Positions 1 to 64,000 of a DNA stretch of 64,000 nt are shown in pieces. Where the stretch lies: NCBI RefSeq assembly GCF_007725405.1, contig NZ_CP042163.1, forward strand, positions 868,001-932,000, read 5' to 3'. A model generated the notes under the pieces. That model saw nothing but the letters and a program-made list of their open reading frames with translations. It had not been told where the DNA came from and searched no databases. The DNA comes from Shouchella miscanthi. Lineage in GTDB: Bacteria > Bacillota > Bacilli > Bacillales > Bacillaceae_D. A program made the position numbers and the translations under genes. Each line of letters starts with the position of its first letter. The first letter of the stretch is position 1.

Positions 1-1
1 C

Positions 2-109
2 GATTTTAATGATCCGAGAGTGACATTGCCGTCAGGTGTTTATACGTTACTTGAGGATAACGAAGCGACCGCTTACATCGAAAGTTTAGGTTCGATTGAA
101 TGGTATTAA
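2..109 (+). CDS. C-terminal fragment of an unrecognised protein (5' end outside window)
   Basis: Frame 2 is open from the window edge to a TAA at 107-109 and encodes about 35 residues ending in GSIEWY. A strong terminator follows at 154-180, which supports a genuine gene end. The fragment is too short for family assignment. I see no motif, so no function is proposed. Confidence 0.55.
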   Translation, partial: DFNDPRVTLPSGVYTLLEDNEATAYIESLGSIEWY

Positions 110-153
110 AATCACTAAATCTTTGACTCTCGTTATATATGTTCTAACCCGAG

Positions 154-180
154 AAAGGCAGCCGATTTGGCTGCCTTTTT
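154..180 (+). terminator. Rho-independent terminator
   Basis: The arms AAAGGCAGCC and GGCTGCCTTT flank a 5-nt loop and run into a T tract. It closes the partial CDS that ends at 109. Confidence 0.85.
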
Positions 181-277
181 ACATGCTTATAATAAATTGA
201 TTTATTCACTCATCTCATTTTAACTTAGTGAAGAAGAATCAATAATGAAAATCATAAAGAGACCGTAAAGCCCATAG

Positions 278-309
278 AAAAAAGCTTGCTCAGGGGGAAG
301 AGCAAGCTT
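278..309 (-). terminator. Orphan terminator-like hairpin on the minus strand
   Basis: The arms AAGCTTGCT(C) at 282-291 and (G)AGCAAGCTT at 300-309 form a hairpin. Its T tract appears only when read on the minus strand, from the A run at 278-284. No minus-strand gene lies upstream of it in 310-498. The only reading frame I found there is a 17-codon ORF without a ribosome binding site. The rest of 181-498 holds nothing else I can support apart from the promoter region of the downstream carboxypeptidase gene. Confidence 0.4.
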
Positions 310-507
310 AAAGAGTAAGTATGTAGTACTATTCCCATTCTGTCATGATTTAAACCCCGAATTAAATAGGTCGTACATTTTCTCATCTTTTTTCATTAGT
401 AGCAGTACGAATGCTTATTTTGCAATCATTCTTTAAGATTCTTAAGGTTTTCTTTTCTCCTTCTTATGGTTTGGTAGGTAGACTTCTTTTAGAAGGAGTT
501 GATGGAA

Positions 508-1368
508 ATGATGAAAAAATGGGTAGCAGTTGGAATGATTCCTATTAGCTTATTTTTACTAGCCTATAGCCTTTTATTTTCTACAGTTGAAAAAACATTG
601 CTATTAGATGTAAATCAGAATAAATTATTAATTGACTCAGGCATTGATGAAGCTGTTCCTGTTGCAAGCATATCAAAGATGATGACAGAGTATCTCATAT
701 TGGAAGAGATCGAAAAGGGTACCGTTGATTGGAATGATCTTGTCCAAATAAGTGGTGAAGCAGCAGCGAAAGAAGGTGCGAACATTTCTCTATCAAAAGG
801 AGATAACGTCCCCGTTCATGATTTATACATGGCGATGCTACTTCCATCCGCTAATAATGCAACAGTTGCGTTAGCTGAACATTTAGCAGATAGTGAAAAA
901 GAGTTTGTGAAAAAGATGAACGAAAAAGCGAAAGAAATTGGGTTAACAAATTCCACGTTTGTTAACGCAACAGGACTGACAGAGTCAAATACAAAGAGCA
1001 ATCAAATGAGTGCGCGGGATATTGCTGTGTTGGCGCAGTTGTTAATTACTCAATTTCCTGAGGTTCTGCAAGATACAGCAAAGTCATCTCACACCCTTAC
1101 ATTTTCAGGTGAACGTGTTCATACAACCAATCATATGTTGACGACACCAGACCTTGCTTTTGATGGGTTGGATGGTTTTAAGACAGGCTATACCAATGAA
1201 GCGGGATATTGCTTTGTAGGGACGGCAAGTAGAGATGGACAGCGGTTTATTACAGTTGTATTAGGAACTGAAAACTATAATGCGCGTTTTGTAGAAACAC
1301 AGAAGCTCTTATCTCTTGCTTTTGATGAGCCGTATACACCTCCTTTAGAAGCATCTCTTGACAGATAA
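508..1368 (+). CDS. D-alanyl-D-alanine carboxypeptidase (peptidase S11, DacF/PBP5-like)
   Basis: This is a cell-wall enzyme that trims the terminal D-Ala from peptidoglycan stem peptides. All three S11 motifs are visible: SISK at residues 54-57 (nucleophile Ser54), SAN at 114-116 and KTG at 225-227. A hydrophobic N-terminal segment at about 7-25 suggests membrane anchoring or a signal sequence. With 286 residues it is the catalytic domain only, lacking the C-terminal beta domain of classical PBP5. I chose the ATG at 508 because AAGGAG at 493-498 is 9 nt away. An in-frame TTG at 499 and an ATG at 502 are too close to that site. A histidine kinase and a response regulator of VanS/VanR type follow on the same strand, so a role in envelope stress or glycopeptide response (VanY-like) is an inference. 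Confidence 0.88.
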   Translation: MMKKWVAVGMIPISLFLLAYSLLFSTVEKTLLLDVNQNKLLIDSGIDEAVPVASISKMMTEYLILEEIEKGTVDWNDLVQISGEAAAKEGANISLSKGDNVPVHDLYMAMLLPSANNATVALAEHLADSEKEFVKKMNEKAKEIGLTNSTFVNATGLTESNTKSNQMSARDIAVLAQLLITQFPEVLQDTAKSSHTLTFSGERVHTTNHMLTTPDLAFDGLDGFKTGYTNEAGYCFVGTASRDGQRFITVVLGTENYNARFVETQKLLSLAFDEPYTPPLEASLDR

Positions 1369-1509
1369 TGGCATGTGTAGCAAGCAGTATGGTACGAATC
1401 GCTACATGCTCTATAAAGTGAAAAACAATGCGTTCGTAATGGTGAGCGTGATTAAGGTTATAATGAAATATGCTGGTGTCTTGGACACAACGGATCTAAA
1501 AGGAGGAAA

Positions 1510-2634
1510 ATGGCGTTGACTAGTCGGTATGTGGCTTTAGTTTTTAAAATGGTGATGTTGTTATTTATAAGTGGTTTTCTTACAAGCGTAGCTATTGCAG
1601 GGCTTTACTTCACGTATCAAGTGTCAGATTTAAACTACTATATAAATGTATTTGATCGAATTGCAGCAGCTTTTAACGCAACACTTAATTTTTATAGTTA
1701 TGAATTATTCAATCTGATAAATGTATTATTCTTTGTCGGAATCGTCCTATCTATATGGTTCATTGGACACAGGTACATACACTACTTCGTGAAGATTGAA
1801 AAAGATCTTGGGCAGATGGCAGGTGGCGAGCTTTCGCAACGGATCGAGGTAAAAGAGAATCATGAACTAGGTCAATTAGCTAGACAAGTGAATCAATTAA
1901 TTGAAAGGCTAGAAAACACTGTGCATGAAGAAAGAATTGCTGAGCAATCGAAAACAGAATTAATTACAAATGTATCACATGACTTACGAACACCTCTTAC
2001 TTCTATTATGGGCTACCTCGATTTAATCGAGAGAGATCAATATAAAGATGAAGTAACCTTACGCTATTTTACAGACATCGCCTATGATAAAACGAAGCAA
2101 ATGAACTCAATGGTCAACGACTTATTTGAATACATCCGAACGAAAAACCCGAAGCTCATGTTAAATAAAGACTACATCGACCTGAAAGAAGTGATCAAGC
2201 AAATTGCTTCTCATTTTCATTTGCAAATGGAAGAAGCGAAATTAAGCTTTAGAATGGATTTGCCAGATCAGGAAGTGAAGCAATATGTGGATGGAGAAAA
2301 GCTTTCGCGCGTACTTGAAAACATTATCGGAAATGCAATCAAGTATGGAGCTGACGCACCGTTTATTGACATTACTCTTCATCAAGGCACGAAAGAAACG
2401 GAAATGGAAATTCGAAATTACGGGGAACCTATTGCTCAGTCTGAGATTCCGTTTATCTTTGAAAGATTCTACCGAGTGGATCAATCTCGTTCAAAAGACA
2501 CTGGGGGTTCTGGATTAGGATTAGCCATTGCAAAGAATATTGTCGAACTACACGAGGGTGAAATTCGTGTAACTAGTGATTTAGAAGGAACGGCATTTTC
2601 TATCACCTTACCTATTGTACATAAGGAAGCGTGA
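1510..2634 (+). CDS. Sensor histidine kinase, VanS-like
   Basis: This is a membrane sensor kinase that should autophosphorylate on His157 in NVSHDLRTPLTS and pass the phosphate to the regulator at 2776. Two membrane segments lie at about residues 11-35 and 70-90. They enclose a short extracytoplasmic loop of about 35 residues and are followed by a HAMP-like linker, a dimerisation/phosphoacceptor domain and a HATPase_c domain (N box with Asn275, G box GGSGLGLAIA near 332-341). AAAAGGAGGAA sits directly before the ATG. The kinase precedes the regulator, the reverse of the usual VanR-VanS order. The short sensor loop is typical of kinases that sense envelope damage. The actual signal is unknown. 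Confidence 0.88.
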   Translation: MALTSRYVALVFKMVMLLFISGFLTSVAIAGLYFTYQVSDLNYYINVFDRIAAAFNATLNFYSYELFNLINVLFFVGIVLSIWFIGHRYIHYFVKIEKDLGQMAGGELSQRIEVKENHELGQLARQVNQLIERLENTVHEERIAEQSKTELITNVSHDLRTPLTSIMGYLDLIERDQYKDEVTLRYFTDIAYDKTKQMNSMVNDLFEYIRTKNPKLMLNKDYIDLKEVIKQIASHFHLQMEEAKLSFRMDLPDQEVKQYVDGEKLSRVLENIIGNAIKYGADAPFIDITLHQGTKETEMEIRNYGEPIAQSEIPFIFERFYRVDQSRSKDTGGSGLGLAIAKNIVELHEGEIRVTSDLEGTAFSITLPIVHKEA

Positions 2635-2775
2635 AAATTCTCCCATAGACGAAGGAACATCTCCTATATGGAGAGGACAAACATGCATGCACCCTTACGA
2701 ACGACCTAGCCTGTCAACTCGTATGGAGTGCTTGTAGACGATATCCATCAACCCGCAAAAAGGATGTGAGCGAAT

Positions 2776-3465
2776 TTGTCTAAACAGATTTTAATTGTAG
2801 ACGACGACCAAGATATAGCAAATCTCATTAACTTTTCTTTGAAAAATGAAGGCTTCAACACGGTCATGGCTAGCAATGGTGTGGAAGCAATGAAACAACT
2901 GGAACAGCATCCTATTGATTTAATCGTCTTAGATGTAATGATGCATGAAATGAATGGGTTGGAATTTTGCCAAGCCGTTAGACGGAGTCATAGCCTACCT
3001 ATTCTGATGATTAGTGCAAAATCGGAAGACATGGATAAAATTACAGGAATTATGACTGGTGCCGATGATTATGTTAGTAAGCCTTTTAACATTCTTGAGC
3101 TCGTTGTTCGTGTGAAGGCGTTAGTACGAAGAGCGTACTACTATCACGGCGCTCCAAAAGAAGGTGGCATCCTTGAGTTAGGCGATTTAACCATTGATAA
3201 AAAGAAATATCAAGCTAGAGTGCATGGAAATGAACTGAAATTAACTTCTAAGGAATTTGATATACTATATCTCCTTGCTAGTCAAGCGGGCCAAGTGTTT
3301 GACTCAGAGACCATTTTTCAAAGCGTTTGGAAGGAAAAGTACTATGATTCAAATAACACTGTGATGGTGCATATAAGCAACTTGCGAGACAAGCTTGAAA
3401 AAGCGTTAGGGTATAAAGTCATTCAAACCGTCTGGGGAGTCGGCTACAAAATTGAATCTGTTTAA
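2776..3465 (+). CDS. OmpR/VanR-family response regulator
   Basis: The protein has a receiver domain with an acidic pocket near residues 9-11, phosphoacceptor Asp53 in LIVLDVMM and Lys in ISAKSED. A winged-helix trans_reg_C DNA-binding domain follows and ends in VWGVGYKIE. The start is a TTG at 2776 preceded by AGGATGTGA at 2761-2769, a one-mismatch Shine-Dalgarno; no ATG fits. The 141-nt gap from the kinase holds a small CTCC/GGAG hairpin but no clear terminator. It is presumably the partner of the upstream kinase. Likely targets are the carboxypeptidase gene and other envelope genes (inference). Confidence 0.9.
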   Translation: MSKQILIVDDDQDIANLINFSLKNEGFNTVMASNGVEAMKQLEQHPIDLIVLDVMMHEMNGLEFCQAVRRSHSLPILMISAKSEDMDKITGIMTGADDYVSKPFNILELVVRVKALVRRAYYYHGAPKEGGILELGDLTIDKKKYQARVHGNELKLTSKEFDILYLLASQAGQVFDSETIFQSVWKEKYYDSNNTVMVHISNLRDKLEKALGYKVIQTVWGVGYKIESV

Positions 3466-3488
3466 GGCTCAATAAAAAAAGAAGTCCC

Positions 3489-3518
3489 TTGACTTCCACA
3501 TAAGAAAAGATCTATAGT
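3489..3518 (+). promoter_or_regulatory. Sigma-A promoter of the attenuated MutS2-paralog transcript
   Basis: A TTGACT -35 at 3489-3494 and a TATAGT -10 at 3513-3518 are separated by 18 nt, predicting a start near 3525. Transcription would begin about 300 nt before the coding region and pass through the leader ORF, the nested hairpins and two terminators. Confidence 0.7.
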
Positions 3519-3560
3519 AGGTGTGTATTAACTATTGCACGTATAAAGGAGACAACTTTT

Positions 3561-3584
3561 ATGTATCTGGTGGTTCTTAACTAA
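3561..3584 (+). CDS. Leader peptide MYLVVLN
   Basis: This is a seven-codon ORF with a perfect AAAGGAG Shine-Dalgarno at 3545-3551 and a 9-nt spacing to ATG, ending in TAA. It lies between the promoter and the terminators, and codons 5-7 form one arm of a 10-bp helix. Short hydrophobic leader peptides of this kind precede erm, ABC-F and similar ribosome-protection genes, where drug-stalled ribosomes switch RNA folding (established for those families). Its role here is inferred from layout. Confidence 0.55.
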   Translation: MYLVVLN

Positions 3585-3702
3585 TCCATGAATTGGATAG
3601 CTTGAAATGCGATTTTTTAGCGTACTGGTGACGCTTATTTTGTCATGGCATTTCAAGGAGTTAAGAACACGTTTACTAGTAAGAGTTGTCCTACTTGAAG
3701 TC

Positions 3703-3727
3703 TACCTACAATAGGTAGGTACTTTTT
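3703..3727 (+). terminator. Attenuator terminator 1
   Basis: TACCTAC at 3703-3709 and GTAGGTA at 3715-3721 enclose a 5-nt loop and are followed by CTTTTT. It lies between the leader peptide and the MutS2-paralog gene, with no complete ordinary gene upstream that would need it. Confidence 0.7.
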
Positions 3728-3767
3728 AAAGAGGCCGCTGTGAACGAGTGTTCAGAGCGGTCTCTTT
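3728..3767 (+). terminator. Attenuator terminator 2
   Basis: An 18-bp stem with one mismatch and one G-U pair (3728-3745 with 3750-3767) has a GAGT loop and directly follows terminator 1. The U tract is short (CTCTTT), so it may be a weak terminator or a roadblock hairpin. Tandem hairpins before the gene strengthen the attenuation reading. Confidence 0.55.
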
Positions 3768-3827
3768 GTCGTCTCTGGATAATCGTTCGCACAGTTCCTT
3801 ATACAAGCAAAAAAGGAGGAAATGCAC

Positions 3828-5750
3828 ATGAAACAACAAACCTTAGAAGCGATAGGGTTTAATGATGTCCTTAAGGAGATGGCTGAGCATACGCGGATGA
3901 ATCGAGCACGTGAAACGATTCTTCAGATGAAGCCTCTACTGAATCAAAGTCAAATGGAGCACAGGATGACTGAAATAGAAGAGGCTATCCGTATTCTGAC
4001 CCGTAGCGGCAGTGTACCGATACACGTTGTAGATGATATTGCCCAAATGATTATGCAAGCAAAGAAAGGATTGTTTATTCGCGCGGATCAATTTACAAGG
4101 GTGATTTCTTTTTTAGAGCATTGCGGCAAGTTAAAGCGGTTTATGAATGATAAACAGGAGATTGCGCCATTGGTGAGTAGCTATGCGTTTTCGATTGATG
4201 ATCTTTCACAACTAGAGGAACAACTTACCTCAGCCATTCGTAATGGTCAAGTTGATGAGTATGCGTCAAAAGAATTAAGTTACCTTCGTCGTCAGAAGAA
4301 AGTGGCTTTAGAACGATTAAAAAATAAAGTGGAGCACCTTGTAAATGGAGGGAAATACAAAAGCTTTTTGCAAGATAAGATGGTCTCCACACGCCAAGGT
4401 CGATACGTACTATCAATAAAAAAAGAATACCGTAATAAAGTAAAGGGTACGGTCCTTGATACATCAGCTTCCGGCTCAACATTGTTTATGGAACCGTCTG
4501 AAGTGAGCGATATTCAAGAAGAGGTGAGTTTGTACACCTATGCAGAGGAAGCAGAAGTAGAACGAATTTTATTCGAACTAACAGAAGCGTTATTAGCACA
4601 AGAACAGACCATTTCTATTGCAATGGATGTCATGCATGAGTACGATGTGTTGTTTGCTAAAGCAAAATATTGTCGGGAAATAGAAGGAACAAAACCTTCT
4701 TTATCAGTCGATCGAACGATTAAGCTCATACGTGCTAGACACCCGGCCTTAGGTCGAAAAGCGGTTCCTTTGACGATAAGCTTTGGTGGAGCTGTTGATC
4801 GTGCGTTAGTCATTACCGGACCGAATACAGGTGGAAAAACCGTAACATTGAAAACCGTTGGATTAGTAACTGCAATGGCACAGGCAGGATTGCTGATTCC
4901 TGCTGAAAAGGGTAGTCAGATTGGTATCTTCCAAACCATTTTTGTTGATATTGGTGATGGGCAAAGTATGGAGGATAATTTAAGCACGTTTAGTTCAAGA
5001 ATGGTTTCCATTATAGAGATATTACGAGAAGCTAATGATCGATCACTCGTCTTGCTTGACGAACTTGGCTCTGGTACAGATCCAAATGAAGGAATGGGCT
5101 TAGCCATTACAATTTTAAACCAGTTATATAAAAAAGGTTCCACCTTATTTGCTACGACCCACTATAGCGAAATGAAGAGCTTTGCTGACGACACAGACGG
5201 CTTCATTAACGGCTCAATGGAATTTGATGTAGAAAGTTTACAACCAACATATCGGTTATTAATAGGTGAAAGTGGTAAAAGTCAGGCTTTTGAGATCGCA
5301 CTTAAATTAGGCTTACATCCGAGTATTGTTGATGAAGCGCATCAAATTTCATATGGACAAAAGAGTTCCTATCAAGACCGCTTTTCTGCTGAGGCGCTTC
5401 AAAGCGAAGCGTTTCGCAAGCAAGTTATTTTTAATCGTCACGCAAATAAACAAAAAAAAGTCCTCGCTTCTGACGTGAAAACATTCCAGCAAGGGGACAA
5501 TGTGACGATTCAAGCGACGAATGAAACCGCAATTGTTTATAAAGGCCCTGATGAAAGGGGGAACTATATCGTACAAGTTAAAGATGACAAGCGAACGATT
5601 AATCATAAGCGCTTGACATTGCATATTTCAGCGGAAGAGCTGTATCCAGAAGACTATGACTTTGATATTATCTTTAAAAGCAAAACCTATCGGAAAGTCA
5701 AAAATGATCAGAGCCGCAAGCATATGGACGGTATTTGGTTAGAGGAATAA
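3828..5750 (+). CDS. MutS2-family ATPase lacking the Smr domain
   Basis: This is a MutS-superfamily protein most like bacterial MutS2. It has an N-terminal helical core, Walker A GPNTGGKT at about 331-338, Walker B LVLLDELGSGTDP at about 408-418 and a KOW-like beta segment at about 540-590. It then ends after a short basic tail of about 50 residues. Full MutS2 is near 780 residues with a C-terminal Smr domain, which is absent here. MutS2 of Bacillus subtilis acts on collided ribosomes and can split them (established knowledge), so a ribosome-rescue or drug-tolerance role is more likely than mismatch repair. The start at ATG 3828 is 8 nt from AAGGAGG; the ATG at 3822 is too close. Expression is probably attenuated by the leader upstream. 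Confidence 0.85.
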   Translation: MKQQTLEAIGFNDVLKEMAEHTRMNRARETILQMKPLLNQSQMEHRMTEIEEAIRILTRSGSVPIHVVDDIAQMIMQAKKGLFIRADQFTRVISFLEHCGKLKRFMNDKQEIAPLVSSYAFSIDDLSQLEEQLTSAIRNGQVDEYASKELSYLRRQKKVALERLKNKVEHLVNGGKYKSFLQDKMVSTRQGRYVLSIKKEYRNKVKGTVLDTSASGSTLFMEPSEVSDIQEEVSLYTYAEEAEVERILFELTEALLAQEQTISIAMDVMHEYDVLFAKAKYCREIEGTKPSLSVDRTIKLIRARHPALGRKAVPLTISFGGAVDRALVITGPNTGGKTVTLKTVGLVTAMAQAGLLIPAEKGSQIGIFQTIFVDIGDGQSMEDNLSTFSSRMVSIIEILREANDRSLVLLDELGSGTDPNEGMGLAITILNQLYKKGSTLFATTHYSEMKSFADDTDGFINGSMEFDVESLQPTYRLLIGESGKSQAFEIALKLGLHPSIVDEAHQISYGQKSSYQDRFSAEALQSEAFRKQVIFNRHANKQKKVLASDVKTFQQGDNVTIQATNETAIVYKGPDERGNYIVQVKDDKRTINHKRLTLHISAEELYPEDYDFDIIFKSKTYRKVKNDQSRKHMDGIWLEE

Positions 5751-5826
5751 AGCCAACTCTGTTGAATGTGCTTGAGGAAAGACTGCAACAAGAAATGTTC
5801 AAAATTAGAACGAAGAGAAAAAAACG

Positions 5827-5900
5827 AAAGACGAATGACCATAGTGATAGGCTCCCTTCAATGTTAGGGTGCTGTTCATAGGAGTCATTCGTCTTTTTTA
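5827..5900. terminator. Bidirectional terminator between convergent genes
   Basis: AAAGACGAATGAC at 5827-5839 and GTCATTCGTCTTT at 5884-5896 form a 13-bp stem around a 44-nt loop. T runs occur on both sides: plus after 5893 and minus from the A run before 5827. It serves the MutS2 paralog and the convergent NADH oxidase gene. Confidence 0.8.
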
Positions 5901-5935
5901 GTTGCATCAAATGCTTCTGTTTACGTCTTGTTTTT

Positions 5936-7300
5936 TTATTGAGTTTGTAGTTGAATCTGATCTTGTTCAGCCAATGTTTTTAACGCAACGGTGTTAAGAA
6001 GGTTAACAGGCTTGTTATAGTGTGGTTGAAAGAAGAAATCGCTAAAAGCCAGGTCTTCAACGGTCATACCTTGTTGGATACAGACAGATAAGGTATTCAT
6101 GAGTTGAGTCTGGTCATTTTTACTCATAATCTGACCGCCAATTAGACGCATTGTCTCGTTTTCATACACAAGCTTAAGTCTGACTTCTGTTGCAGTTGGC
6201 ATAAAGGTTGGTCGCTCATGATCAATAAGTGTTGTAGAGCGAACATCTAAACCGTACGTTGCCGCTGCATCTTCTGTAAGACCGGTTGATGCCATATGAA
6301 GGTCATAAAGCTTTAAGCCAGATGTTCCTTGTGTACCACGGTAACGAATGGTGGGTTGCATAATATTATAAGCAACAAGTGTGCCCATTTTAGTTGCGTT
6401 CGTTGCAAGTGGTATATAGGCATGGTGCTGCGCAGCATTGTGAAATACTGAGCAATTGTCCCCAGCCGCAAAGATCGAAGGGTCACTCGTTTGCATATAG
6501 TCATTTACGAGTAGTGCCCCATTGGATAACGTATCTAGTTCGTCTTTTACTAATTCCGTTTGAGGTCGAAAGCCAACACAGAGAATAACCAGGTCAACAT
6601 CATGGGTAGCCTTGCTTGTTTGAACAGACTTTACATAACCGTCATCATCGCCAACGAATGATTCTACTTTCTCATTAAGTGCCAATTGAATACCGTGATT
6701 CGTTAACGTTTGTTCAACTTCATCTGTAAATTCACGATCCAAATACTTGTTTAAAACGCGATCAGAACCCTCGATAAATGTCACGTGCTTTCCGTAAGCT
6801 TCAAAGGCTTCAACTAGCTCTACACCAATGTAACCAGCCCCGATTACAGCAATGTTAGTAGCATGAGCCGCTTTCTTAATAATGTCTTGTGCTTGTGCAT
6901 AATTTTTGCAAAGCTGAATATGTTTTAACCCAATCCCTGAAATAGGTGGGACAATCGGCGTTGATCCGGTCGTATAAACTAGTTTGTCATAATGATCTTG
7001 CTTCGTTTCATTTGTTTCAAGGTTTTCAACAACAATGGTTTTTGCTTGTCGATTAATCGACAAAACGTTGTGATGAACGTGCATCGTTGCACCAAGGGCT
7101 TCTAACTCTTCTGGAGACGAATAGAATAGGTCTTCTGCATTCTTTACAACACCGCCAACATTTAGTGCAATCCCACAGGAAAGAAAGGAAACGTTGTTGT
7201 TTCGTTCGTAGACTGTAATGTCTGCATCAGGATGAAGACGGAGCAAATTTTTGACCGTTTGTGTCCCGGCATGTGTACAACCAATAACAATAATTTTCAT
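5936..7300 (-). CDS. nox: H2O-forming NADH oxidase (Nox2/NoxE type)
   Basis: This is an FAD-dependent pyridine nucleotide-disulfide oxidoreductase that oxidises NADH and reduces O2 to water in the cytoplasm. The N-terminal Rossmann motif VIGCTHAG, the single redox cysteine Cys42 in FLSCGIAL, a second NAD-binding motif VIGAGYIGVE near residue 153 and the C-terminal dimerisation domain ending around SDFFFQPHYNKP all match lactic-acid-bacterial NoxE. CoA-disulfide reductase has the same fold and cannot be fully excluded. AGGAGG lies before the ATG. Three Rex-like operators upstream fit a gene induced when NADH accumulates. Confidence 0.85.
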   Translation of the reverse strand: MKIIVIGCTHAGTQTVKNLLRLHPDADITVYERNNNVSFLSCGIALNVGGVVKNAEDLFYSSPEELEALGATMHVHHNVLSINRQAKTIVVENLETNETKQDHYDKLVYTTGSTPIVPPISGIGLKHIQLCKNYAQAQDIIKKAAHATNIAVIGAGYIGVELVEAFEAYGKHVTFIEGSDRVLNKYLDREFTDEVEQTLTNHGIQLALNEKVESFVGDDDGYVKSVQTSKATHDVDLVILCVGFRPQTELVKDELDTLSNGALLVNDYMQTSDPSIFAAGDNCSVFHNAAQHHAYIPLATNATKMGTLVAYNIMQPTIRYRGTQGTSGLKLYDLHMASTGLTEDAAATYGLDVRSTTLIDHERPTFMPTATEVRLKLVYENETMRLIGGQIMSKNDQTQLMNTLSVCIQQGMTVEDLAFSDFFFQPHYNKPVNLLNTVALKTLAEQDQIQLQTQ

Positions 7301-7322
7301 AGAAATAGCCTCCTAAAATATA

Positions 7323-7340
7323 TTGTGAAATACTGAACAA
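7323..7340 (+). promoter_or_regulatory. Rex-like operator 1
   Basis: TTGTGAAATACTGAACAA resembles the Rex box (TTGTGAA-N4-TTCACAA): the left half is perfect and the right half is imperfect. It lies just upstream of nox, close to its translation start. Confidence 0.55.
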
Positions 7341-7388
7341 TCGTTTTTACACAGGAAGGAGAGAAACATTCTCTCCAACAATTTAACT

Positions 7389-7406
7389 TTGTGAAAAAGT
7401 GAGCAA
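7389..7406 (+). promoter_or_regulatory. Rex-like operator 2
   Basis: TTGTGAAAAAGTGAGCAA is the second copy, 66 bp from copy 1 and in the same orientation. Confidence 0.55.
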
Positions 7407-7453
7407 ATAGAAGTGATGTTCATTTCAGCTGCTTACAATGTAAGAATAACATA

Positions 7454-7471
7454 TTGTGAAATGGTGAGCAA
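7454..7471 (+). promoter_or_regulatory. Rex-like operator 3
   Basis: TTGTGAAATGGTGAGCAA is the third copy, 65 bp from copy 2. The even spacing of about six helical turns suggests cooperative binding along one DNA face. Confidence 0.55.
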
Positions 7472-7603
7472 GTAAAAGTTTGAAATGATTTAGTGGAATG
7501 ATTTATAGCCTGTATGTTCGATACGATCGTTTAATAGATGTGAAAACAGCTGTTGTTTTGGTACACTGGAGGAAGAGAATACTGTAATAAACTACATACA
7601 CCT

Positions 7604-7691
7604 ACCACTAGGGGTGCGTCATGCTGAGAGAGACGATGAAGTCTTAACCCTTATGAACCTGATCTAGATGATGCTAGCGGAGGGAAGTGGT
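7604..7691 (+). promoter_or_regulatory. TPP riboswitch (THI element)
   Basis: The conserved THI-box elements are present in order: the P1 arm ACCACT, GGGGTGC, CTGAGA, then ACCCTTATGAACCTGATC, GATGCTAGCGGAGGGAAG and the closing AGTGG(T). The terminator at 7715-7745 is the expression platform, so thiamine pyrophosphate should switch off the downstream gene by premature termination. Confidence 0.93.
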
Positions 7692-7714
7692 TGAGCAATA
7701 GGTATGGTCTGTTC

Positions 7715-7745
7715 AACACTTCTTTTCATTAAGAAGTGTTTTTTA
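7715..7745 (+). terminator. Riboswitch-controlled terminator
   Basis: The 10-bp stem AACACTTCTT/AAGAAGTGTT is followed by a T run, 24 nt after the TPP aptamer and just before the ylmB ribosome binding site. Confidence 0.85.
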
Positions 7746-7765
7746 TTTAAGGAGGCTGAGAAAAA

Positions 7766-9031
7766 ATGAAGGAACTATTGGAGCAAGTCGACTTACGCGA
7801 GGATGAGCTTATTGAACTAGTGAAGGCGTTAATTTCATTTCAAACACCAGCACCACCAGCACGAAATACAGTAGCCATTCAAACGTATATTGCCAATTAT
7901 TTAAAAGAAATGGGGATGTTTATTGACCAGTGGGATGTGTATGAAGGCGATCCTAATGTTGTCGGAACGTTAAAAGGAACAGACAGGGAGGCCTTTCATA
8001 GCTTGATCTTAAATGGACATGTAGATGTGGCTGCTGTTGAAGAAGATGAAGAATGGGAGATGCCACCTTTTGCTGCAAAAGTAAAGGATCGGTCGATTTA
8101 TGGTCGTGGGGCTGCAGATATGAAAGGCGGACTTGCTGCCTGTTTGTTTGCGTTAAAGCTAGCTTCTGATCATGGCATTGAATTAAAAGGGGACGTCATT
8201 TTACAGTCGGTTATCGGAGAAGAAGTAGGGGAAGCAGGGACAAAGCAATGCTGTGAACGGGGGTATAAAGCAGATTATGCCATCGTAGCGGATACGAGTC
8301 ACTGTTCGATTCAAGGTCAGGGTGGTGTCATAACTGGATGGATTACGATTAAAAGCCCGACTACACATCACGACGGGACAAGACGCCAGCTTATTCACGC
8401 CGGTGGTGGTGTAAATGGGGCGAGCGCCATTGAGAAAATGGCAAAACTCATTACTGCTTTACAAGAGTTAGAGCGACATTGGGCAGTCACAAAGTCTTAT
8501 CCTGGTTTTCCGTCAGGGACAAACACCATTAATCCTGCGGTGATTGAAGGAGGAAGGCACCCCGCATTTATCGCGGATGAATGCCGGTTATGGATGACGG
8601 TTCATTTTTATCCGAATGAGTCGATTGAAGAGGTAACAAAAGAAATTGAAACACATCTTCTAGCGGTAGCAAAAGGAGATGTTTGGTTACGTGATCATTT
8701 ACCACAATTTGAGTGGGGTGGAGAGTCAATGATTGTTGATCGAGGAGAAGTGTTTCCAGCGTTCTCTGTTGATGAAAAGCATCCAGGGTTTGCAGTCATT
8801 TCAGAAGCGCATACAGCGGTCTTTAAAGAGCAACCGAAGGTCGATATGTCACCAACTGTGACAGATGGTGGGTGGCTGGCGGCTTATGGTATACCAACGA
8901 TTCTATACGGCCCGGGGAAATTAGCACACGCCCATGCAGTAAATGAAAAAATCGACATAGACGAACTGATTATGTACACAAAATCCCTTTTATCCTTTAT
9001 GGTACGTTGGTGCAACACACAAAAAAAGTAG
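7766..9031 (+). CDS. ylmB: N-formyl-4-amino-5-aminomethyl-2-methylpyrimidine deformylase (YlmB)
   Basis: This is an M20/ArgE-DapE-type zinc amidohydrolase. In Bacillus the YlmB subgroup deformylates formylaminopyrimidine, recycling the pyrimidine half of degraded thiamine. Metal-site residues are visible: His84-x-Asp86 in LNGHVDV, Asp118 in RGAADMKGG and Glu152-Glu153 in IGEEVGE. The 421-residue length is normal. TAAGGAGG precedes the ATG. The upstream TPP riboswitch is what distinguishes it from generic acetylornithine deacetylases and supports the thiamine-salvage assignment. Confidence 0.88.
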   Translation: MKELLEQVDLREDELIELVKALISFQTPAPPARNTVAIQTYIANYLKEMGMFIDQWDVYEGDPNVVGTLKGTDREAFHSLILNGHVDVAAVEEDEEWEMPPFAAKVKDRSIYGRGAADMKGGLAACLFALKLASDHGIELKGDVILQSVIGEEVGEAGTKQCCERGYKADYAIVADTSHCSIQGQGGVITGWITIKSPTTHHDGTRRQLIHAGGGVNGASAIEKMAKLITALQELERHWAVTKSYPGFPSGTNTINPAVIEGGRHPAFIADECRLWMTVHFYPNESIEEVTKEIETHLLAVAKGDVWLRDHLPQFEWGGESMIVDRGEVFPAFSVDEKHPGFAVISEAHTAVFKEQPKVDMSPTVTDGGWLAAYGIPTILYGPGKLAHAHAVNEKIDIDELIMYTKSLLSFMVRWCNTQKK

Positions 9032-9050
9032 CGATTTTGCTACTTTTTTT
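9021..9050 (+). terminator. Terminator of ylmB
   Basis: The stem AAAAAAAGTAGC/GCTACTTTTTTT overlaps the ylmB stop codon and ends in a T run. The A run on the left would also let it serve the minus-strand remnant next to it. Confidence 0.85.
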
Positions 9051-9237
9051 ATGTCCATAATGTCGTTAAAGGACCGTGCTCCCCAAATATAGGATCGTGA
9101 CTTGGTTTAGGAATGGCTGCAATTTGTTGAATATGTTTCTCTTTCTCTATAGGATCACCTGTACAAAGATTACAGGCAGCCCCGTTTGGATAGGCCCCAA
9201 CAACTGTAAATGAATGACTACCCCGAAAGGTTATTCC
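9049..9237 (-). pseudogene. C-terminal remnant of a YjlB-like cupin gene
   Basis: The minus frame is open for about 60 codons and encodes SHSFTVVGAYPNG, then DPIF and GPLTTLW, ending in TAA at 9049. This resembles the C-terminal end of YjlB-type cupins (VVGAYP, DPV, GPL-W pattern, recalled from the family). No ATG, GTG or TTG start exists in frame, and the frame runs into the 3' end of the methyltransferase gene. I read it as the surviving tail of a gene whose 5' part was deleted. Family match from memory. Confidence 0.5.
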
Positions 9238-9845
9238 TTTCGTAATACAATTGACTGAAAGGCCAAGTCTCCACCAATGACGTTACTTGGAATTACGTTG
9301 AACGATTCAATGGAAAAAAAGGCGGATAAAAGAGATTGGAGAGGCTCATGTTCATAAAACGAGAAAAAGCGTTTAGGCTCATAAACATCCTCTTCCCATA
9401 TTCCTTCAGATGTTCTCCCGCCATACACACCTAAATAAAACAGACCATTTGGTTTTATCACCCTCTTTAATTCACTTAACACCTCACTTAATTCTGCTTT
9501 CGGAACGTGTAACAGGCAATTGAATGCATAGAGAGCATCAAACTGTTCATCAGGAAACTGGAGTTGATAAAAGCTCATTTCTGCTGCCTCAAGACCTTTG
9601 CTTTTACAAATGGCAATCATTTCAGGGGACAAGTCTGTACTAAATGTATGGAACCCATGTTGATGAAAATACAAACTATCATGTCCAGGACCTGCACCGA
9701 TCTCTAGTAAACTTGTCTTCTTTTCTCGTTGCAACACTCGTAGAAACCCTTCTCTTTCATTTGTTTTCCAATCATCTGTTATAGCAGAATCTCGGTATTT
9801 CGCTTGTTTGTTGTAGGCTTCTTTTAATTGTTGTTGTGTGTTCAT
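9231..9845 (-). CDS. Class I SAM-dependent methyltransferase
   Basis: A 204-residue Rossmann-type methyltransferase with motif I LLEIGAGPGHDSLYF near residues 46-60, an acidic residue closing strand 2 in FSTDLSPEM, and motif LYAFNCLLHVPKAEL in the region of motif IV. The closing segment LAFQSIVLRKE is typical of this family. The substrate is not predictable. The ATG overlaps by 4 nt (ATGA) the stop of a short upstream ORF that looks like a truncated HIT-like gene, and CAGGAG is 9 nt upstream. It is flanked on both sides by gene remnants, suggesting arrival by recombination. Confidence 0.8.
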   Translation of the reverse strand: MNTQQQLKEAYNKQAKYRDSAITDDWKTNEREGFLRVLQREKKTSLLEIGAGPGHDSLYFHQHGFHTFSTDLSPEMIAICKSKGLEAAEMSFYQLQFPDEQFDALYAFNCLLHVPKAELSEVLSELKRVIKPNGLFYLGVYGGRTSEGIWEEDVYEPKRFFSFYEHEPLQSLLSAFFSIESFNVIPSNVIGGDLAFQSIVLRKE

Positions 9846-9970
9846 ATCATGGCTCCTGGGAGGAACTGCGTGTCACCTATGACCGCAAATCCAGTGCGCA
9901 TTCGTGCCATCACCATCGGATTTTGGTGTTGTTGTGCTGCTCTAATGCGATTTTGTTTCCAATGATTCAT
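9842..9970 (-). pseudogene. N-terminal remnant of a HIT-like gene
   Basis: A 42-codon ORF with an excellent AAAGGAGATGA ribosome binding site encodes MNHWKQNRIRAAQQ, then RMRTGFAVIGDTQFLPGAMI and stops. The GFAVIGDTQFLPG segment resembles the opening of HIT-like hydrolases (roughly 130 residues or more), so about two thirds of the protein is missing. Its stop overlaps the methyltransferase ATG, so it may still serve as a translational coupler for that gene. Family match from memory. Confidence 0.5.
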
Positions 9971-9983
9971 AGTGTCATCTCCT

Positions 9984-10691
9984 TTATTTACGATGAATGA
10001 AATGAAAGGCAACATAAACGGCTAACAAGAAATAGTGTTCTTCCTTATTTCCTTTTGAAGAGAGCGACAGTTCATATTGATAACGACTAACATGTTTGCC
10101 GGTTCCGATTAGAAAATCGTTACAGGTGATGCGCAATTCCTGACCAATAAGCTCGGTTGTCAATTGAAATGTGCTGTCATTCTGTTGAACAAACATCCAA
10201 CTCTTTCCATTCTTCAAAGCAGATAGAGCTGAGTCAAGCTGAGCAGTTCCTACCTTGGTATTATTTTGGTAAATAAGCCATTCTTTTCGTTTATCATGTT
10301 GTTGGAAAGACAGGTACGTGCCGTTTTCAAATGAAAAATGAAGTTGGAGGTGGTGACTACCTTGTCCACGAGCAAGTGATTCGAGGAGCCGGTGCCATTT
10401 CTTTTTGTACGATCGTTCGACATATCCAATTTTTTCGCCTTGAAAGAAAAGCGGCTTTTTATTCGTTGATACGCGATCAAACAATCGAACAGAAAAGACA
10501 GCTTTATTGTGATGTGGGACATAGTCTTGATCTTTTCTGCCTTGCCACCGAAGAAACAAGGTTAATAGGAAGGCAACAAGCAGAAAGAATCCTGTGGCGA
10601 AAACTTGGAGCCACTCAAGCTTCCCAGTGAAAGCGAAGCGAATTGGAATAGCGACTACACCTACAAGGAAAAATACGTAAAGAATATTCAT
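9984..10691 (-). CDS. Hypothetical membrane protein with beta-rich cytoplasmic part
   Basis: The protein has 235 residues with two N-terminal membrane helices (about 2-19 and 28-48), then a soluble region with repeated short strands (FFQGEKIGYVERSYKKKWHR, GTYLSFQQ, FQLTTELIGQELRITCNDFLIG) and a final hydrophobic stretch. The strand pattern recalls tubby C-terminal-like (YxjI/LURP) domains of Firmicutes, but I cannot confirm that. The start is followed upstream by a weak AGGAGGGC-type site. No function is proposed. Confidence 0.6.
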   Translation of the reverse strand: MNILYVFFLVGVVAIPIRFAFTGKLEWLQVFATGFFLLVAFLLTLFLRWQGRKDQDYVPHHNKAVFSVRLFDRVSTNKKPLFFQGEKIGYVERSYKKKWHRLLESLARGQGSHHLQLHFSFENGTYLSFQQHDKRKEWLIYQNNTKVGTAQLDSALSALKNGKSWMFVQQNDSTFQLTTELIGQELRITCNDFLIGTGKHVSRYQYELSLSSKGNKEEHYFLLAVYVAFHFIHRK

Positions 10692-10807
10692 AACAAATGG
10701 TGCCCTCCTAGGCTGAGGAATGCTTCTTACCAGTATACATAAAAAAGACAGGTAAATGATAACATTACGAATAGTGAATGTTATACTAAAGTAGGAGGGA
10801 TGATGGA

Positions 10808-11377
10808 ATGCATGATGAGTATGAGGATAAACGAGTCAAAGAGATAAATGAAGAGATTTGCGCTTTGCTACACAAACGTAAGGTGATGACAAACAATAAT
10901 CCAGGCTGTCCGCCTATGGATCAAATGGAAGAATGGGCACAAACCTATCAACTTGAAAAGGAAATGATTGCGAGTATTTTTCATGTCGCCGCTAACGAGG
11001 AAGAGTATAGGCCAATGATTCAACCTAAGGGCTATGTAAACACCATTCCTCAATCGTTGTTACATGAAGAGGACGACATCCTTTATAGCATACCAGCGTT
11101 GCAAACCTATCAAAATGCAACAGTGTTACTACTGCAAATGGTCTGTCGTCCAGAGAAGGTCAATTTTCATGAGCGGACGAGGATTTTTACAATCAACGTA
11201 AAAGGGTCAAAGCCATACAGAGCCCAAATGACAGAGGGAAGTGGTGGGGATGCGATGCAAGGCTATCGGTTTGTTGTTAGCCCTGCGATACAAGAAGAGG
11301 TAACGATTGTAGTAGAGGAAAAAGAATGGAGCAAAAAAACACCGCTGACAACTTTTGAGTGGATCGTAAAAGCTTGA
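10808..11377 (+). CDS. Hypothetical protein, 189 aa
   Basis: The first 60 residues are helical and charged (EINEEICALLHKRK resembles a chorismate-mutase-like helix only in pattern), followed by a beta-rich C-terminal half. There is no signal peptide or membrane segment. AGGAGG at 10793-10798 is 9 nt before the ATG. It ends 20 nt before the SDR gene, so the two probably form an operon. I do not recognise the family. Confidence 0.65.
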   Translation: MHDEYEDKRVKEINEEICALLHKRKVMTNNNPGCPPMDQMEEWAQTYQLEKEMIASIFHVAANEEEYRPMIQPKGYVNTIPQSLLHEEDDILYSIPALQTYQNATVLLLQMVCRPEKVNFHERTRIFTINVKGSKPYRAQMTEGSGGDAMQGYRFVVSPAIQEEVTIVVEEKEWSKKTPLTTFEWIVKA

Positions 11378-11396
11378 ACAAAAGGAGAACAATCGA

Positions 11397-12194
11397 ATGC
11401 CATTTAAGCGAGAAACGTTGCCATTGCAGAATAAAACCGTGTTGATAACAGGGGTTAGTCGTAGAAAAGGGATCGGATATGCCATTGCTAGGCAATGTGC
11501 TGCTTACGGTGCATCCATTGTCATCCAGCATTACCGCATTCACGACAAAGAGCAAGACTGGGGAGCCGATTCATTAGAAGCTGTTTTAGGTGGCATAAAA
11601 GAACAGCTGACAGAAGGTGCGACGCTAACGGAGTTTTCAGCAAATTTTGAGGAAGCGAGTGCCCCTGCACAACTTTTCGAGAACATCGAGCATGTACATG
11701 TTGATGCACTCGTATGTAATCATGCCATGAGTGGGAGTGATGGTTCTTTAATGGCGATAAATAGTGAATCCCTTTCTCGTCATTACGTGGTCAACACCCA
11801 ATCTAGTTTGTTGCTTGCCCAGCATTTTACAAAGCAGTTTAAACCGGAGACGGGAAGGGGAAAAGTGATCTTTATGACGTCTGGACAAGAGCTAGGTCCC
11901 CTGCGCGGCGAAATTGCGTACGGATCTGCAAAAGGTGCCATTGCCGGGATAACTGAGACCATTGCCGATGAATTAGCCGATTACAACATTACAGTAAACA
12001 CAGTCAACCCAGGCCCTGTTGATACAGGTTATATGACGGCCGAACTTTGGCAGGCCTTGAAGCCAAAATTTCCATTTGGGCGTATGGGTGAAAATGATGA
12101 TCCAGCAAGACTCATTGCGTGGTTATTAACAGATGAAGCCAACTGGATTACCGGTCAAATTATTAATTCAGAAGGCGGCTTTCGTAGAGGATGA
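11397..12194 (+). CDS. Short-chain dehydrogenase/reductase (FabG-like)
   Basis: A 265-residue classical SDR with an N-terminal nucleotide-binding motif TGVSRRKGIG, an NHA motif in the NAG position (CNHAMSG) and the YxxxK catalytic pair in YGSAKGAI. The C-terminal end ITGQIINSEGGF is typical of FabG-like reductases. The substrate is unknown. AAAGGAG lies before the ATG and the gene closely follows the 189-aa hypothetical gene. The TGxxxRxxGIG form with an Arg insert resembles SDRs annotated as 3-ketoacyl-ACP reductases in Bacillus. Confidence 0.82.
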   Translation: MPFKRETLPLQNKTVLITGVSRRKGIGYAIARQCAAYGASIVIQHYRIHDKEQDWGADSLEAVLGGIKEQLTEGATLTEFSANFEEASAPAQLFENIEHVHVDALVCNHAMSGSDGSLMAINSESLSRHYVVNTQSSLLLAQHFTKQFKPETGRGKVIFMTSGQELGPLRGEIAYGSAKGAIAGITETIADELADYNITVNTVNPGPVDTGYMTAELWQALKPKFPFGRMGENDDPARLIAWLLTDEANWITGQIINSEGGFRRG

Positions 12195-12269
12195 AAATGT
12201 AGAAAAAATTTCGAATGGTTGCGCATCTAATCGATTATAATGATTAAAAATAGGAAAAGAGGCACGTAC

Positions 12270-12476
12270 ATGAACGATAAAGTTGTCTGGTATGGTCGCT
12301 GTTTGTTTATAATAGGCATTGTATTATTTGGTCTTACTCAAATTGCGTTGGCAATGGACATACACGATCCCACCTTATTTACAGGAGCGATGATTGCTTA
12401 TTATGCGAGTATTATCTTCTTTATTGTTGGTCTTATTACTATACTAACGGATTTATTTCAAAGCCAAGATGAATAG
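12270..12476 (+). CDS. Small membrane protein, two transmembrane helices
   Basis: About 68 residues form two membrane segments (LFIIGIVLFGLTQIALAM and MIAYYASIIFFIVGLITILT) with short soluble ends. I start at ATG 12270 because AAAGAGG lies 7 nt upstream; an earlier in-frame ATG at 12240 has no such site. A terminator follows. Function unknown. Confidence 0.65.
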   Translation: MNDKVVWYGRCLFIIGIVLFGLTQIALAMDIHDPTLFTGAMIAYYASIIFFIVGLITILTDLFQSQDE

Positions 12477-12483
12477 CCCTTTC

Positions 12484-12512
12484 CCCCTTTTAGTAAAAAA
12501 GGGGATTTTGTT
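12484..12512 (+). terminator. Terminator
   Basis: CCCCTTTT/AAAAGGGG with a 5-nt loop is followed by ATTTTGTTT. It closes the small membrane protein gene. Confidence 0.75.
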
Positions 12513-12578
12513 TAGTTTTTAAAGCATTCAATGCTACAATAAAAAGAAATTGGAAGGTATGAAGCTGGAGGAGTTTGT

Positions 12579-13637
12579 ATGCAATCAGTCCCAACAAATG
12601 CAATTAAAGTAGTGTCGCGCGCTAAGAAGGAAACCATTCCTAAAGCTCATGAAGAGCTACGTCATTGGAAAAGTGAAGCCATGAAGATACAAGACGAATC
12701 GATCCGTGAGCAAGCAACATGGACTGTTAGCGATAAAACGTTTCACGCTGAAGGAGGCAGTATTATCGGTCTTCTGTCTGGCGCAAATAAAGATCGCTAT
12801 ATTCAATTTATGGTAGGGTATCAGTCGATTTGTGATTTTTTAGATACGCTTTGCGATAAAAATGACAGCACGAACCCGGACGATTTTCGTTCCATTCACA
12901 ATGCGCTATTAGATACATTAGAGCCTGAAAAAGAGTTTAGTGATTACTATCAATATCGATCAGGCTTTCATGATGATGGGTATTTACAAAAGCTGGTAAC
13001 ACGATGCCGTGAAGCGGTGCAGCAATTTCCTGGTTTTGATGTAATGAAAGAAGACATGAAGGAAGTTGCGCGTTATTATATTGATTTCCAAGTGTACAAG
13101 CATGTGGAAGAAGAGAAGCGTGAACCGTTGTTAAAAGCGTTTTATGAAGAAAATCAGCACCTTGTTCCAGGGATGCGTTGGTATGAGTTTGCTTGTGGTG
13201 CGGCATCAACCCTCGCACTCTATACACTTGCAGCATACGCTGCTGCCTCTGAGCGGACAAAAGAAAAGTCGAAGCATATAAAAGAAGCTTATTTTCCTTG
13301 GGTCCAAGGCTTACACATTATGCTTGATTATTTTATTGATCAAGAGGAAGATCGCTTAGAAAATGAAATGAATTTTGCTGCATACTATGAGTCAAAGGAA
13401 GATATGATGGAGCGGTTTCGCTTTCTAGATGAACAAGCGAACGCGAAATTGAAAGGCTTGCCTGACGAGAAATTTCATATGCTTTTGAAGAAAGGCTTGT
13501 ACGCACTTTATTTATCTGATGGAAAAGTAGCGAATAACCCTGAACTGAAAAAAGATGCAAAGGAAATTATTAAGCTAGGCGGAAAATCAGCGGCGTTTTT
13601 CTTCCAGAATCGCTGGATGTTTAAGCGTGCGATTTAA
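12579..13637 (+). CDS. ytpB: Tetraprenyl-beta-curcumene synthase (YtpB, DUF2600)
   Basis: A 352-residue DUF2600 protein, collinear with YtpB of B. subtilis (about 367 residues). YtpB is a large terpene synthase that cyclises tetraprenyl (and pentaprenyl) diphosphate to beta-curcumenes, precursors of sesquarterpenes. Helix motifs expected to bind diphosphate-Mg are present: CDFLDTLCDKND near residues 88-99 and HIMLDYFIDQEED near 245-257, with GMRWYEFACGAAST between. GGAGG precedes the ATG. No tetraprenyl diphosphate synthase or cyclase gene is adjacent, so substrate must come from elsewhere in the genome. Confidence 0.88.
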   Translation: MQSVPTNAIKVVSRAKKETIPKAHEELRHWKSEAMKIQDESIREQATWTVSDKTFHAEGGSIIGLLSGANKDRYIQFMVGYQSICDFLDTLCDKNDSTNPDDFRSIHNALLDTLEPEKEFSDYYQYRSGFHDDGYLQKLVTRCREAVQQFPGFDVMKEDMKEVARYYIDFQVYKHVEEEKREPLLKAFYEENQHLVPGMRWYEFACGAASTLALYTLAAYAAASERTKEKSKHIKEAYFPWVQGLHIMLDYFIDQEEDRLENEMNFAAYYESKEDMMERFRFLDEQANAKLKGLPDEKFHMLLKKGLYALYLSDGKVANNPELKKDAKEIIKLGGKSAAFFFQNRWMFKRAI

Positions 13638-13642
13638 CAATG

Positions 13643-13675
13643 AAGGCATCTCGGAATCTGACGAGGTGCCTTTTT
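13643..13675 (+). terminator. Terminator of ytpB
   Basis: AAGGCATCTC/GAGGTGCCTT with a T5 run lies just before the ribosome binding site of the next gene. Confidence 0.8.
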
Positions 13676-13689
13676 CAAGGAGGAACAAA

Positions 13690-14169
13690 ATGAGAATCAG
13701 AGAAATAAAGGAAGACAATCGAACAGACGTTGAAGCGTTTTTTAGCCAACAATGGGGTTCTCCACTAATGGTCGTTGCCAGCGGTGTCTATGATTGTAGT
13801 GAACTTGATGGCTATGTTGCGCTAAATGAAGCTGGAGACATCATTGGTTTACTAACGTTTGCGTATCGCAACGGACAAATGGAAGTGATGTCGTTAGATA
13901 GTGTGAAGGAAGGCGTTGGCGTAGGGACTGCTTTACTGGAAACCTTAGAAAACGGTGCCAGAGAAAAGGGCATAAAAGCGATTCATCTTGTGACAACAAA
14001 TGATAATGTACATGCACTAGCATTTTACCAAAGAAGAGGCTATGTGCTACATAAGCTTTATAAAGAAGCCGTAAAGAAAGCACGTTTGCTTAAGCCTGAA
14101 ATTCCGCACGTTGCAGAAAATGGCATTCCTATAAGGGATGAGATTGAGTTAATCAAGTCACTTGTATAA
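13690..14169 (+). CDS. GNAT-family N-acetyltransferase
   Basis: About 160 residues with the GNAT acetyl-CoA loop in VKEGVGVGTALLETLENGA and a later strand-helix unit IHLVTTNDNVHALAFYQRRGY, both typical. The substrate is unknown. The start at ATG 13690 is set by AAGGAGG just upstream, and longer readings of the frame would cross the terminator at 13643-13675. It is followed by aadK with overlapping translation signals, so the two probably form an operon that could modify amine-bearing compounds (inference). Confidence 0.82.
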   Translation: MRIREIKEDNRTDVEAFFSQQWGSPLMVVASGVYDCSELDGYVALNEAGDIIGLLTFAYRNGQMEVMSLDSVKEGVGVGTALLETLENGAREKGIKAIHLVTTNDNVHALAFYQRRGYVLHKLYKEAVKKARLLKPEIPHVAENGIPIRDEIELIKSLV

Positions 14170-14182
14170 GGAGGAAGAAACG

Positions 14183-15064
14183 ATGCGATCAGAAAAGGAA
14201 ATGATGAATCTTATTCTTTCAATCGCCAGCGAAGATGAACGTATTTTGGCTGTGTATATGAATGGGTCTAGAACAAACAAGAACGCACCGAAAGACCTTT
14301 TTCAAGATTATGACATTGTTTATGTGGTAGAGAATACGGCTCCATTTGTACAAGAGCGAGCGTGGTTAAATCAATTCGGTAAGCGTTTACTTATGCAAGA
14401 GCCAGCTCAACACGATGAAGCTTTAGGGAGAAACGTGAATGTCGATCGTTCTTATACGTACTTAATGTTGCTTGCCGATGGCAACCGAATTGATTTACAT
14501 GTTGAGACGATTGCGTCAATGAAAGAAGGGTACAGAAACGATTCTTTAACCATACCGTTACTAGATAAAAGGGGGATTTTGCCTGATATCGCACCAGCTT
14601 CCGATAAAGATTATCGAGTGAAAAAACCATCGGAAGCGGAATTTTTAACTAGCTGTAACGAGTTTTGGTGGTGTCTACAAAATGTTGTGAAAGGGATTTG
14701 GCGAGATGAGCTCCCTTATGCTAAAGAAATGTTCGATGGTGTTGTAAGAATACCGTTAAATCATATGACCTCTTGGTGGATTCAACAAAATCAAAGCGAA
14801 CCAGTGGCTACAGGAAAAATGGGTAAGTATTTTAAACGGTTCTTACCTGAGCCGTTATGGGAGCAGTACAAACACACGTATAGCGGCCCTTCACATGAAG
14901 ACTTCTGGCGCTCTCTTTTTACCGCATGTGATTTATTTAGTACGTTAGCGAGAGATGTAGCTAGCCAATTAACCTATCCTTATAACGAAGAAGAAGAAAA
15001 GCATATGCTCCTGTATATACGCCAAGTTCAGTCGTTGTCAAAAGAGGCGACGGAGATTTTCTAA
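14183..15064 (+). CDS. aadK: Aminoglycoside 6-adenylyltransferase (AadK family)
   Basis: A 293-residue nucleotidyltransferase closely resembling AadK of B. subtilis, which adenylylates streptomycin. The opening RSEKEMMNLIL, the polymerase-beta-like motif GSRTNKN followed by DLFQDYDI (metal-binding Asp pair), FGKRLLMQ, CNEFWW and VVKG(I)WRDELPYA are conserved. The start at ATG 14183 follows TAAGGAGGAAG. It is chromosomal and next to a GNAT gene. Resistance activity is probable but depends on expression. Confidence 0.88.
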   Translation: MRSEKEMMNLILSIASEDERILAVYMNGSRTNKNAPKDLFQDYDIVYVVENTAPFVQERAWLNQFGKRLLMQEPAQHDEALGRNVNVDRSYTYLMLLADGNRIDLHVETIASMKEGYRNDSLTIPLLDKRGILPDIAPASDKDYRVKKPSEAEFLTSCNEFWWCLQNVVKGIWRDELPYAKEMFDGVVRIPLNHMTSWWIQQNQSEPVATGKMGKYFKRFLPEPLWEQYKHTYSGPSHEDFWRSLFTACDLFSTLARDVASQLTYPYNEEEEKHMLLYIRQVQSLSKEATEIF

Positions 15065-15178
15065 AGGGACGGTTAGTGAACAAGAGTAGTAAAAAGAACT
15101 AAATTTTTGATTGTTCTGTTTTTAAAAGAGCGTTACACTTGTGTACATATAAGAGTGTGAGGAGATGGTTTATAGGGG

Positions 15179-16396
15179 ATGAGTTCAAAGTCTAGAGTTG
15201 TGGCAATCGCGCTTATCACAGCAGTAGCCGTACTAGGAGACGCAATGTTGTTTATTGTGTTACCGTTAAATTGGGAGGAATTTGGTTTAACAGCGGTATG
15301 GCAAGTTGGTGTACTTTTATCCATTAATCGCTTCGTTCGCTTACCGATTACACCTCTTATCGGTCTTTTTTACAAAAAATTTGATGTGCGTGTTGGTATG
15401 GTAGTAGCCGTATGTCTAGCAGGGATCAGCACGCTGTTCTATGGCTTATCAAGTGGGTTTATTGTTTTATTAATCATGCGAATTTTCTGGGGGATTGCAT
15501 GGTCTTTTATCCGTCTTGGCGGTTTATTGACAGTTGTTTCATTGTCTCAAGATACGAACCGGGGCAATTTAATGGGTCTCTACAATGGTCTTTGGGGATT
15601 AGGTGGTTTAACAGGAATGTTGGCAGGTGGCGTCTTTGTAGATGTTTTTTCGATAACGGCTGTTACGACGATTTTTGCCTTCGGCTCGTTTTTACTTCTC
15701 CCATTTATTTATATGCTTATTCCGAAAACAGAAGGAAAAGAGGCGGCTCAGGAAGCGGCTGATAAGTATAAAAACCTTGATCTGACATTCCTCACTCCTT
15801 ACATTCGTTTAGTCATCGCAACAAGTGCCACAATGGGTTTTATCGTTTTAGGTATTTTTGCTTCTTCTTTAAGTACACTTATTGGTCGAAGCTATGATGA
15901 GCAATGGTCGATTTTGGGTTTAACCATTGGCGTTCTTGGATTAGCAGGCGCAATACAGGCATTTCGCTGGGCGTGGGAACCATTTATTGCCCCTCTATTT
16001 GGCCGTATGGTTGATCGCTCAACCAATAAACAAACCCTCATACTTGTACCTTTACTCATTAGCATTGTCACGTTTTGGTTTTTAGGTTTCCTTGACAAGG
16101 TTGTTCCTCTGCTAATCGTTATTTTTGTCTTTCAGTTTGCATCAACCATGTTTGTGACCGTTACGGACACACTTGCTGCGGGAGCCGCTTCTAAAACAGA
16201 CTCTGTCAAGATGATGACTGTTCACACCGTTATGGTTGATCTTGGGGCTGCAATAGGACCACTGTTATCGTTTTTAATTCTTTTCTGGTTTGATTTAAGT
16301 ATGGTGTTCTATGTTGCGAGTATTCTTATGGCAGTGTTAGCGGCTGCTTGGATTCTATATGGCATAAAACAAAAAAAGACCTTGAGTCGTGTATAG
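15179..16396 (+). CDS. Major facilitator superfamily transporter
   Basis: A 405-residue membrane protein with about 12 predicted helices and the MFS signature region FYKKFDVRVGMVVAV in loop 2-3. A long central loop of charged residues (EGKEAAQEAADKYKNLD) divides the two halves. The substrate is unclear; the fold is typical of drug or metabolite exporters. GAGGAGA lies about 14 nt upstream and GGGG directly before the ATG, so the start is probable rather than certain. It is followed by a strong terminator. Confidence 0.82.
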   Translation: MSSKSRVVAIALITAVAVLGDAMLFIVLPLNWEEFGLTAVWQVGVLLSINRFVRLPITPLIGLFYKKFDVRVGMVVAVCLAGISTLFYGLSSGFIVLLIMRIFWGIAWSFIRLGGLLTVVSLSQDTNRGNLMGLYNGLWGLGGLTGMLAGGVFVDVFSITAVTTIFAFGSFLLLPFIYMLIPKTEGKEAAQEAADKYKNLDLTFLTPYIRLVIATSATMGFIVLGIFASSLSTLIGRSYDEQWSILGLTIGVLGLAGAIQAFRWAWEPFIAPLFGRMVDRSTNKQTLILVPLLISIVTFWFLGFLDKVVPLLIVIFVFQFASTMFVTVTDTLAAGAASKTDSVKMMTVHTVMVDLGAAIGPLLSFLILFWFDLSMVFYVASILMAVLAAAWILYGIKQKKTLSRV

Positions 16397-16412
16397 TTCT
16401 CAAGGTCTTTTT
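16374..16412 (+). terminator. Terminator of MFS gene
   Basis: AAAGACCTTGAG/CTCAAGGTCTTT overlaps the stop codon and is followed by T residues. Confidence 0.82.
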
Positions 16413-16505
16413 AGCTTCTTTTCCTCTAATTATCGCAATTTCTGTCATTATTTCCGGGGCAATAAGAGAAGGGAATAGATGAAATTGACAAGATCTTCGC
16501 TTACA

Positions 16506-17264
16506 TTACAGCAATCGCGCTTCAATCAGAAATCGATGCTGAATAAAATCAATATAGCCTTTACACTGAATATGCTCATGCATCTGCTGAAGTGGCCGTA
16601 TATATTTCTCAACAGAAAAATCAGGAATTTGCCAAGGAATGGCTTTTAAATAGTAAATCACCGCACCTACATCATAAAATCGTTGCACACCGATCTTTTC
16701 TAGTGCTTTTTGAATGTGAAACGGCTTATTAGAGAAAGCTGCTAGTGCATGGTCTAAATCCCATTTTGAATACAAAGGATCTATCTGGGCTCCCAGAGCT
16801 TTATTTAAGTCAGAACAGTCTTTTCCACCGACTTGTTGAGTTAAGAACGTTCCGCCTGACTGTAACAATCGTTCTAGCTCGCTGACAGAATAAGAATCAT
16901 GTTGATTTAAAATAAGATCAACATGAGAAGATGGTATGGGAATGTTCTCATCGGTTTGAGAAAAAACAACCGTAACGCCAAGGGGACGTAAGCGTTGACG
17001 AGCGATCGTTAGATTAGGTTCGTAGCCTTCTGTTGCGTAAGCAATAGGTGGATAAGGATGAAGTCCAGAAAAAAATTCTCCACCACCAGTCCCCATATCG
17101 AGGACGGCGTTTGCTTGTTGCATGGCGGCATACGCTAGTCCTCCATACGACCATGGTAATAAACTACTATTAAAGCGATTTAATGAGGTTAAACGGGAAA
17201 AATCCCAACCATTAAAAGCTTCTTCTTGTTCTTGTAAATAAACATCAAATAATGATTTGTCCAT
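16506..17264 (-). CDS. Class I SAM-dependent methyltransferase
   Basis: A 252-residue methyltransferase with motif I VLDMGTGGGEFFSGL near residues 55-69, an acidic residue at the end of the next strand (ATEGYEPN) and a post-motif strand VDLILNQHDSYS. The C-terminal third (FHIQKALEKIGVQRFYDVGAV) follows the pattern of ubiE/rRNA methyltransferase relatives. The substrate is unknown. GGAGGATAAAAG precedes the ATG. It is monocistronic, convergent with the upstream MFS gene. Confidence 0.8.
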   Translation of the reverse strand: MDKSLFDVYLQEQEEAFNGWDFSRLTSLNRFNSSLLPWSYGGLAYAAMQQANAVLDMGTGGGEFFSGLHPYPPIAYATEGYEPNLTIARQRLRPLGVTVVFSQTDENIPIPSSHVDLILNQHDSYSVSELERLLQSGGTFLTQQVGGKDCSDLNKALGAQIDPLYSKWDLDHALAAFSNKPFHIQKALEKIGVQRFYDVGAVIYYLKAIPWQIPDFSVEKYIRPLQQMHEHIQCKGYIDFIQHRFLIEARLL

Positions 17265-17486
17265 TTCTTTTATCCTCCATTCCGTTCACTAAACGTCTTA
17301 ACTGAATAGAGGGAGGTCCGCGGATGATTCCATAAAGTTGTTAGGTTGGATGAGAGTAAGGGTACATGGTTTGGCCTCCAATAGAGTAAGTATGTCAAGT
17401 TGGAAACTATATTGTCAAGAATAATCTGAATAAATCAACTTGTGTATTATACCCCTATGAGGTATATTGATCATAGAGGTGAGTTT

Positions 17487-18107
17487 ATGAAGCGAACGTA
17501 TCAAGTTGCCATACTGTTATTTGATTATGTCGATGCATTAGATTTTGCTGGACCGTACGAAGTATTTACGATGAGCGTTTTTTCAGAAAGTGATGTTAAA
17601 AAGCTTTTTATGAATCAGTTAGCGTTAAAAGACAAGCCCTTTCAAGTATTTACAGTATCAAAAGAAGGGGAGTCTATTACGGTCCATAATGGGTTAAAAG
17701 TGATACCTGATTATTCATTTAAAAACTGCCCTGCTTTTGACGTCCTACTCGTTCCAGGTGGTCCTATAAAAGCAATGAAAAGTGTAATGGAAGATCAACA
17801 GATTATTGGATGGATAGGGGCTCAACCCAATGCACTGATTGCTTCTGTCTGTACAGGAGCGTTTTTTCTAGGTGAGGCGGGACTACTGGACGGTAAAGAT
17901 GCTACTACAAATCAATCCGCTCTGTCTTTATTTGAAAGAACGTTCGAAAAGATAAAGGTTGTAAAAGGCGTGCGCTATATTGATGCTGGTTCCGTGATTA
18001 CATCAGCTGGCATAACAGCAGGAATCTCGATGACGCTGTCTCTGGTTGAAAGGTTATACGGAAAAGAAATGCGAGATAGAACCTTACAGACGATCGAATG
18101 GGAATAA
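17487..18107 (+). CDS. DJ-1/PfpI-family protein
   Basis: About 206 residues of class I glutamine amidotransferase-like fold. The opening VAILLFDYVDALDFAGPYEVF and the nucleophile elbow IASVCTGAFFLGEAGLLDG (reactive Cys) match isonitrile hydratase-like and GATase1-AraC-like DJ-1 proteins, as does TTNQSA. AGAGGTGAG lies before ATG 17487; an earlier in-frame ATG at 17442 lacks a site. A DNA-binding domain is absent. The exact activity (isonitrile hydratase, glyoxalase or chaperone) cannot be chosen from sequence alone. Confidence 0.8.
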   Translation: MKRTYQVAILLFDYVDALDFAGPYEVFTMSVFSESDVKKLFMNQLALKDKPFQVFTVSKEGESITVHNGLKVIPDYSFKNCPAFDVLLVPGGPIKAMKSVMEDQQIIGWIGAQPNALIASVCTGAFFLGEAGLLDGKDATTNQSALSLFERTFEKIKVVKGVRYIDAGSVITSAGITAGISMTLSLVERLYGKEMRDRTLQTIEWE

Positions 18108-18238
18108 CCAAGGGGAAACTCCGCTACAATCTTTTTTACTTGTAAAGACATTACATGGCATATGAGTAATGATTGTATCTTATAAGAGCAGGGAGTATGA
18201 TACATGCAAATGATCATTACTTGAAAAAGGGTGAAAGC

Positions 18239-19183
18239 ATGTCAAAGTCAACAAGGTTAATTGAATTATTGCTCTACATAAATAAACGACATAAGTTTAC
18301 AGCGCGTGAGCTTGCCCAGGAATTTAACGTTTCTTATCGAACGATTCTTAGAGATTTAGATGAATTGAGTGGGTTAGGGCTACCTTTTTATTCTGAAGTA
18401 GGTCATGGAGGTGGCTATTATGTGATCGCTGAAAAGATGCTTCCGCCGTTATTTTTAAAAGAAACGGAGGCGATGGCACTCTATTTTTCTTTTCAATCGC
18501 TGGAATTTGTTCCTACTCTGCCATTCAAAACCGAAACGGACTATGCGCTTGAAAAACTGTATCAGCATTTTTCTCAGGAAGCTCGAAAGAGGATTAAAAA
18601 AATGAATGGTCGGATTGCGTTTTGGAATCCTCCTCGTCAGAAACAGGCGCTTCATTTAGACGAGTTATTAGAAGCAGCAGTGGAGCACACGCCGATTACA
18701 ATCGTCTATGAAAAAGAAGATGAGCTAATGGAAAGAATCATTCAGCCGATTGGGCTCTACAGTTCTCATGGATTTTGGTATTGTCCGTCCTACTGTTTTA
18801 CGAGAAATGCGATCCGTTTATTTCGAGCAGATCGTATTAAACAGGTCGAGAAAACGAGGAAGGAAGCTGTAGATCTTCCGTTCCAGTCTGTTCAAGAATG
18901 GCTGTCCGAAGCGGAAGAAACAGGTGAAAAGTCAGTAAATTTTTTAGTGGAACTGTCGCGAACAGGGGTAAGAAAAGCCCAATCGATTGTTGATGTAGAG
19001 CGGTTTATTAAAGTAGAAGAAGATGGTAGCGGTTGGATTGAAGCGGTTGTTCCAGAACAGGAGCTTCCTTATTTTGTTCAAGTAATCTGGACGCTAGGCC
19101 CAGAAGCCGTTATTAAAGAACCGCAAGTAGCCATTAATCTGATTAAAGAAAAAGTGCAAGCAATGTGGACAAACTATGTGTAA
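18239..19183 (+). CDS. YafY-type HTH/WYL-domain transcriptional regulator
   Basis: About 314 residues: an N-terminal winged HTH_11 (STRLIELLLYINKRHKFTARELAQEFNVSYRTILRDLDEL, residues 3-45 approximately), then a WYL domain with RIIQPIGLYSSHGFWYCPSYC and FRADRI. The C-terminal part matches the WCX extension. The start at ATG 18239 follows AAAGGGTGAAAG. It is next to a DJ-1 gene upstream and a DinB gene downstream, and all three are in the same direction. Target genes are probably adjacent. No defence locus surrounds it. Confidence 0.85.
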   Translation: MSKSTRLIELLLYINKRHKFTARELAQEFNVSYRTILRDLDELSGLGLPFYSEVGHGGGYYVIAEKMLPPLFLKETEAMALYFSFQSLEFVPTLPFKTETDYALEKLYQHFSQEARKRIKKMNGRIAFWNPPRQKQALHLDELLEAAVEHTPITIVYEKEDELMERIIQPIGLYSSHGFWYCPSYCFTRNAIRLFRADRIKQVEKTRKEAVDLPFQSVQEWLSEAEETGEKSVNFLVELSRTGVRKAQSIVDVERFIKVEEDGSGWIEAVVPEQELPYFVQVIWTLGPEAVIKEPQVAINLIKEKVQAMWTNYV

Positions 19184-19248
19184 CGTGACAGTCGTTGTCA
19201 CTATTATGAGCTAAACTAAAAGAAAGATACGAAAGGAGTTTGATAAGA

Positions 19249-19737
19249 ATGAATGCTGTTAGCCAAATGAAAGAAACCGCATTTCACGAGTTAGAGGTTG
19301 GAATTCGGTCGATTGAGGGATTACTACATAAAGTAAGAGAGGACGACTATTCGTATCGACCATCTGAACAGATGCGCACGTTAGAAGAATTGATGCGCCA
19401 TCTAGTAGCCATTCCCGAAGTCGATTTATGTATTATGCAGGAGCAAACACAGGAGCAGGTGCAACAAATAGAAAAGAAATACAATTCGCTTCCTACTAGT
19501 CAAGCAATGGTTGATGAAATGTATAAAGGGTTAGAAGCCTATAAGACGTATGTGTTTCAATTAAGTGATGACGACTTTTTGACAAGAAAAACGACAGCTT
19601 TTTATCTTGAAAAAGGAACGACACAGATTCAGTGGTTAATGGAAGTAGTCACTCACGTCTTCCATCATCGTGCGCAATTGTTTACTTATTTAAAGCAAAA
19701 AGGCTATGAGGTAACGATGTTTGATCTATATGTGTGA
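19249..19737 (+). CDS. DinB-family protein
   Basis: A 162-residue four-helix-bundle DinB/YfiT-like protein with the metal-site pattern LMRHLVAIPE near residue 45-54 and VVTHVFHHRAQLFTYLKQKG near the C-terminus (His residues). These proteins are putative metal-dependent thiol transferases or of unknown role, often bacillithiol-linked in Firmicutes. AAAGGAG lies 10 nt before ATG 19249. It follows a WYL regulator, whose regulators often control DinB-like genes (inference). Confidence 0.82.
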   Translation: MNAVSQMKETAFHELEVGIRSIEGLLHKVREDDYSYRPSEQMRTLEELMRHLVAIPEVDLCIMQEQTQEQVQQIEKKYNSLPTSQAMVDEMYKGLEAYKTYVFQLSDDDFLTRKTTAFYLEKGTTQIQWLMEVVTHVFHHRAQLFTYLKQKGYEVTMFDLYV

Positions 19738-19742
19738 TGGTA

Positions 19743-19778
19743 GGAAAAAGCAATGAAGAACCCGTCATTGCTTTTTCC
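19743..19778 (+). terminator. Terminator between convergent genes
   Basis: The 14-bp stem GGAAAAAGCAATGA/TCATTGCTTTTTCC has T and A runs inside the stem, so it can act on both strands. Confidence 0.8.
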
Positions 19779-19802
19779 ACATGACGCTACACAAATTTGT
19801 GT

Positions 19803-20213
19803 TTAATAAAAAGTGAGATGACTTTTGTCATTTCGATAGTAGTTAAGTCGATCTTGCAATGTTCCGGTGTGATATTCGAATTTATGACCATCAGGATCGG
19901 TGAAATAAATGGACTGCTTGTCTTGTTCATCTCGCGTTCTTCCTTTTAAGATGGAGACTTTTAGTGATTTTAGTCTACGAACGGTGCTTTCAAATGCTTC
20001 TTCTTCAATTGAAAAAGCAATATGAGTGTAGGATTGAGCAATCTCGTTACGAGGGATTGCTTTTTCGACGTTCAGGGCGAGCCATATACCGTCTAAATCA
20101 AAGTAAGCCAGTTTTTCGCCTTTAACAAGTAAAGTGGCACCTAATACTTGTTCATAAAAATCAATCGATTCTTCAAGATTCGAAACAGAAAAAGTAAGAT
20201 GATTAATTGGCAT
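19803..20213 (-). CDS. fosB: Metallothiol transferase FosB (fosfomycin resistance)
   Basis: A 136-residue vicinal-oxygen-chelate enzyme that opens the epoxide of fosfomycin by adding bacillithiol. Metal-ligand positions are seen in PINHLTFSV (His4), YTHIAFSIE (His) and [17 protein letters not shown] (Glu), all in FosB spacing, with the family segment [11 protein letters not shown] start at ATG 20213 because GGAGG lies just upstream, 5 nt shorter than ideal; a TTG four codons earlier overlaps that site. Divergent from a tandem GNAT gene across a 26-bp palindrome. Confidence 0.92.
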
Positions 20214-20247
20214 AAGAACCTCCAAGTCAATTGTTTTCCTAAATGGA

Positions 20248-20273
20248 TCAATTTACAGTATACTGTAAATTGA
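20248..20273. promoter_or_regulatory. 26-bp perfect palindrome in the fosB/GNAT divergent promoter
   Basis: TCAATTTACAGTA is followed directly by its exact reverse complement TACTGTAAATTGA. It overlaps the probable -35 (TTGATT at about 20269) of the plus-strand gene, whose -10 is TATAAA 18 nt later. The TACA-N6-TGTA core recalls BlaI/MecI/CopY or GntR operators, but no such regulator gene is adjacent. Confidence 0.7.
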
Positions 20274-20334
20274 TTTTTGTGAATCTTCATCATTATAAAT
20301 GCATACTTGTGATAAATACAATGGAGGGTGTAAA

Positions 20335-21165
20335 GTGACTGAAATCGTACGTGAATTGACTGAGGATGAGTGGGGTTCCATTGTGCACCTTTCAAAGGCT
20401 GTTGGGTGGGATTACCATAGAAAAGAAGTGGAAATGATTTTTAAAAACGGCACAGTGTTTGGAATTGACGACAATGAAAAACTTGTTGCTTGCGCGGCTC
20501 TTATTTCCTACGATGAAAAAAAGATTGGGTCGATCGGTATGGTCATTGTTCTTCCGTCCCATCAAGGAAAGGGACTTGGTCGTAAACTAACAGAAGCGTG
20601 TATGAATAGAAAAGCACAAACTCAATCACTTATGTTAATTGCAACAAAAGAGGGTGAATCTCTTTATCGAAAAGTAGGCTTTCAAACAACGGATACGATC
20701 GTGAAATATACAAGTAGTTCATTTGAATCCTTTAACGATTTCGTACATGCCCAGTCCTTTGAGCAATTCATGCTTAAAGATGTGGTCGATCTAGATGCGG
20801 CAGCATTTGGAGAGAGAAGAGAAGGATTTTTACAGGATCGTATTAAGCAAGCTAGTAAAGCCTATGTACGATACAAAGATGAAAAAATTGATGGCTATGG
20901 GTTAGCCTTCGATACCCCTTACAATCGAATAATCGGTCCACTCATTTGCAAAACCGATGAAGGGGCTATTGATATCATTCGTGCATTGCTAATAGGCTAT
21001 TCGGGTCGGGTTCGAATCGATCTGCCTAAAAAGCGAGAACGTGTGGAGGCTTTTTTACAAAAATCTGGCTTTTCTCTCTCTGCTACGCCACCTTTAATGG
21101 TGAAAGGAGAACTTCCCGATCGCAACGGAACATTGATTAGTATTGCGGCACAAGCCTTTGGCTAA
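20335..21165 (+). CDS. Tandem GNAT-family N-acetyltransferase
   Basis: About 276 residues with a complete N-terminal GNAT domain (VIVLPSHQGKGLGRKLTEACM acetyl-CoA loop near residues 70-90; LYRKVGFQTTD). A second, degenerate GNAT-like half follows, in the manner of GNAT proteins with an acetyltransf_18-type C-terminus. The GTG start at 20335 follows GGAGGGTG, and no ATG in frame has a site. It is divergent from fosB and shares the palindrome. A detoxification role is inferred from context only. Confidence 0.8.
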   Translation: MTEIVRELTEDEWGSIVHLSKAVGWDYHRKEVEMIFKNGTVFGIDDNEKLVACAALISYDEKKIGSIGMVIVLPSHQGKGLGRKLTEACMNRKAQTQSLMLIATKEGESLYRKVGFQTTDTIVKYTSSSFESFNDFVHAQSFEQFMLKDVVDLDAAAFGERREGFLQDRIKQASKAYVRYKDEKIDGYGLAFDTPYNRIIGPLICKTDEGAIDIIRALLIGYSGRVRIDLPKKRERVEAFLQKSGFSLSATPPLMVKGELPDRNGTLISIAAQAFG

Positions 21166-21196
21166 CAGAAAGAGTCTTAAAGGAGAGAGTACGTAA

Positions 21197-22012
21197 ATGA
21201 AAGTGAAAACGCTAAACGATTACCTTTCTTGTATAAATGTTGCACAGCAAAGCCCAACCCTTGCCTTTTTAAAAGAAATTTGTTTCTCTCATCTACAAAC
21301 ATTTCCATTTGAGAATATAAGCAAAATTTATTTTCATAAACAACAGATACCTCAATTCCTTGGTGACGTTGAAACCTTTCTTACTCATTATGATCGCTAT
21401 GGATCTGGTGGCACTTGCTACATTCAAAATTCGATTCTCTATACGGTCTTGCAAGCACTCTCTTTTCATTGTTATCTTGTGAAATTAGGCGAGATTCATA
21501 TGGGGATCATTGTAATAGTGAAACGTAAACACTATTATGTTGATTGTGGAGCTGCCGCACCTTTCTTTAACCCCATTTTGCTAGAAGATAAAGATACTCA
21601 GTCCCCGTCATTTGGGAGTGATGTCATTACCTTTTCTTATCAAGGGGATGGACACTATCACTACCAACGCTATCTAGATGGGAATAAAAGTGGAGATTGC
21701 TGGTCATTTAACGTAACTAAGTCAGCTAACTTCACTGATTTTGAGCAGCTCTTTCAAGACTCATTTAAAAAAGAAGCAACCTTTATGAAGCTATTTCGAT
21801 GTCAGCTTTATCAATTAAATCAGAGACGTAGTGTATCGATTGTAAATAATATCTTCTCAATTCGATATGAATCAGGGAAAAAGCAGACGAGAACATTGGA
21901 CGATCTAGACGAGTTAAAGCACGTACTCAATGAAGAATTTCATTTACCGCAATTACCGATTCAGCAATGCATTGAATTTCTGCATCAACAGAATCTAGTA
22001 CTCTTTAAGTAA
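21197..22012 (+). CDS. Arylamine N-acetyltransferase (NAT)
   Basis: A 271-residue NAT that transfers acetyl from CoA to aromatic amines and hydrazines. The Cys-His-Asp triad is present: Cys in SGGTCYIQN (about residue 75), His in GEIHMGII (about 104) and Asp in YVDCGAAAPF (about 116). The N-terminal helical part TFPFENISKIYFHKQ is typical. AAAGGAGAG precedes the ATG. It follows the tandem GNAT gene at 31 nt, so the two probably form an acetyltransferase operon. Confidence 0.88.
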   Translation: MKVKTLNDYLSCINVAQQSPTLAFLKEICFSHLQTFPFENISKIYFHKQQIPQFLGDVETFLTHYDRYGSGGTCYIQNSILYTVLQALSFHCYLVKLGEIHMGIIVIVKRKHYYVDCGAAAPFFNPILLEDKDTQSPSFGSDVITFSYQGDGHYHYQRYLDGNKSGDCWSFNVTKSANFTDFEQLFQDSFKKEATFMKLFRCQLYQLNQRRSVSIVNNIFSIRYESGKKQTRTLDDLDELKHVLNEEFHLPQLPIQQCIEFLHQQNLVLFK

Positions 22013-22277
22013 AAGGAAGGAACCTCACAAATGCCACTAGTGAAAAATATTACCGGAAAGCGTTGAACAAGGAATGATAATTGCAAGTGGGTGACTATGA
22101 TCAAGTCGTTTCTTTTCATTTGTGCATGGCTTTTAATCCTTTTCATGGAAAAAAGGGGACAATTGAATCATGGATCGAATGTAAACTAGAGTTTCGGCTG
22201 ATCATTAGAAAATGTTGAGCGTGTCAAGGTTATCATAGGAGCCACTCATCCATACGAAAAATGAGATGTTTAAGGAA
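22013..22277 (+). other. Gene-poor stretch with coding-like debris
   Basis: No intact gene was found. An AAGGAAGGAA site at about 22013-22023 precedes an 11-codon ORF (MPLVKNITGKR, stop). Beyond it, short open frames without starts (for example GDYDQVVSFHLC and KVIIGATHPYEK) switch between frames and end in stops. This is the appearance of a decayed gene, but I cannot name the ancestor. Confidence 0.3.
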
Positions 22278-22307
22278 TTGACAGCCCCTCCGTTCACGTG
22301 CTACTGT
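22278..22307 (+). promoter_or_regulatory. Sigma-A promoter of the Rrf2 regulator gene
   Basis: A consensus TTGACA at 22278-22283 and TACTGT at 22302-22307 are 18 nt apart. The Rrf2-type inverted repeat at 22310-22334 covers the predicted start site, fitting autorepression. Confidence 0.65.
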
Positions 22308-22309
22308 AT

Positions 22310-22334
22310 ATTACAGATAAATAAGGTCTGTAAT
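22310..22334. promoter_or_regulatory. Rrf2 operator 1
   Basis: ATTACAGA-N9-TCTGTAAT is a perfect 8-bp inverted repeat directly upstream of the regulator gene. An equivalent site with identical geometry precedes the flavoprotein gene at 22794. Confidence 0.72.
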
Positions 22335-22354
22335 AACGTTTAAGGGTGAGAGGT

Positions 22355-22774
22355 ATGAAATATTCAAAAGCAACGAATTACGCTTTGCATACAATGGTTT
22401 ATTTAACAACGATGCCTCGCGGTAAGGCAACGGGTGTAGATGTACTAGCGAAGCAACAAGATGTCTCACCAACCTACTTATCGAAAATTTTAACAAAACT
22501 TGTAAAAGCAGGGCTAATTGAGTCAACACCTGGAGTGAACGGCGGCTATACCCTGAGTCGGAATGGCAAACAAATCTCTTTTTTAGATGTCATTCATGCG
22601 ATTGAAGGACAGTCCGTTCTGTTTCGATGCTCTTCAGACCATGAAGATGCGATTCAAAGGAAAGGTTGTTTGATTGAAAAAGCAATGACGCGAGCAGAAG
22701 ATCGGTTGAAAGAAGAGCTAGACAAAACAACAATTGCAGATATCGCTGATGAGGTAGGGAAGAGCCGCGAGTAG
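22355..22774 (+). CDS. Rrf2-family transcriptional regulator
   Basis: About 139 residues with an N-terminal winged helix (YSKATNYALHTMVYL..., recognition helix VSPTYLSKILTKLVKAGLIES) and the family sequence GVNGGYTLSR. Two cysteines (FRCSSD near residue 91 and KGCLIE near 105) could serve as a redox or metal sensor, but the three-Cys iron-sulfur pattern of IscR/NsrR is missing. The start at ATG 22355 follows AAGGGTGAGAGGT. Twin operators at 22310 and 22794 suggest it controls itself and the thioredoxin-reductase-like gene. Confidence 0.88.
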   Translation: MKYSKATNYALHTMVYLTTMPRGKATGVDVLAKQQDVSPTYLSKILTKLVKAGLIESTPGVNGGYTLSRNGKQISFLDVIHAIEGQSVLFRCSSDHEDAIQRKGCLIEKAMTRAEDRLKEELDKTTIADIADEVGKSRE

Positions 22775-22789
22775 CGGTACTCTTTTTAT
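22758..22789 (+). terminator. Possible terminator of the Rrf2 gene
   Basis: GAGCCGC and GCGG(TA)CTC arms overlap the stop codon and are followed by TTTTT. The stem has a bulge, so it is weaker than others here. Confidence 0.5.
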
Positions 22790-22793
22790 TTAA

Positions 22794-22818
22794 ATTAAAG
22801 ATAAAACTAGTCTTTAAT
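22794..22818. promoter_or_regulatory. Rrf2 operator 2
   Basis: ATTAAAGA-N9-TCTTTAAT has the same 8-9-8 architecture as operator 1 and shares ATTA-AGATAAA and TCT-TAAT positions with it. It lies 32 nt before the flavoprotein gene. Confidence 0.72.
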
Positions 22819-22849
22819 ATCTACAATATCTATATAGGGAGATGAAGGA

Positions 22850-23755
22850 ATGATTGATACAGTTATTATAGGTGGCGGTCCAGCTGGATTAAGTGCAGCG
22901 TTAGTTTTAGGAAGAGCAAAACGGAGCGTTTATCTGTTTGATGATGCTAACCCACGGAATCAAGTTACACAGCATTCACACGGGTATCTAACTCAGGACG
23001 GTGTGACGCCAACGCAGTTTAGACAAAAAGCCCTAGCAGATCTACGGAAATACCCTTCCATTAAATGGGGACAACAACGAGTGGAGACAATTAAGAAGCA
23101 AGACGATGGAACGTTTCGGGTTAATTCGGAAGGAACTGAGGTGATAGCTCGCAAAATTCTGCTTGCGACCGGGTTAAAAGACGTCTTGCCTGATGTTCCA
23201 AACATCCATGATTTTTATGGCACGAGTTTATATCCATGTCCGTTTTGTGACGGATGGGAGCTTAGGGATCAACCTCTGATTGTCATTTCTGAAAACGATC
23301 ATGTAAGCATGTTTACGACACTAATCACGAATTGGAGTAGAGATGTTGTCTTAGCGACGAATGGAAAAAGCGTACTTTCAGCTGAACAAAAGGCATCATT
23401 TGCTTCAAGAAACATTCAAGTAGTAGAAGAGAAGATTCAAGCGCTCGAAGGAAAAGATGGTCAGCTGAAACAAATTCAGTTTTCAAATGGACGTGTAATA
23501 GAGCGGGCGGGAGGTTTTATTACGAGTACGCTAACGCAAGCTTCCCTTCTTGCTGATCGGCTTGGTTGCAAAGAAAATGAAAATGGTGGGTATGATACAG
23601 ATGGTTTTGGTCAGACAACTGTATCAGGGGTGTATGCAACCGGTGATATGACAATGAATCAAGCCCCGCAACTTTTACTAGCCGCTGCAGATGGAAGTAT
23701 GGCAGCAGCAGGCATTGTAAAAGCGTTGGCAGTAGAAGACTTCGAAATGAACTGA
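22850..23755 (+). CDS. Thioredoxin reductase-like NAD(P)/FAD-dependent oxidoreductase
   Basis: A 301-residue flavoprotein with the FAD motif VIIGGGPAGLSAAL near residues 5-18, a CPFC redox pair in YPCPFCDGWE near 130 and a C-terminal ATGDM motif. The CxxC is placed as in low-molecular-weight thioredoxin reductases (CATC), with the altered sequence CPFC used by many TrxR-like proteins whose partner is not thioredoxin. Placed after an Rrf2 gene with a shared operator, it is likely part of a thiol or electrophile stress response (inference). GGGAGATGAAGG precedes the ATG. Confidence 0.85.
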   Translation: MIDTVIIGGGPAGLSAALVLGRAKRSVYLFDDANPRNQVTQHSHGYLTQDGVTPTQFRQKALADLRKYPSIKWGQQRVETIKKQDDGTFRVNSEGTEVIARKILLATGLKDVLPDVPNIHDFYGTSLYPCPFCDGWELRDQPLIVISENDHVSMFTTLITNWSRDVVLATNGKSVLSAEQKASFASRNIQVVEEKIQALEGKDGQLKQIQFSNGRVIERAGGFITSTLTQASLLADRLGCKENENGGYDTDGFGQTTVSGVYATGDMTMNQAPQLLLAAADGSMAAAGIVKALAVEDFEMN

Positions 23756-23763
23756 TTCGTTTG

Positions 23764-24078
23764 TTAGGAAAGTAAAGTGCGAAAAACAATGCCACAGACA
23801 ACACCGAGAATAACCGATAATAGGAAATGTTTTGTTAAAAAATAGACAATGCCTGTGGAAAGACATACGAGTAACGTTGGAACAGAAAGCATGGCAGTAG
23901 ATTGAGGATTGAGCACTTGCTGTGCCAGTAAGGTTGTCAAAATGGCAATCGGCACATAATGAAAATATAGCTTTGCAAAAGGTGAAAATGAAACCCGTCC
24001 TAACCATTCCAAGCCAATGTAGCGGATGCTAAAGACTAAAAGACTTATTAGCGCAATTAATAGCCATTGATCAAGCAT
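23764..24078 (-). CDS. azlD: AzlD-like branched-chain amino acid exporter subunit
   Basis: About 104 residues with four membrane segments, the normal size for AzlD (YgaH), the small partner of AzlC. I start at ATG 24078, which overlaps the azlC stop by 8 nt (ATGCTTGA), the usual coupling. The longer in-frame reading would lie wholly inside azlC. The pair exports branched-chain amino acids or analogues such as azaleucine in related bacteria. Confidence 0.85.
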   Translation of the reverse strand: MLDQWLLIALISLLVFSIRYIGLEWLGRVSFSPFAKLYFHYVPIAILTTLLAQQVLNPQSTAMLSVPTLLVCLSTGIVYFLTKHFLLSVILGVVCGIVFRTLLS

Positions 24079-24760
24079 GAGCCTGCTCCCCTTTCTGAGT
24101 GAAAATGCCAACGAGTGGGGCAAGCAAGCCGACAAGTATAATGGTAAAGCCATTATTCGGAGCAATCCATTCAGCAATAATTGTAATGATGATAGCCGTG
24201 CCAACGGTTAACCAAGCTGCTTTATGTGTCAAAGCAGGGACAAGTAAAGCAGTGAACGCTGCTGGAAATGCTAAATCAAGCCCAAAACGAATGGGATCTA
24301 TTTGATCGCCAACCCATACACCAATAAAGGATGAACTTACCCAAGCAGCATAAAATAGGAACGTCACAGTTAGGAAATAGCGGATATCAGTTCCATATTT
24401 AATAAATCGAGCTTTGGCAAGAAGGTAAGGTTCATCGCTTATACCAAAGATGCCGAAAAAACGCCATGGTTGCTTCACTTTTTTTAAATCTCTTGCTAAA
24501 TCCATTCCATAAAGAAAATCGCGCAAGTTTAATAGAAAAGCAGCGAATAAAATTGCTGGTATGGTAGCACCAGCGGCATACATGGCGACTGCGACCAATT
24601 GAACAGAACCGGCAAAAATAAGCATAGACATGACGGTAGCGGTTAAAATGGTGAAATCTGCTTGATGAGCGAGAACACCGTATGATATGCCATACGAACC
24701 GATCGCAATAGCGATCGGTAGCCCGTCAACGATAGCGGCTTTTGTTGATGAATTCTTCAT
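24071..24760 (-). CDS. azlC: AzlC-like branched-chain amino acid exporter subunit
   Basis: A 229-residue AzlC/YgaZ protein with about eight hydrophobic segments and family sequences GLPIAIAIGSYGISYGVLAH, AGSVQLVAVAMY and NLRDFLYGMDLA. It forms a two-gene unit with azlD. It diverges from an XRE-cupin regulator gene; the intervening 85 bp contains two palindromes, so the regulator likely controls the exporter. Confidence 0.88.
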   Translation of the reverse strand: MKNSSTKAAIVDGLPIAIAIGSYGISYGVLAHQADFTILTATVMSMLIFAGSVQLVAVAMYAAGATIPAILFAAFLLNLRDFLYGMDLARDLKKVKQPWRFFGIFGISDEPYLLAKARFIKYGTDIRYFLTVTFLFYAAWVSSSFIGVWVGDQIDPIRFGLDLAFPAAFTALLVPALTHKAAWLTVGTAIIITIIAEWIAPNNGFTIILVGLLAPLVGIFTQKGEQAHA

Positions 24761-24791
24761 AACCTAGACCCCTTTAGGTGAGATGTTATAT

Positions 24792-24832
24792 ACTTAAAGT
24801 AACCTTATTGTATATTATAATATACTTTAAGT
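24792..24832. promoter_or_regulatory. Divergent azlCD/XRE operator region
   Basis: ACTTAAAGTA at 24792-24801 has its exact reverse complement TACTTTAAGT at 24823-24832. Between them lies a 14-bp perfect palindrome TATATTATAATATA at 24811-24824. A TATAAT -10 for the plus strand lies at 24837-24842. Probably operator sites for the adjacent XRE-cupin protein. Confidence 0.6.
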
Positions 24833-24845
24833 CTATTATAATTAT

Positions 24846-25406
24846 ATGGTGGCGATAAAGTTGGAAGAAAAAGTTGCTCAACAGATTGGCGAGCGAGTTC
24901 GTCAGTTACGAATGAAACAGGGCTATAGTCTTGAGGCGTTTGCTAATAGAATTAATGTAAGCAAGTTAACGTTGATGAAGGTTGAAAAAGGAGAGGGCAA
25001 CCCTACACTATCTGTTGTTTGGAAAATAGCTAACGGGCTAAGTGTGCCGATTGCTTCATTATTAATGGTTGAAGAAGGAGTTGAACTTTCTCGAAAAAAA
25101 CAATCACTTGAATTAGCAAGTTCTGATAATCAGTTTATTGTTGAACCGATGTTTCAAAAAAACCATTATGAGCTTTACCGTGGCTATTTAAAACCAGGCG
25201 CGATTTACCAGTCAGACGCCCATCCTAAAGGGGTAAATGAATGTATAACAGTCATGACGAATGAACTCATTGTACGTATAGAAGATGAAGCTTATCATTT
25301 ACAAGAACATGACGCCATACGCTTCAGTGGAGATAAGATTCATCTGTATGAGAATCCAACCGATCAACTAACAGTACTTCATTTTGTTATTTCTTATGAA
25401 GGATGA
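24846..25406 (+). CDS. XRE-family regulator with C-terminal cupin domain
   Basis: About 180 residues: helix-turn-helix at the N-terminus (RVRQLRMKQGYSLEAFANRINVSKLTLMKVEKGEGNPTLSVVWKIANGL) followed by a cupin_2 domain (GAIYQSDAHPKGVNECITVM... LQEHDAIRFSG), the architecture of PuuR/SutR-like regulators. The start is uncertain. The ATG at 24846 lies only 4 nt after the -10 element, so initiation may use GTG 24849 on a leaderless mRNA or TTG 24861 behind GGTGGCG. Divergent from azlCD. Confidence 0.82.
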   Translation: MVAIKLEEKVAQQIGERVRQLRMKQGYSLEAFANRINVSKLTLMKVEKGEGNPTLSVVWKIANGLSVPIASLLMVEEGVELSRKKQSLELASSDNQFIVEPMFQKNHYELYRGYLKPGAIYQSDAHPKGVNECITVMTNELIVRIEDEAYHLQEHDAIRFSGDKIHLYENPTDQLTVLHFVISYEG

Positions 25407-25426
25407 TAATCGAAATCATCCTTTTT
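25399..25426 (+). terminator. Terminator of XRE-cupin gene
   Basis: AAGGATGAT and ATCATCCTT arms overlap the stop codon, followed by TTTT. Confidence 0.75.
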
Positions 25427-25517
25427 GACATGTGCAGGGGAAATAAGAATCATGTCGAAAAGATAATAATGGAGAGATCGCTTATAAAAATGTAAGTAGT
25501 AGAGAGGAATTAGACAA

Positions 25518-26093
25518 ATGATAAAAAATGTAGCTGTTTTTTGTGGGTCTGCCAGTGGGATAAATCCCATTTATATAGAAGAGGCAAAGCGCTTAGGAAC
25601 ATTGCTTGCAGCGCAAGACCGTGGACTTGTTTATGGGGGTGCACAGGTAGGATGTATGGGAGCGATTGCCAATCAAATGTTAGAAAAAGGTGGTCATGTG
25701 CATGGCGTTATTCCTAAGAAATTAATGCGTGTAGAGGTTGCACATCATCATCTCAATCAATTAGATGTTGTTGATACTATGCATGAGCGCAAAGCAAAGA
25801 TGGCAGAGCTATCTGATGCATTTATCGCTTTACCTGGGGGAGCCGGGACGCTAGAAGAATGGTTCGAAGTTTTTACATGGGCTCAACTTGGCTATCACCA
25901 AAAGCCTTGTGCCGTTTTAAATGTAGCAGGGTTTTATGATCCGTTTCTTACAATGATTGATCATACGATTGAGCAAGGCTTTATGAATCCCAAATATAAA
26001 GAGTTAATCATTGTCGCTAATTCCCCAGAAACGTTATTAAAACAATTGGATGCTTATGAGCCAATCTCTATTTCAAAATGGAGTGAAGGATGA
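25518..26093 (+). CDS. yvdD: LOG-family protein (TIGR00730, YvdD-like nucleoside monophosphate phosphoribohydrolase)
   Basis: A 191-residue Rossmann-like protein with the LOG signature PGGAGTLEEWFEVFTW near residues 111-126 and an N-terminal VFCGSASG phosphate loop. Family members cleave nucleoside 5'-monophosphates, including cytokinin precursors, releasing ribose 5-phosphate. GAGAGGAAT lies before the ATG. It overlaps the next gene by 4 nt (ATGA), so the two are co-translated. Confidence 0.85.
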   Translation: MIKNVAVFCGSASGINPIYIEEAKRLGTLLAAQDRGLVYGGAQVGCMGAIANQMLEKGGHVHGVIPKKLMRVEVAHHHLNQLDVVDTMHERKAKMAELSDAFIALPGGAGTLEEWFEVFTWAQLGYHQKPCAVLNVAGFYDPFLTMIDHTIEQGFMNPKYKELIIVANSPETLLKQLDAYEPISISKWSEG

Positions 26094-26851
26094 GCACGAG
26101 TGTCATCGCTTTTCAAGAAACAGGAGATCCGTTGCAACCATTACTTTTTTTTGTTCATGGTGGAGGGGTTAGCAGTTGGATGTGGGAAAAGCAACTAGCT
26201 GCTTTTTCCTCAGCCTATCATTGTCTTGCTGTAGATTTACCTGAACATGGAAAGAGTAAAGGCGCGTTTTCGATCGAAGAAAGTGCCATGTCTTGTCTAC
26301 AGCTAGCAAAAGAGAAAGCAAAGGGACAGCCCGTCCATCTTATTGGATTTTCTCTTGGTGCGCAAGTTGTTATCGACATGTTAAGTAAAGACCCTCTTTT
26401 TTTTGAAACGGCGATGATTAACAGTGCGCTTGTTAACACGACTCCTTTCGTTCGTATAGGGGGATTACTAGCGTTGCAAGCATCTTATCCACTTGCGAAG
26501 TATCGTACATTCGCGAAAGCACAGGCAAATGTGCTCTACATACCAGAGGAACAATTTGATCGCTATTTCGAAGAATCAAAGCAACTGAAACGTTATACAT
26601 TGATACGAGTGATGCGAGAAAACTTATCTTACCTATTACCAAGCTCTTTCTCATCTGTAAAAACAAAAATGCTTGTTACAGTCGGCGAAAAAGAAAACCG
26701 AATGATGAAGCGATCATTAACGGAAATAAAATATGCGAATGAATTCTGTCAAGATCAAGTGTTTAAAGGTGTCGGCCATGGCTATAGTTTGGCAGATCCA
26801 CAGGCCTTTAATACCGTCTTACTTAACTGGATAACAGGTGAAAGGTGGTAG
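26090..26851 (+). CDS. Alpha/beta hydrolase
   Basis: A 253-residue alpha/beta hydrolase: oxyanion-hole motif FFVHGGGVSSWMWEKQ near residues 21-36, nucleophile elbow GFSLGAQ (Ser near 89), and His in VGHGYSLADP near the C-terminus. The substrate is not predictable. It overlaps yvdD by 4 nt and is probably followed in the same transcript by a small ORF and the terminator at 27029. Confidence 0.82.
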   Translation: MSTSVIAFQETGDPLQPLLFFVHGGGVSSWMWEKQLAAFSSAYHCLAVDLPEHGKSKGAFSIEESAMSCLQLAKEKAKGQPVHLIGFSLGAQVVIDMLSKDPLFFETAMINSALVNTTPFVRIGGLLALQASYPLAKYRTFAKAQANVLYIPEEQFDRYFEESKQLKRYTLIRVMRENLSYLLPSSFSSVKTKMLVTVGEKENRMMKRSLTEIKYANEFCQDQVFKGVGHGYSLADPQAFNTVLLNWITGERW

Positions 26852-26861
26852 AGAGTGAACA

Positions 26862-27017
26862 TTGAAAAGGGAAAACAAAATTGTAACTTTGATTGCCGCT
26901 AAAACAGAAGAGCAATGGAAGCGACAAGGTGTTTATGATGTATTTGAACGATATGAACAATGGGGCCACTCTGACAGAAGTGGGGACCTTTATACGTTTT
27001 TTATGAATAAGAAATGA
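26862..27017 (+). CDS. Small hypothetical protein, 51 aa
   Basis: A TTG-started frame 10 nt after the hydrolase stop encodes a charged peptide ending TFFMNKK with several aromatic residues (VYDVFERYEQWGH). AAAGGTGG upstream is a one-mismatch Shine-Dalgarno at a slightly long spacing. A terminator follows. It could also be the tail of a longer decayed gene. No family recognised. Confidence 0.45.
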   Translation: MKRENKIVTLIAAKTEEQWKRQGVYDVFERYEQWGHSDRSGDLYTFFMNKK

Positions 27018-27028
27018 GCATGTTCCTT

Positions 27029-27059
27029 CCCGTTCGTTCTTAAGGAACGGGCTCGTTTT
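27029..27059 (+). terminator. Terminator of the yvdD-hydrolase unit
   Basis: CCCGTTC/GAACGGG arms with a 9-nt loop are followed by CTCGTTTT. Confidence 0.7.
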
Positions 27060-27286
27060 AGTTGAAATAGAGAGTCTAAAATCCCATCTTGAACATCGAC
27101 ATACGGTCTTTGACAGTCGTTAACTGGATTTAACAGATAGCCAATGATGATCATGGAAATTTGCTGGAACGTAAAAAGGGTTTTTATCTTTTGAAGCGAA
27201 TAGTGTAGTAAAGAATGAATGTTGATTCAATATATTCTTATTAGCTAAGCAAATAAAATTATTTAACAGGGTGGATTTATTTACTT

Positions 27287-28363
27287 ATGCATATCGAAAT
27301 TATGGAACGATATCAGTTGGATCGTAAAAAGATTGAGGATGATGGAATCGAGTATTTAACTAGTCTAGAAAACAAAATGGATTTTGAACAAGTGGTTTTG
27401 TTAGTAGGTACTTTTTTTGATGAAAAGGAAGCAAGGAAACAAATGGCAACCTATTGTATGAAGGTAACAGATTATGCATGTGTGAAAGCAGCTTTTGAAT
27501 ACACATCACTATACAACTTGGAAGAAGAACAAGGAATGTTATTTGAACGGTACCAGGATGATCCGTTATTAAAAGGTCATATCCTAGTCTACGACCTTGC
27601 CAGAGAATCGAAGAAATCGAAAGGCAAAACGTCACACATTATGGAAGCAGCACGAACACTATACGGACAAGTTCATGATGATTCGTTAAAACTTAAACTT
27701 GATTTAATTTTACAATATGAATTATTAATTAATGATCAGCATACTGTGGAGAAGTTTTATGAAAGCATGGTAATGAAATTAAGAAACTTGGATCCGAGCT
27801 ATGTAAAGACCGTTTTACTAACAAGGCTCGTTCATTATTATTCACGTTCATTGTTCATGGATTCAGATGATTGGGAGGAAGCAGAAAAGAATTGCCTTGC
27901 CAACATTGTCAATCCATTGGCACCACCATTTTTCAAAGGAAGCGCCCATCAAATCGCTGGTTATATTTTGGCGTTTTCAAGTAAAATCGAATGCAGTTTG
28001 AGTCATCTATGGAAAGCAATTCATTACTATGAAGTGTCAGAAAATTTCGATGCTGCAAAGAGAGTAACGACCACTGTTATCCCTTTTTGCTTAAACTTAC
28101 ATAAAAAGCAGATGCCTAGTAAAATTAATTTTCATGAAATTGATAAAGTAGAACAGGCACATTATTTTATTTTGCATAATGAGAGGAGTAAAGCCGTTTG
28201 TCTGTTACAAGACATTATAACGTCTGATTCATCTCATTTTAAAGCGAATCTGTATTGGGCTTTTCTAAAGCGAGATCTTTCTCATCTGATGAGGCTTGCA
28301 TGTGACTACAATCGAAATGCGTTTGAATTAAACTTAATTAAGCTTTTTGCAAATAGACTGTAA
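27287..28363 (+). CDS. AimR-like peptide-receptor family protein (TPR), no visible HTH
   Basis: A 358-residue all-helical protein whose sequence follows the arbitrium receptor AimR: DFEQVVLLVGTFFDEKEARKQMATYCMK, then VKAAFEYTSLYNLEEEQGM, then repeated TPR-like helix pairs to the C-terminus. AimR proteins bind a secreted hexapeptide and act on DNA through an N-terminal HTH. Here only about 20 residues precede the first conserved block, and an in-frame TAA lies upstream, so the HTH seems absent. No aimP-like prepeptide or phage gene is adjacent. AGGGTGG is 12 nt before the ATG. A Rap-type receptor is the alternative. Confidence 0.6.
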   Translation: MHIEIMERYQLDRKKIEDDGIEYLTSLENKMDFEQVVLLVGTFFDEKEARKQMATYCMKVTDYACVKAAFEYTSLYNLEEEQGMLFERYQDDPLLKGHILVYDLARESKKSKGKTSHIMEAARTLYGQVHDDSLKLKLDLILQYELLINDQHTVEKFYESMVMKLRNLDPSYVKTVLLTRLVHYYSRSLFMDSDDWEEAEKNCLANIVNPLAPPFFKGSAHQIAGYILAFSSKIECSLSHLWKAIHYYEVSENFDAAKRVTTTVIPFCLNLHKKQMPSKINFHEIDKVEQAHYFILHNERSKAVCLLQDIITSDSSHFKANLYWAFLKRDLSHLMRLACDYNRNAFELNLIKLFANRL

Positions 28364-28473
28364 GCACGTTCTAGCTTGTCGGCATAACGATGAGCTTTTT
28401 TGTTTAATTATGATTAGAAAAGTGTGAAACGGGAATTGGTAGGTTGAAAAAGATGAAAAGAGAGGTTTTGCTG

Positions 28474-29025
28474 ATGGAAATCGTTCTTCTATGTGGAAGT
28501 CTTCGCAAGCAATCATATAACCGAAAATTGTTGAACACGATTAAGGAGCATGCCCCAAGTCATTGGACGTTTACTGAAATAGCCATTGACCGTATTCCTT
28601 TTTACAATGCTGATGTGGAAGAACGTCGCGTTCCAGACGAAGTGACAGTACTAAAAGAAGGATTGACACGTGCTGATGGTGTGATCATTGTTTCACCAGA
28701 ATACAACAACGGTATGCCAGCGGTTGTGAAAAATGCGTTGGATTGGGCAGCCAGTCCGCCACAGGAATCGCCTCTCCCTAAAAAGCCGATTGCTCTTGCA
28801 GGAGCGTCACCACAAGGAGCAGGGACAGTGCAGGCTCAAACTCAGCTAAGACAAACTCTAATTGCCATTGATGCTTATGTGATGTCTGGTCCGAAACTAT
28901 TAGTTGGACAAGTGCATACGCGTGTTGAGGTTGAAGACGAACAAATCACAGAAGAGGGAACGGTTAAGCGTATTAAGAAATATGTAAAGGCATTTGATGA
29001 GTGGATAACCACTTTAAGCGAATAA
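28474..29025 (+). CDS. NADPH-dependent FMN reductase
   Basis: About 183 residues of flavodoxin-like fold. The FMN phosphate loop CGSLRKQSYNRKLL near residues 7-20 and the segment VSPEYNNGMPAVVKNALDW near 73-91 identify the NADPH-dependent FMN reductase/azoreductase/chromate reductase family. The preferred start is ATG 28474 behind AGAGAGG; a longer reading from 28453 is possible. Likely a quinone or xenobiotic reductase. Confidence 0.88.
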   Translation: MEIVLLCGSLRKQSYNRKLLNTIKEHAPSHWTFTEIAIDRIPFYNADVEERRVPDEVTVLKEGLTRADGVIIVSPEYNNGMPAVVKNALDWAASPPQESPLPKKPIALAGASPQGAGTVQAQTQLRQTLIAIDAYVMSGPKLLVGQVHTRVEVEDEQITEEGTVKRIKKYVKAFDEWITTLSE

Positions 29026-29034
29026 GGAAAAGAA

Positions 29035-29069
29035 AGTCTAACGCACTCGTAGTTAGGCTTTTTTTTTTT
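29035..29069 (+). terminator. Terminator of FMN reductase gene
   Basis: AGTCTAAC/GTTAGGCT (one G-U pair) is followed by a run of ten or more T. Confidence 0.85.
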
Positions 29070-29272
29070 CAGATCGACGAAGTCATCAATCATCCATTCG
29101 CATAAAGCGAGTTTCACAATACTTTCATAAAAAACGGTATTACTGCGACATGCTTCATCCATAAACAATAAACGAATACTATTCCTTTACCTTTGGCCAT
29201 AGGACATGACCGACATAACAATGTTAAATGAAGTGGTTCATAGGCGTGACCTAAGGATGGTTTTTTAGGAAA

Positions 29273-29288
29273 GAACATACGTATGTTC
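29273..29288. promoter_or_regulatory. 16-bp perfect palindrome before ydjM-like gene
   Basis: GAACATACGTATGTTC lies about 45 nt upstream of the start codon, near the -35 region of a promoter with TAAAAT as probable -10. The outer GAAC/GTTC halves match those of the Bacillus LexA box, but their spacing is 8 rather than 4. Confidence 0.5.
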
Positions 29289-29332
29289 GTGTTTATGGTA
29301 AAATAAGTCGTTGTTAAGAAAAGGAGGTCAAG

Positions 29333-29806
29333 ATGACAGGAAAAACACATCTTATTGGTGGAGTCGTTGCTTGTCAAGCAGCTGACATCTTTTTGTTTCA
29401 GAACGAAGGGCAGTTTAGCTATTATGCTGCTGGACTTATTGGGGCTCTTATACCCGATATTTGTCATACTCACTCAAAGATTGGGCGGAGGCTTCCAGTC
29501 TTATCAAAGGTTGTTAGCACACTGTTTGGTCATCGAACGTTTACACACAGCTTGCTCTTTCTCTTGCTCATCAATCTAGTGTTTCTTTATTTTTTCCCGG
29601 AACAAGAAGGATTGCGTATGGGTTTTTTAATTGGTATGATCTCGCATTATGTACTTGATGCACTCACGGTTAGAGGCATCCGTCTGCTTTATCCAGCAAA
29701 TTTCCGCTTCCGTCTTGCTCGTCTTAGAACAGGTGGTGTAGTAGAAAGTATCTTACTTGGGCTATTCGTTTTAACGATTTGCTTCCTATACATCGGCTAT
29801 CAATAA
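29333..29806 (+). CDS. YdjM-like membrane-bound metal-dependent hydrolase (DUF457)
   Basis: A 157-residue inner-membrane protein with the family His/Asp pattern: GKTHLIGG near the N-terminus, GALIPDICHTHSKIGRR near 41-57, FGHRTFTHSLLF near 67-78 and SHYVLDALTVRG near 104-115. These His and Asp residues are thought to form a metal site. Four to five membrane segments. AAGGAGGTC precedes the ATG. The homolog YdjM in E. coli is LexA-regulated; here the palindrome upstream is only LexA-like. Confidence 0.85.
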   Translation: MTGKTHLIGGVVACQAADIFLFQNEGQFSYYAAGLIGALIPDICHTHSKIGRRLPVLSKVVSTLFGHRTFTHSLLFLLLINLVFLYFFPEQEGLRMGFLIGMISHYVLDALTVRGIRLLYPANFRFRLARLRTGGVVESILLGLFVLTICFLYIGYQ

Positions 29807-29831
29807 AATTCTTGTAAACTTCTTATTTATA

Positions 29832-29859
29832 TTGATTATTAATTAATATTTGTTATAAT
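29832..29859 (+). promoter_or_regulatory. Promoter of fetAB-like operon with AT-rich palindrome
   Basis: TTGATT at 29832-29837 and TATAAT at 29854-29859 are spaced 16 nt. The flanking TTAATTA and TAATTAA arms form an inverted repeat over the -10 region, which could be an operator or simple AT bias. Confidence 0.5.
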
Positions 29860-29904
29860 TAATTAAGTGTCAATCGTATAGAAGTAAGAAGATTGGAGAA
29901 TAGT

Positions 29905-30660
29905 ATGGATAACTCCTTTGAAAGGAAGCAGTCAATGAGCGGCGAAAAGGTAATGGAGCTTAAAGGCATTACATATAAGGTTGATGAGACAATTATTCTT
30001 AAGGAATTAACAGGATCGTTGAATAAAGGGAAAATTACGAGCATCGTGGGGCCATCAGGAGCTGGGAAAACGACTCTATTTCGCTTATGCAATGGAATGA
30101 GAACACCAACGACTGGAACTATTTTATTCAATGGCGAAAAGCTTGAAACATACGGACCTTCCGCATTGCGTAGAAAAATCGGCATTGTTATGCAACAGGC
30201 TACGATGCTAACGGGCACAGTAAAAGAAAACTTACTACTGCCTCTTACGCTAGCGGGTCAACAAATAAGTGATGTAACGATAAAACAATCATTAGAAGAA
30301 GTAGGGCTGTCAACGACGTTAATCAATCAACAGGCAAAAGAATTATCAGGTGGTCAACAACAGAAGCTATCCATTGCCCGCACGTTGTTAAATCAACCAG
30401 AAGTATTGCTATTAGATGAAATTACGTCGTCGTTAGACCGTGTATCGGTTCAAGAAGTTGAACGTCTGATTGTAACGATTAATGAAAGCTATGGCACAAC
30501 CATCTGTTGGATTACACATCAAATTGAACAAGCTAAGCGTTTGTCTCACGATAGCTGGGTCATGATGGACGGGGAATTAGTCGAACAAGGAACGGTGGAG
30601 TTGTTAACAAATCCTAAAGATGACCGGGTGAAGGCGTTTCTCCAGGAGGAGTTTGTATGA
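29905..30660 (+). CDS. fetA: ABC transporter ATP-binding protein, FetA-like
   Basis: About 251 residues with Walker A GPSGAGKTT near residue 52, Q-loop GIVMQQATML, signature LSGGQQQKLSIARTLL and Walker B VLLLDEITSSLD. Together with the next gene it matches FetA/YbbL, half of an iron exporter that protects from oxidative stress in E. coli. I prefer ATG 29905 (GGAGA 6 nt upstream); ATG 29935 behind AAGGAA is an alternative. It overlaps the permease gene by 4 nt. Confidence 0.85.
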   Translation: MDNSFERKQSMSGEKVMELKGITYKVDETIILKELTGSLNKGKITSIVGPSGAGKTTLFRLCNGMRTPTTGTILFNGEKLETYGPSALRRKIGIVMQQATMLTGTVKENLLLPLTLAGQQISDVTIKQSLEEVGLSTTLINQQAKELSGGQQQKLSIARTLLNQPEVLLLDEITSSLDRVSVQEVERLIVTINESYGTTICWITHQIEQAKRLSHDSWVMMDGELVEQGTVELLTNPKDDRVKAFLQEEFV

Positions 30661-31403
30661 ATGTAACAACCCTGGCTCTTACTCTTATTTTTGTTCTGAT
30701 ACCGTTACTATTGTCTCAAGTGCTAAAGTTAGGCTTAAATCGTGACATCCTTGTGGCTACAATACGTTCAATTATTCAACTACTTGCTGTTGGCTACATT
30801 TTACAATTCGTTTTTGATTCAGAAAGCTATCTGTATATATCACTGATGATTGTGTTAATGATTACAGCTGCAACACAAAATGCAAGAAAAAAAGGGAGAG
30901 CGATTCGTGGAATTACTTGGAAACTAATTGTGACGTTTCTGACGATTCAAACTCTTACTCAAGGTATCTTATTAGGGTTACACATTACACCTGCAACGGC
31001 TCAATATATTATACCGATTAGTGGAATGGTTATTGGAAATTCCATGGTGCTAGGGATCTTATTTTTAAATCGATTTACTGCGGAAGTGGAATCGAAAAAA
31101 GATGAGGCTGAACTGATTCTAAGTTTAGGTGGGACACCAAAACAATCCATTCAGAAGCAATTAATTTCTTCCATTCAGGCTAGTACAATTCCTACAATAG
31201 AAAGTCAAAAAACGATTGGGCTTGTCCAATTACCAGGAATGATGAGTGGACAAATTATTGCTGGGGCTGATCCAGTTCAAGCCGTACTGTTCCAATTGCT
31301 CATTTTATTCCTATTGTTAACAACTGCAATTGTCACAAGCATTATGCTTGGTTTCTTATCCTACCCTACATTGTTCAACGAACGAATGCAGTTCATGCGT
31401 TAA
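30657..31403 (+). CDS. fetB: FetB-like (UPF0014) ABC permease
   Basis: A 248-residue UPF0014 permease with about seven membrane segments and conserved IRSIIQLLAVGYIL, ISGMVIGNSM and IQASTIPTIESQKTIGLVQLPGMMSGQII. It is translationally coupled to the ATPase gene through ATGA. By analogy with E. coli FetAB it exports iron; other Bacillus homologs are called putative metal or phosphonate exporters, so the substrate is inferred. Confidence 0.86.
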   Translation: MNVTTLALTLIFVLIPLLLSQVLKLGLNRDILVATIRSIIQLLAVGYILQFVFDSESYLYISLMIVLMITAATQNARKKGRAIRGITWKLIVTFLTIQTLTQGILLGLHITPATAQYIIPISGMVIGNSMVLGILFLNRFTAEVESKKDEAELILSLGGTPKQSIQKQLISSIQASTIPTIESQKTIGLVQLPGMMSGQIIAGADPVQAVLFQLLILFLLLTTAIVTSIMLGFLSYPTLFNERMQFMR

Positions 31404-31408
31404 AGAAT

Positions 31409-31440
31409 AAAAAGACACGGCATCATGCCATGTCTTTTTA
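31409..31440. terminator. Bidirectional terminator between convergent genes
   Basis: AAAAGACA-GGCA and TGCC-TGTCTTTT arms with A and T runs on the two sides serve fetB and the small minus-strand gene. Confidence 0.85.
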
Positions 31441-31629
31441 TTCTGCTTGTCGCTTAAACGATTCAATTAACTGTAAAGTCGGTTCTAAATCTTCAAGCGT
31501 AATTTGATGCGCGTCTTTCTTGTGTTTCATGATTGCTTCTAAGGCATGGTAAAAGTTACTGTAAATATACAAATGCTTGTTTTCATCAATAGAGTAACTA
31601 TTCATGTACTCTTTGATTCTTTTTTCCAT
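31438..31629 (-). CDS. Small hypothetical protein, 63 aa
   Basis: A 63-residue charged helical protein (KEYMNSYSIDENKH... LEDLEPTLQLIESFKRQAE), no membrane segment or Cys. The Shine-Dalgarno is poor (CGAAAAG), so the start is uncertain, but a bidirectional terminator is placed exactly at its end. No family recognised. Confidence 0.55.
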   Translation of the reverse strand: MEKRIKEYMNSYSIDENKHLYIYSNFYHALEAIMKHKKDAHQITLEDLEPTLQLIESFKRQAE

Positions 31630-31742
31630 TGTCTTTTCGAGAAAGTGTAAACCGTCTGATTTCGTTTGGAACTCATTTACATCCCTCCTACTTATCCACT
31701 TCCCATAGTAGCGAGTGTTGAAACAAAAGGGTGGGTGCTCAT

Positions 31743-32477
31743 TTACTTCTTATTAAAGTGAAATCCTTGGTTATTGAGTGACTTACTTGTTTGTGGAATT
31801 CCTTTATCGTGACTATAATAACGAGCCACTGTTTCCGTCCATGTTTTTTGAATAGGGCGAGACTGCATGTATGTTTTCATTTTGTCTTCATAAGCTCGGA
31901 TGTGTGGCAATTGATCGTGTTGATAGGCGTCTTGATGGTAAAACGAATCAATGGGCAAACGTGGTTTTAAGTCATTTTCTTCAGCAGGGTGACCAATGAC
32001 AAGCCCAACGATAGGAAAAACGTATGTTGGTAAATCTAATACGTCAATAATTTGATCTGATTTTGTTCGAATGGCTCCAATTGGAACAATACCGAGGCCA
32101 AGAGATTCAGCAGCGGCAATGGCATAGCCCATCGCAATTCCCACGTCAGTTGTGCCTACAAGCAAAGTATCGACATTTTCTGTAGCCTCAAAGGTTTGTC
32201 CATTTTGTTCTAACGCTTGATGTATTCGATGAAAATCTAAATTAAATGAGAGAAAAACAGGTGCCTGGTCAATCCACGGTTGACCAATGATGTCAGAAAT
32301 CTGCTTTTTTTTCTGTTGATCGGTCACACCAACAATGCTGAGTTGTTGTCCATTTCCCCAAGTAGGCGCCGCTTGAGCCGCCTGAATTATAGTTTGAAGC
32401 TGTTCTTCTTCGATAGGATTTGGTAAGTAGTTTCGAACAGAATAGTGATTAGTCAATACAGATATGGTTTCATTCAT
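31743..32477 (-). CDS. NADPH-dependent nitroreductase (NfrA/SnrA-like flavoprotein)
   Basis: A 244-residue nitro/flavin reductase: FMN-binding HYSVRNYLPNPIEEEQL near residues 11-27, AAPTWGNGQQLSIVGV near 37-52, and C-terminal QKTWTETVARYYSHDKG. It reduces nitro compounds and quinones using NADPH, and related NfrA is stress-induced in Bacillus. GGAGGGATAAC lies before the ATG. Monocistronic. Confidence 0.87.
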   Translation of the reverse strand: MNETISVLTNHYSVRNYLPNPIEEEQLQTIIQAAQAAPTWGNGQQLSIVGVTDQQKKKQISDIIGQPWIDQAPVFLSFNLDFHRIHQALEQNGQTFEATENVDTLLVGTTDVGIAMGYAIAAAESLGLGIVPIGAIRTKSDQIIDVLDLPTYVFPIVGLVIGHPAEENDLKPRLPIDSFYHQDAYQHDQLPHIRAYEDKMKTYMQSRPIQKTWTETVARYYSHDKGIPQTSKSLNNQGFHFNKK

Positions 32478-32567
32478 TTGTTATCCCTCCTATAGCTGTT
32501 ATACCAAAAAAAGAGAAGCGACGCATGCAATGAGGATTCTATGCTATGATTTCAGTAATTTATGAAC

Positions 32568-32599
32568 GAAAAAAAACGACGAAGCGTTTATTTCGTCGT
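32568..32599 (-). terminator. Terminator of lipoprotein hydrolase gene
   Basis: The stem ACGACGAA/TTCGTCGT overlaps the last codons of the minus-strand gene and reads into a T8 run on that strand. Confidence 0.78.
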
Positions 32600-33886
32600 A
32601 CTAGTGTGATTGTCAAGAATGGCGGCTGTGAGGATGGTTAGTAACTCTTCTGATAAAGGTGTGTCATGACTCATGGCTGCAATGCTTTCTTCTTCTATAT
32701 CGTCTGAGACATTACGCAGTCCATGTCCCATTTGATCAATTAAGTAGAGCTCGCTATCCTGATTCGCTTCATGTAGTAGATAAGCATCATCAACTGGTAT
32801 TTGCTGGTCGTTGTTTCCATGAATGATGTATGTGGGAAACGTAGCCTGTTCAATTAATTCAACTGGGCTGACCGCCATCCATGAGGACAAAAACGGTTGA
32901 ACATTTTGGTTGAAAAGGGATTCAAGCTCTAGGCTAACCTCTTGGACAAGATCTCCCTGTACAAGCTGTTCAATAATATCTGCAGATTCTTGTAGGAGCT
33001 CTGGTGTAATAAACGGATCATTTTCTAACTGCTCAACTAATATTTCATCAATGGTTCTTCCAGCACCAGCAACGGAAGAATACGACTGAACTCCTTCTTG
33101 GAGTGCTGCTCCTAAGCCAACTAGTGCTCCCTCGCTATGTCCGATCAGATGGACAGAAGAAAACGATTCCTGTTCTTGTGCATAACGGAGCCAAGCTTGT
33201 GCATCAGTAATATAATCATCAAAGCGGGTTTCTATACTATTTGGCGCAAGGGAGAGATTATCGCCTATACCTCGTTTGTCATATCGAATGGTTGCGATAC
33301 CATGGTCATTTAAGTGCTCTGCCATACGCTTTAAATTATCATTTCGTCCAGGCATTAAATAAGAGTTTCCGTGTTTATCTGTCGGTCCAGAACCAGGAAG
33401 GATAAGTGCAACAGGTATGTCGCTCGAATCGTTCTCTGGTACATCTACCTTTGCTTTTATAAGCTCAGTTGACTCAAGCGAAATCTCTGTTAATTGCTCT
33501 TCTTCCATGTAACGCAGTTGGAAGGGGAGGTTTTGGCCAAGTTGAGTAAATTCTCCTTGGATGTTATCGCCATCCCGTTCACCAGAAAATAGAATCGTTT
33601 GATCTTGTATGGTTGTCTCCAATGAAAGTGTATCATGGTCTGCATTGACCACGTTAAAAGGTTCATCAAATATCCCTTGAATTGGAATCGATAACGTTGC
33701 TGTCTCATTTTCAACAGATATTTCAATTGGGAGCGGTTGCATAGGAATGACAATTTCGCCTTCCCATGTACCTGCAAATGCCTCCAGTGGGTTGATTCCA
33801 GGCTCTTCAATCGTTTCTTGTTGACAGGCAGTGAGAAAAACAAATAAAAAAACACAAGATGTGTAGAAATAGGATGGTTTTTTCAT
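32588..33886 (-). CDS. Lipoprotein alpha/beta hydrolase
   Basis: About 432 residues. A lipoprotein signal with lipobox LTAC is followed by an N-terminal beta-rich domain (AFAGTWEGEIVIP..., lipocalin-like pattern), then an alpha/beta hydrolase with ALILPGSGPTDKHGN, RYDKRGIG, nucleophile elbow IGHSEGALVG and HGNNDQQIPVDDA, ending in MGHGLRNV. This is the layout of YuxL/acyl-CoA thioester hydrolase-like secreted esterases. Start at ATG 33886 behind GAAGGAGGAC; a GTG at 33904 is less likely. Substrate unknown. Confidence 0.83.
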   Translation of the reverse strand: MKKPSYFYTSCVFLFVFLTACQQETIEEPGINPLEAFAGTWEGEIVIPMQPLPIEISVENETATLSIPIQGIFDEPFNVVNADHDTLSLETTIQDQTILFSGERDGDNIQGEFTQLGQNLPFQLRYMEEEQLTEISLESTELIKAKVDVPENDSSDIPVALILPGSGPTDKHGNSYLMPGRNDNLKRMAEHLNDHGIATIRYDKRGIGDNLSLAPNSIETRFDDYITDAQAWLRYAQEQESFSSVHLIGHSEGALVGLGAALQEGVQSYSSVAGAGRTIDEILVEQLENDPFITPELLQESADIIEQLVQGDLVQEVSLELESLFNQNVQPFLSSWMAVSPVELIEQATFPTYIIHGNNDQQIPVDDAYLLHEANQDSELYLIDQMGHGLRNVSDDIEEESIAAMSHDTPLSEELLTILTAAILDNHTSTTK

Positions 33887-34068
33887 CCACAAGTCCTCCT
33901 TCACATGTTCTAATGGCTTTATGTACAGAATTAAAGCGTAATCAATGAGACGTTACTTCGTCAAGTGTCTAGTAGATAGATTCGGTGCGTATCGGTAGAG
34001 TCCTTGAAATTTACTAAAAGTTTACAGAAAAAAGATACAGGTAATAGTCTAAGAAAAGAGGGACTAAC

Positions 34069-34677
34069 ATGAAAATTCCTTTTAGGGTCGGTGTAGTAAG
34101 CTGGATTGTCTTGCTCAGTTATTTCGTTTATGAGCCGTTTGCCATTCGAGCTTCTCTTGCCCCGTATTCTTATTTATCTCAACCAATGAGTGACTTAGGA
34201 ATAACAGAGTGCGGTGTGGGCACTTATCCGTGGGCTGACTATTTTATTTGCTCACCGCACGCACCAATTGTAAATAGTCTTTTTCTTTTAACTGGAATGG
34301 TTCTTTTAATAGGGTTGTGGAGTGTGAAAGAAAGACTAGAGTTGAGCAGAATAGGAAGAGTTGGGTTTGCCTGCCTGTTCCTTTTTGCAGTGGGCTATAG
34401 CTTTAGCGTTATACCAGCAAATGTAAGTTTTGAATGGCATACGTATCCGGCGTTAGTAATGATCGTAGTGGCACCTGCTCTTTTTTGTATCAGTGTAAAA
34501 CTAAATAAAGGAAAAATGCTAACCATTATAAGTGCAGGACTATTGACGATAATCAAAGTAGGCATTATAGCTGTCGCTTTTCTTCCAATTGAATGGGGTG
34601 GGTTACTCCAACGCTTATTCTACTTCGTCTTTTATTGTTGGGGCCTTGGAATGATGGTTCGATTGAAAGGAAAATAA
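34069..34677 (+). CDS. DUF998 membrane protein
   Basis: About 202 residues with six membrane segments and the DUF998 opening pattern (VSWIVLLSYFVYEPFAIRA, then SYLSQPMSDLGITECG). AGAGGGAC precedes the ATG. The function of the family is unknown. Convergent with a TspO-like gene across a bidirectional terminator. Confidence 0.78.
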   Translation: MKIPFRVGVVSWIVLLSYFVYEPFAIRASLAPYSYLSQPMSDLGITECGVGTYPWADYFICSPHAPIVNSLFLLTGMVLLIGLWSVKERLELSRIGRVGFACLFLFAVGYSFSVIPANVSFEWHTYPALVMIVVAPALFCISVKLNKGKMLTIISAGLLTIIKVGIIAVAFLPIEWGGLLQRLFYFVFYCWGLGMMVRLKGK

Positions 34678-34685
34678 GAAAAATG

Positions 34686-34730
34686 AAAAAACCAAAGGCC
34701 TCAAGTAAAGTAGACCTTTGGTTTTTTTTA
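34686..34730. terminator. Bidirectional terminator
   Basis: AAAAACCAAAGGCCTC and GACCTTTGGTTTTT arms with A and T runs close both convergent genes. Confidence 0.85.
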
Positions 34731-35441
34731 TTTTTTGCGAAGCAGGATAAAGACAACCAGCGCAAGTTGGATGGCAATACAAAGGACGGTTACGACGATA
34801 ATACTTGGCATACTGTTCTCTACTACAATCGCTGAATAAGCCCATATGAACACGAGAGGATAAAAGATATCTCGATATGAAAAAGCAATCATGACAGCAA
34901 GTAATGTCCCAACGAGAAGCATAATGATCGTCCATGGTACTTCACTCAATCCTAAAAAGGTTGTGGTATCGCTTTGTACAAACCATGTAAATACATTGAC
35001 AATGGTAGCAACAGATACCCAGCCGAGATAGATGGAGAAAGGCAAGCGATCGTACCAGCGAAAATCAAGACGATTGATCTTGAAGTAAATGACAATTAAT
35101 GTGAGTAGCAATCCAATAATAATAATGACCGACAGGAAGACCCATTCCTGTGTAAATGCAATAATCCATAAACCATTTAAAAGAAAGTTCGCTGGCAACC
35201 AATAACCAATGCGGGTGTAAATCTCTCCGCTCCAGCGATTCACAAAGAAGATTCGCATAATCCAAATGAATAAGAGAAAATAAATAATTCCCCAAATGGA
35301 AAAAGCAAATCCTGCGGGTTGAATCAATGCTTGGTCTTGATTCGCAACAGTGCCAACATTTGTCGCAGACATATAATTTGTCACAATCATAAAAGCAAAA
35401 AAGAGTAAATAGATAACGCCTAAGCGTGTGGTTTGTTTCAT
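34728..35441 (-). CDS. TspO/MBR-like tryptophan-rich sensory protein family
   Basis: A 237-residue membrane protein with about seven helices and the family segment ALIQPAGFAFSIWGIIYFLL near residues 39-58 and PLVFIWAYSAIVVEN near the C-terminus. It is longer than classical five-helix TspO (about 160) and belongs to the extended group often annotated as tryptophan-rich sensory protein. Role unknown. GGAGGGCC precedes the ATG. Confidence 0.72.
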   Translation of the reverse strand: MKQTTRLGVIYLLFFAFMIVTNYMSATNVGTVANQDQALIQPAGFAFSIWGIIYFLLFIWIMRIFFVNRWSGEIYTRIGYWLPANFLLNGLWIIAFTQEWVFLSVIIIIGLLLTLIVIYFKINRLDFRWYDRLPFSIYLGWVSVATIVNVFTWFVQSDTTTFLGLSEVPWTIIMLLVGTLLAVMIAFSYRDIFYPLVFIWAYSAIVVENSMPSIIVVTVLCIAIQLALVVFILLRKK

Positions 35442-35551
35442 GGTGGCCCTCCTTCTACTATTCCTATTTATCTCTATTCACCCTTTTATTTCGACATAAA
35501 CGTCGGATTGTAAATATTTTTTAATGAAACAGCCATAATTGTTCTATTAAG

Positions 35552-36408
35552 TTACTTTTCATTCATCCACCTATGTAATTGTTCCTTGGAATCAGAGGCA
35601 ACATTTTCAGATAAACGTGCACACGCAAGGATGGGAAGCCAATTTAATACTTCTTCTTCATTTAAATTCCCTTTCGCACAGTAAAGGTATAAGTAAAGTG
35701 TGGCCAGCGCTTTAGAAATGCTTGCGTACAGTAAGTAAGAGCGACAGGCATCAGCGCAGGGAAAGCCAATACTCGCATCTACCCAATCGATCATACTTAT
35801 TCCTTTTTTTGTTTTAATCAGATTAAAGAAATGAAAATCTCCATGACAGAGACTCTGGGAAGTCGATGATTCGACGAGCTGTTGTAAAAGATTTAGGAGA
35901 TGATGCTTTCTGGAGGAAGAGAGATCATCTACTTGATGAATTTGGCGTTCTATCTTTTGTGGCATTAATTCTATTTTTTCTGTCTTTTTTAGTGGGATTC
36001 TATGTAGGTGATGTTGTTGCTTAACTGCGGTTAACATACATTGATCCAATGTGTCTAGAGCTTTCCAGCAATCTGTACCCAATGGTTCTCCATCCACATA
36101 GTCAAGAATTAAAGCGTGTTGTAGTTGATACGAAGTAATGCGGTGAACACCAGGAACAAAGAGATTAAGTTGATGTGCAAAATGATGATTTCGATATTCT
36201 TTTTCAACTTCTTCAGCGGGTAAATGAGGATGGTATAATTTGATAGCGAAATTTCCTTGGCGGTAGAGAGTAGCTGTATTCCCAAACGCAAACGGCTTCC
36301 CTAACGTTGGGTGTGTAAAATCAGTCTCAGCATTTGGTTTCTTTTTTCATTAAAAAGCAAAAGATCTTCTCTGGCTTGTGTTAATAAAGCAGCATAGGTA
36401 TTGTCCAT
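35552..36408 (-). pseudogene. Aminoglycoside/choline-kinase-like phosphotransferase with a poly-A frameshift
   Basis: ATG 36408 behind AAAGGAG opens MDNTYAALLTQAREDLLLFNEK, then the frame goes wrong in an A6 tract (minus strand; T at 36342-36347). One more A restores KKPNAETDFTHPTLGKPFAFGN and the rest of the kinase: ATP loop, CHGDFHFFNLI (catalytic HGD...N) and SMIDWVDA (metal-binding Asp). A single-base deletion in a homopolymer thus splits an otherwise intact gene of about 286 codons. It could be a recent pseudogene, a phase-variable switch or a sequencing error. Near relatives phosphorylate small alcohols, amino sugars or antibiotics. Confidence 0.78.
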
Positions 36409-36523
36409 AATGTTGCACTCCTTTCGACTTATCTTCAGTTAATCACATAGCAGGTTATTTGGACATGGTTGTCGACTACTGTTTCTACGTATAAAGCAGA
36501 CCATGTATCTTCTGAAATAATTG

Positions 36524-36560
36524 TAAAAAGAAACAGCCAAGCTAGCTACCTCGGCTGTTT
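36524..36560 (-). terminator. Terminator of CNNM/CorC gene
   Basis: AAACAGCC/GGCTGTTT arms read into a T run on the minus strand. Confidence 0.75.
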
Positions 36561-36563
36561 GTA

Positions 36564-37808
36564 TTATTGGGAAAGCATAGGATCAATTTTTTTAGTAAGT
36601 TGAACGCGATCTACTTTTTTGTCGTCCATATCCAAGATCTCGAAGCGTAGTTCCTTATAATCAAGTTGTTCTCCAGCTGTAGGCAAATAGCCGAATTGCT
36701 GAATCAGGAAACTGGCTAGATTATCTTCTTCTTCTGGGATGTTGACATGAAAGACGTTATTTAATCGACGAAGGGAGATTTTGCCGTCGCAGACAAGACG
36801 TGAGTCTGACTGTTCTTCAATTAAGACATCGTCAACATCTGTTTCATCTTCAATATCTTGGCCAATCATCGCTTCAATTAAATCTTCATGTGTAATGATC
36901 CCTTCTGTCCCACCGTATTCGTCTAATACAATGGCAAAATGCTTCTTTTCTTGTAACATTTTTTGGAAGACACGGTTGACTGGATGAAATTCATAGACAT
37001 AGAGTGGCTGTAAATCTGCCATTTCTTTAAGGGGTTTTGTGGGTTCTTGGCTCCATTTCAATACAAACTTTGAATGGAAGACACCGATTATATGGTCAAT
37101 ATCCTCTTCGTAAACAGGGTATCGTGTATATTGGTTGTTCAATATGATTTCTTTTGCTTCTTCAAATGTACTGTCGGCTGGTAATCCTTGTACGTCAATT
37201 CGTGGTGTTTGTAGAACATCTGCCACATTTAGCTGTTCAAAGTCGAGCATCCCTTTTAAACGATACACTTCATCATTTTTGAACGTACCTTCTATATGAC
37301 CAATATCCACCATTGCACGCATTTCCTCTTTCGAAAAAGTCGCTTCTGTCCCGGCATTTTTGCCAAGCAATCGAATGACAAGACGTGTAAATGCATTAAG
37401 AAGAAAGGTAAAAGGCTTTAAAATTTTCAATAATAAATTGGTAAGCGGGTATACAGCATAGGAAATTTTCTGTGGGTAAGCCGCAGCCACAGATTTAGGG
37501 AGTACTTCTGCGAAAATGATAATTAAGACTGTTAATACACCAGTCGCAATACCGACATTTAACCCATAATCAATGGCAACAATGGTTACAAGTGATGGAA
37601 GAATAATATTTGGGACGTTATTTGCAATAAGGATGCCTGGAATGAATTCTTCCGCGTTATTTACTAGCTTTAATAAACGCTCGGATTTTTTATCTCCTTG
37701 AGCCGCTTTCGTTTGTAGTTTAATTTTGTTTGTTGCAGTTAGAGCCGTTTCACTACCAGAAAAGAAACTTGATGCAATAAATAAAAGGATAATCGCAACG
37801 AATATCAA
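36564..37808 (-). CDS. CNNM/CorC-family (DUF21-CBS) divalent-cation transporter
   Basis: A 414-residue protein: N-terminal DUF21 membrane domain with three to four helices and SGSETALTATNKIKLQ near residues 18-33, two CBS domains at about 200-320 (TPRIDVQGLPADSTFEEAKEI; EEYGGTEGI-like DEYGGTEGIITHEDLIEAMIG), and a C-terminal CorC_HlyC domain. Relatives such as MpfA (YhdP) export Mg2+. Family members are often annotated hemolysin-related. AGGAAAC precedes the ATG. Confidence 0.86.
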   Translation of the reverse strand: MIFVAIILLFIASSFFSGSETALTATNKIKLQTKAAQGDKKSERLLKLVNNAEEFIPGILIANNVPNIILPSLVTIVAIDYGLNVGIATGVLTVLIIIFAEVLPKSVAAAYPQKISYAVYPLTNLLLKILKPFTFLLNAFTRLVIRLLGKNAGTEATFSKEEMRAMVDIGHIEGTFKNDEVYRLKGMLDFEQLNVADVLQTPRIDVQGLPADSTFEEAKEIILNNQYTRYPVYEEDIDHIIGVFHSKFVLKWSQEPTKPLKEMADLQPLYVYEFHPVNRVFQKMLQEKKHFAIVLDEYGGTEGIITHEDLIEAMIGQDIEDETDVDDVLIEEQSDSRLVCDGKISLRRLNNVFHVNIPEEEDNLASFLIQQFGYLPTAGEQLDYKELRFEILDMDDKKVDRVQLTKKIDPMLSQ

Positions 37809-38032
37809 GATGTTTCCTCCAATTTTAAGTTGTCAGTTGTAACAGACTTCAGTAATGAACCATTGTACCAAGAAAACAGGCAGATGAAAAGAATGAAGAA
37901 TAGAATGTTTTCGTTAGTGTTCGTTATTTAAAAACGTTTATACGTAATGTAGTTGTGGTTAAAAGGGATATAGTGTTGAAGTAGATTCATGGTAAGATGA
38001 AGAAAAGTTTGAAACGAAATGGAGTCGGTAGC

Positions 38033-41000
38033 GTGATTCACTTTTATCTCGGAAGAAGTGGCAGTGGTAAGTCGACGAAACTTAAAAAAGAAGCGATCGA
38101 CCAGCTAAATCGCTTTCCTATTGAAGGGCCTGAACAGCTGTTTCTTGTTCCAGATCAAATGTCTTTCCAAGTTGAATATGAGCTTGCAAAAAAGTCAGGA
38201 GGATTTTCTAAGTTAAGTGTTCTAAGCTTGCAGTCATTAGCAGAAAGAATTCTTGTAGAAACGGATCAACAAGAGCTACCGTTGCTTGACCGAACAGGCA
38301 TGCATGTTTTGCTTAGGAAAATCGTTGAAGAACAAAAGGAAAAGTTGCGGATTTTTAAGCGTTCAAGTCATGCAACCGGTTTTGTTCAAGAGATGGAACA
38401 AGTCATTATAGAGCTCCGTCAGCAAGAACTAACCGCAGATGCGTTTTATAAAGCAAGTAGGAATCAGTCACCATTGATTCAAGACAAAATGCATGATATC
38501 TATATCGTCTATAAAGGGTTTGAACAAGCTTTTCAACAGCGGTTTACGGACAAAGAAAATCAACTTAAGCATGCTACGGACGTATTGGCAACGTCAAATG
38601 TTGTAAAAGATGCGGTCATTTATGTGGACGGGTTCTATGATTTTAATAAGCTAGAGCGTCGGTTTTTAACGACACTGTTTAAAGAGGCATCGTCTGTACA
38701 GATTGCATTAACGTTAGACAAGGATGCAACATTGGATACGTTTTTCTACACGAATGAGACCTATCAAAGGTTAGTAGAAACGCTTCAACAACAAGGTTTA
38801 TCTTATAAAACGAGTTGGTTTGAACCGAGCTTGCGATTTAAGAGAAAAGGCATTGCATCATTAGAAGAAGCGCTCGTGTATCAAGATCACGAAAAGCGAG
38901 AAAATGACGGCAGTGTCCAGTTAGTAGAAGCGGTAAATCGACGGGTTGAAATAGATGCACTTGCCCGTTCCATTCGGTCTTATGTACGAACGGAAGGCTA
39001 TCGATATTCAGACATTGCCGTTGTAACCAGGGACTTAACTCTTTACAGTGATTTAATTGAACGAATCTTTCCGATGTATGACCTGCCGTTTTTCGTTGAC
39101 CAGACAAAGCCAATGATTCATCATCCATTAATTGAGTTTATTCGCTCTTCCTTAGAAGCTATCATGCAGCGTTATCCTTATGAAGCGCTTTTTCGTGCTT
39201 TCAAAACCGATTTATTTATTCCACTTGATGAAGATTCGATACGCTTTCGCGAACAAATTGATCAGTTAGAAACGATTGTTCTCGCGCAGGGAATAAAAGG
39301 AAAGTTATGGTCAACGGATGTAGAATGGCGAGTGAAAACCGCACGACATGGATATGAGGATGAGCCAACAGAGGAAGAAATGGAAACGAATCACGCTGTA
39401 AATGAATTGAAAAACCAATTAATCGCACCTCTTAATCAGTTAGAGAAGCAGATAAAGCAAAGTAAAACTATTTTCGAGATGAGTCGAGCCCTTTATACCT
39501 TCTTTGAAGCTTTATCTATTCCTGACAAGATAAATCAGGTAAAAGAACAAGCGGAAGCGGAAGGGGCTATTCAACTAGGTAGTGAATATCAACAAGTGTG
39601 GGACGGAGTCATACGAATTCTAGATCAGCTTGTTGAAATTGGTGGAGACAATGCCACAACGCCCCAAGCGTTTCTTAAGACATTAAATGCTGGTTTTGAG
39701 AATATGAGCTTTCGAATGGTGCCACCGGCGATTGATCAAGTAACAGTCGGTGATATGGAGCGATCCCGCTTGCCAAAAGTACGCGTAACATTTGTCATCG
39801 GTGTAAATGAAGGTGTGATTCCATCAACGCCTAGAGACAAAGGGATTGTTAGTGCACAGGAGCGCCATGAACTTAAAGAAAAGGGCGTCTCTTTCGGTTA
39901 TAGCTCGTTTGATCGAATTTGGCATGAACATTTTTATGCGTATATAGCGCAAACAAATGCGGAAGAAAAACTGGTTGTCTCTTATGCTTTAGCTGATGAG
40001 GAAGGGGCAGCCTTATTACCTTCCCCGCTCATTCGCTATATAAAAGACACACTTGATTCTGTTCCATTCACCTTTGTCCAAAATGAGGCCGATGCAGTTA
40101 ATGAGAATCATTCGATTGAATATGTATCACATCCGAAGCAAGCTTTTATGGAACTCATCCGTCAGCTTCAAAAATGGAAGCAGGGTGAAACAATTGATTC
40201 CATTTGGTGGGACGTGTACCACTGGTTCATTCAGCAGGAACATTGGCAGAGTCGTTTGAAAATGGGGTTGCAAAGCCTAGATTATGCATATAAAGAAGTG
40301 CCATTGCCCATCGAAAAAGCAAGGGACTTATATGGTTCGGAGCTCGTGATGAGCGTAAGTCGTATGGAATTATTTAAGCAATGTTCGTTCCGACATTTTA
40401 GTCAATATGGGTTGAAATTAAAAGAAAGAGATGTTTATAAATTAGAAGCATTTGACATCGGTGAGTTGTTTCATATGGTGCTGAAATTGATGTCCACAAA
40501 GCAAAAGGATCGTAATAAGACATGGAAGAAGCTATCGTACGACGAGTGCCGTGAGATGACAATAGCGGCAGTGGAAGAAGTCGCTCCTATTATTCAAAGG
40601 AAGATTTTACTAAGTACAAGTCATTATCAGTATATTACTGACAAATTAAAAGAAATTGCGCTAAACGTAACAGAAGCACTACGTCAGCAAGCGTTACTCT
40701 CGAAGTTTGAGACAATTGGGCTAGAGGTTGCCTTTGGTCCACAGACGAATTTGTCCCTCCCTTCGTATTCACTTGAACACGGTATGAATATGACCGTACG
40801 AGGGAGAATTGATCGGATTGATCAAGCAAAAGTTGATGGACAATCTTACTTAAGTATCATTGATTATAAATCAAGTGCAACAGCGCTTGCTTTCTCTGAC
40901 GTAATAGAAGGGCTATCCTTGCAAATCCCTGTTTATTTAACGGTTGCATTAAAGGGTTCCAAAGCATGGTTAGACGAACCGTCACAAATTGGCGGCATGT

Positions 41001-41479
41001 TCTACTTCCATATTCACAACCCGGTGCTAGAAGATGCAGAACACGCAGAAGAAGAACGCCTAAAAGCATTTAAGTTAAGTGGGTGGATGCCTAAGGATCG
41101 TCAACTAGCAACGCTCTTTGATCAGTCGCTAGAAGAAGCAGCGAAGTCGAAAATTGTGCCAGTAGAATTTAAAAAAGATGGCACCTTTCATAGTCGCTCA
41201 AAAGTCGTAACAGAGGATGATTTTCGCACACTCTTTGCATACACGGAACAAAAGATTGTTGAAATTGGCAATGACATTGTTAGTGGAAAAACAGAGGTGA
41301 AGCCGTTTCAACGTGAGAATGGTCATGTCGCTTGTAGCTTCTGTCCAATGCAAGCAGTGTGTCAATTTGACCCGACGTTACCTGGCTATGACTATAACGA
41401 AATTTATAAGAAAACGCATCGAGATGCACTTGAAGAGATGCGCGACATTCTTGATGAAGGAGAGGGTGAAGATGCCTAA
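38033..41479 (+). CDS. addB: ATP-dependent helicase/nuclease subunit B (AddB)
   Basis: About 1148 residues. With AddA it processes double-strand breaks to 3' tails for RecA. An ATP-binding GRSGSGKST motif is at residues 7-15, the UvrD/AddB helicase-like core lacks motor motifs, and a C-terminal PD-(D/E)XK nuclease has IIDYKSSA near 945. Four cysteines for the iron-sulfur staple are visible: KQCSFRHF near 780 and ACSFCPMQAVC near 1110. The GTG start at 38033 is 8 nt from GGAG; the ATG at 37997 has no site and adds residues not seen in the family. It overlaps addA by 8 nt. Confidence 0.95.
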   Translation: MIHFYLGRSGSGKSTKLKKEAIDQLNRFPIEGPEQLFLVPDQMSFQVEYELAKKSGGFSKLSVLSLQSLAERILVETDQQELPLLDRTGMHVLLRKIVEEQKEKLRIFKRSSHATGFVQEMEQVIIELRQQELTADAFYKASRNQSPLIQDKMHDIYIVYKGFEQAFQQRFTDKENQLKHATDVLATSNVVKDAVIYVDGFYDFNKLERRFLTTLFKEASSVQIALTLDKDATLDTFFYTNETYQRLVETLQQQGLSYKTSWFEPSLRFKRKGIASLEEALVYQDHEKRENDGSVQLVEAVNRRVEIDALARSIRSYVRTEGYRYSDIAVVTRDLTLYSDLIERIFPMYDLPFFVDQTKPMIHHPLIEFIRSSLEAIMQRYPYEALFRAFKTDLFIPLDEDSIRFREQIDQLETIVLAQGIKGKLWSTDVEWRVKTARHGYEDEPTEEEMETNHAVNELKNQLIAPLNQLEKQIKQSKTIFEMSRALYTFFEALSIPDKINQVKEQAEAEGAIQLGSEYQQVWDGVIRILDQLVEIGGDNATTPQAFLKTLNAGFENMSFRMVPPAIDQVTVGDMERSRLPKVRVTFVIGVNEGVIPSTPRDKGIVSAQERHELKEKGVSFGYSSFDRIWHEHFYAYIAQTNAEEKLVVSYALADEEGAALLPSPLIRYIKDTLDSVPFTFVQNEADAVNENHSIEYVSHPKQAFMELIRQLQKWKQGETIDSIWWDVYHWFIQQEHWQSRLKMGLQSLDYAYKEVPLPIEKARDLYGSELVMSVSRMELFKQCSFRHFSQYGLKLKERDVYKLEAFDIGELFHMVLKLMSTKQKDRNKTWKKLSYDECREMTIAAVEEVAPIIQRKILLSTSHYQYITDKLKEIALNVTEALRQQALLSKFETIGLEVAFGPQTNLSLPSYSLEHGMNMTVRGRIDRIDQAKVDGQSYLSIIDYKSSATALAFSDVIEGLSLQIPVYLTVALKGSKAWLDEPSQIGGMFYFHIHNPVLEDAEHAEEERLKAFKLSGWMPKDRQLATLFDQSLEEAAKSKIVPVEFKKDGTFHSRSKVVTEDDFRTLFAYTEQKIVEIGNDIVSGKTEVKPFQRENGHVACSFCPMQAVCQFDPTLPGYDYNEIYKKTHRDALEEMRDILDEGEGEDA

Positions 41480-44400
41480 ATGGACGTTACAAGAAAAGCC
41501 AGCAGATGTTAGCTGGACGGATGAACAGTGGCAGGCGATCTCTCTTAAAGGTGGAAATATTCTTGTCGCAGCAGCAGCAGGTAGTGGGAAGACTGCTGTT
41601 CTAGTTGAACGAATTGTTAAGCGAATGATTGATCCAAATGATGAAGCTGAGATGGATCGATTACTAGTTGTAACATTTACAAAAGCAGCCGCAGCAGAGA
41701 TGAAGGCACGTATTGGTAAACGGATAGAAGAGGAGTTAAGTGTTCGTCCTACACCTTATTTAAAACGCCAGTACCGTTTATTAAACCGAGCCACAATATC
41801 CACCCTACATTCCTTTTGTTCTGAACTCATTCGTGCCCATTATTATGAAATTAATGTTGATCCGACGATTCGATTGGCAAATGATACGGAAAGAGAATTG
41901 CTTAAAGAAGAAGTGCTAGAAACGTTACTAGAGCGTTATTACGCCTTGGATAAAGAGACAATGCCCGACTTCTACACAATGGCAGAAGCATATAGTGGAG
42001 ATCGCTCAGATACAAGTCTAAGAGCGCTCCTTTTACAACTATATACGCGTTCCAGGTCCCATCCTGATCCAGATAGGTGGCTTAATGAGAGTGCGAGGAT
42101 GTATGAACATCCGTATGACGATGTAGGCGAAAGTCCATGGGGGAAAATCATTTTAGAAGAAGTGTTTAGCTTTGTGTCAGGGGCCATTGCCAATCATACA
42201 CGAGCTCTTCAACTCGCTGAGCGAGGTGATGGACCTGCTTTTTATCATGAACGACTAACAGAAGAGGTTGTAGCACTTGAAGGGCTTACCAAGTGTCAAT
42301 CTTGGGATCAGTTGTATCAACAGCTGCATGATTTTACTTGGAAACGTCTACCTAGTAAGAAAAAAGATGATCCAACCGATCCTCAATTAATGGAACGAGT
42401 AAAAGGACTACGGGATGATAGTAAAAAATTAGTGCAAAAAGCCCAAGAACTTTTAATGACTGATGCACAAGAGAACCGGTTGCGCCTACAACAGATGCAA
42501 GGTCGTGTCCGTATGTTAACAACCCTTGTAAAAGAGTTCGCTAAAGCGTACCGAGAAGAAAAAGCAGAACGTTCGTTGATGGATTTTGATGACCTTGAAC
42601 ACTTTGCTCTCGACATTCTTAGTGAAGAATCAATTGCAGAACCGTCTGCCATTGCACTGCAATACAAAGCCCGGTTTCAAGAAGTGTTAACGGATGAATA
42701 TCAAGACACCAATCAAGTCCAAGAAGCAATCTTGCAATTAGTCGCAAATGGCGAGAACCGTTTTATGGTAGGAGATGTTAAACAGAGCATCTATCGCTTT
42801 CGGTTGGCGGAACCGGGTTTGTTTATTGAGAAACAAACAACGTATGCGAAGATAGAGCGCCCTCTGGATAAACTGAAAGAAGCAAAAGGAATTCGGATTG
42901 ATTTAGCGCATAACTTTCGTAGCCGTAAAGAAGTGCTTGACGCTGTTAATTACGTGTTTGCACAGACGATGGACAAGCATGTAGGGGAAGTAGAGTATGA
43001 TCAAACGCAAGCGTTGCAATACGGTAACCTTGACTATGGAATAGAAGACGAAGGTTATGACGTTCATGTTGCTTTACTTGAAAAAGAGGATGAGGACGAC
43101 GCCAGTGGTTTTGAATTATCCGCAGAAAAAGAAGCGAAATGGACAGCGAATAAAATTAATGAATTACGAGCGAGTAAATACCTCGTTTATGATAAAAGGC
43201 AAAACCAAATGCGTCCAATTGAATATCGGGACATAACGATTTTAATGAGATCCCTTCCATCGGCTCCTGTTTTTGTGGACGTATTTAAAAGAGCGGGTAT
43301 TCCACTTTTTTCAGATCGAGATGAAGGCTATTTTCGGCATGTAGAAGTGCAAATTATGCTGTCATTATTGAAAATTATTGATAATCCTTTTCAAGATATT
43401 CCGTTAGCGTCGGTACTGCGTTCACCAATTGTCGGACTCCAAGATGATGAGCTAGCAAGTATACGCCTACATGATCAAGAAGGGTTCTTTTATGAAGCCA
43501 TGCAGGCCACTCTTTTAAATGAAAAGCAAGAAGGAAATTGGTTGGAGAAGCTTGCTCATTTTAATAAGCAACTTCAAAATTGGCGGACGAGAGCACGAAC
43601 GACTGCGTTATCTACATTTATTTGGGAACTGTTTACGGAAACTGGGTACGATGTATTTGTAGGTGGTTTGCCTGGAGGAAAGCAACGACAAGCCAACGTG
43701 CGAGCCTTGTACGATCGTGCAAAGGCGTTTGAAGATACATCGTTTCGCGGCATCTTTCGGTTTCTGCGTTTTGTTGAGCGGATGGAAGAGCAAGGAGACG
43801 ATTTTGAGAGTGCACGTACCATTAGTGAGCAAGAGAATGTTGTTCGCTTAATGTCGATCCATAAAAGTAAAGGGCTCGAATTTCCAGTAGTCTTCGTAGT
43901 AGATATGTGGAAGCAATTTAACTTAATGGATACGAGACGACAAACCCAAATTCACCAAACATTAGGATTTGGCTCGACCTACTTAGATGTAGAACGACGT
44001 GTGAAGTACCCTACAATGGCAGAGGCGGCAATAAAGAAATTGCAAGAAAGAGAGCAAATATCGGAAGAACTTCGTGTGCTGTATGTAGCTCTAACGAGAG
44101 CGAAGGAAAAGCTGTTCCTACTAGGAAGTGTTAAAGAAAGAGAAGCAAAGTTGGAAGCATGGATAGAACAGGCGGAGTCTTCTCTTTCACTACATGAGCG
44201 CAAGCAGGCTCGTCGGTTCTTTGACTGGATCATGCCTGTTGTTCTCCGACATGAAGATGTGAATCGTGTTTCTAACAAGAAGGAGCATCCGTCAAAGTGG
44301 ACGCTCGATGATATGGTGGAAGTACCTTCATTAGCACGTACTCAACCTCAGTCAACAAATACAACAGTTCAATTGCTACAGCAATTAGAACGATTAGATG

Positions 44401-45152
44401 GACGAACTGCTGGAATGGAGTGTGAAGTGGAGCGTCGACTTGCTTTCAATTATATATATCCTGTAGCTACCAAAACAGCGGCGAAACAAAGCGTGACCGA
44501 ATTAAAACGAAAAACCAACTGGTATTCTCTTGATGAGGAAATGAATACGTCTCGGAAAAACGTCATGCATGCGATGAAGGAGCCACGTTTTTTAAAAGGG
44601 GATCAGAAGCTAAGTTCTACTGAAAAAGGATCGCTTATGCATCGTATTATGCAGAGGCTATCATTTCAGACAAAGGATCCGTCTCATATTAAGCAAGAGA
44701 TTGAAGCCATTTCAAATCGGCTTGCGTTGAAAAAAGAAGAAAGAAGCGCCATCTCATACCAACGCATTATTGATTTTCATCAATCATCAGTGGGAACTCG
44801 TTTACTCAATTCGAAAAAAGTGAAAAGAGAGGTGCCTTTTTCCTATGTTCAACCTAAGCAGCAATTCTCCTCTCAAGAAGAGGGAGCAGAAGAAGACGAC
44901 GTGTTAATTCGAGGAATTATTGACGTGTTATGGTGGGATGAGAACGGTGAGTTGTTTTTACTTGATTATAAAACCGATCGCATTCAATCTTCTGGCTTAG
45001 AGAAACAAGAGGTCGAAAAGGTCTTGAAGGAACGTTATGAGCACCAAATCGCGCAATACAAGCAAGCAATTGAAGCCATTTGGAATGTACCGGTAAAGGA
45101 ATGCTGGCTGTATTTCTTTGATGGCGGTATCGACATTCAACTATTCAAATAA
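41472..45152 (+). CDS. addA: ATP-dependent helicase/nuclease subunit A (AddA)
   Basis: About 1226 residues, normal for AddA. UvrD-type 3'-5' helicase motifs: Q-motif TDEQWQAI, Walker A AAAAGSGKTA near residues 35-44, VVTFTKAAAAEMKARI, DEYQDTNQVQEAIL (motif II), VGDVKQSIYRFR (motif III), VRLMSIHKSKGLEFPVVFV and LRVLYVALTRAKE. The C-terminal RecB-type nuclease has LLDYKTDRI (catalytic Asp-x-Lys). Start ATG 41472 (MPKWTLQEK) follows GAAGGAGAGGG, overlapping the addB stop, as in other Bacillus. A terminator follows at 45175. Confidence 0.96.
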   Translation: MPKWTLQEKPADVSWTDEQWQAISLKGGNILVAAAAGSGKTAVLVERIVKRMIDPNDEAEMDRLLVVTFTKAAAAEMKARIGKRIEEELSVRPTPYLKRQYRLLNRATISTLHSFCSELIRAHYYEINVDPTIRLANDTERELLKEEVLETLLERYYALDKETMPDFYTMAEAYSGDRSDTSLRALLLQLYTRSRSHPDPDRWLNESARMYEHPYDDVGESPWGKIILEEVFSFVSGAIANHTRALQLAERGDGPAFYHERLTEEVVALEGLTKCQSWDQLYQQLHDFTWKRLPSKKKDDPTDPQLMERVKGLRDDSKKLVQKAQELLMTDAQENRLRLQQMQGRVRMLTTLVKEFAKAYREEKAERSLMDFDDLEHFALDILSEESIAEPSAIALQYKARFQEVLTDEYQDTNQVQEAILQLVANGENRFMVGDVKQSIYRFRLAEPGLFIEKQTTYAKIERPLDKLKEAKGIRIDLAHNFRSRKEVLDAVNYVFAQTMDKHVGEVEYDQTQALQYGNLDYGIEDEGYDVHVALLEKEDEDDASGFELSAEKEAKWTANKINELRASKYLVYDKRQNQMRPIEYRDITILMRSLPSAPVFVDVFKRAGIPLFSDRDEGYFRHVEVQIMLSLLKIIDNPFQDIPLASVLRSPIVGLQDDELASIRLHDQEGFFYEAMQATLLNEKQEGNWLEKLAHFNKQLQNWRTRARTTALSTFIWELFTETGYDVFVGGLPGGKQRQANVRALYDRAKAFEDTSFRGIFRFLRFVERMEEQGDDFESARTISEQENVVRLMSIHKSKGLEFPVVFVVDMWKQFNLMDTRRQTQIHQTLGFGSTYLDVERRVKYPTMAEAAIKKLQEREQISEELRVLYVALTRAKEKLFLLGSVKEREAKLEAWIEQAESSLSLHERKQARRFFDWIMPVVLRHEDVNRVSNKKEHPSKWTLDDMVEVPSLARTQPQSTNTTVQLLQQLERLDGRTAGMECEVERRLAFNYIYPVATKTAAKQSVTELKRKTNWYSLDEEMNTSRKNVMHAMKEPRFLKGDQKLSSTEKGSLMHRIMQRLSFQTKDPSHIKQEIEAISNRLALKKEERSAISYQRIIDFHQSSVGTRLLNSKKVKREVPFSYVQPKQQFSSQEEGAEEDDVLIRGIIDVLWWDENGELFLLDYKTDRIQSSGLEKQEVEKVLKERYEHQIAQYKQAIEAIWNVPVKECWLYFFDGGIDIQLFK

Positions 45153-45174
45153 AGGCAACTGTATGTACAAAGGT

Positions 45175-45206
45175 AAAAGCGCCTGACTCATTGAGAAAGG
45201 CGCTTT
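45175..45206. terminator. Bidirectional terminator of addA
   Basis: AAAGCGCCT/AGGCGCTTT arms with A and T ends separate addA from the convergent MFS gene. Confidence 0.7.
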
Positions 45207-45211
45207 ATCAT

Positions 45212-46429
45212 TTAAGAAGGTGTAGGATTGTCAATTTTTCGATCCTTGCCAGCAGCATAACCAAATAAAGAAATGCCGATAGCCGCAGCCATAAGAATCA
45301 GGAGTGGCACAGTCCAACTTTTTGTACTGTCCGCGATGAATCCAAGAAGGAATGGTCCTGTAGCGGCAATCATATAACCAACTGATTGTGCCATACTAGA
45401 AAGCTGTGAAGATTGCTCGACAGTATGGGTACGCAAGACAAAAAACATCATTGCTAAACTAAAAGTCGTCCCCATCCCCATACCTGTAACAATAAGAAAT
45501 AGGATAGTGAACGAAGATGCGGTTAGTGCGACACCAGCAAGTCCTATTAAAAATAATAGTCCTGACGCAACAGCAAGCCACGTTTGACTCTTTAATTTAG
45601 CTGCAAAAATCGGAACAAAAAACGTAGCTGGGATGAGTCCTACTTGCATTAACGCCATAAACCAGCCTGCCTCACTTTCTGTAAACCCTTTATTCAGTAG
45701 GATGTCTGGTAGCCAAGTAAACAAGCTATAAGGAATGAATGATTGAAGTCCCATAAACAACGAAACGCACCAAGCGAGCTTCGATTTAAAGATGGAAGGA
45801 GAAGGTTGGTTATCTACTTTTCCAGGAACTTTTTTTCGAGACGACAACATAACAGGTAGTCGTAAGCAAATAAAAAAAACAGCAATAGCCGATAATATGG
45901 CCCATAAAAGCAAAGCCTGTTGCCAGTTGAAAGCGCTTGATTCAGCTATCGGTACGGATAAGCCGGATGCAAATGCACCAAAGAGATTCATAGAAACAGA
46001 GTAGATGCCCATCATAACACCAATTCGTAATGGAAAACTAAGCTTAATTAAACCAGGCATTAAGACGTTTCCGACTGCTATACCAAGACCGAGAAAAAGG
46101 GTACCTACTAACAATAACGGTGTATATCCGAGGGAGCGGAACACAATGCCAATGGTTAATACAATCATAGCGAATAAAAGCATGAATTCCATCCCTGTTT
46201 TCCGAGAAATTCTTGGTACAAGAGGTGAGAACAAACCAAACATAAGCAGTGGTAATGTATTGACTAAGCCAATAGTTACATTTGAAATGCCTAAATCTTC
46301 TCTTATAAAAGGAATTAACGGTCCAAACGAAGTCATTGGTGATCGTAAGGTAGCAGCAATTAATAAGATAGACACGAGTAATAAAAACGTGTAATAGGAT
46401 TCTTTGTTGTTCGTTTGCAGCTTTTGCAT
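45212..46429 (-). CDS. CynX/NimT-family MFS transporter
   Basis: About 405 residues with 12 membrane segments. The pattern RSPMTSFGPLIPFIREDLGISNVTIGLVNTLPLLMFG near the N-terminus and the second-half repeat identify the cyanate permease (CynX/NimT) group, whose members export or import small organic compounds, including nitroimidazoles. I start at ATG 46429 behind AAGGAGATTGAT rather than the upstream ATG at 46444. A strong cre match lies about 150 nt upstream. Confidence 0.83.
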   Translation of the reverse strand: MQKLQTNNKESYYTFLLLVSILLIAATLRSPMTSFGPLIPFIREDLGISNVTIGLVNTLPLLMFGLFSPLVPRISRKTGMEFMLLFAMIVLTIGIVFRSLGYTPLLLVGTLFLGLGIAVGNVLMPGLIKLSFPLRIGVMMGIYSVSMNLFGAFASGLSVPIAESSAFNWQQALLLWAILSAIAVFFICLRLPVMLSSRKKVPGKVDNQPSPSIFKSKLAWCVSLFMGLQSFIPYSLFTWLPDILLNKGFTESEAGWFMALMQVGLIPATFFVPIFAAKLKSQTWLAVASGLLFLIGLAGVALTASSFTILFLIVTGMGMGTTFSLAMMFFVLRTHTVEQSSQLSSMAQSVGYMIAATGPFLLGFIADSTKSWTVPLLILMAAAIGISLFGYAAGKDRKIDNPTPS

Positions 46430-46577
46430 ATCAATCTCCTTCATAGTGAGTAAAACGTCTTTGAATTACAATGCTTCATTTTACTCCTGTGGAAGAACGG
46501 AAATCAAGCTTTCTTTTAGCTCATCCATTAATAGGAAATGTCAGTGGTTCATGATAGAACGAGTAGATCAGATTCAT

Positions 46578-46591
46578 TGAAAGCGCTATCA
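46578..46591. promoter_or_regulatory. Candidate cre (CcpA) site
   Basis: TGAAAGCGCTATCA matches the cre consensus TGWAARCGYTWNCW at every position. It lies upstream of the CynX-like gene (minus) and of a NUDIX remnant (plus). Confidence 0.6.
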
Positions 46592-46668
46592 ATGTTCGCT
46601 CGTTTAATGAAATGAACCGAGTCAACAAATGATAAGGGTACTTCTTTTATGTTATAATTAAAACTATT

Positions 46669-46861
46669 CAGTCTAAAAGATTCAGCAGAGGTGCGGTTAA
46701 ACAATGAACACAGTGAGTATCGCTGGCTGACTTTTGAAGACGCAAAGAGTATGTTGTCAATACCAGGGACAGGAGATGTTCTATCGTTTATTGAAGACCA
46801 TTTTGTGTATAAAAAGCCAAAGAATTTTTTGAGAATTGAGGAAAAGGAATGTTCATTGTAA
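46669..46861 (+). pseudogene. C-terminal remnant of a NUDIX hydrolase
   Basis: A frame without a start codon, bounded upstream by an in-frame TAA, encodes NNEHSEYRWLTFEDAKSMLS, then DVLSFIEDHFVYKKPKNFLR and stops at 46861. HSEYRWLTFEDA is the typical post-Nudix-box segment of YtkD/MutT-type proteins. The Nudix box and all preceding sequence are missing. Its last codons overlap the intact NUDIX gene by 13 nt. Confidence 0.6.
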
Positions 46862-47283
46862 ATGTAGAAGGGGCAGTTTGGAATGATGGAAAATGGCTTG
46901 TTATTGAAAGAAGCTCAAAGGAAGCACATGCAGGAGGACTACTGTCATTAGTAGGTGGTAAAGTCGATGCATCTGGAATCGATAAAGATGTATTAGAAAA
47001 AACGATACAGCGTGAGTTTTTAGAAGAAGTTGGTTTGAAATTGAAAAACGATATGGTCTATGTGCGCAATACGACTTTTGCAGTGAACGGAAAACCTGTC
47101 ATTGACCTTGTGTTTCTATGTGAACGAGAAGAAGGAAGTCAACCTTCAATCGTAAGTGCAGATGAGGTTGCAGACATTCATTGGATGACCTTTGAGGAGA
47201 TCCAATCACATAGCAAAGCACCAGATTATTTTATAGAAAGTATTTGTATGGCAGAGAAAGTACGATTACGCCAAAGGGAGTGA
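46849..47283 (+). CDS. NUDIX hydrolase
   Basis: A 144-residue NUDIX protein with GGKVD... and TIQREFLEEVGL (core REFLEEVG of the Nudix box; an insertion and Glu-to-Asp variation lie in its first half, so activity is likely but variant). C-terminal DEVADIHWMTFEEIQSH is typical. GAAAAGGA precedes the ATG. It probably formed an operon with the phosphotransferase gene that now lies 2.8 kb downstream, and its last 33 codons are duplicated at 49990-50089. Confidence 0.8.
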   Translation: MFIVNVEGAVWNDGKWLVIERSSKEAHAGGLLSLVGGKVDASGIDKDVLEKTIQREFLEEVGLKLKNDMVYVRNTTFAVNGKPVIDLVFLCEREEGSQPSIVSADEVADIHWMTFEEIQSHSKAPDYFIESICMAEKVRLRQRE

Positions 47284-47367
47284 TACATTTGGAAAAGCTG
47301 TTAAAGCAAGCATTAAGGGAATCGTATGAACTGAATATGGATCAGGTGAAGGCCGTTACAAACGAAA
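47184..47367 (+). repeat. 184-bp direct repeat, copy A
   Basis: Identical to 49990-50173 except for one base (A47217 against G50023). It contains the 3' end of the NUDIX gene, the intergenic AGGGAG site and the first 26 codons of the phosphotransferase gene. Confidence 0.97.
47289..47367 (+). pseudogene. 5' stump of the phosphotransferase gene
   Basis: From TTG 47289 (AGGGAG upstream) the frame reads EKLLKQALRESYELNMDQVK as in the second copy, then leaves homology at 47368 and runs into unrelated sequence. It is the duplicated gene start left at the left junction of the insertion. Confidence 0.85.
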
Positions 47368-47615
47368 ACAACAACATAATAACCGCGATTCGGTTCTGGC
47401 TCAATTGCAATCGGTTCTTCCCAAATACTCTCAGCAAAAACAAGTCCTCTTTCCCCGTCTTGATTAAAGAGATTCACTTCACTGATGCCGTACCTGAAAC
47501 CAGGCTCATGCAGCACTTCCCAAAATTGATTCGATTCGGTCGAAGCCATACTCAACACATCATCTTCATTGAAGTAGAGATTTAAGATAGTTCCATCAAC
47601 TTCAAAATCAGTCAT
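47364..47615 (-). pseudogene. Truncated hypothetical gene cut by the left repeat
   Basis: The minus frame from ATG 47615 encodes TDFEVDGTILNLYFNEDDVL, then FAESIWEEPIAIEPEP, up to the junction at 47368, where its own sequence ends and the repeat begins. The frame stays open upstream of the ATG without another start, so the N-terminus is also uncertain. No family recognised. Its abrupt loss at the junction shows that it belonged to the incoming DNA. Confidence 0.45.
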
Positions 47616-47799
47616 GTTCGAGAAATGTTGTCGTTGTGGGGTTATTGCTGGAGAGATGGGAAGAGTAATGTTGTGTGCTTGAAAAAAATAGTATACGAGA
47701 TAGCCATCCAGTCTTATAAAAAGAGATTTAGACGAATTATCATTGTTATTTCTGATAAGACCAATTTTGGGGATTAAATGATACGGTTTATTTTTTAGT

Positions 47800-47838
47800 A
47801 AAGAAACGAGGGTTGCAATTGGTCTGCAACCCTCGTTT
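47800..47838 (-). terminator. Terminator of SDR gene
   Basis: The perfect 14-bp stem AAACGAGGGTTGCA/TGCAACCCTCGTTT lies 34 nt past the SDR stop on the minus strand. The T tract is interrupted. Confidence 0.7.
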
Positions 47839-47871
47839 GAGGGAAAGGTAACACATTTTTCACAATCAATT

Positions 47872-48600
47872 TTAAGCAGTCGGTCTGACGATTATTTCGT
47901 TCACATCGACATTTTCGGGTTGTTTGATTGCATAAAGAATTGATTGGGCGATTGCATTCGAAGGTAAAGAGATCCTTCTGTACTCTTTCATGACCTGTTT
48001 CGCTTCTTCATCGGAAATACTTTCGGCAAGCTCAGACTCCGTTACGCCTGGCGCAATGTTTGTGACACGAATGTTTGGCCCAGTCTCCATTCGAAGTCCT
48101 TCAGAGAGCGCTCGAACTGCAAATTTAGTAGCGCAGTAAACTGCTGCGGTAGGGGAAACTTCATGCGCACCAATGGATGATACATTGATAAAGTGACCGA
48201 ATTTTTGTTTATTCATGATTGGGAGTCCAGCTGCAATGCCGTGAAGAACACCACGAATATTCACATCAACCATTTGATTCCATTCATCGGTTTTTAAGGC
48301 TGCTAGCTTTGAAAGGGGCATCACTCCGGCATTATTAATAAGGACGTCGACTTGTCCATAGCGGCTATTCACATAGGTGACAAATTCATTCATTTCTTCT
48401 TTGTTTGTGACATCTAACCGTCGATAATCGGCTGATCCACCCTCACGAATGATATCGTTCGCGATCGCTTTAAGATTGTCAGTGCGCCTTGCTCCTAAAA
48501 CCACATGTGCGCCTTCTTGGGCAAGTAGGCGTGCTGTAGCTTCACCAATACCGCTGCTCGCTCCAGTAATCATGATGACTTTCTCTTTAATTGTAGACAT
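47872..48600 (-). CDS. Short-chain dehydrogenase (YdfG-like)
   Basis: A 242-residue classical SDR with TGASSGIGEATARLLA at the N-terminus, NNAGVMPLSKL, Ser in VSSIGAHE and the YCATKFAV catalytic Tyr-Lys pair. The sequence NIRVTNIAPGVTESEL is typical of YdfG/serine-dehydrogenase-like SDRs. AGGTGCAAAG precedes the ATG. It lies 12 nt after the Atu4866-like gene in one unit, divergent from an AraC_N regulator: a recurring three-gene set, here bracketed by the 184-bp repeats. Confidence 0.88.
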   Translation of the reverse strand: MSTIKEKVIMITGASSGIGEATARLLAQEGAHVVLGARRTDNLKAIANDIIREGGSADYRRLDVTNKEEMNEFVTYVNSRYGQVDVLINNAGVMPLSKLAALKTDEWNQMVDVNIRGVLHGIAAGLPIMNKQKFGHFINVSSIGAHEVSPTAAVYCATKFAVRALSEGLRMETGPNIRVTNIAPGVTESELAESISDEEAKQVMKEYRRISLPSNAIAQSILYAIKQPENVDVNEIIVRPTA

Positions 48601-48612
48601 CTTCTTTGCACC

Positions 48613-48873
48613 TCATTTTCTGTTAGTCTCCCGGTATAAAACCATTCCAGCGTGATAGAGAATTCCATTTCGAAATTCTCCATCAGCGGTAAACCCCGTA
48701 TCATCGATGTAATCAATCTGATTTCCATTAACCGTATAATGACCTTGATAGGCACTTTGTTTCGAGCCACGGGCCTCATCATAACGTCCATTGGCTAAAA
48801 GCTCATGGCGAATGTATCCGTCTTCTGTGACCCAAATCCCAATATAGGCGCTGCTATTTAATGATTGAGACAA
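48613..48873 (-). CDS. Atu4866-family protein
   Basis: An 86-residue beta-rich protein with the family sequence IGIWVTEDGYIRHELLANGRYDEARG and GHYTVNGNQIDYIDDTGFTADGEF. The fold is a small lipocalin-like barrel; the function is unknown, but the gene commonly accompanies SDR and AraC_N genes. The start is TTG at 48873 behind AGGAGGTGATTAAGC, a near-perfect site. Confidence 0.8.
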   Translation of the reverse strand: MSQSLNSSAYIGIWVTEDGYIRHELLANGRYDEARGSKQSAYQGHYTVNGNQIDYIDDTGFTADGEFRNGILYHAGMVLYRETNRK

Positions 48874-49034
48874 GCTTAATCACCTCCTACTCGTTTCATC
48901 GTATCTTAATGAGGAACAGACCCGGTAGCCTATTCGGGTTGGGTTATTGCCTAATCCTCCAGAAATAATTATTGTACGAGTTTGAATAAAAGGAATATAA
49001 TTTAAGTAATTACTTAGCGGTAGGAGTTGTTTGG

Positions 49035-49937
49035 ATGAACAATCATATAAAAGAACAACAGGTGGAACTCTCACATATCATTCACCGACATTGTGAGAAT
49101 GACGGGGTTCATTTTACGGGGATTCCTCAACTTTATTTCATTCGATCTTCTTTTAAGTCAACACGAATCCATACCATTCATGAACCAGCTTTATGTATTG
49201 TTGCACAAGGAGAGAAAATCGTGGTGCTTGCACAAGATCGGTATCAATATGATGCTTCTCATTACTTAGTTGTATCATTTGATTTACCTATTTCTGGTGA
49301 AATCATTACTGCCACTCCGGAAAGCCCCTATTTGTGTCTTCGTTTAGATTTTGAACAAAAGCAAATCGTTGATCTAATGATGAATACAGATCAAGCGCTC
49401 AGTAAAAAGTCAAACTCTAAACCAGGACTATTCGTGAATCAGACAAAAGCCGAAATGTTTGAAGCTGTTTTAAGACTTGTGCGTTTGCTCGATACGCCAA
49501 AAGACATTCCGGTTCTTGCCCCTCTAATGATTCAAGAAATCCTTTATCGGTTACTTGAAGATGATAATAGTGATTCGATTAAACAGATTGCCATCGTTGG
49601 GGGACACGGACAAAAGATTGCGCAAGTTATTAACCGGATAAAACAGGATTTTACAAAGGCGTTATCGATGGAAGAACTAGCTTTGTCTATTAATATGAGT
49701 TCTTCATCGCTGCATGACCATTTCAAAAGAGTGACGAAATTAAGTCCCTTGCAATATCAAAAACAGTTGAGGCTACAAGAGGCTCGGCGTTTAATACTAT
49801 CTAGCGAAACCGACGCAGCAACTGCTGGATTTCGTGTTGGTTATGAAAGCCCTTCACAATTCAGCCGTGAATATTCCCGATTATTTGGTCAACCACCAAT
49901 GAAAGATTTAAAACGATATTTAAGTGCTAAAAAATAA
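49035..49937 (+). CDS. AraC-family regulator with AraC_N domain (YqhC-like)
   Basis: A 300-residue regulator. The N-terminal AraC_N cupin-like domain (IPQLYFIRSSFKSTRIHTIHEPALCIVAQGEK near 28-59, then PISGEIITATPESPYLC) is followed by two AraC helix-turn-helix units at about 195-290 (SMEELALSINMSSSSLHDHFKRVT; FRVGYESPSQFSREYSRLFG). YqhC of this class responds to aldehydes and activates a neighbouring reductase gene, so control of the divergent SDR unit is a reasonable inference. TAGGAG lies before the ATG. Confidence 0.88.
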   Translation: MNNHIKEQQVELSHIIHRHCENDGVHFTGIPQLYFIRSSFKSTRIHTIHEPALCIVAQGEKIVVLAQDRYQYDASHYLVVSFDLPISGEIITATPESPYLCLRLDFEQKQIVDLMMNTDQALSKKSNSKPGLFVNQTKAEMFEAVLRLVRLLDTPKDIPVLAPLMIQEILYRLLEDDNSDSIKQIAIVGGHGQKIAQVINRIKQDFTKALSMEELALSINMSSSSLHDHFKRVTKLSPLQYQKQLRLQEARRLILSSETDAATAGFRVGYESPSQFSREYSRLFGQPPMKDLKRYLSAKK

Positions 49938-49989
49938 CGGATGAACATGCTACCTAGCATTTCATCACTTAGTTAGTCATCATTTCATC

Positions 49990-50173
49990 GATGACCTTTG
50001 AGGAGATCCAATCACATAGCAAGGCACCAGATTATTTTATAGAAAGTATTTGTATGGCAGAGAAAGTACGATTACGCCAAAGGGAGTGATACATTTGGAA
50101 AAGCTGTTAAAGCAAGCATTAAGGGAATCGTATGAACTGAATATGGATCAGGTGAAGGCCGTTACAAACGAAA
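49990..50173 (+). repeat. 184-bp direct repeat, copy B
   Basis: Second copy of 47184-47367 with a single mismatch, offset 2806 bp, same orientation. It restores the start of the phosphotransferase gene and carries the last 33 codons of the NUDIX gene without its promoter. Confidence 0.97.
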
Positions 50174-51064
50174 TGTTTTCATGTTCAAGTGGTCATAAGC
50201 GTTATTTTGTTCGCGTAACAAATTATAAAACGATAGTAGAGCAGCAAGCAGAAGTAGACTGGACCGTTTGGCTACATGATAAAGGGCTGGCTGCACCGGA
50301 AGTTCTGTTTTCGAAAAGAGATCGTTCAATTGAATCAATCACTTATAAAGATAAAGAAATACGCATGGTTGTATATCGGGCAGCACCAGGTGAGCATGCA
50401 AAAAAAAAAGGAATGGAATAAGGAGACGTTTGAACGATTAGGAGAAGAGATTGGACGGATTCATTCAATGTCTAAATTGTATCAAGGAAATACGCGGGCC
50501 ATTAATGATTGGCACATGAATGATGAATACAATTGGAGGAAATACATACCGAAAGTAGAAAAGAGAGTACGAGAGACAATGGAAAGCATTTTTCGTGATC
50601 TTGAAGCAGTGCCAAAAACGAACGATACATACGGACTCGTTCATGGAGATGTATGGTTGGAGAATGTTTTGGTAGAGAGTAATAAACTCACCCTTATTGA
50701 TTACCAAGATTGTGAGAAGCATTTTTTACTGTTTGATTTAGTTGTGCCGGTTTATAGTGCAATGGAATATTCCTTTGATGGAAATGGAAGCATTGTGGCA
50801 TATGTTCATGAGCTAACAAAAGCAATCTTTCAAGGATACGCTCGAGAATGCTCGCTACCGCCTTCTTATCTAGACCATCTGCTGCTTATGTTCCGATTAA
50901 AGGAAGTAGCGGATTACTTGCTCATGCATATCTATGGCCATGAGGTGCGAGGTGAAGAGGAAGAGCGTCTGTTTAATCTGTATCGCATAAAGATTGAACA
51001 AAATCATCTTCAGTACTTGATTACAAAGGAGCTTGTTGAGGAATTAAAAGCGTTAGCTGTCTAA
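50095..51064 (+). pseudogene. Phosphotransferase (APH family) with an A10 frameshift
   Basis: TTG 50095 behind AGGGAG opens EKLLKQALRESYELNMDQ through VVYRAAPGEHAKKK. At an A10 run (50400-50409) the frame shifts: A9 would continue KKKEWNKETFERLGEEIGRIH and give an uninterrupted kinase of about 323 codons ending at 51064. Downstream motifs are intact: GLVHGDVWLENVLV (catalytic HGD...N) and TLIDYQDC (metal Asp). Long A tracts permit polymerase slippage, so some functional protein could be made. The family phosphorylates antibiotics, sugars or other small alcohols. Confidence 0.8.
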
Positions 51065-51097
51065 GAGAAAAGGATCAGTCCCTTCTCTCTTAGAAGT

Positions 51098-51550
51098 TCA
51101 ATAGCCACGTTTGTTGCCTTTTTTCACTTCATTCCAGTCCACATCAATATTTTTACGCACGGTTTGAAGTAGGTTAAAGAGGGTTTCTACTTCGGTAGAT
51201 GATAACCCCTTTAAAGCGACCGCCTCTGAATGGTTATTTTCTCTAAGTAAAAATTGATACACCTCTTTTCCTCGCTTAGTGGGGAAAAGCTTTTTTATTT
51301 TTCGATTAGATGGATCTTCTTGTTTATAGATAAATCCTTGATTTTCCAGTTTCGTAATCGCTCTGGCTGCAGTCGTTCGATCCACTTTTAACATTTCGGC
51401 AATCTTTTCTTGAATAGACCCAGGGTGTTCATAAATTCGAATTAAGTAAAGGTATTGGCCCTTAGTGAGATCAATCTCTTTAAATTCAATATTGCTTATT
51501 GAATCAAGCGCACGAGCAATGGTTCCTATTTCGCGAAGAATTTCTTTCAT
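51098..51550 (-). CDS. MarR-family transcriptional regulator
   Basis: About 150 residues with the MarR winged helix (GQYLYLIRIYEHPGSIQEKIAEMLKVDRTTAARAITKLENQGFIYKQEDPSNRK). I start at ATG 51550 behind AAGGAG; longer readings would pass through the operator. It is divergent from a GNAT-MFS pair with a palindrome between, so repression of that unit by a ligand-responsive MarR is likely. Confidence 0.88.
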   Translation of the reverse strand: MKEILREIGTIARALDSISNIEFKEIDLTKGQYLYLIRIYEHPGSIQEKIAEMLKVDRTTAARAITKLENQGFIYKQEDPSNRKIKKLFPTKRGKEVYQFLLRENNHSEAVALKGLSSTEVETLFNLLQTVRKNIDVDWNEVKKGNKRGY

Positions 51551-51569
51551 AGAAAAACTCCTTTCATTT

Positions 51570-51589
51570 TTTGTTGCAAATACAACAAA
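51570..51589. promoter_or_regulatory. MarR operator candidate
   Basis: TTTGTTG-N6-CAACAAA is a 7-bp perfect inverted repeat between the divergent MarR and GNAT genes, 20 nt from the MarR start. Confidence 0.65.
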
Positions 51590-51640
51590 AATACGGTACG
51601 TTAGATTGAGAGTACATGAGAAAGAAATGAGGATTCGATT

Positions 51641-52075
51641 ATGACTAAACACATTATTGTTAATCAAGAACAGTTAGAGCTTGCTTTTTCTATTAGAAAG
51701 ACCGTTTTTGTTGACGAACAACATTGTCCAATAGAAGATGAATTTGACTCCTTTGATGATTTAACGTCCCCTTGTACACATGTTTTAGTTTATTATAACG
51801 AAAAACCAGTAGGTACGGGAAGAGTTCGTCAAGTAGAAGGAAAAGCGAAGTTAGAGCGAATTTGCCTGCTTAAAGAATACCGGAAGCACGGGTTAGGAAA
51901 AGAGATTATTGCGCTACTAGAGGAAATCGCTAGAGAAATGGGTTGTGTGAGAGCGCTTTTACATGGTCAAACACATGCAGAAGGATTTTATGAAAAGCTT
52001 GGTTACGTAACAACCTCTGACGTGTTTAAAGAAGATGGCATTCCTCACGTGAAAATGGAAAAAACGTTTCAATGA
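51641..52075 (+). CDS. GNAT-family N-acetyltransferase (ElaA-like)
   Basis: A 144-residue GNAT with the acetyl-CoA loop LKEYRKHGLGKEIIALLEEIA near residues 79-99 and HAEGFYEKLGY near 110. The N-terminal segment FSIRKTVFVDEQHCPIEDEFD is typical of the YjcF/ElaA group. GAGG lies 8 nt before the ATG. It ends 22 nt before the MFS gene, so both are probably under MarR control. Confidence 0.85.
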   Translation: MTKHIIVNQEQLELAFSIRKTVFVDEQHCPIEDEFDSFDDLTSPCTHVLVYYNEKPVGTGRVRQVEGKAKLERICLLKEYRKHGLGKEIIALLEEIAREMGCVRALLHGQTHAEGFYEKLGYVTTSDVFKEDGIPHVKMEKTFQ

Positions 52076-52097
52076 ATGAAAAAAGGAGGGGGGATGT

Positions 52098-53504
52098 ATG
52101 TCAGTTGAGTTCCTAACGCCCTTTCGAAAAAAGATGCTTGTTGTTTCCATTCTTTCAGCATCTTTTTTGTTTTTGCTCAATCAATTTTTGCTTATTACGG
52201 CATTTCCGCAAATTATGGAAGATTTCTCGATTAACGCGACCCAAGTACAGTGGTTAACCACGTCCTTTCTGTTAACGACAACAACGTTAATCCCAACAAT
52301 GGGTTATTTCATGGGAAGATTTCAAGCCCGTACGTTAACGTTCGTAGCCATTTCGTTCTTTATAATGGGAACCCTGTTAGCGATTTTCGCACAAACGTTT
52401 ACGCTTCTCATTGTAGCAAGAGTCATTCAAGCAGTTGGTGCTGGGATGATGCTTCCTCTCGTACAAACCATTCTCTTGCTCGTTTACCCAATTGAAAAAC
52501 GTGGCTATGCGATGGGCCTTATGACCATGGTTGTGAATGTAGCACCTGCAATAGGGCCGTCCATTGCAGGCTATGTCGTTGATTTATCAAGCTGGCGGTT
52601 TTTATTTTGGCTCGTGCTTCCCCTAGCGATTGCCCTTTTCGTCTTAAATAGTATATTCATGCAAAACATTACAGAGAAAGGGCAGGCGAGGTTAAGCATA
52701 CCGTCGCTGTTTTTCTCAGCCATTGGCTTTGCCGGTACCATTCTGGCGATAAGCAATTTCAGTGTGTACGGACTAGCCAGTATGTATGTGATCATACCTG
52801 CAGTAATCGGCATGCTAGCCCTAACGACGTTTATTTGGATACAACTTATATCTGATCAGCCGATGTTAAATTTGCGGCTATTTCGTTTAAAATGGTTTGT
52901 CCATGGTACGTTATTGTCGTTTGTCATTTCGATCTTACTGCTATCAACAGAAACCCTACTCCCGTTATTCATTCAAGATGTTCAAGAGCGGTCTGCTTTT
53001 ATTTCTGGTATGACCCTGTTGCCTGGCACATTGCTCCTATCAGTAACATCTTTTCTAGCTGGAAAGTGGTTTGATCAATACGGTGGCAAAGTACTCGGAA
53101 TCATTGGCTATTCTGTTATGGCCGTGACATTTATGTGGTTTGCGATAATGGGGGCAGACACAACTGTAATTGCTATGATTGTTTGTTTTAGCTTATTTAT
53201 GGGAGCCGTTGGGATTGTGATGACACCGGCAACTGCTATCGCCATGAATGCTTTAAAGCAAGAAGATCTTCCACATGGTACAGCTATCGTAAACACAGTC
53301 AAACAATTTGCAGCCGCTCTTGGCGTTACAATTTTAACTACTGTTGTAAGTATTCGAGCGGCACAGCCGGAATACTCTTATATTGAGGGAACATTAATGG
53401 GTCTCTCAATGGCTTTTGCTACAATGGGTGTTCTTTCCCTTATCGCTTTACTGCTTGTCCTCTTCACAAAAAATCGTAGTCGATCAAACAATACACTTTT
53501 GTAG
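52098..53504 (+). CDS. DHA2-family (EmrB/QacA) multidrug MFS transporter
   Basis: A 468-residue transporter with about 14 membrane segments, typical of DHA2. The first segment continues into NQFLLITAFPQIMEDFSINATQVQWLTTSFLLT, and motif C appears as GMMLPLVQTILLLVYP with NVAPAIGPSIAGYVVD. LmrB/MdtP-like drug efflux is the likely role. AAGGAGGGG lies before the ATG. Downstream of a GNAT gene and a divergent MarR gene. Confidence 0.88.
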   Translation: MSVEFLTPFRKKMLVVSILSASFLFLLNQFLLITAFPQIMEDFSINATQVQWLTTSFLLTTTTLIPTMGYFMGRFQARTLTFVAISFFIMGTLLAIFAQTFTLLIVARVIQAVGAGMMLPLVQTILLLVYPIEKRGYAMGLMTMVVNVAPAIGPSIAGYVVDLSSWRFLFWLVLPLAIALFVLNSIFMQNITEKGQARLSIPSLFFSAIGFAGTILAISNFSVYGLASMYVIIPAVIGMLALTTFIWIQLISDQPMLNLRLFRLKWFVHGTLLSFVISILLLSTETLLPLFIQDVQERSAFISGMTLLPGTLLLSVTSFLAGKWFDQYGGKVLGIIGYSVMAVTFMWFAIMGADTTVIAMIVCFSLFMGAVGIVMTPATAIAMNALKQEDLPHGTAIVNTVKQFAAALGVTILTTVVSIRAAQPEYSYIEGTLMGLSMAFATMGVLSLIALLLVLFTKNRSRSNNTLL

Positions 53505-53509
53505 GAGGG

Positions 53510-53541
53510 TACCCCAATGATTTTGTTGGGGTAATTTGTTT
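53510..53541 (+). terminator. Terminator of MFS gene
   Basis: TACCCCAA/TTGGGGTA arms are followed by ATTTGTTTAATT. Confidence 0.65.
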
Positions 53542-53605
53542 AATTAAAGATCGTTACAGGTGCGAGCTAATCTATTATAGTAAGTAGTGAAAGGGGAGAA
53601 ATAGA

Positions 53606-53875
53606 GTGAAGGAAAATGGAAATCGAGGCCTTTTAACGGCCATTTTAGTTTGTTTGATTTTACTTGTACTCGGCTTTGGTAATGGAGGGGCTGACTCTAG
53701 TTCTGAGTTCCCTCAGCAAATTGAAACATTCGCAAATGAAGATCAAGTGCTATCATTAGGGGAGGATAAAATCATTATACACACCAGCTACAATGAAATC
53801 ATTGTGCTACAGTGGAACCTTGATACGCAAACGTTCGAAAAGATTCAAACCTATGACTATTTCTTGGAAGAATAA
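53606..53875 (+). CDS. Small exported hypothetical protein, 89 aa
   Basis: The GTG start at 53606 follows AAGGGGAG. A hydrophobic segment at residues 10-26 (LLTAILVCLILLVLGFG) is followed by a polar region with short strands (DKIIIHTSYNEIIVLQWNLD), consistent with a signal-anchor plus a small extracellular domain. No family recognised. The 316 nt after it (53876-54191) contain only a GTCAAC/GTTGAC hairpin at 54020-54037 and no supported gene. Confidence 0.6.
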   Translation: MKENGNRGLLTAILVCLILLVLGFGNGGADSSSEFPQQIETFANEDQVLSLGEDKIIIHTSYNEIIVLQWNLDTQTFEKIQTYDYFLEE

Positions 53876-54191
53876 AAAGGTACACAAAGAAGTCGTTTCA
53901 TAATTGGTTTGAATGGGCGCTTGGATGACCTTTTCATCTGCGAAGAATTGGCGGAGAACGCTCCCGCATTAAAGCGTTACTCATCTAGATATCTGTTCGT
54001 TCTAAAGTCTTATTTTAGCGTCAACCTATTCGTTGACATGCGAATTGTCCGCTATCTTGTTTAAAAAAGGAACAAAAAGGGTATAAAAGTTAATTATTTT
54101 TAAAATATACTGTCTTTTTTTCTAGTTGTGTGCCACAATGTAGATACAGCAATTACTATCGGCTGAATAAATAGTAGGGAGGTCCCGTACA

Positions 54192-54374
54192 TTGTATAAA
54201 ATTATACGAATGTTAAACGGGGCAACAGAAACCCTTAAAGACACGAACAGCCAACTAGATAAGGTTTTTATTGATCCTGTTGCCGCGCAATCTTTGGCAA
54301 GTAAACTGAACAATCATCTTTACTCGAATGCTGAACGCTGGAAAGTAACGACTATTAATGGCGTTGATTATTAA
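54192..54374 (+). CDS. Small hypothetical protein, 60 aa
   Basis: The TTG start at 54192 lies 8 nt after AGGGAGGT. The product begins YKIIRMLNGATETLKD and contains FIDPVAAQSLASKLNNHLYSN; it is soluble, mixed alpha/beta in appearance. A terminator follows immediately, supporting an independent gene. No family recognised. Confidence 0.62.
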   Translation: MYKIIRMLNGATETLKDTNSQLDKVFIDPVAAQSLASKLNNHLYSNAERWKVTTINGVDY

Positions 54375-54381
54375 GATATAG

Positions 54382-54414
54382 AAGCAATTACAGTCTTATG
54401 TGATTGCTTTTTTT
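54382..54414 (+). terminator. Terminator of 60-aa gene
   Basis: AAGCAAT/ATTGCTT arms are followed by T7. Confidence 0.75.
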
Positions 54415-54442
54415 GTTTCACTGAAAAAGATTGTTTGTATAA

Positions 54443-54474
54443 AAAAAGCTAGCCCTTACACAGGCTAGCTTTTT
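54443..54474. terminator. Terminator of LysM/3D gene
   Basis: The 12-bp stem AAAAAGCTAGCC/GGCTAGCTTTTT lies just past the minus-strand gene; A and T tracts are within the stem on both strands. Confidence 0.8.
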
Positions 54475-54483
54475 GTGATGAAT

Positions 54484-55188
54484 TTATTCATAAACGTGGA
54501 TCGTTACGTTTTGACGACCGAAGTTTAATGCATCTTGACGTTCAGGCATAAAGAGGTCAATTTTGTTGCCATTAATTGCGCCACCAGTGTCACCAGCAAT
54601 CGCTTCTCCGTAGCCTTCCACATATACTTTGCTACCAAGTGGAATGACGTTTGGATCAACAGCAATGACTTTTTGATTCGGATTCGCTCTTAAATCAATG
54701 CCAGTAGCCGTTACGCCAGAGCAACCTTCACAAAATGCAGTATAAGCCGTAGCTTCCACACTCATTGTTGTTGTGCCCTCTGATTGTGTCGGCTCAGAAC
54801 TAGTGGATTCAGTTGAATTCGTTGTTTCAGTTGTTTCATTTGACGCTTCTGAAGAACTTGTCTCACTTGAAGCACTAGTCGATTCTGAATTCGTTGACTC
54901 AGCTGTAGCTGGTTCATTTGAAGCGGTTTGAGGTGCAGATTCATTTGATTGAATTTCACCTTTCACTTGACCTTGTTCACCTTCACCAGGCATTGTTAAT
55001 TGTTGGCCGATAAAGATTAAGTTCTTATCGTAAATGTCTGGATTTAATTCTACTATATTTTGTACGTCTGTTTGATGCTTGTTAGCAATCTGACTCAGTG
55101 TGTCTCCGCTTTTGACTTCATATGCAAATGCTGGAGTGGCAACAAGTATTGATCCTAAGACAGCAAGTGACGTTACTAATTTTTTCAT
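54484..55188 (-). CDS. Secreted LysM/3D-domain cell-wall hydrolase (YocH-like)
   Basis: A 234-residue exported protein: signal peptide (KKLVTSLAVLGSILVATPAFA), one LysM domain at about 22-66 (YEVKSGDTLSQIANKH), a Ser/Thr/Glu-rich linker at about 70-145, and a C-terminal 3D domain (VEATAYTAFCEGCSGVTATG, VIAVDPNVIPLGSKVYVEGYG, AGDTGGAINGNKIDLFM) whose conserved aspartates form the active site. This matches YocH-type muralytic enzymes of the WalRK regulon. GGGGAG precedes the ATG. Confidence 0.9.
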   Translation of the reverse strand: MKKLVTSLAVLGSILVATPAFAYEVKSGDTLSQIANKHQTDVQNIVELNPDIYDKNLIFIGQQLTMPGEGEQGQVKGEIQSNESAPQTASNEPATAESTNSESTSASSETSSSEASNETTETTNSTESTSSEPTQSEGTTTMSVEATAYTAFCEGCSGVTATGIDLRANPNQKVIAVDPNVIPLGSKVYVEGYGEAIAGDTGGAINGNKIDLFMPERQDALNFGRQNVTIHVYE

Positions 55189-55310
55189 ACTGTAAAACTC
55201 CCCTTATAATGTAGTATTCATCCCCAAGTAATGGAACTATGAAAATGTGTAAGATGAGTCGTTCTTGTGTGTAATTCCATTTTTATGCGGAATGTCTCTC
55301 GCAAGATCAA

Positions 55311-55339
55311 ACTATACAGAACATAGATAACTCTTTCAA
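55311..55339 (-). promoter_or_regulatory. Sigma-A promoter of the LysM/3D gene
   Basis: On the minus strand TTGAAA (55334-55339) and TATAGT (55311-55316) are spaced 17 nt, giving a leader of about 115 nt before the ATG. Confidence 0.68.
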
Positions 55340-55364
55340 CCCATTTTCCGCGAAGTAATGAACT

Positions 55365-55381
55365 TGTAAAATGACTGTAAT
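55365..55381 (+). promoter_or_regulatory. WalR-box candidate, proximal
   Basis: TGTAAAATGACTGTAAT fits TGTWAH-N5-TGTWAH exactly but faces away from the LysM/3D gene. It sits 26-42 bp upstream of the -35. Confidence 0.5.
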
Positions 55382-55464
55382 CCGCATAGGTACAGGGATT
55401 ATCCGTATTTGTACTGGGAACTATACTAGCAGTAGGACGTTCAGCGTGTTCGACAAAACCTGAT

Positions 55465-55481
55465 ATTACATAGATATTACA
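55465..55481 (-). promoter_or_regulatory. WalR-box candidate, distal
   Basis: TGTAATATCTATGTAAT on the minus strand fits TGTWAH-N5-TGTWAH exactly and has the same orientation as the gene, about 130 bp upstream of the -35. Other parts of the 594-nt gap 55189-55782 show no gene. Confidence 0.55.
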
Positions 55482-55746
55482 GGATAAAAGTCATGGGAAC
55501 GTGTAATTTCGACTTAAACTGGCAAAAAGAAGAGTATGCCACAAATACGATTTAATCGAGGCGTGTTTATACGATAAAAAAGTAAAAATGAACGTAGTAA
55601 TGATGAGGTTACAGAAATGCATGTGAGACTATTATTGAAGAAAAAGGAAATAAGCGAGAGTGAAGAGTAAACGAAACAGTCTTGAAAAATGACTGTGGAT
55701 GAAAGTGGGGAATACCCTTAGTTACGTGTCTTCTTACTAAAAAGGC

Positions 55747-55776
55747 AAAAAAAACACAACTCAGAAGAATTGTGTT
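55747..55776 (-). terminator. Terminator of DUF554 gene
   Basis: AACACAA/TTGTGTT arms read into T8 on the minus strand. Confidence 0.75.
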
Positions 55777-55782
55777 CGATCC

Positions 55783-56487
55783 TTACATAAGAAACCGTTG
55801 AAAAGAAACAACTAGAACGACAACGATAACAAGACTTGGGAGCAAGTTAGCAATTTTAACATTAATGACGTTTAATAGATTAAGCCCTATTGCAAGTATG
55901 AGAATACCTCCAATACAAGTAATCTCTGCGATAATCATATCCATTAGCATATCAGGTACAAAAGCATCGATTTGATTGGCCAACAACGTAATACTAGCTT
56001 GATAAAGAAATACAGGAATGGCTGCAAATAATACGCCGATCCCTAATGTTGAAGAGATAATAAGCGCAGAAAAGCCATCAATAGACGACTTTGTAAATAA
56101 TAAACTATGGTCACCTCGAAGTGCTGCTTCAAGTGGTCCAATAATAGCCATTGCTCCTGTTGCAAAAATAAGTGTAGAGCTAACAAAAGCTTGAGCTACA
56201 TTACCTTGGCTGTTTTTACCAATTTTAGTACCTAACCATTGACCGAGCTGATTTAAACGTTCATCAATTTGGAGCCAGCAACCGAGTAATGCCCCACTTG
56301 TCAAGCTTATAATGATAATAAGGAAATTCTCCCCTGTTACAGCCATTTGAATCCCAATGACAATTAAAGCAAGAGAGAGTGCTTGCATAACGAGCTTACT
56401 TATATCCTCGGGTACGTTTCGAATTCGTACACCAATTAATGAAGCAACAGCAATGGCTGCTGCATTAATAATCGTTCCTAATAACAT
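55783..56487 (-). CDS. DUF554 membrane protein (YqgA/YdfK-like)
   Basis: About 234 residues with six to seven membrane segments and the DUF554 pattern: LLGTIINAAAIAVASLIGV at the start, LALIVIGIQMAV, SGALLGCWLQID, then FVSSTLIFATGAMAIIGPLEAAL and KSSIDGFSALIISSTLGIGVLFAAIPVFLYQ. Function unknown. I start at ATG 56487 (GAGG upstream); ORF extensions beyond it lack a site. Confidence 0.83.
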   Translation of the reverse strand: MLLGTIINAAAIAVASLIGVRIRNVPEDISKLVMQALSLALIVIGIQMAVTGENFLIIIISLTSGALLGCWLQIDERLNQLGQWLGTKIGKNSQGNVAQAFVSSTLIFATGAMAIIGPLEAALRGDHSLLFTKSSIDGFSALIISSTLGIGVLFAAIPVFLYQASITLLANQIDAFVPDMLMDMIIAEITCIGGILILAIGLNLLNVINVKIANLLPSLVIVVVLVVSFQRFLM

Positions 56488-56711
56488 TTCACGCCTCATT
56501 CCATCTAGCAATGCTTCATTATAGCAAATTCGTTTAGCATGTTAAAGTGATTCTGAATGCTAAAGAGTATTCAGTTAATTAGTAGAATGAAGGGCAATTT
56601 TTTGGAACACTAGAAGATGCGTTTACTGTAACTGAATAAAAAAATCTCTCCTGCAATCAACAGTTTTTATGATTGGCCATGGTCATTCTGAACGTTCGGA
56701 TAAAAAAGATA

Positions 56712-56740
56712 TTGCTAAATAGAAACCTGCCCTATATAAT
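56712..56740 (+). promoter_or_regulatory. Sigma-A promoter of the sugar ABC operon
   Basis: TTGCTA at 56712-56717 and TATAAT at 56735-56740 with 17-nt spacing; start predicted near 56747, inside the LacI-type operator. Confidence 0.68.
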
Positions 56741-56743
56741 TAT

Positions 56744-56763
56744 TTACGAAAGCGGTTTCGTAA
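56744..56763. promoter_or_regulatory. LacI-family operator at the transcription start
   Basis: TTACGAAA-GCGG-TTTCGTAA is an 8-bp inverted repeat directly after the -10, the expected position for a repressor site of the LacI gene at the end of this operon. Confidence 0.7.
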
Positions 56764-56821
56764 AAGTTTTACAGCGATTATTACTTATTAAGTAGTTTCA
56801 CGGCTGTAGATAGACTTTCAT

Positions 56822-56835
56822 TGTAAGCGCTTAAT
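56822..56835. promoter_or_regulatory. cre-like site 1
   Basis: TGTAAGCGCTTAAT matches the cre consensus at 13 of 14 positions; downstream of the promoter, fitting a CcpA roadblock or a LacI auxiliary site. Confidence 0.55.
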
Positions 56836-56848
56836 TAAAACTCTTTTC

Positions 56849-56862
56849 CGAAAGCGCTTTCT
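56849..56862. promoter_or_regulatory. cre-like/LacI-like site 2
   Basis: CGAAAGCGCTTTCT contains the perfect 12-bp palindrome GAAAGCGCTTTC; 27 bp from site 1. Confidence 0.5.
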
Positions 56863-56905
56863 GACGGTCTTTTATACAGTAATCAATCAATGAATAGAGG
56901 GGGAA

Positions 56906-58219
56906 ATGGCAATGAAAAAATGGTTAATGTACAGCGCAGCACCTTTATTATCAGTAACTTTATTAGCGGCTTGTGGTGGTTCAGACGGTGATGATGGCAG
57001 TAGTAGTGAAAGTGTAGAAGGAGAAACAACGAGCGAAACGATCGGCTCAGGGGATATTGAATTGGTTTTTTGGGAGTTTGGAAATACTGGCTACGATAAA
57101 TTAATTGAGGAATATGTAGAAGAAAATCCAGATATTACCATTAATCTTCAAAATAGCGATATGAATGATATGCATGATAATTTGTTTACATCGATTTCTG
57201 CTGATACTGGCGCACCTGATATTGCGATGATCGAGGAAGCGCAAATTGAACGCTACCGTACAGCGGAAGATTCATTCAACAACTTGTATGACCTAGGTGC
57301 TGGAGATGTCCAAGATGAATTTTTAGACTGGGTCTGGAACAATAGTGAAAATGCATCTGGTGATTTTGTGTTTGGTTTGCCAACTGACATTGGTCCGACC
57401 GTTATGTTTTATCGTACAGACGTGTTTGAAGAGGCAGGTTTTGACTCTTCTCCTGAAGCTGTTTCTGAATTAATTCCAACGTGGGATGCTTATAAAGAAG
57501 TGGCTTTGCAAATCTATGAGGAAACTGGAAAGCTTATGACAGATGCAGGTGAGCTTATTTACAATGCGAGAAGAGACCAAGCTTCCCAGCAATACTTCAA
57601 TACTGATGAAGAATTAATTATAGATGATCATCCAGAGATACGTGAAGCTTATAACTATACAGCTGATTTCTTTGATCAAGACTTAGCAGGAGATATTCCG
57701 CTATGGACACCAGAGTGGTTTGCAGGTATGGCTGATGGTTCTTATGCAACGATGCTTGCTCCAGCTTGGATGCAAGGGGTGATTAAAGACAACAGCCCTG
57801 AAGAAGGTGTGTGGTCGATTACAACGATGCCAGAAGGTGCAGGAAACTGGGGAGGATCGTTTTTGACGATTCCAAGTGAATCTGAGCATGCAGAAGAAGC
57901 ATATGCGTTTATTTCGTGGTTAACAGCTCCAGAGCAGCAACTAAAATCATTTTTGGATTATGGACTGTTCCCTTCAGCCCCAGCGGTGTATGAAATGGAC
58001 GAATTCATTAATTATGAAGATTCATATTTCGGAGGAATTCCAACAGCACAAGTATTCTCAGAAGCAGCTCAGCAAGTTATTCCGGTTTATAAAGGACGCA
58101 ACTATTATTCGATTGATGATGTCATAAAAGAAGCATTAGATAACGTATCTGCTGGTGATGATCGCGATGAAGAATGGTCGGCTTCTTTAGATACGATAGA
58201 TCGTATTTTAGCCCGTTAA
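56906..58219 (+). CDS. Carbohydrate ABC transporter substrate-binding lipoprotein
   Basis: A 437-residue CUT1-family solute-binding protein. The signal ends in lipobox LLAAC, followed by an Asp/Ser-rich spacer, then the family body: IELVFWEFGNTGYDKLIEEY, PDIAMIEEAQIERY, PTDIGPTVMFYRTDVFEEAGF, EEAYAFISWLTAPEQQ. It captures an oligosaccharide outside the membrane for the two permeases that follow. No ATPase gene is in the operon, as usual for CUT1 systems served by a shared MsmX. GAGGGGG lies before the ATG. Confidence 0.9.
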   Translation: MAMKKWLMYSAAPLLSVTLLAACGGSDGDDGSSSESVEGETTSETIGSGDIELVFWEFGNTGYDKLIEEYVEENPDITINLQNSDMNDMHDNLFTSISADTGAPDIAMIEEAQIERYRTAEDSFNNLYDLGAGDVQDEFLDWVWNNSENASGDFVFGLPTDIGPTVMFYRTDVFEEAGFDSSPEAVSELIPTWDAYKEVALQIYEETGKLMTDAGELIYNARRDQASQQYFNTDEELIIDDHPEIREAYNYTADFFDQDLAGDIPLWTPEWFAGMADGSYATMLAPAWMQGVIKDNSPEEGVWSITTMPEGAGNWGGSFLTIPSESEHAEEAYAFISWLTAPEQQLKSFLDYGLFPSAPAVYEMDEFINYEDSYFGGIPTAQVFSEAAQQVIPVYKGRNYYSIDDVIKEALDNVSAGDDRDEEWSASLDTIDRILAR

Positions 58220-58300
58220 TCGTTGCGATTTTAGGGTGGCTCTCATGTTAATGAGTCATCCTTTTTACTACTCTTAAAAAACCAGTAGGGAGGTTTAACG

Positions 58301-59242
58301 TTGAAGGCAGCTCAATCAACTCAAATAGACCCAAGTAAAAAGCCAAAAGGTAATCGAGAGAAAAGACGTACAGCATTAGCTGCGTACTTCTTTGTTTCAC
58401 CATTTTTTATTTTGTTTTTAATTTTTGGGCTTTTTCCGATGGTGTTTAGCTTCTACTTAGCTTTTTTCCGGTGGGATGGACTTGGAGAGATGACGTATGT
58501 GGGTCTAGCGAATTTTCAATTTATTTTCAATGATCCTGTTTTTTACTCTTCCATTTTAAATACCTTTATTATTGGACTATTAGGAACGCTACCCCAAATT
58601 ATCTTTGCTATATTAATTGCATTTGCCTTAAATTCTGCGTTAATAAAATTCAGAAATACGTTTCGAACGATTATTTTTCTACCGTACATTACCTCTGTCG
58701 TCGCAGTAGCGATTATTTTTGGAGTCGTTTTTAACAACCAGCCTTTTGGTTTTGTGAACTATCTTTTAAGCTTGGCTGATATTGAACCAATCAGGTGGAA
58801 CGCGGAATATTGGCCAGTGAAAATAGCGATTGCAACTATGGTGTTCTGGCGTTGGGTAGGGTACAACACGATTATCTTTTTAGCAGGTATGCAAAGTATA
58901 CCGAAAGAATTATACGAAGCTGCCAAAATTGACGGAGCAACAATTAGTCAGCAAATTCGATTGATTACATTGCCAATGTTAAAACCAATTACGTTATTTG
59001 TCGTTTTCACTGCAACCATCGGAAGCTTACAATTGTTTACTGAGCCACTTATCTTCCTTGGTCGTAATTTAAGAGAAGAAGGTATTACAATGGTTGCTTA
59101 CTTATGGCGCGATGCGTTTGTCTATAATTCGTTTGGCACTGCTTCTGCAGCGGCAATTGCTTTATTCTTTATCATTATTGTGTTAACGGTTGTGAACTTA
59201 CTTATTACAAGTCGAATGGGACGGTCTAAAAAAGTCGGATAG
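58301..59242 (+). CDS. Carbohydrate ABC transporter permease, MalF/LacF type
   Basis: A 313-residue permease with six membrane segments and the EAA loop ELYEAAKIDGATISQQIRLITLPML near residues 205-230 that contacts the ATPase. The start is TTG 58301 behind AGGGAGGT. It precedes the MalG-type partner by 12 nt. Confidence 0.9.
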   Translation: MKAAQSTQIDPSKKPKGNREKRRTALAAYFFVSPFFILFLIFGLFPMVFSFYLAFFRWDGLGEMTYVGLANFQFIFNDPVFYSSILNTFIIGLLGTLPQIIFAILIAFALNSALIKFRNTFRTIIFLPYITSVVAVAIIFGVVFNNQPFGFVNYLLSLADIEPIRWNAEYWPVKIAIATMVFWRWVGYNTIIFLAGMQSIPKELYEAAKIDGATISQQIRLITLPMLKPITLFVVFTATIGSLQLFTEPLIFLGRNLREEGITMVAYLWRDAFVYNSFGTASAAAIALFFIIIVLTVVNLLITSRMGRSKKVG

Positions 59243-59253
59243 GAGGTTAGGCA

Positions 59254-60105
59254 ATGGGAAAGGAAAAGAATCATGGAAAAAAGAAGTTTTCTGTTCAAAA
59301 GCTGTTTGTTTATCTATTTTTAATTGCTGGTTCACTTGCGTCTTTGTTTCCATTTTATTATATGTTCGTTATGGCGACCCGTATTAATCGTGAAATTAAT
59401 CAAGTGCCACCTCCTTTTACACCGGGGGCGGATTTAGTATCGAACTTTCAAAAGGTCCTGAACAATATTGATTTCTTTGGTGCCATGTGGAATAGTTTTT
59501 TTGTCGCCACAACTGTTACGCTTGGGACGTTGCTATTGTGTTCTCTCGCTGGGTACACATTTGCAAAGCTTGAATTCAAAGGGAAAGCATTTCTCTTTAC
59601 AGCTATATTAGTTACGATGATGGTACCACCGCAACTTGGATTAATTCCGCAGTATTATATTATTACGTCCTTAGGATGGTTGAATGACTTTAGAGCCATT
59701 ATTATTCCAGGGCTTATTAATGCATTTGGGATCTTTTGGATGAGGCAGTATATTAAGGAAGCCGTACCGTTTGAAATTATTGAAGCGGCTCGAATTGACG
59801 GTTGCTCGCATTTTCGTACTTACTGGAATATTGTAGTACCCACCGTGTTACCAGCATTTGCAACATTAGGTATTATTGTGTTTATGACTGTGTGGAATGA
59901 CTTCCTCTGGCCGTTAGTGGTACTGAGAGATCCATCTATGCAGACGCTACAAGTAGCGCTTCGTTCATTAAATGATGCCCGTCAATTAGATTATGGTATG
60001 TTAATGTCAGGAACATTTTGGGCGACGGTTCCGTTACTAATCGTCTTTCTACTCTTTAATCGCTTGTTTATTCAAAGCTTGTCTGAAGGTGCCGTTAAAA
60101 GTTAA
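59254..60105 (+). CDS. Carbohydrate ABC transporter permease, MalG/LacG type
   Basis: A 283-residue permease with six membrane segments and the EAA loop EIIEAARIDGCSHFRTYWNIVVPTVLP near residues 172-198. TAGGAGG precedes the ATG. It is followed by a GAGGCTG/CAGCCTC hairpin (60111-60137) without a T tract, which may stabilise the upstream mRNA rather than terminate it. Confidence 0.9.
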   Translation: MGKEKNHGKKKFSVQKLFVYLFLIAGSLASLFPFYYMFVMATRINREINQVPPPFTPGADLVSNFQKVLNNIDFFGAMWNSFFVATTVTLGTLLLCSLAGYTFAKLEFKGKAFLFTAILVTMMVPPQLGLIPQYYIITSLGWLNDFRAIIIPGLINAFGIFWMRQYIKEAVPFEIIEAARIDGCSHFRTYWNIVVPTVLPAFATLGIIVFMTVWNDFLWPLVVLRDPSMQTLQVALRSLNDARQLDYGMLMSGTFWATVPLLIVFLLFNRLFIQSLSEGAVKS

Positions 60106-60155
60106 GTTGTGTGAGGCTGGCTACTTGTCAGCCTCGCTAATGGAGGTGAAAAGCG

Positions 60156-60770
60156 TTGACAAGTATAATAATAAAAGTGGCAGAACGTATCTATGCATTC
60201 GTCGCATTAAATGTGTTATGGTGCGTTTTTGTTTTACTTGGACTCGGTGTTTTCGGTTTTATGCCAGCTACTGTTGCGCTTTTTAGGATGATGAGAGAAT
60301 GGAATAGTGGAAGAAAAGAACTACCTCTACTGAAAAGCTTTTTAACATTTTATAAAGAATCGTTTATACGGGCAAATCTATATGGTGCACTGTTTTTAGT
60401 GGTGTTCTATATTATCTATGTAAACTATCAGTTCGTTTCATACTTTTATGAGGCGTCTATTCATTTCTTTTTGTATGTAGTCATTTTTAGCATCACCGCA
60501 GTAGCGGTCATGACATTTGTCAATTTATTTTCCGTTATGGCCCACTTTGATCATCGTCTCTTTCATTATCTTAAGCTTGCTTTTGGAATGGTGTTTGCGC
60601 ATCCATTTAAATCATGTTTGCAACTTTTTTGGCTCATTGCGTATGTGTTGGTTGCACTGTTTTATCCAAAAGCATTTTTACTTATTGGCGTAAGTGTCTT
60701 CGCTTATGTGATAATGAGCATTAATTTTTCAACTTTTAATCTATATAAAAAAGATACCCCTGTCCCGTGA
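60156..60770 (+). CDS. YesL-family (DUF624) membrane protein
   Basis: About 204 residues with five to six membrane segments and the DUF624 opening IIIKVAERIYAFVALNVLWCVFVLLGLGVFGFMPATVALFRMMREW. YesL-like proteins accompany polysaccharide-uptake operons in Bacillus, but their function is unknown. The start is TTG 60156 behind GGAGGTGAAAAG. It lies 22 nt before lacI. Confidence 0.85.
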   Translation: MTSIIIKVAERIYAFVALNVLWCVFVLLGLGVFGFMPATVALFRMMREWNSGRKELPLLKSFLTFYKESFIRANLYGALFLVVFYIIYVNYQFVSYFYEASIHFFLYVVIFSITAVAVMTFVNLFSVMAHFDHRLFHYLKLAFGMVFAHPFKSCLQLFWLIAYVLVALFYPKAFLLIGVSVFAYVIMSINFSTFNLYKKDTPVP

Positions 60771-60791
60771 AAAAGGTAGGAAGGAGAAGCA

Positions 60792-61799
60792 ATGATAACG
60801 ATATACGACATCGCAAAGAAAACGGGATTCTCTATTAGTACCGTTTCTAAAGTATTAAATAAACGAAGTGACGTAAGTGAAAAAACAAAAAAAATTATTA
60901 ATGAAGCCGTAACAGAATTAGGCTATTTACCGAGTTCAAATGCTCGTTCTCTTTCAACTAAGAAATCATGGACGATTGGGGTTGTATTTGTCGAAGATGC
61001 TGGAAATGGTCTTGAGCATCCTTTTTTTAATGCAGTTATTGAAAACTTCAAGAAAACGGTTGAAATTGAAGGCTATGATTTATTATTCGCATCAAGGAAA
61101 ATTGGTAAAGAAAAGCGATCGTATTTAGATCACTTCATGTATCGTGGTGTTGACGGCGTTGTTGTTGTTTGTTCGAGTCATACACCAGAACTTCAAAAAT
61201 TAATCGATTCCGATATACCATCTGTTGTCATTGACCTAGATACACGAGGGGTCAGCGTGGTCTATAGTGATAACTTTCACGGTGCTGAATTAGCTGTGGA
61301 TCATCTTATTTCACTAGGTCATGAAAAGATTGCCCACATTTCTGGTCACAAAAAGCTTTATGTAGGGGAGGAACGGCTTCAAGGTTATAAACAAACGATG
61401 AAAAAACACGATTTGTTTATTCCAGATGAGTACATTGTGGATGGCGGCTATTTTACATACGAGGGAGGTAAAGCGGCAATGGAAAGATTGCTCGCTGCAA
61501 AAGACACTCCAACAGCCGTATTTGTAGCAGGGGATTTAATGGCAATTGGAGCGATGGCAGCGATTTACGATGCAGGTTTAACCATTCCAGATGATATCTC
61601 CATTGTCGGATTCGACGATATCCAAATTGCAGAATACGTGCATCCAGCCTTGACGACGATACGACAAGATACGAAATTGATTGGTAAAACAGCCGCAACA
61701 TTAATTATGGACCAAATGGCAAATAAAAAGAAAGCGCATATGTCGGTGAAAATTCCTGTATCACTCGTTACGAGACGCTCTTGTAGAGAGCGAAAGTAA
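60792..61799 (+). CDS. LacI-family transcriptional repressor
   Basis: A 335-residue regulator with the LacI HTH (ITIYDIAKKTGFSISTVSKVLNKR) and hinge, then a periplasmic-binding-protein-like effector domain ending in SIVGFDDIQIAEYVHPALTTIRQD. GGAAGGAG precedes the ATG. It closes the ABC operon and probably represses it at the palindrome 56744-56763 until an oligosaccharide binds. Confidence 0.9.
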   Translation: MITIYDIAKKTGFSISTVSKVLNKRSDVSEKTKKIINEAVTELGYLPSSNARSLSTKKSWTIGVVFVEDAGNGLEHPFFNAVIENFKKTVEIEGYDLLFASRKIGKEKRSYLDHFMYRGVDGVVVVCSSHTPELQKLIDSDIPSVVIDLDTRGVSVVYSDNFHGAELAVDHLISLGHEKIAHISGHKKLYVGEERLQGYKQTMKKHDLFIPDEYIVDGGYFTYEGGKAAMERLLAAKDTPTAVFVAGDLMAIGAMAAIYDAGLTIPDDISIVGFDDIQIAEYVHPALTTIRQDTKLIGKTAATLIMDQMANKKKAHMSVKIPVSLVTRRSCRERK

Positions 61800-61859
61800 A
61801 AACGTTCTCGGACCAATATTCTTTTAGGTTGGCATTCTATGAGAATAATGTGCATGTCT

Positions 61860-62089
61860 TCTTATAGTGACGGTGTTCCAATCCACTCATAATGCTCCCA
61901 TCCGCTTGTTGCTGGATCGTTTATGGTACCACTTGTCACTCTGAAGTCGAGCCGAAGCTTCCATCTACTGTAGAAGCGGTACTGGAAGGGCATTGTAAGT
62001 AGAAGAGATTGACATTGTTAGACGATTCCAGAATCTAACACCGTATAGCCAAGGTATTGCACCGCTCGCATCAGTTCCATGACAGCTAT
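61860..62089 (-). pseudogene. Coding-like remnant downstream of the GH16 gene
   Basis: On the minus strand, three frames are used in succession by protein-like sequence: DASGAIPWLYGVRFWNRLTM and then, after a shift, WKLRLDFRVTSGTIND and SGWEHYEWIGTPSL followed by TAA near 61868. No start or ribosome binding site was found. It looks like a decayed gene or a lost C-terminal module, but I cannot name a family. The rest of 61800-61860 shows no clear terminator for lacI. Confidence 0.3.
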
Positions 62090-62845
62090 TTAATTAGCGT
62101 TAGCGTCTAGCGCAGATGTACTTGGCGTATAGCGAACCCATTCGTACGTTGCTTGGGTAGCTTCACCTGTATACCTACCTGCCCATTCGTCAATTCCGTA
62201 TGTGTTCCATAAATTCATCATTATTTTTCCTGGTGTAGTTGGGATGTTTTCCGTTCTGGTCGCAATTGGCTCCCCATTGACATACCACGTAATAGAATGC
62301 GGTTGCCAATCAAATGCGTACGTATGAAAATCTTGAGAAGCATCAAAACCTAGATCGTGCAAGATTTCGTTGTTTCCAACGCCGTTCGTGTAATAGTTAA
62401 ATTGCACTTTTGTTGTATCTTTTCCTAAAAATTCAATGTCAATCTCATCCCACGGATCCCCATTATACGATGGACCTGTATAGGTGAAGAAAGAAGAAAT
62501 CATGCCAGACACATTGGATGGTTTCATTGATACTTCATATAAACCATAGCCATAAAAGTCGTGAGTGGTGTACTCGGCGCATTCATAAGAATAGGGCGCA
62601 GGCAAAGAAGTGTTACTTCGAATGGATAGTTCCAACTGCCCGTTAGGGAAATTGACTCGATCTGCCCGCCAGTGGCAGCCGAAAAATGGATCGTTATTTC
62701 GCCAACCGTTTGACATTTGCCAATAGTGTTGATCATGTTGGTTAAAAACAGTAAACAACCCTTGTTGCTGAGCAGTTGCATTTGTAGGTGGAAGAAGAAG
62801 GAAACAACAAAAAATGAAAAATAAACTGACGAAGTAGTGCTTCAT
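62090..62845 (-). CDS. bglS: Secreted GH16 beta-glucanase (licheninase)
   Basis: About 251 residues: signal peptide ending near TNATAQQ, then a GH16 domain with the catalytic motif WDEIDIEFLGKD (two Glu and one Asp, EIDIEF) near residue 140, YECAEYTTHDFYGYGLYEVSMKP and YTNGVGN. It cleaves mixed-linkage beta-glucans such as lichenan outside the cell. I start at ATG 62845; the ATG at 62854 touches its own GAGAGG site. The adjacent oligosaccharide ABC operon could import its products (inference). Confidence 0.92.
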   Translation of the reverse strand: MKHYFVSLFFIFCCFLLLPPTNATAQQQGLFTVFNQHDQHYWQMSNGWRNNDPFFGCHWRADRVNFPNGQLELSIRSNTSLPAPYSYECAEYTTHDFYGYGLYEVSMKPSNVSGMISSFFTYTGPSYNGDPWDEIDIEFLGKDTTKVQFNYYTNGVGNNEILHDLGFDASQDFHTYAFDWQPHSITWYVNGEPIATRTENIPTTPGKIMMNLWNTYGIDEWAGRYTGEATQATYEWVRYTPSTSALDANAN

Positions 62846-62913
62846 ACGGATCATCCTCTCAATAAAATAGTGACACTCAATCAGTGTACGGAGTGGCTAA
62901 ACAGAATATGAGT

Positions 62914-62950
62914 AAAAAAAGCCTCCAAAACCAGAATAGGCATTGGAGAC
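62914..62950 (-). terminator. Terminator of the YfkM-like gene
   Basis: CTCCAA/TTGGAG arms with further pairing read into T7 on the minus strand. Confidence 0.72.
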
Positions 62951-62963
62951 TCGATTCTTACGC

Positions 62964-63476
62964 TTATAATTGATCCAACAAGTTAAGAGATTCTTTGTTA
63001 AATGCCGGAATATCATCCGGAACTCGACTCGTTACTAAATGACGTGAGACGACTACTTCTTTATCAACAACAGTAGCGCCTGCGTTTTCTAAATCTTTTC
63101 GAACCGAAACAAAACTTGTTACTTCGTGTCCTTTTAATAAATCTGTATCAACGAGAAACTGTGGTCCATGACAAATAGCAAAGACTGGCTTTTCCTCTTT
63201 CATAAAGTGTGCGGCGAATTCAGCATTCTTAGGATCTGCCCGAAGCATATCTGGAGAAAACCCACCTGGCACAAGCAATGCGTCAAAGTCTTCTGGCTTC
63301 ACATCACTCACGTTTTTATCGGTTTTAAATGTCTCACCGTTTTTACCGGTAATTTTGCTGTCTTCATTTGAGTTAAGTAACGTAACCGAATGACCAGCTT
63401 CTTCATACGCTTTGACTGGGTCTGTTAATTCAACCTCTTCTACCATATCTGTAACAAGTACTGCTACTTTTGCCAT
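62964..63476 (-). CDS. yfkM: DJ-1/PfpI stress protein (YfkM-like)
   Basis: About 170 residues of PfpI fold: KVAVLVTDMVEEVELTDPV at the start, FDALLVPGGFSPDMLRAD, nucleophile AICHGPQFLVD (Cys near 105) and RHLVTSRVPDDIPAF at the end. Family members are annotated as general stress proteins, deglycases or proteases. I start at ATG 63476 behind GAGGAGTG; longer readings lack a site. Confidence 0.88.
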   Translation of the reverse strand: MAKVAVLVTDMVEEVELTDPVKAYEEAGHSVTLLNSNEDSKITGKNGETFKTDKNVSDVKPEDFDALLVPGGFSPDMLRADPKNAEFAAHFMKEEKPVFAICHGPQFLVDTDLLKGHEVTSFVSVRKDLENAGATVVDKEVVVSRHLVTSRVPDDIPAFNKESLNLLDQL

Positions 63477-63557
63477 AAAACAATCACTCCTCACTAAATC
63501 TTGTCTACTTATTGTGTACCCGAATGGGATTGTTAAAAACATCAATTTCTGAAAAAA

Positions 63558-64000
63558 TTAGTCAGGGTCTTTGTCTGAAGGCTTCATTTTGCCTGTATGG
63601 AAGACGCCTAAGCACCAAAAGGCAATCATAAGAATGATAGCGGCGATGAGCACAGGAACGGAACCGAACTGAATAATGAGTGGAATAGCTGCTGCCGTAA
63701 CGAGACCGCCTCCCACCATTGGTTCAAAAAGAATTTGCTTGTAGCCGAATGCATCAAGGGCTGGTGTTTTATTTTCAGGGTCAACAATTCGCATGAGCAT
63801 AATACCGGTTGCGGCAACACCCATACCTTGTCCAAAGTCACCGATCCCTCGTTCAAACCAATAGGTTGGGATCATTTTAGGGCCTAGCCAAAGAAAGAAA
63901 ACAATATTACTAATAATGCCGGCCAGCGCCAATAAGATAAACGGGACGATATGATCGCCGATGACCGTTAACGAGAGAGAGGCAATCGCACTAATAATTA
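63558..64000 (-). CDS. Sodium/glutamate symporter-like protein (GltS family), C-terminal part
   Basis: The minus frame is open from the window edge to a TAA at 63558. The C-terminal 147 residues include membrane segments and the GltS repeat region GIGDFGQGMGVAATGIMLMRIVDPENKTPALDAFGYKQILFEP. The polar tail KPSDKDPD ends the protein. The N-terminus is outside the window. GltS proteins import glutamate with Na+, a common coupling ion in alkaliphiles. Confidence 0.82.
   Translation of the reverse strand, partial: IISAIASLSLTVIGDHIVPFILLALAGIISNIVFFLWLGPKMIPTYWFERGIGDFGQGMGVAATGIMLMRIVDPENKTPALDAFGYKQILFEPMVGGGLVTAAAIPLIIQFGSVPVLIAAIILMIAFWCLGVFHTGKMKPSDKDPD

Follow-up and report, generated by a model that had tools for sequence, protein, structure and literature searches.

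A candidate ribosome-sensing transcription attenuator preceding an SMR-less MutS2 paralog in Shouchella miscanthi and its relatives

The MutS2-like Gene and its Surroundings

The locus considered here lies in a 64,000-nucleotide stretch of the 4.25 Mb genome of Shouchella miscanthi (contig NZ_CP042163.1, contig coordinates 868001-932000), which is referred to below as the window and whose own numbering is used throughout. Its central gene, at 3828-5750 on the plus strand, encodes a MutS2-like ATPase of 640 amino acids without an SMR domain, as judged by profile search and alignment, and the nearest named record, from Shouchella oshimensis, shares 93% protein identity with its product. A Shine-Dalgarno (SD) sequence is read at 3813-3819, and 3828 is the best start codon; the in-frame ATG at 3822 lies too near this SD.

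All features of the leader region lie on the same strand as the gene. The original prediction placed a sigma-A promoter and a seven-codon ORF with its own SD ahead of the gene, and both are there. The promoter (3489-3518; TTGACT-18-TATAGT) matches 10 of 12 consensus positions. Such sites by themselves occur at chance level in the region (8 found against 8.2 expected), yet a promoter scoring at least 10/12 stands just 5′ of 75 of 117 related leaders, compared with 6.8% of shuffles made in two-base blocks. The SD, AAGGAG, is at 3546-3551, and the ORF at 3561-3584 (ATG TAT CTG GTG GTT CTT AAC TAA) encodes MYLVVLN, terminates with UAA, and ends in the DNA word GTTCTTAACTAA. A search of the leader in the window and 13 relatives found no Rfam family at gathering score.

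The genes upstream (499-3465) encode an S11 D-alanyl-D-alanine carboxypeptidase and a two-component pair that is nearest to the VanS/VanR profiles, below their cut-offs. Downstream, a TPP riboswitch (7600-7702; 68.4 bits) lies directly 5′ of a 421-amino-acid ORF (7766-9031) that reads like an M20-type deacylase; a combination of this kind is known from thiamine salvage in bacilli. In Pontibacillus chungwhensis (L012), a purine riboswitch is found beside the locus on the minus strand (1875-1976).

A Shortened MutS2 with a New C-terminus

The window protein scores 583 bits against the MutS2 profile TIGR01069 (cut-off 400), with the match confined to profile columns 2-519 of 790, the first two thirds. 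The Walker A motif GPNTGGKT, the Walker B residues D411-E412, and the motif GTDP are invariant across 37 aligned sequences. Domain search found no Smr domain in the paralog, while the canonical MutS2 of the same genome (L002) contains Smr and MSSS. The paralog has a KOW-like five-stranded barrel (residues about 551-603; 5478-5636), after which a conserved C-terminal tail with the motif YPEDYDFD (5637-5747) replaces the linker and SMR. Two further matches were found in the genome, the full-length MutS2 (L002) and a distant protein with 30% identity that is probably MutS1. The end of a polX-like gene overlaps the L002 ORF; Listeria annotation shows this gene order as well. Because the genome also contains a full-length MutS2, and because the profile is only partly covered, the window gene is regarded as a second, shortened copy; in the protein tree, canonical MutS2 is represented by two rows only.

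The paralog has a patchy distribution, being present in 126 of the 299 genomes searched within the order. In one genome the gene carries an internal TGA (G102:C1:2866491-2866754) and in L056 its frame is broken, so that the gene can decay, or these two assemblies contain errors. A mobile origin was considered and rejected. Plasmid records include at least two full-length paralogs with the leader (L123, L124), and a match in a Listeria plasmid collection (H6) was set aside since it reads as canonical MutS2. The two "phage" records (L120, L121) are unannotated wastewater contigs with host-looking DNA that carry the gene and leader, and they are probably bacterial. The strict leader pattern described below had 0 matches in viral contigs.

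Secondary Structure of the Leader

The region 3525-3770 has a predicted minimum free energy of −91.5 kcal/mol, compared with −57.2 ± 4.7 kcal/mol for shuffled sequences (z = −7.2), a value reached by 0 of 200 shuffles. Within this fold, the ORF from its SD through its stop codon pairs with a single 3′ arm (3659-3690). The SD/start region (3551-3561) forms helix P1 with 3680-3690 (11 nt, 91% paired), and the Val-Leu-Asn-stop codons (3573-3582) form helix P2 with 3659-3668 (10 nt, 100% paired). Between leader and arm, a long hairpin, P3 (3601-3657), is closed by 3601-3613 and 3645-3657 (13 nt, 92% paired), and behind its inner hairpin lies TTATTT (3635-3640), which matches the TTNTTT NusG pause motif as given in PMC9226507. 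The long-range helices that had been predicted, including the one built from leader-peptide codons, are thus borne out as inverted repeats at the claimed places.

Two tandem terminators had likewise been proposed, and both hairpins are present. T1 (3697-3725) is weak (−9.1 kcal/mol), has a U run, and was listed by a terminator consensus scan of the window. T2 (3728-3767) has a strong stem (−27.3 kcal/mol), but in this species the sequence behind it, GTCGTCTC, makes a poor U tract, and the scan did not list it. Across 72 loci, that of the window included, 70 have at least one hairpin-plus-U candidate between arm and gene and 47 have at least two; a good U tract follows the strong last hairpin in 56 of 64 loci. 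In 48 of the 72 loci a TTNTTT motif lies 20-33 nt 5′ of the arm, where single-base shuffles predict 4.3, but a scan found a stable short hairpin immediately 5′ of it in only 33 of the 72.

Conservation of the Leader ORF

Confirmed stretches from named genomes numbered 106, and the best 80 of them were compared; 71 of these 80 contain an SD-led ORF, mostly of seven codons, that ends in VLN-UAA and starts 256-759 nt before the gene. The other nine do not have a VLN leader, and three of them (L065, L071, and L080) are without a convincing leader of any kind. A DNA pattern for VLN-type leaders matched 75 places in 73 of the 299 genomes of the order, compared with 8 hits for the reversed control. 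By eye, 72 of the 75 places lie just 5′ of a MutS2-like gene on the same strand; of the remaining three, that in G187 is found at such a locus in the opposite orientation, and those in G161 and G185 lie in other surroundings. As far as the pattern tells, the leader element therefore belongs to the MutS2-like gene, and all 36 of the pattern loci that were read, including that of the window, adjoin it.

The pattern does not adjoin the paralog in 54 genomes, and of 40 such loci that were read, 39 have a leader (36 in the first reading), the exception being L216. Leaders that it missed include MSVVVLN-like peptides with weaker SD sequences and those of a second clade (MSGVVSK, GTG-started SAVGSK, MSGVGIN, MSVAGIN); GTG-started SVVGI and SVAGI leaders occur on contigs labeled Enterococcus and Listeria phage. 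Across the phylum, the strict pattern was found in only 6 of 398 genomes because it requires one exact sequence. A profile of the C-terminal tail matched 33 of the 398, two of them weakly (G313 and G317, about 1e-6); the G313 match, in a 799-amino-acid frame, is probably canonical MutS2.

A peptide list drawn up post hoc picked leaders in 120 of 137 nonredundant upstream regions, including the doubtful picks L228 and L241; the unbiased count is the 87 of 137 described below. Start codons among the 120 are ATG in 97, GTG in 21, and TTG in 2, and 114 have seven codons. The motif RLR was found in 0 of the 120 picked leader peptides and in a different SD-led ORF in 2 of the 137 upstream regions (L035, L072).

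Covariation of Leader and Arm

Removal of near-duplicates reduced 195 upstream regions to these 137. With no peptide filter, 87 of the 137 contain an SD-led ORF of 5-8 codons whose pairing with a segment 40-170 nt downstream gives a stem of ≥9 bp, compared with 141 of 2740 (5%) two-base-block shuffles. For P1, covariation between the SD/start region and the arm was evaluated at 45 loci (72 before near-duplicates were dropped) and was equaled in 0 of 10000 permutations, compared with 9975 and 3904 of 10000 for control segments. Among 40 leaders without GTTCTTAACTAA, each ORF is a better pairing partner for the region downstream in its own locus than for those of other loci (0/5000), in a set preselected by peptide list and energy, which somewhat favors pairing.

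Individual species show how the helix is maintained. Relative to L006, the helix of L005 (GTTCTTAAT/ATTAAGAAC) has AAC changed to AAT with the arm G changed to A. The helix of L235 (GTTCTGAAC/GTTCAGAAC) has a CTG codon with a matching change in the arm. Because these changes are both synonymous and compensated, peptide and pairing are kept together. Leader and arm words are also matched in L058 (GTTCATAA/TTATGAAC) and differ in concert between L195 (GTAGGTATC/GATACCTAC) and L201 (GCAGGTAT/ATACCTGC). Loss of the leader ORF and helices in relatives would have spoken against the original prediction, and these comparisons show both to be conserved. As a covarying helix the ORF-containing element is present; its function would be that of an anti-antiterminator.

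Suggested Direction of the Switch

The original prediction left the direction of the RNA switch open by eye. The arm has a second complementary partner in the last terminator, whose loop and 3′ strand it matches through words that differ by species (GAACAATG, GAACAAAT, CAATGAAT, CAAGCAT, GAACAC). Over 40 loci (64 before near-duplicates were dropped), this arm:T2 covariation was equaled in 0 of 5000 permutations, while a P3 control segment gave p = 0.87.

Folding of growing transcripts, with and without a mask representing a ribosome on the leader, was scored for 60 of 72 loci, the other 12 having no strong last hairpin, being too distant, or having sequence missing. Arm:leader pairing had a median of 24 positions when the leader was free versus 0 when it was masked. 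Conversely, arm:T2 pairing of at least 8 positions occurred in 49 of the 60 loci with the leader masked versus 6 with it free, and masking delayed the appearance of T2 in 37 loci and advanced it in 1. Single-base-shuffled arms reached the masked arm:T2 effect in 57 of 192 cases versus 37 of 48 for real arms. In the window, 13-18 positions of arm:T2 pairing appear once 20-28 nt of T2 have been made.

Since the arm covaries with the last terminator, a direction is suggested in which the leader pairs with the arm when free, while a ribosome on the leader releases the arm to pair with T2 and delay the terminator. The chief weakness of this reading lies in equilibrium folding, which keeps the terminators: when 3525-3770 was folded with the leader masked, as had been proposed, both hairpins still formed, and full-length T2 re-formed in 60 of 60 scored loci even under the mask. 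The arm:T2 pairing covaries and forms transiently, yet T2 wins at full length, so any antitermination would have to be kinetic.

Alternative pairings near T1, also part of the original prediction, fared less well. The complementary words CATAGC/GCTATG are clear by eye in several species, but as a general antiterminator the arm:T1 pairing was rejected, with permutation p values of 0.04 for the 5′ half and 0.13 for the whole hairpin (n = 24); such pairing is possible. In three second-clade loci (L184, L191, and L194), another arm-complementary stretch follows the terminator near the SD of the gene (in L194, AGGTATCTTCAT and AGGTGTCTTCAT, complementary to the arm ATGAAGATACCT), which perhaps acts on translation of the read-through mRNA.

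Comparison with Known Attenuators

The leader of Bacillus subtilis vmlR, as presented in PMC9226507, contains a uORF within an anti-antiterminator, a TTNTTT pause hairpin, and a choice between antiterminator and terminator, with ribosome stalling as its input. The window leader would follow the same plan; vmlR differs in its three-codon uORF (MIN), its single terminator, and its ABC-F gene product. In Listeria, the hflXr/rli80 attenuator has a short ORF before a paralog of a ribosome-splitting factor that is kept beside the housekeeping copy (PMC6310831). A comparable ORF, uORFC-6-1, precedes hflX (PMC8632094). The window locus resembles the Listeria attenuator in both respects; hflXr differs in its 14-amino-acid ORF with an RLR motif and in its product, the GTPase HflX, which is unrelated to MutS2. 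The window leader is outside the RLR-type and three-codon uORF groups.

The msrD leader peptide (MYLIFM-UAA, six codons) is stalled at termination by macrolides and precedes an ABC-F gene (PMC10314930). It shares its first three residues, MYL, and its UAA stop with the window leader. The shared start does not establish that the leader senses macrolides, since among the listed leaders only MYLVVLN of the window's genus begins with MYL, and most others begin with MS or ML. MsrD supplied in trans is reported to suppress its own induction, and by analogy similar feedback is possible at the window locus. Asn precedes the stop codon in vmlR (MIN) and lsaA (MAGN), as it does in the window leader (VLN), perhaps by chance.

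For the protein itself, the closest model is B. subtilis MutS2, whose ATPase is essential for disome splitting (PMC10897456). The window protein resembles it in lever, clamp, and ATPase core, and possibly in KOW, and differs from it in having no SMR domain or long linker, a new tail, and an inducible-looking leader of its own.

Proposed Mechanism and Alternative Explanations

These features are likely to constitute a ribosome-sensing transcription attenuator before an SMR-less MutS2 paralog, and comparison with relatives supports the original prediction of such a leader-peptide attenuator well. Translation of the leader ORF would begin at its own SD immediately upon transcription. When the ribosome completes the ORF and dissociates, the RNA of the ORF would pair with the arm ~75 nt downstream, and the tandem terminators would stop RNA polymerase. 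A ribosome that stays on the leader, most likely drug-stalled at the Val-Leu-Asn-stop end, would leave the arm free to capture the loop and 3′ strand of T2 as they emerge, delaying this last hairpin so that polymerase may enter the gene. Its product, a MutS2 core with a KOW-like barrel and no SMR domain, would then act on stalled ribosomes. The leader, its helices, their covariation, the arm:T2 covariation, and the domain make-up are established at the level of sequence. We infer from them leader translation, stalling, and readthrough, with a drug trigger and ribosome splitting by the paralog postulated by analogy to HflXr, VmlR, MsrD, and B. subtilis MutS2.

The same switch might respond to a trigger other than a drug, with ribosomes that terminate or recycle slowly, or an overall slow-down of translation, inducing a physiological rescue factor. 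A single strict drug-arrest motif is disfavored by the variety of peptide ends (VLN, GSK, VSK, GIN, VHN), 99 of the 120 leaders stop at UAA, and VmlR is also induced by ribosome assembly defects. We nevertheless consider this unlikely, because the nearest systems of the same plan answer to drugs and the patchy presence of the paralog is more readily reconciled with an accessory gene for resistance or tolerance than with a housekeeping gene.

Two other explanations seem very improbable. Leaders of leu and ilv operons are amino-acid attenuators, and the commonest peptides here, MLGVVLN and MSVVVLN, are rich in Val and Leu, so that a shortage of tRNA for Val, Leu, or Asn could stall the leader ribosome; however, many leaders (MSVNVLN, MSVSVLN, MSAVGSK) carry Ser, Asn, Thr, Ala, or Gly at the Val/Leu positions, and the controlled gene is not a biosynthetic enzyme. 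An RNA element acting without translation, as a protein-binding leader or riboswitch with an incidental ORF, would fit the conserved helix and the near-invariance of GTTCTTAACTAA as DNA (69 of 73 matches, to an expression that already restricts the letters), but the SD, the ATG/GTG start, and the length are kept while codons 2-4 vary, compensations are synonymous, and no Rfam family matches at the leader in the window or 13 relatives.

Implications

The candidate attenuator is a real and widely conserved element, its structure and conservation being solidly grounded in comparative data, and it is undescribed in the open-access literature searched, where no account of an SMR-less MutS2 paralog or its leader appeared among the matches listed. 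By the same search, a MutS2-like gene is new in an attenuator-controlled role. The leader further provides a clear example of dual selection on an ORF, for peptide and for RNA pairing.

A stuck ribosome on the leader probably switches the protein on in many related bacteria. We tentatively extend this to SMR-less MutS2 proteins in general, which may form a distinct Bacillota family of inducible ribosome splitters, widespread and with their own MSxVVxN-type leaders that would respond to stalled ribosomes in a self-limiting rescue and drug-tolerance circuit, the switch-off coming about because the protein would clear the ribosome stuck on its leader. ABC-F proteins and HflXr are known means of inducible rescue of drug-stalled ribosomes, and the paralog, if this is true, would add a third, unrelated ATPase family. 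A common and unnoticed gene of the order would then join the intrinsic response to translation inhibitors, and the question of why cells hold a collision-bound MutS2 plus an SMR-less second copy would become directly testable.
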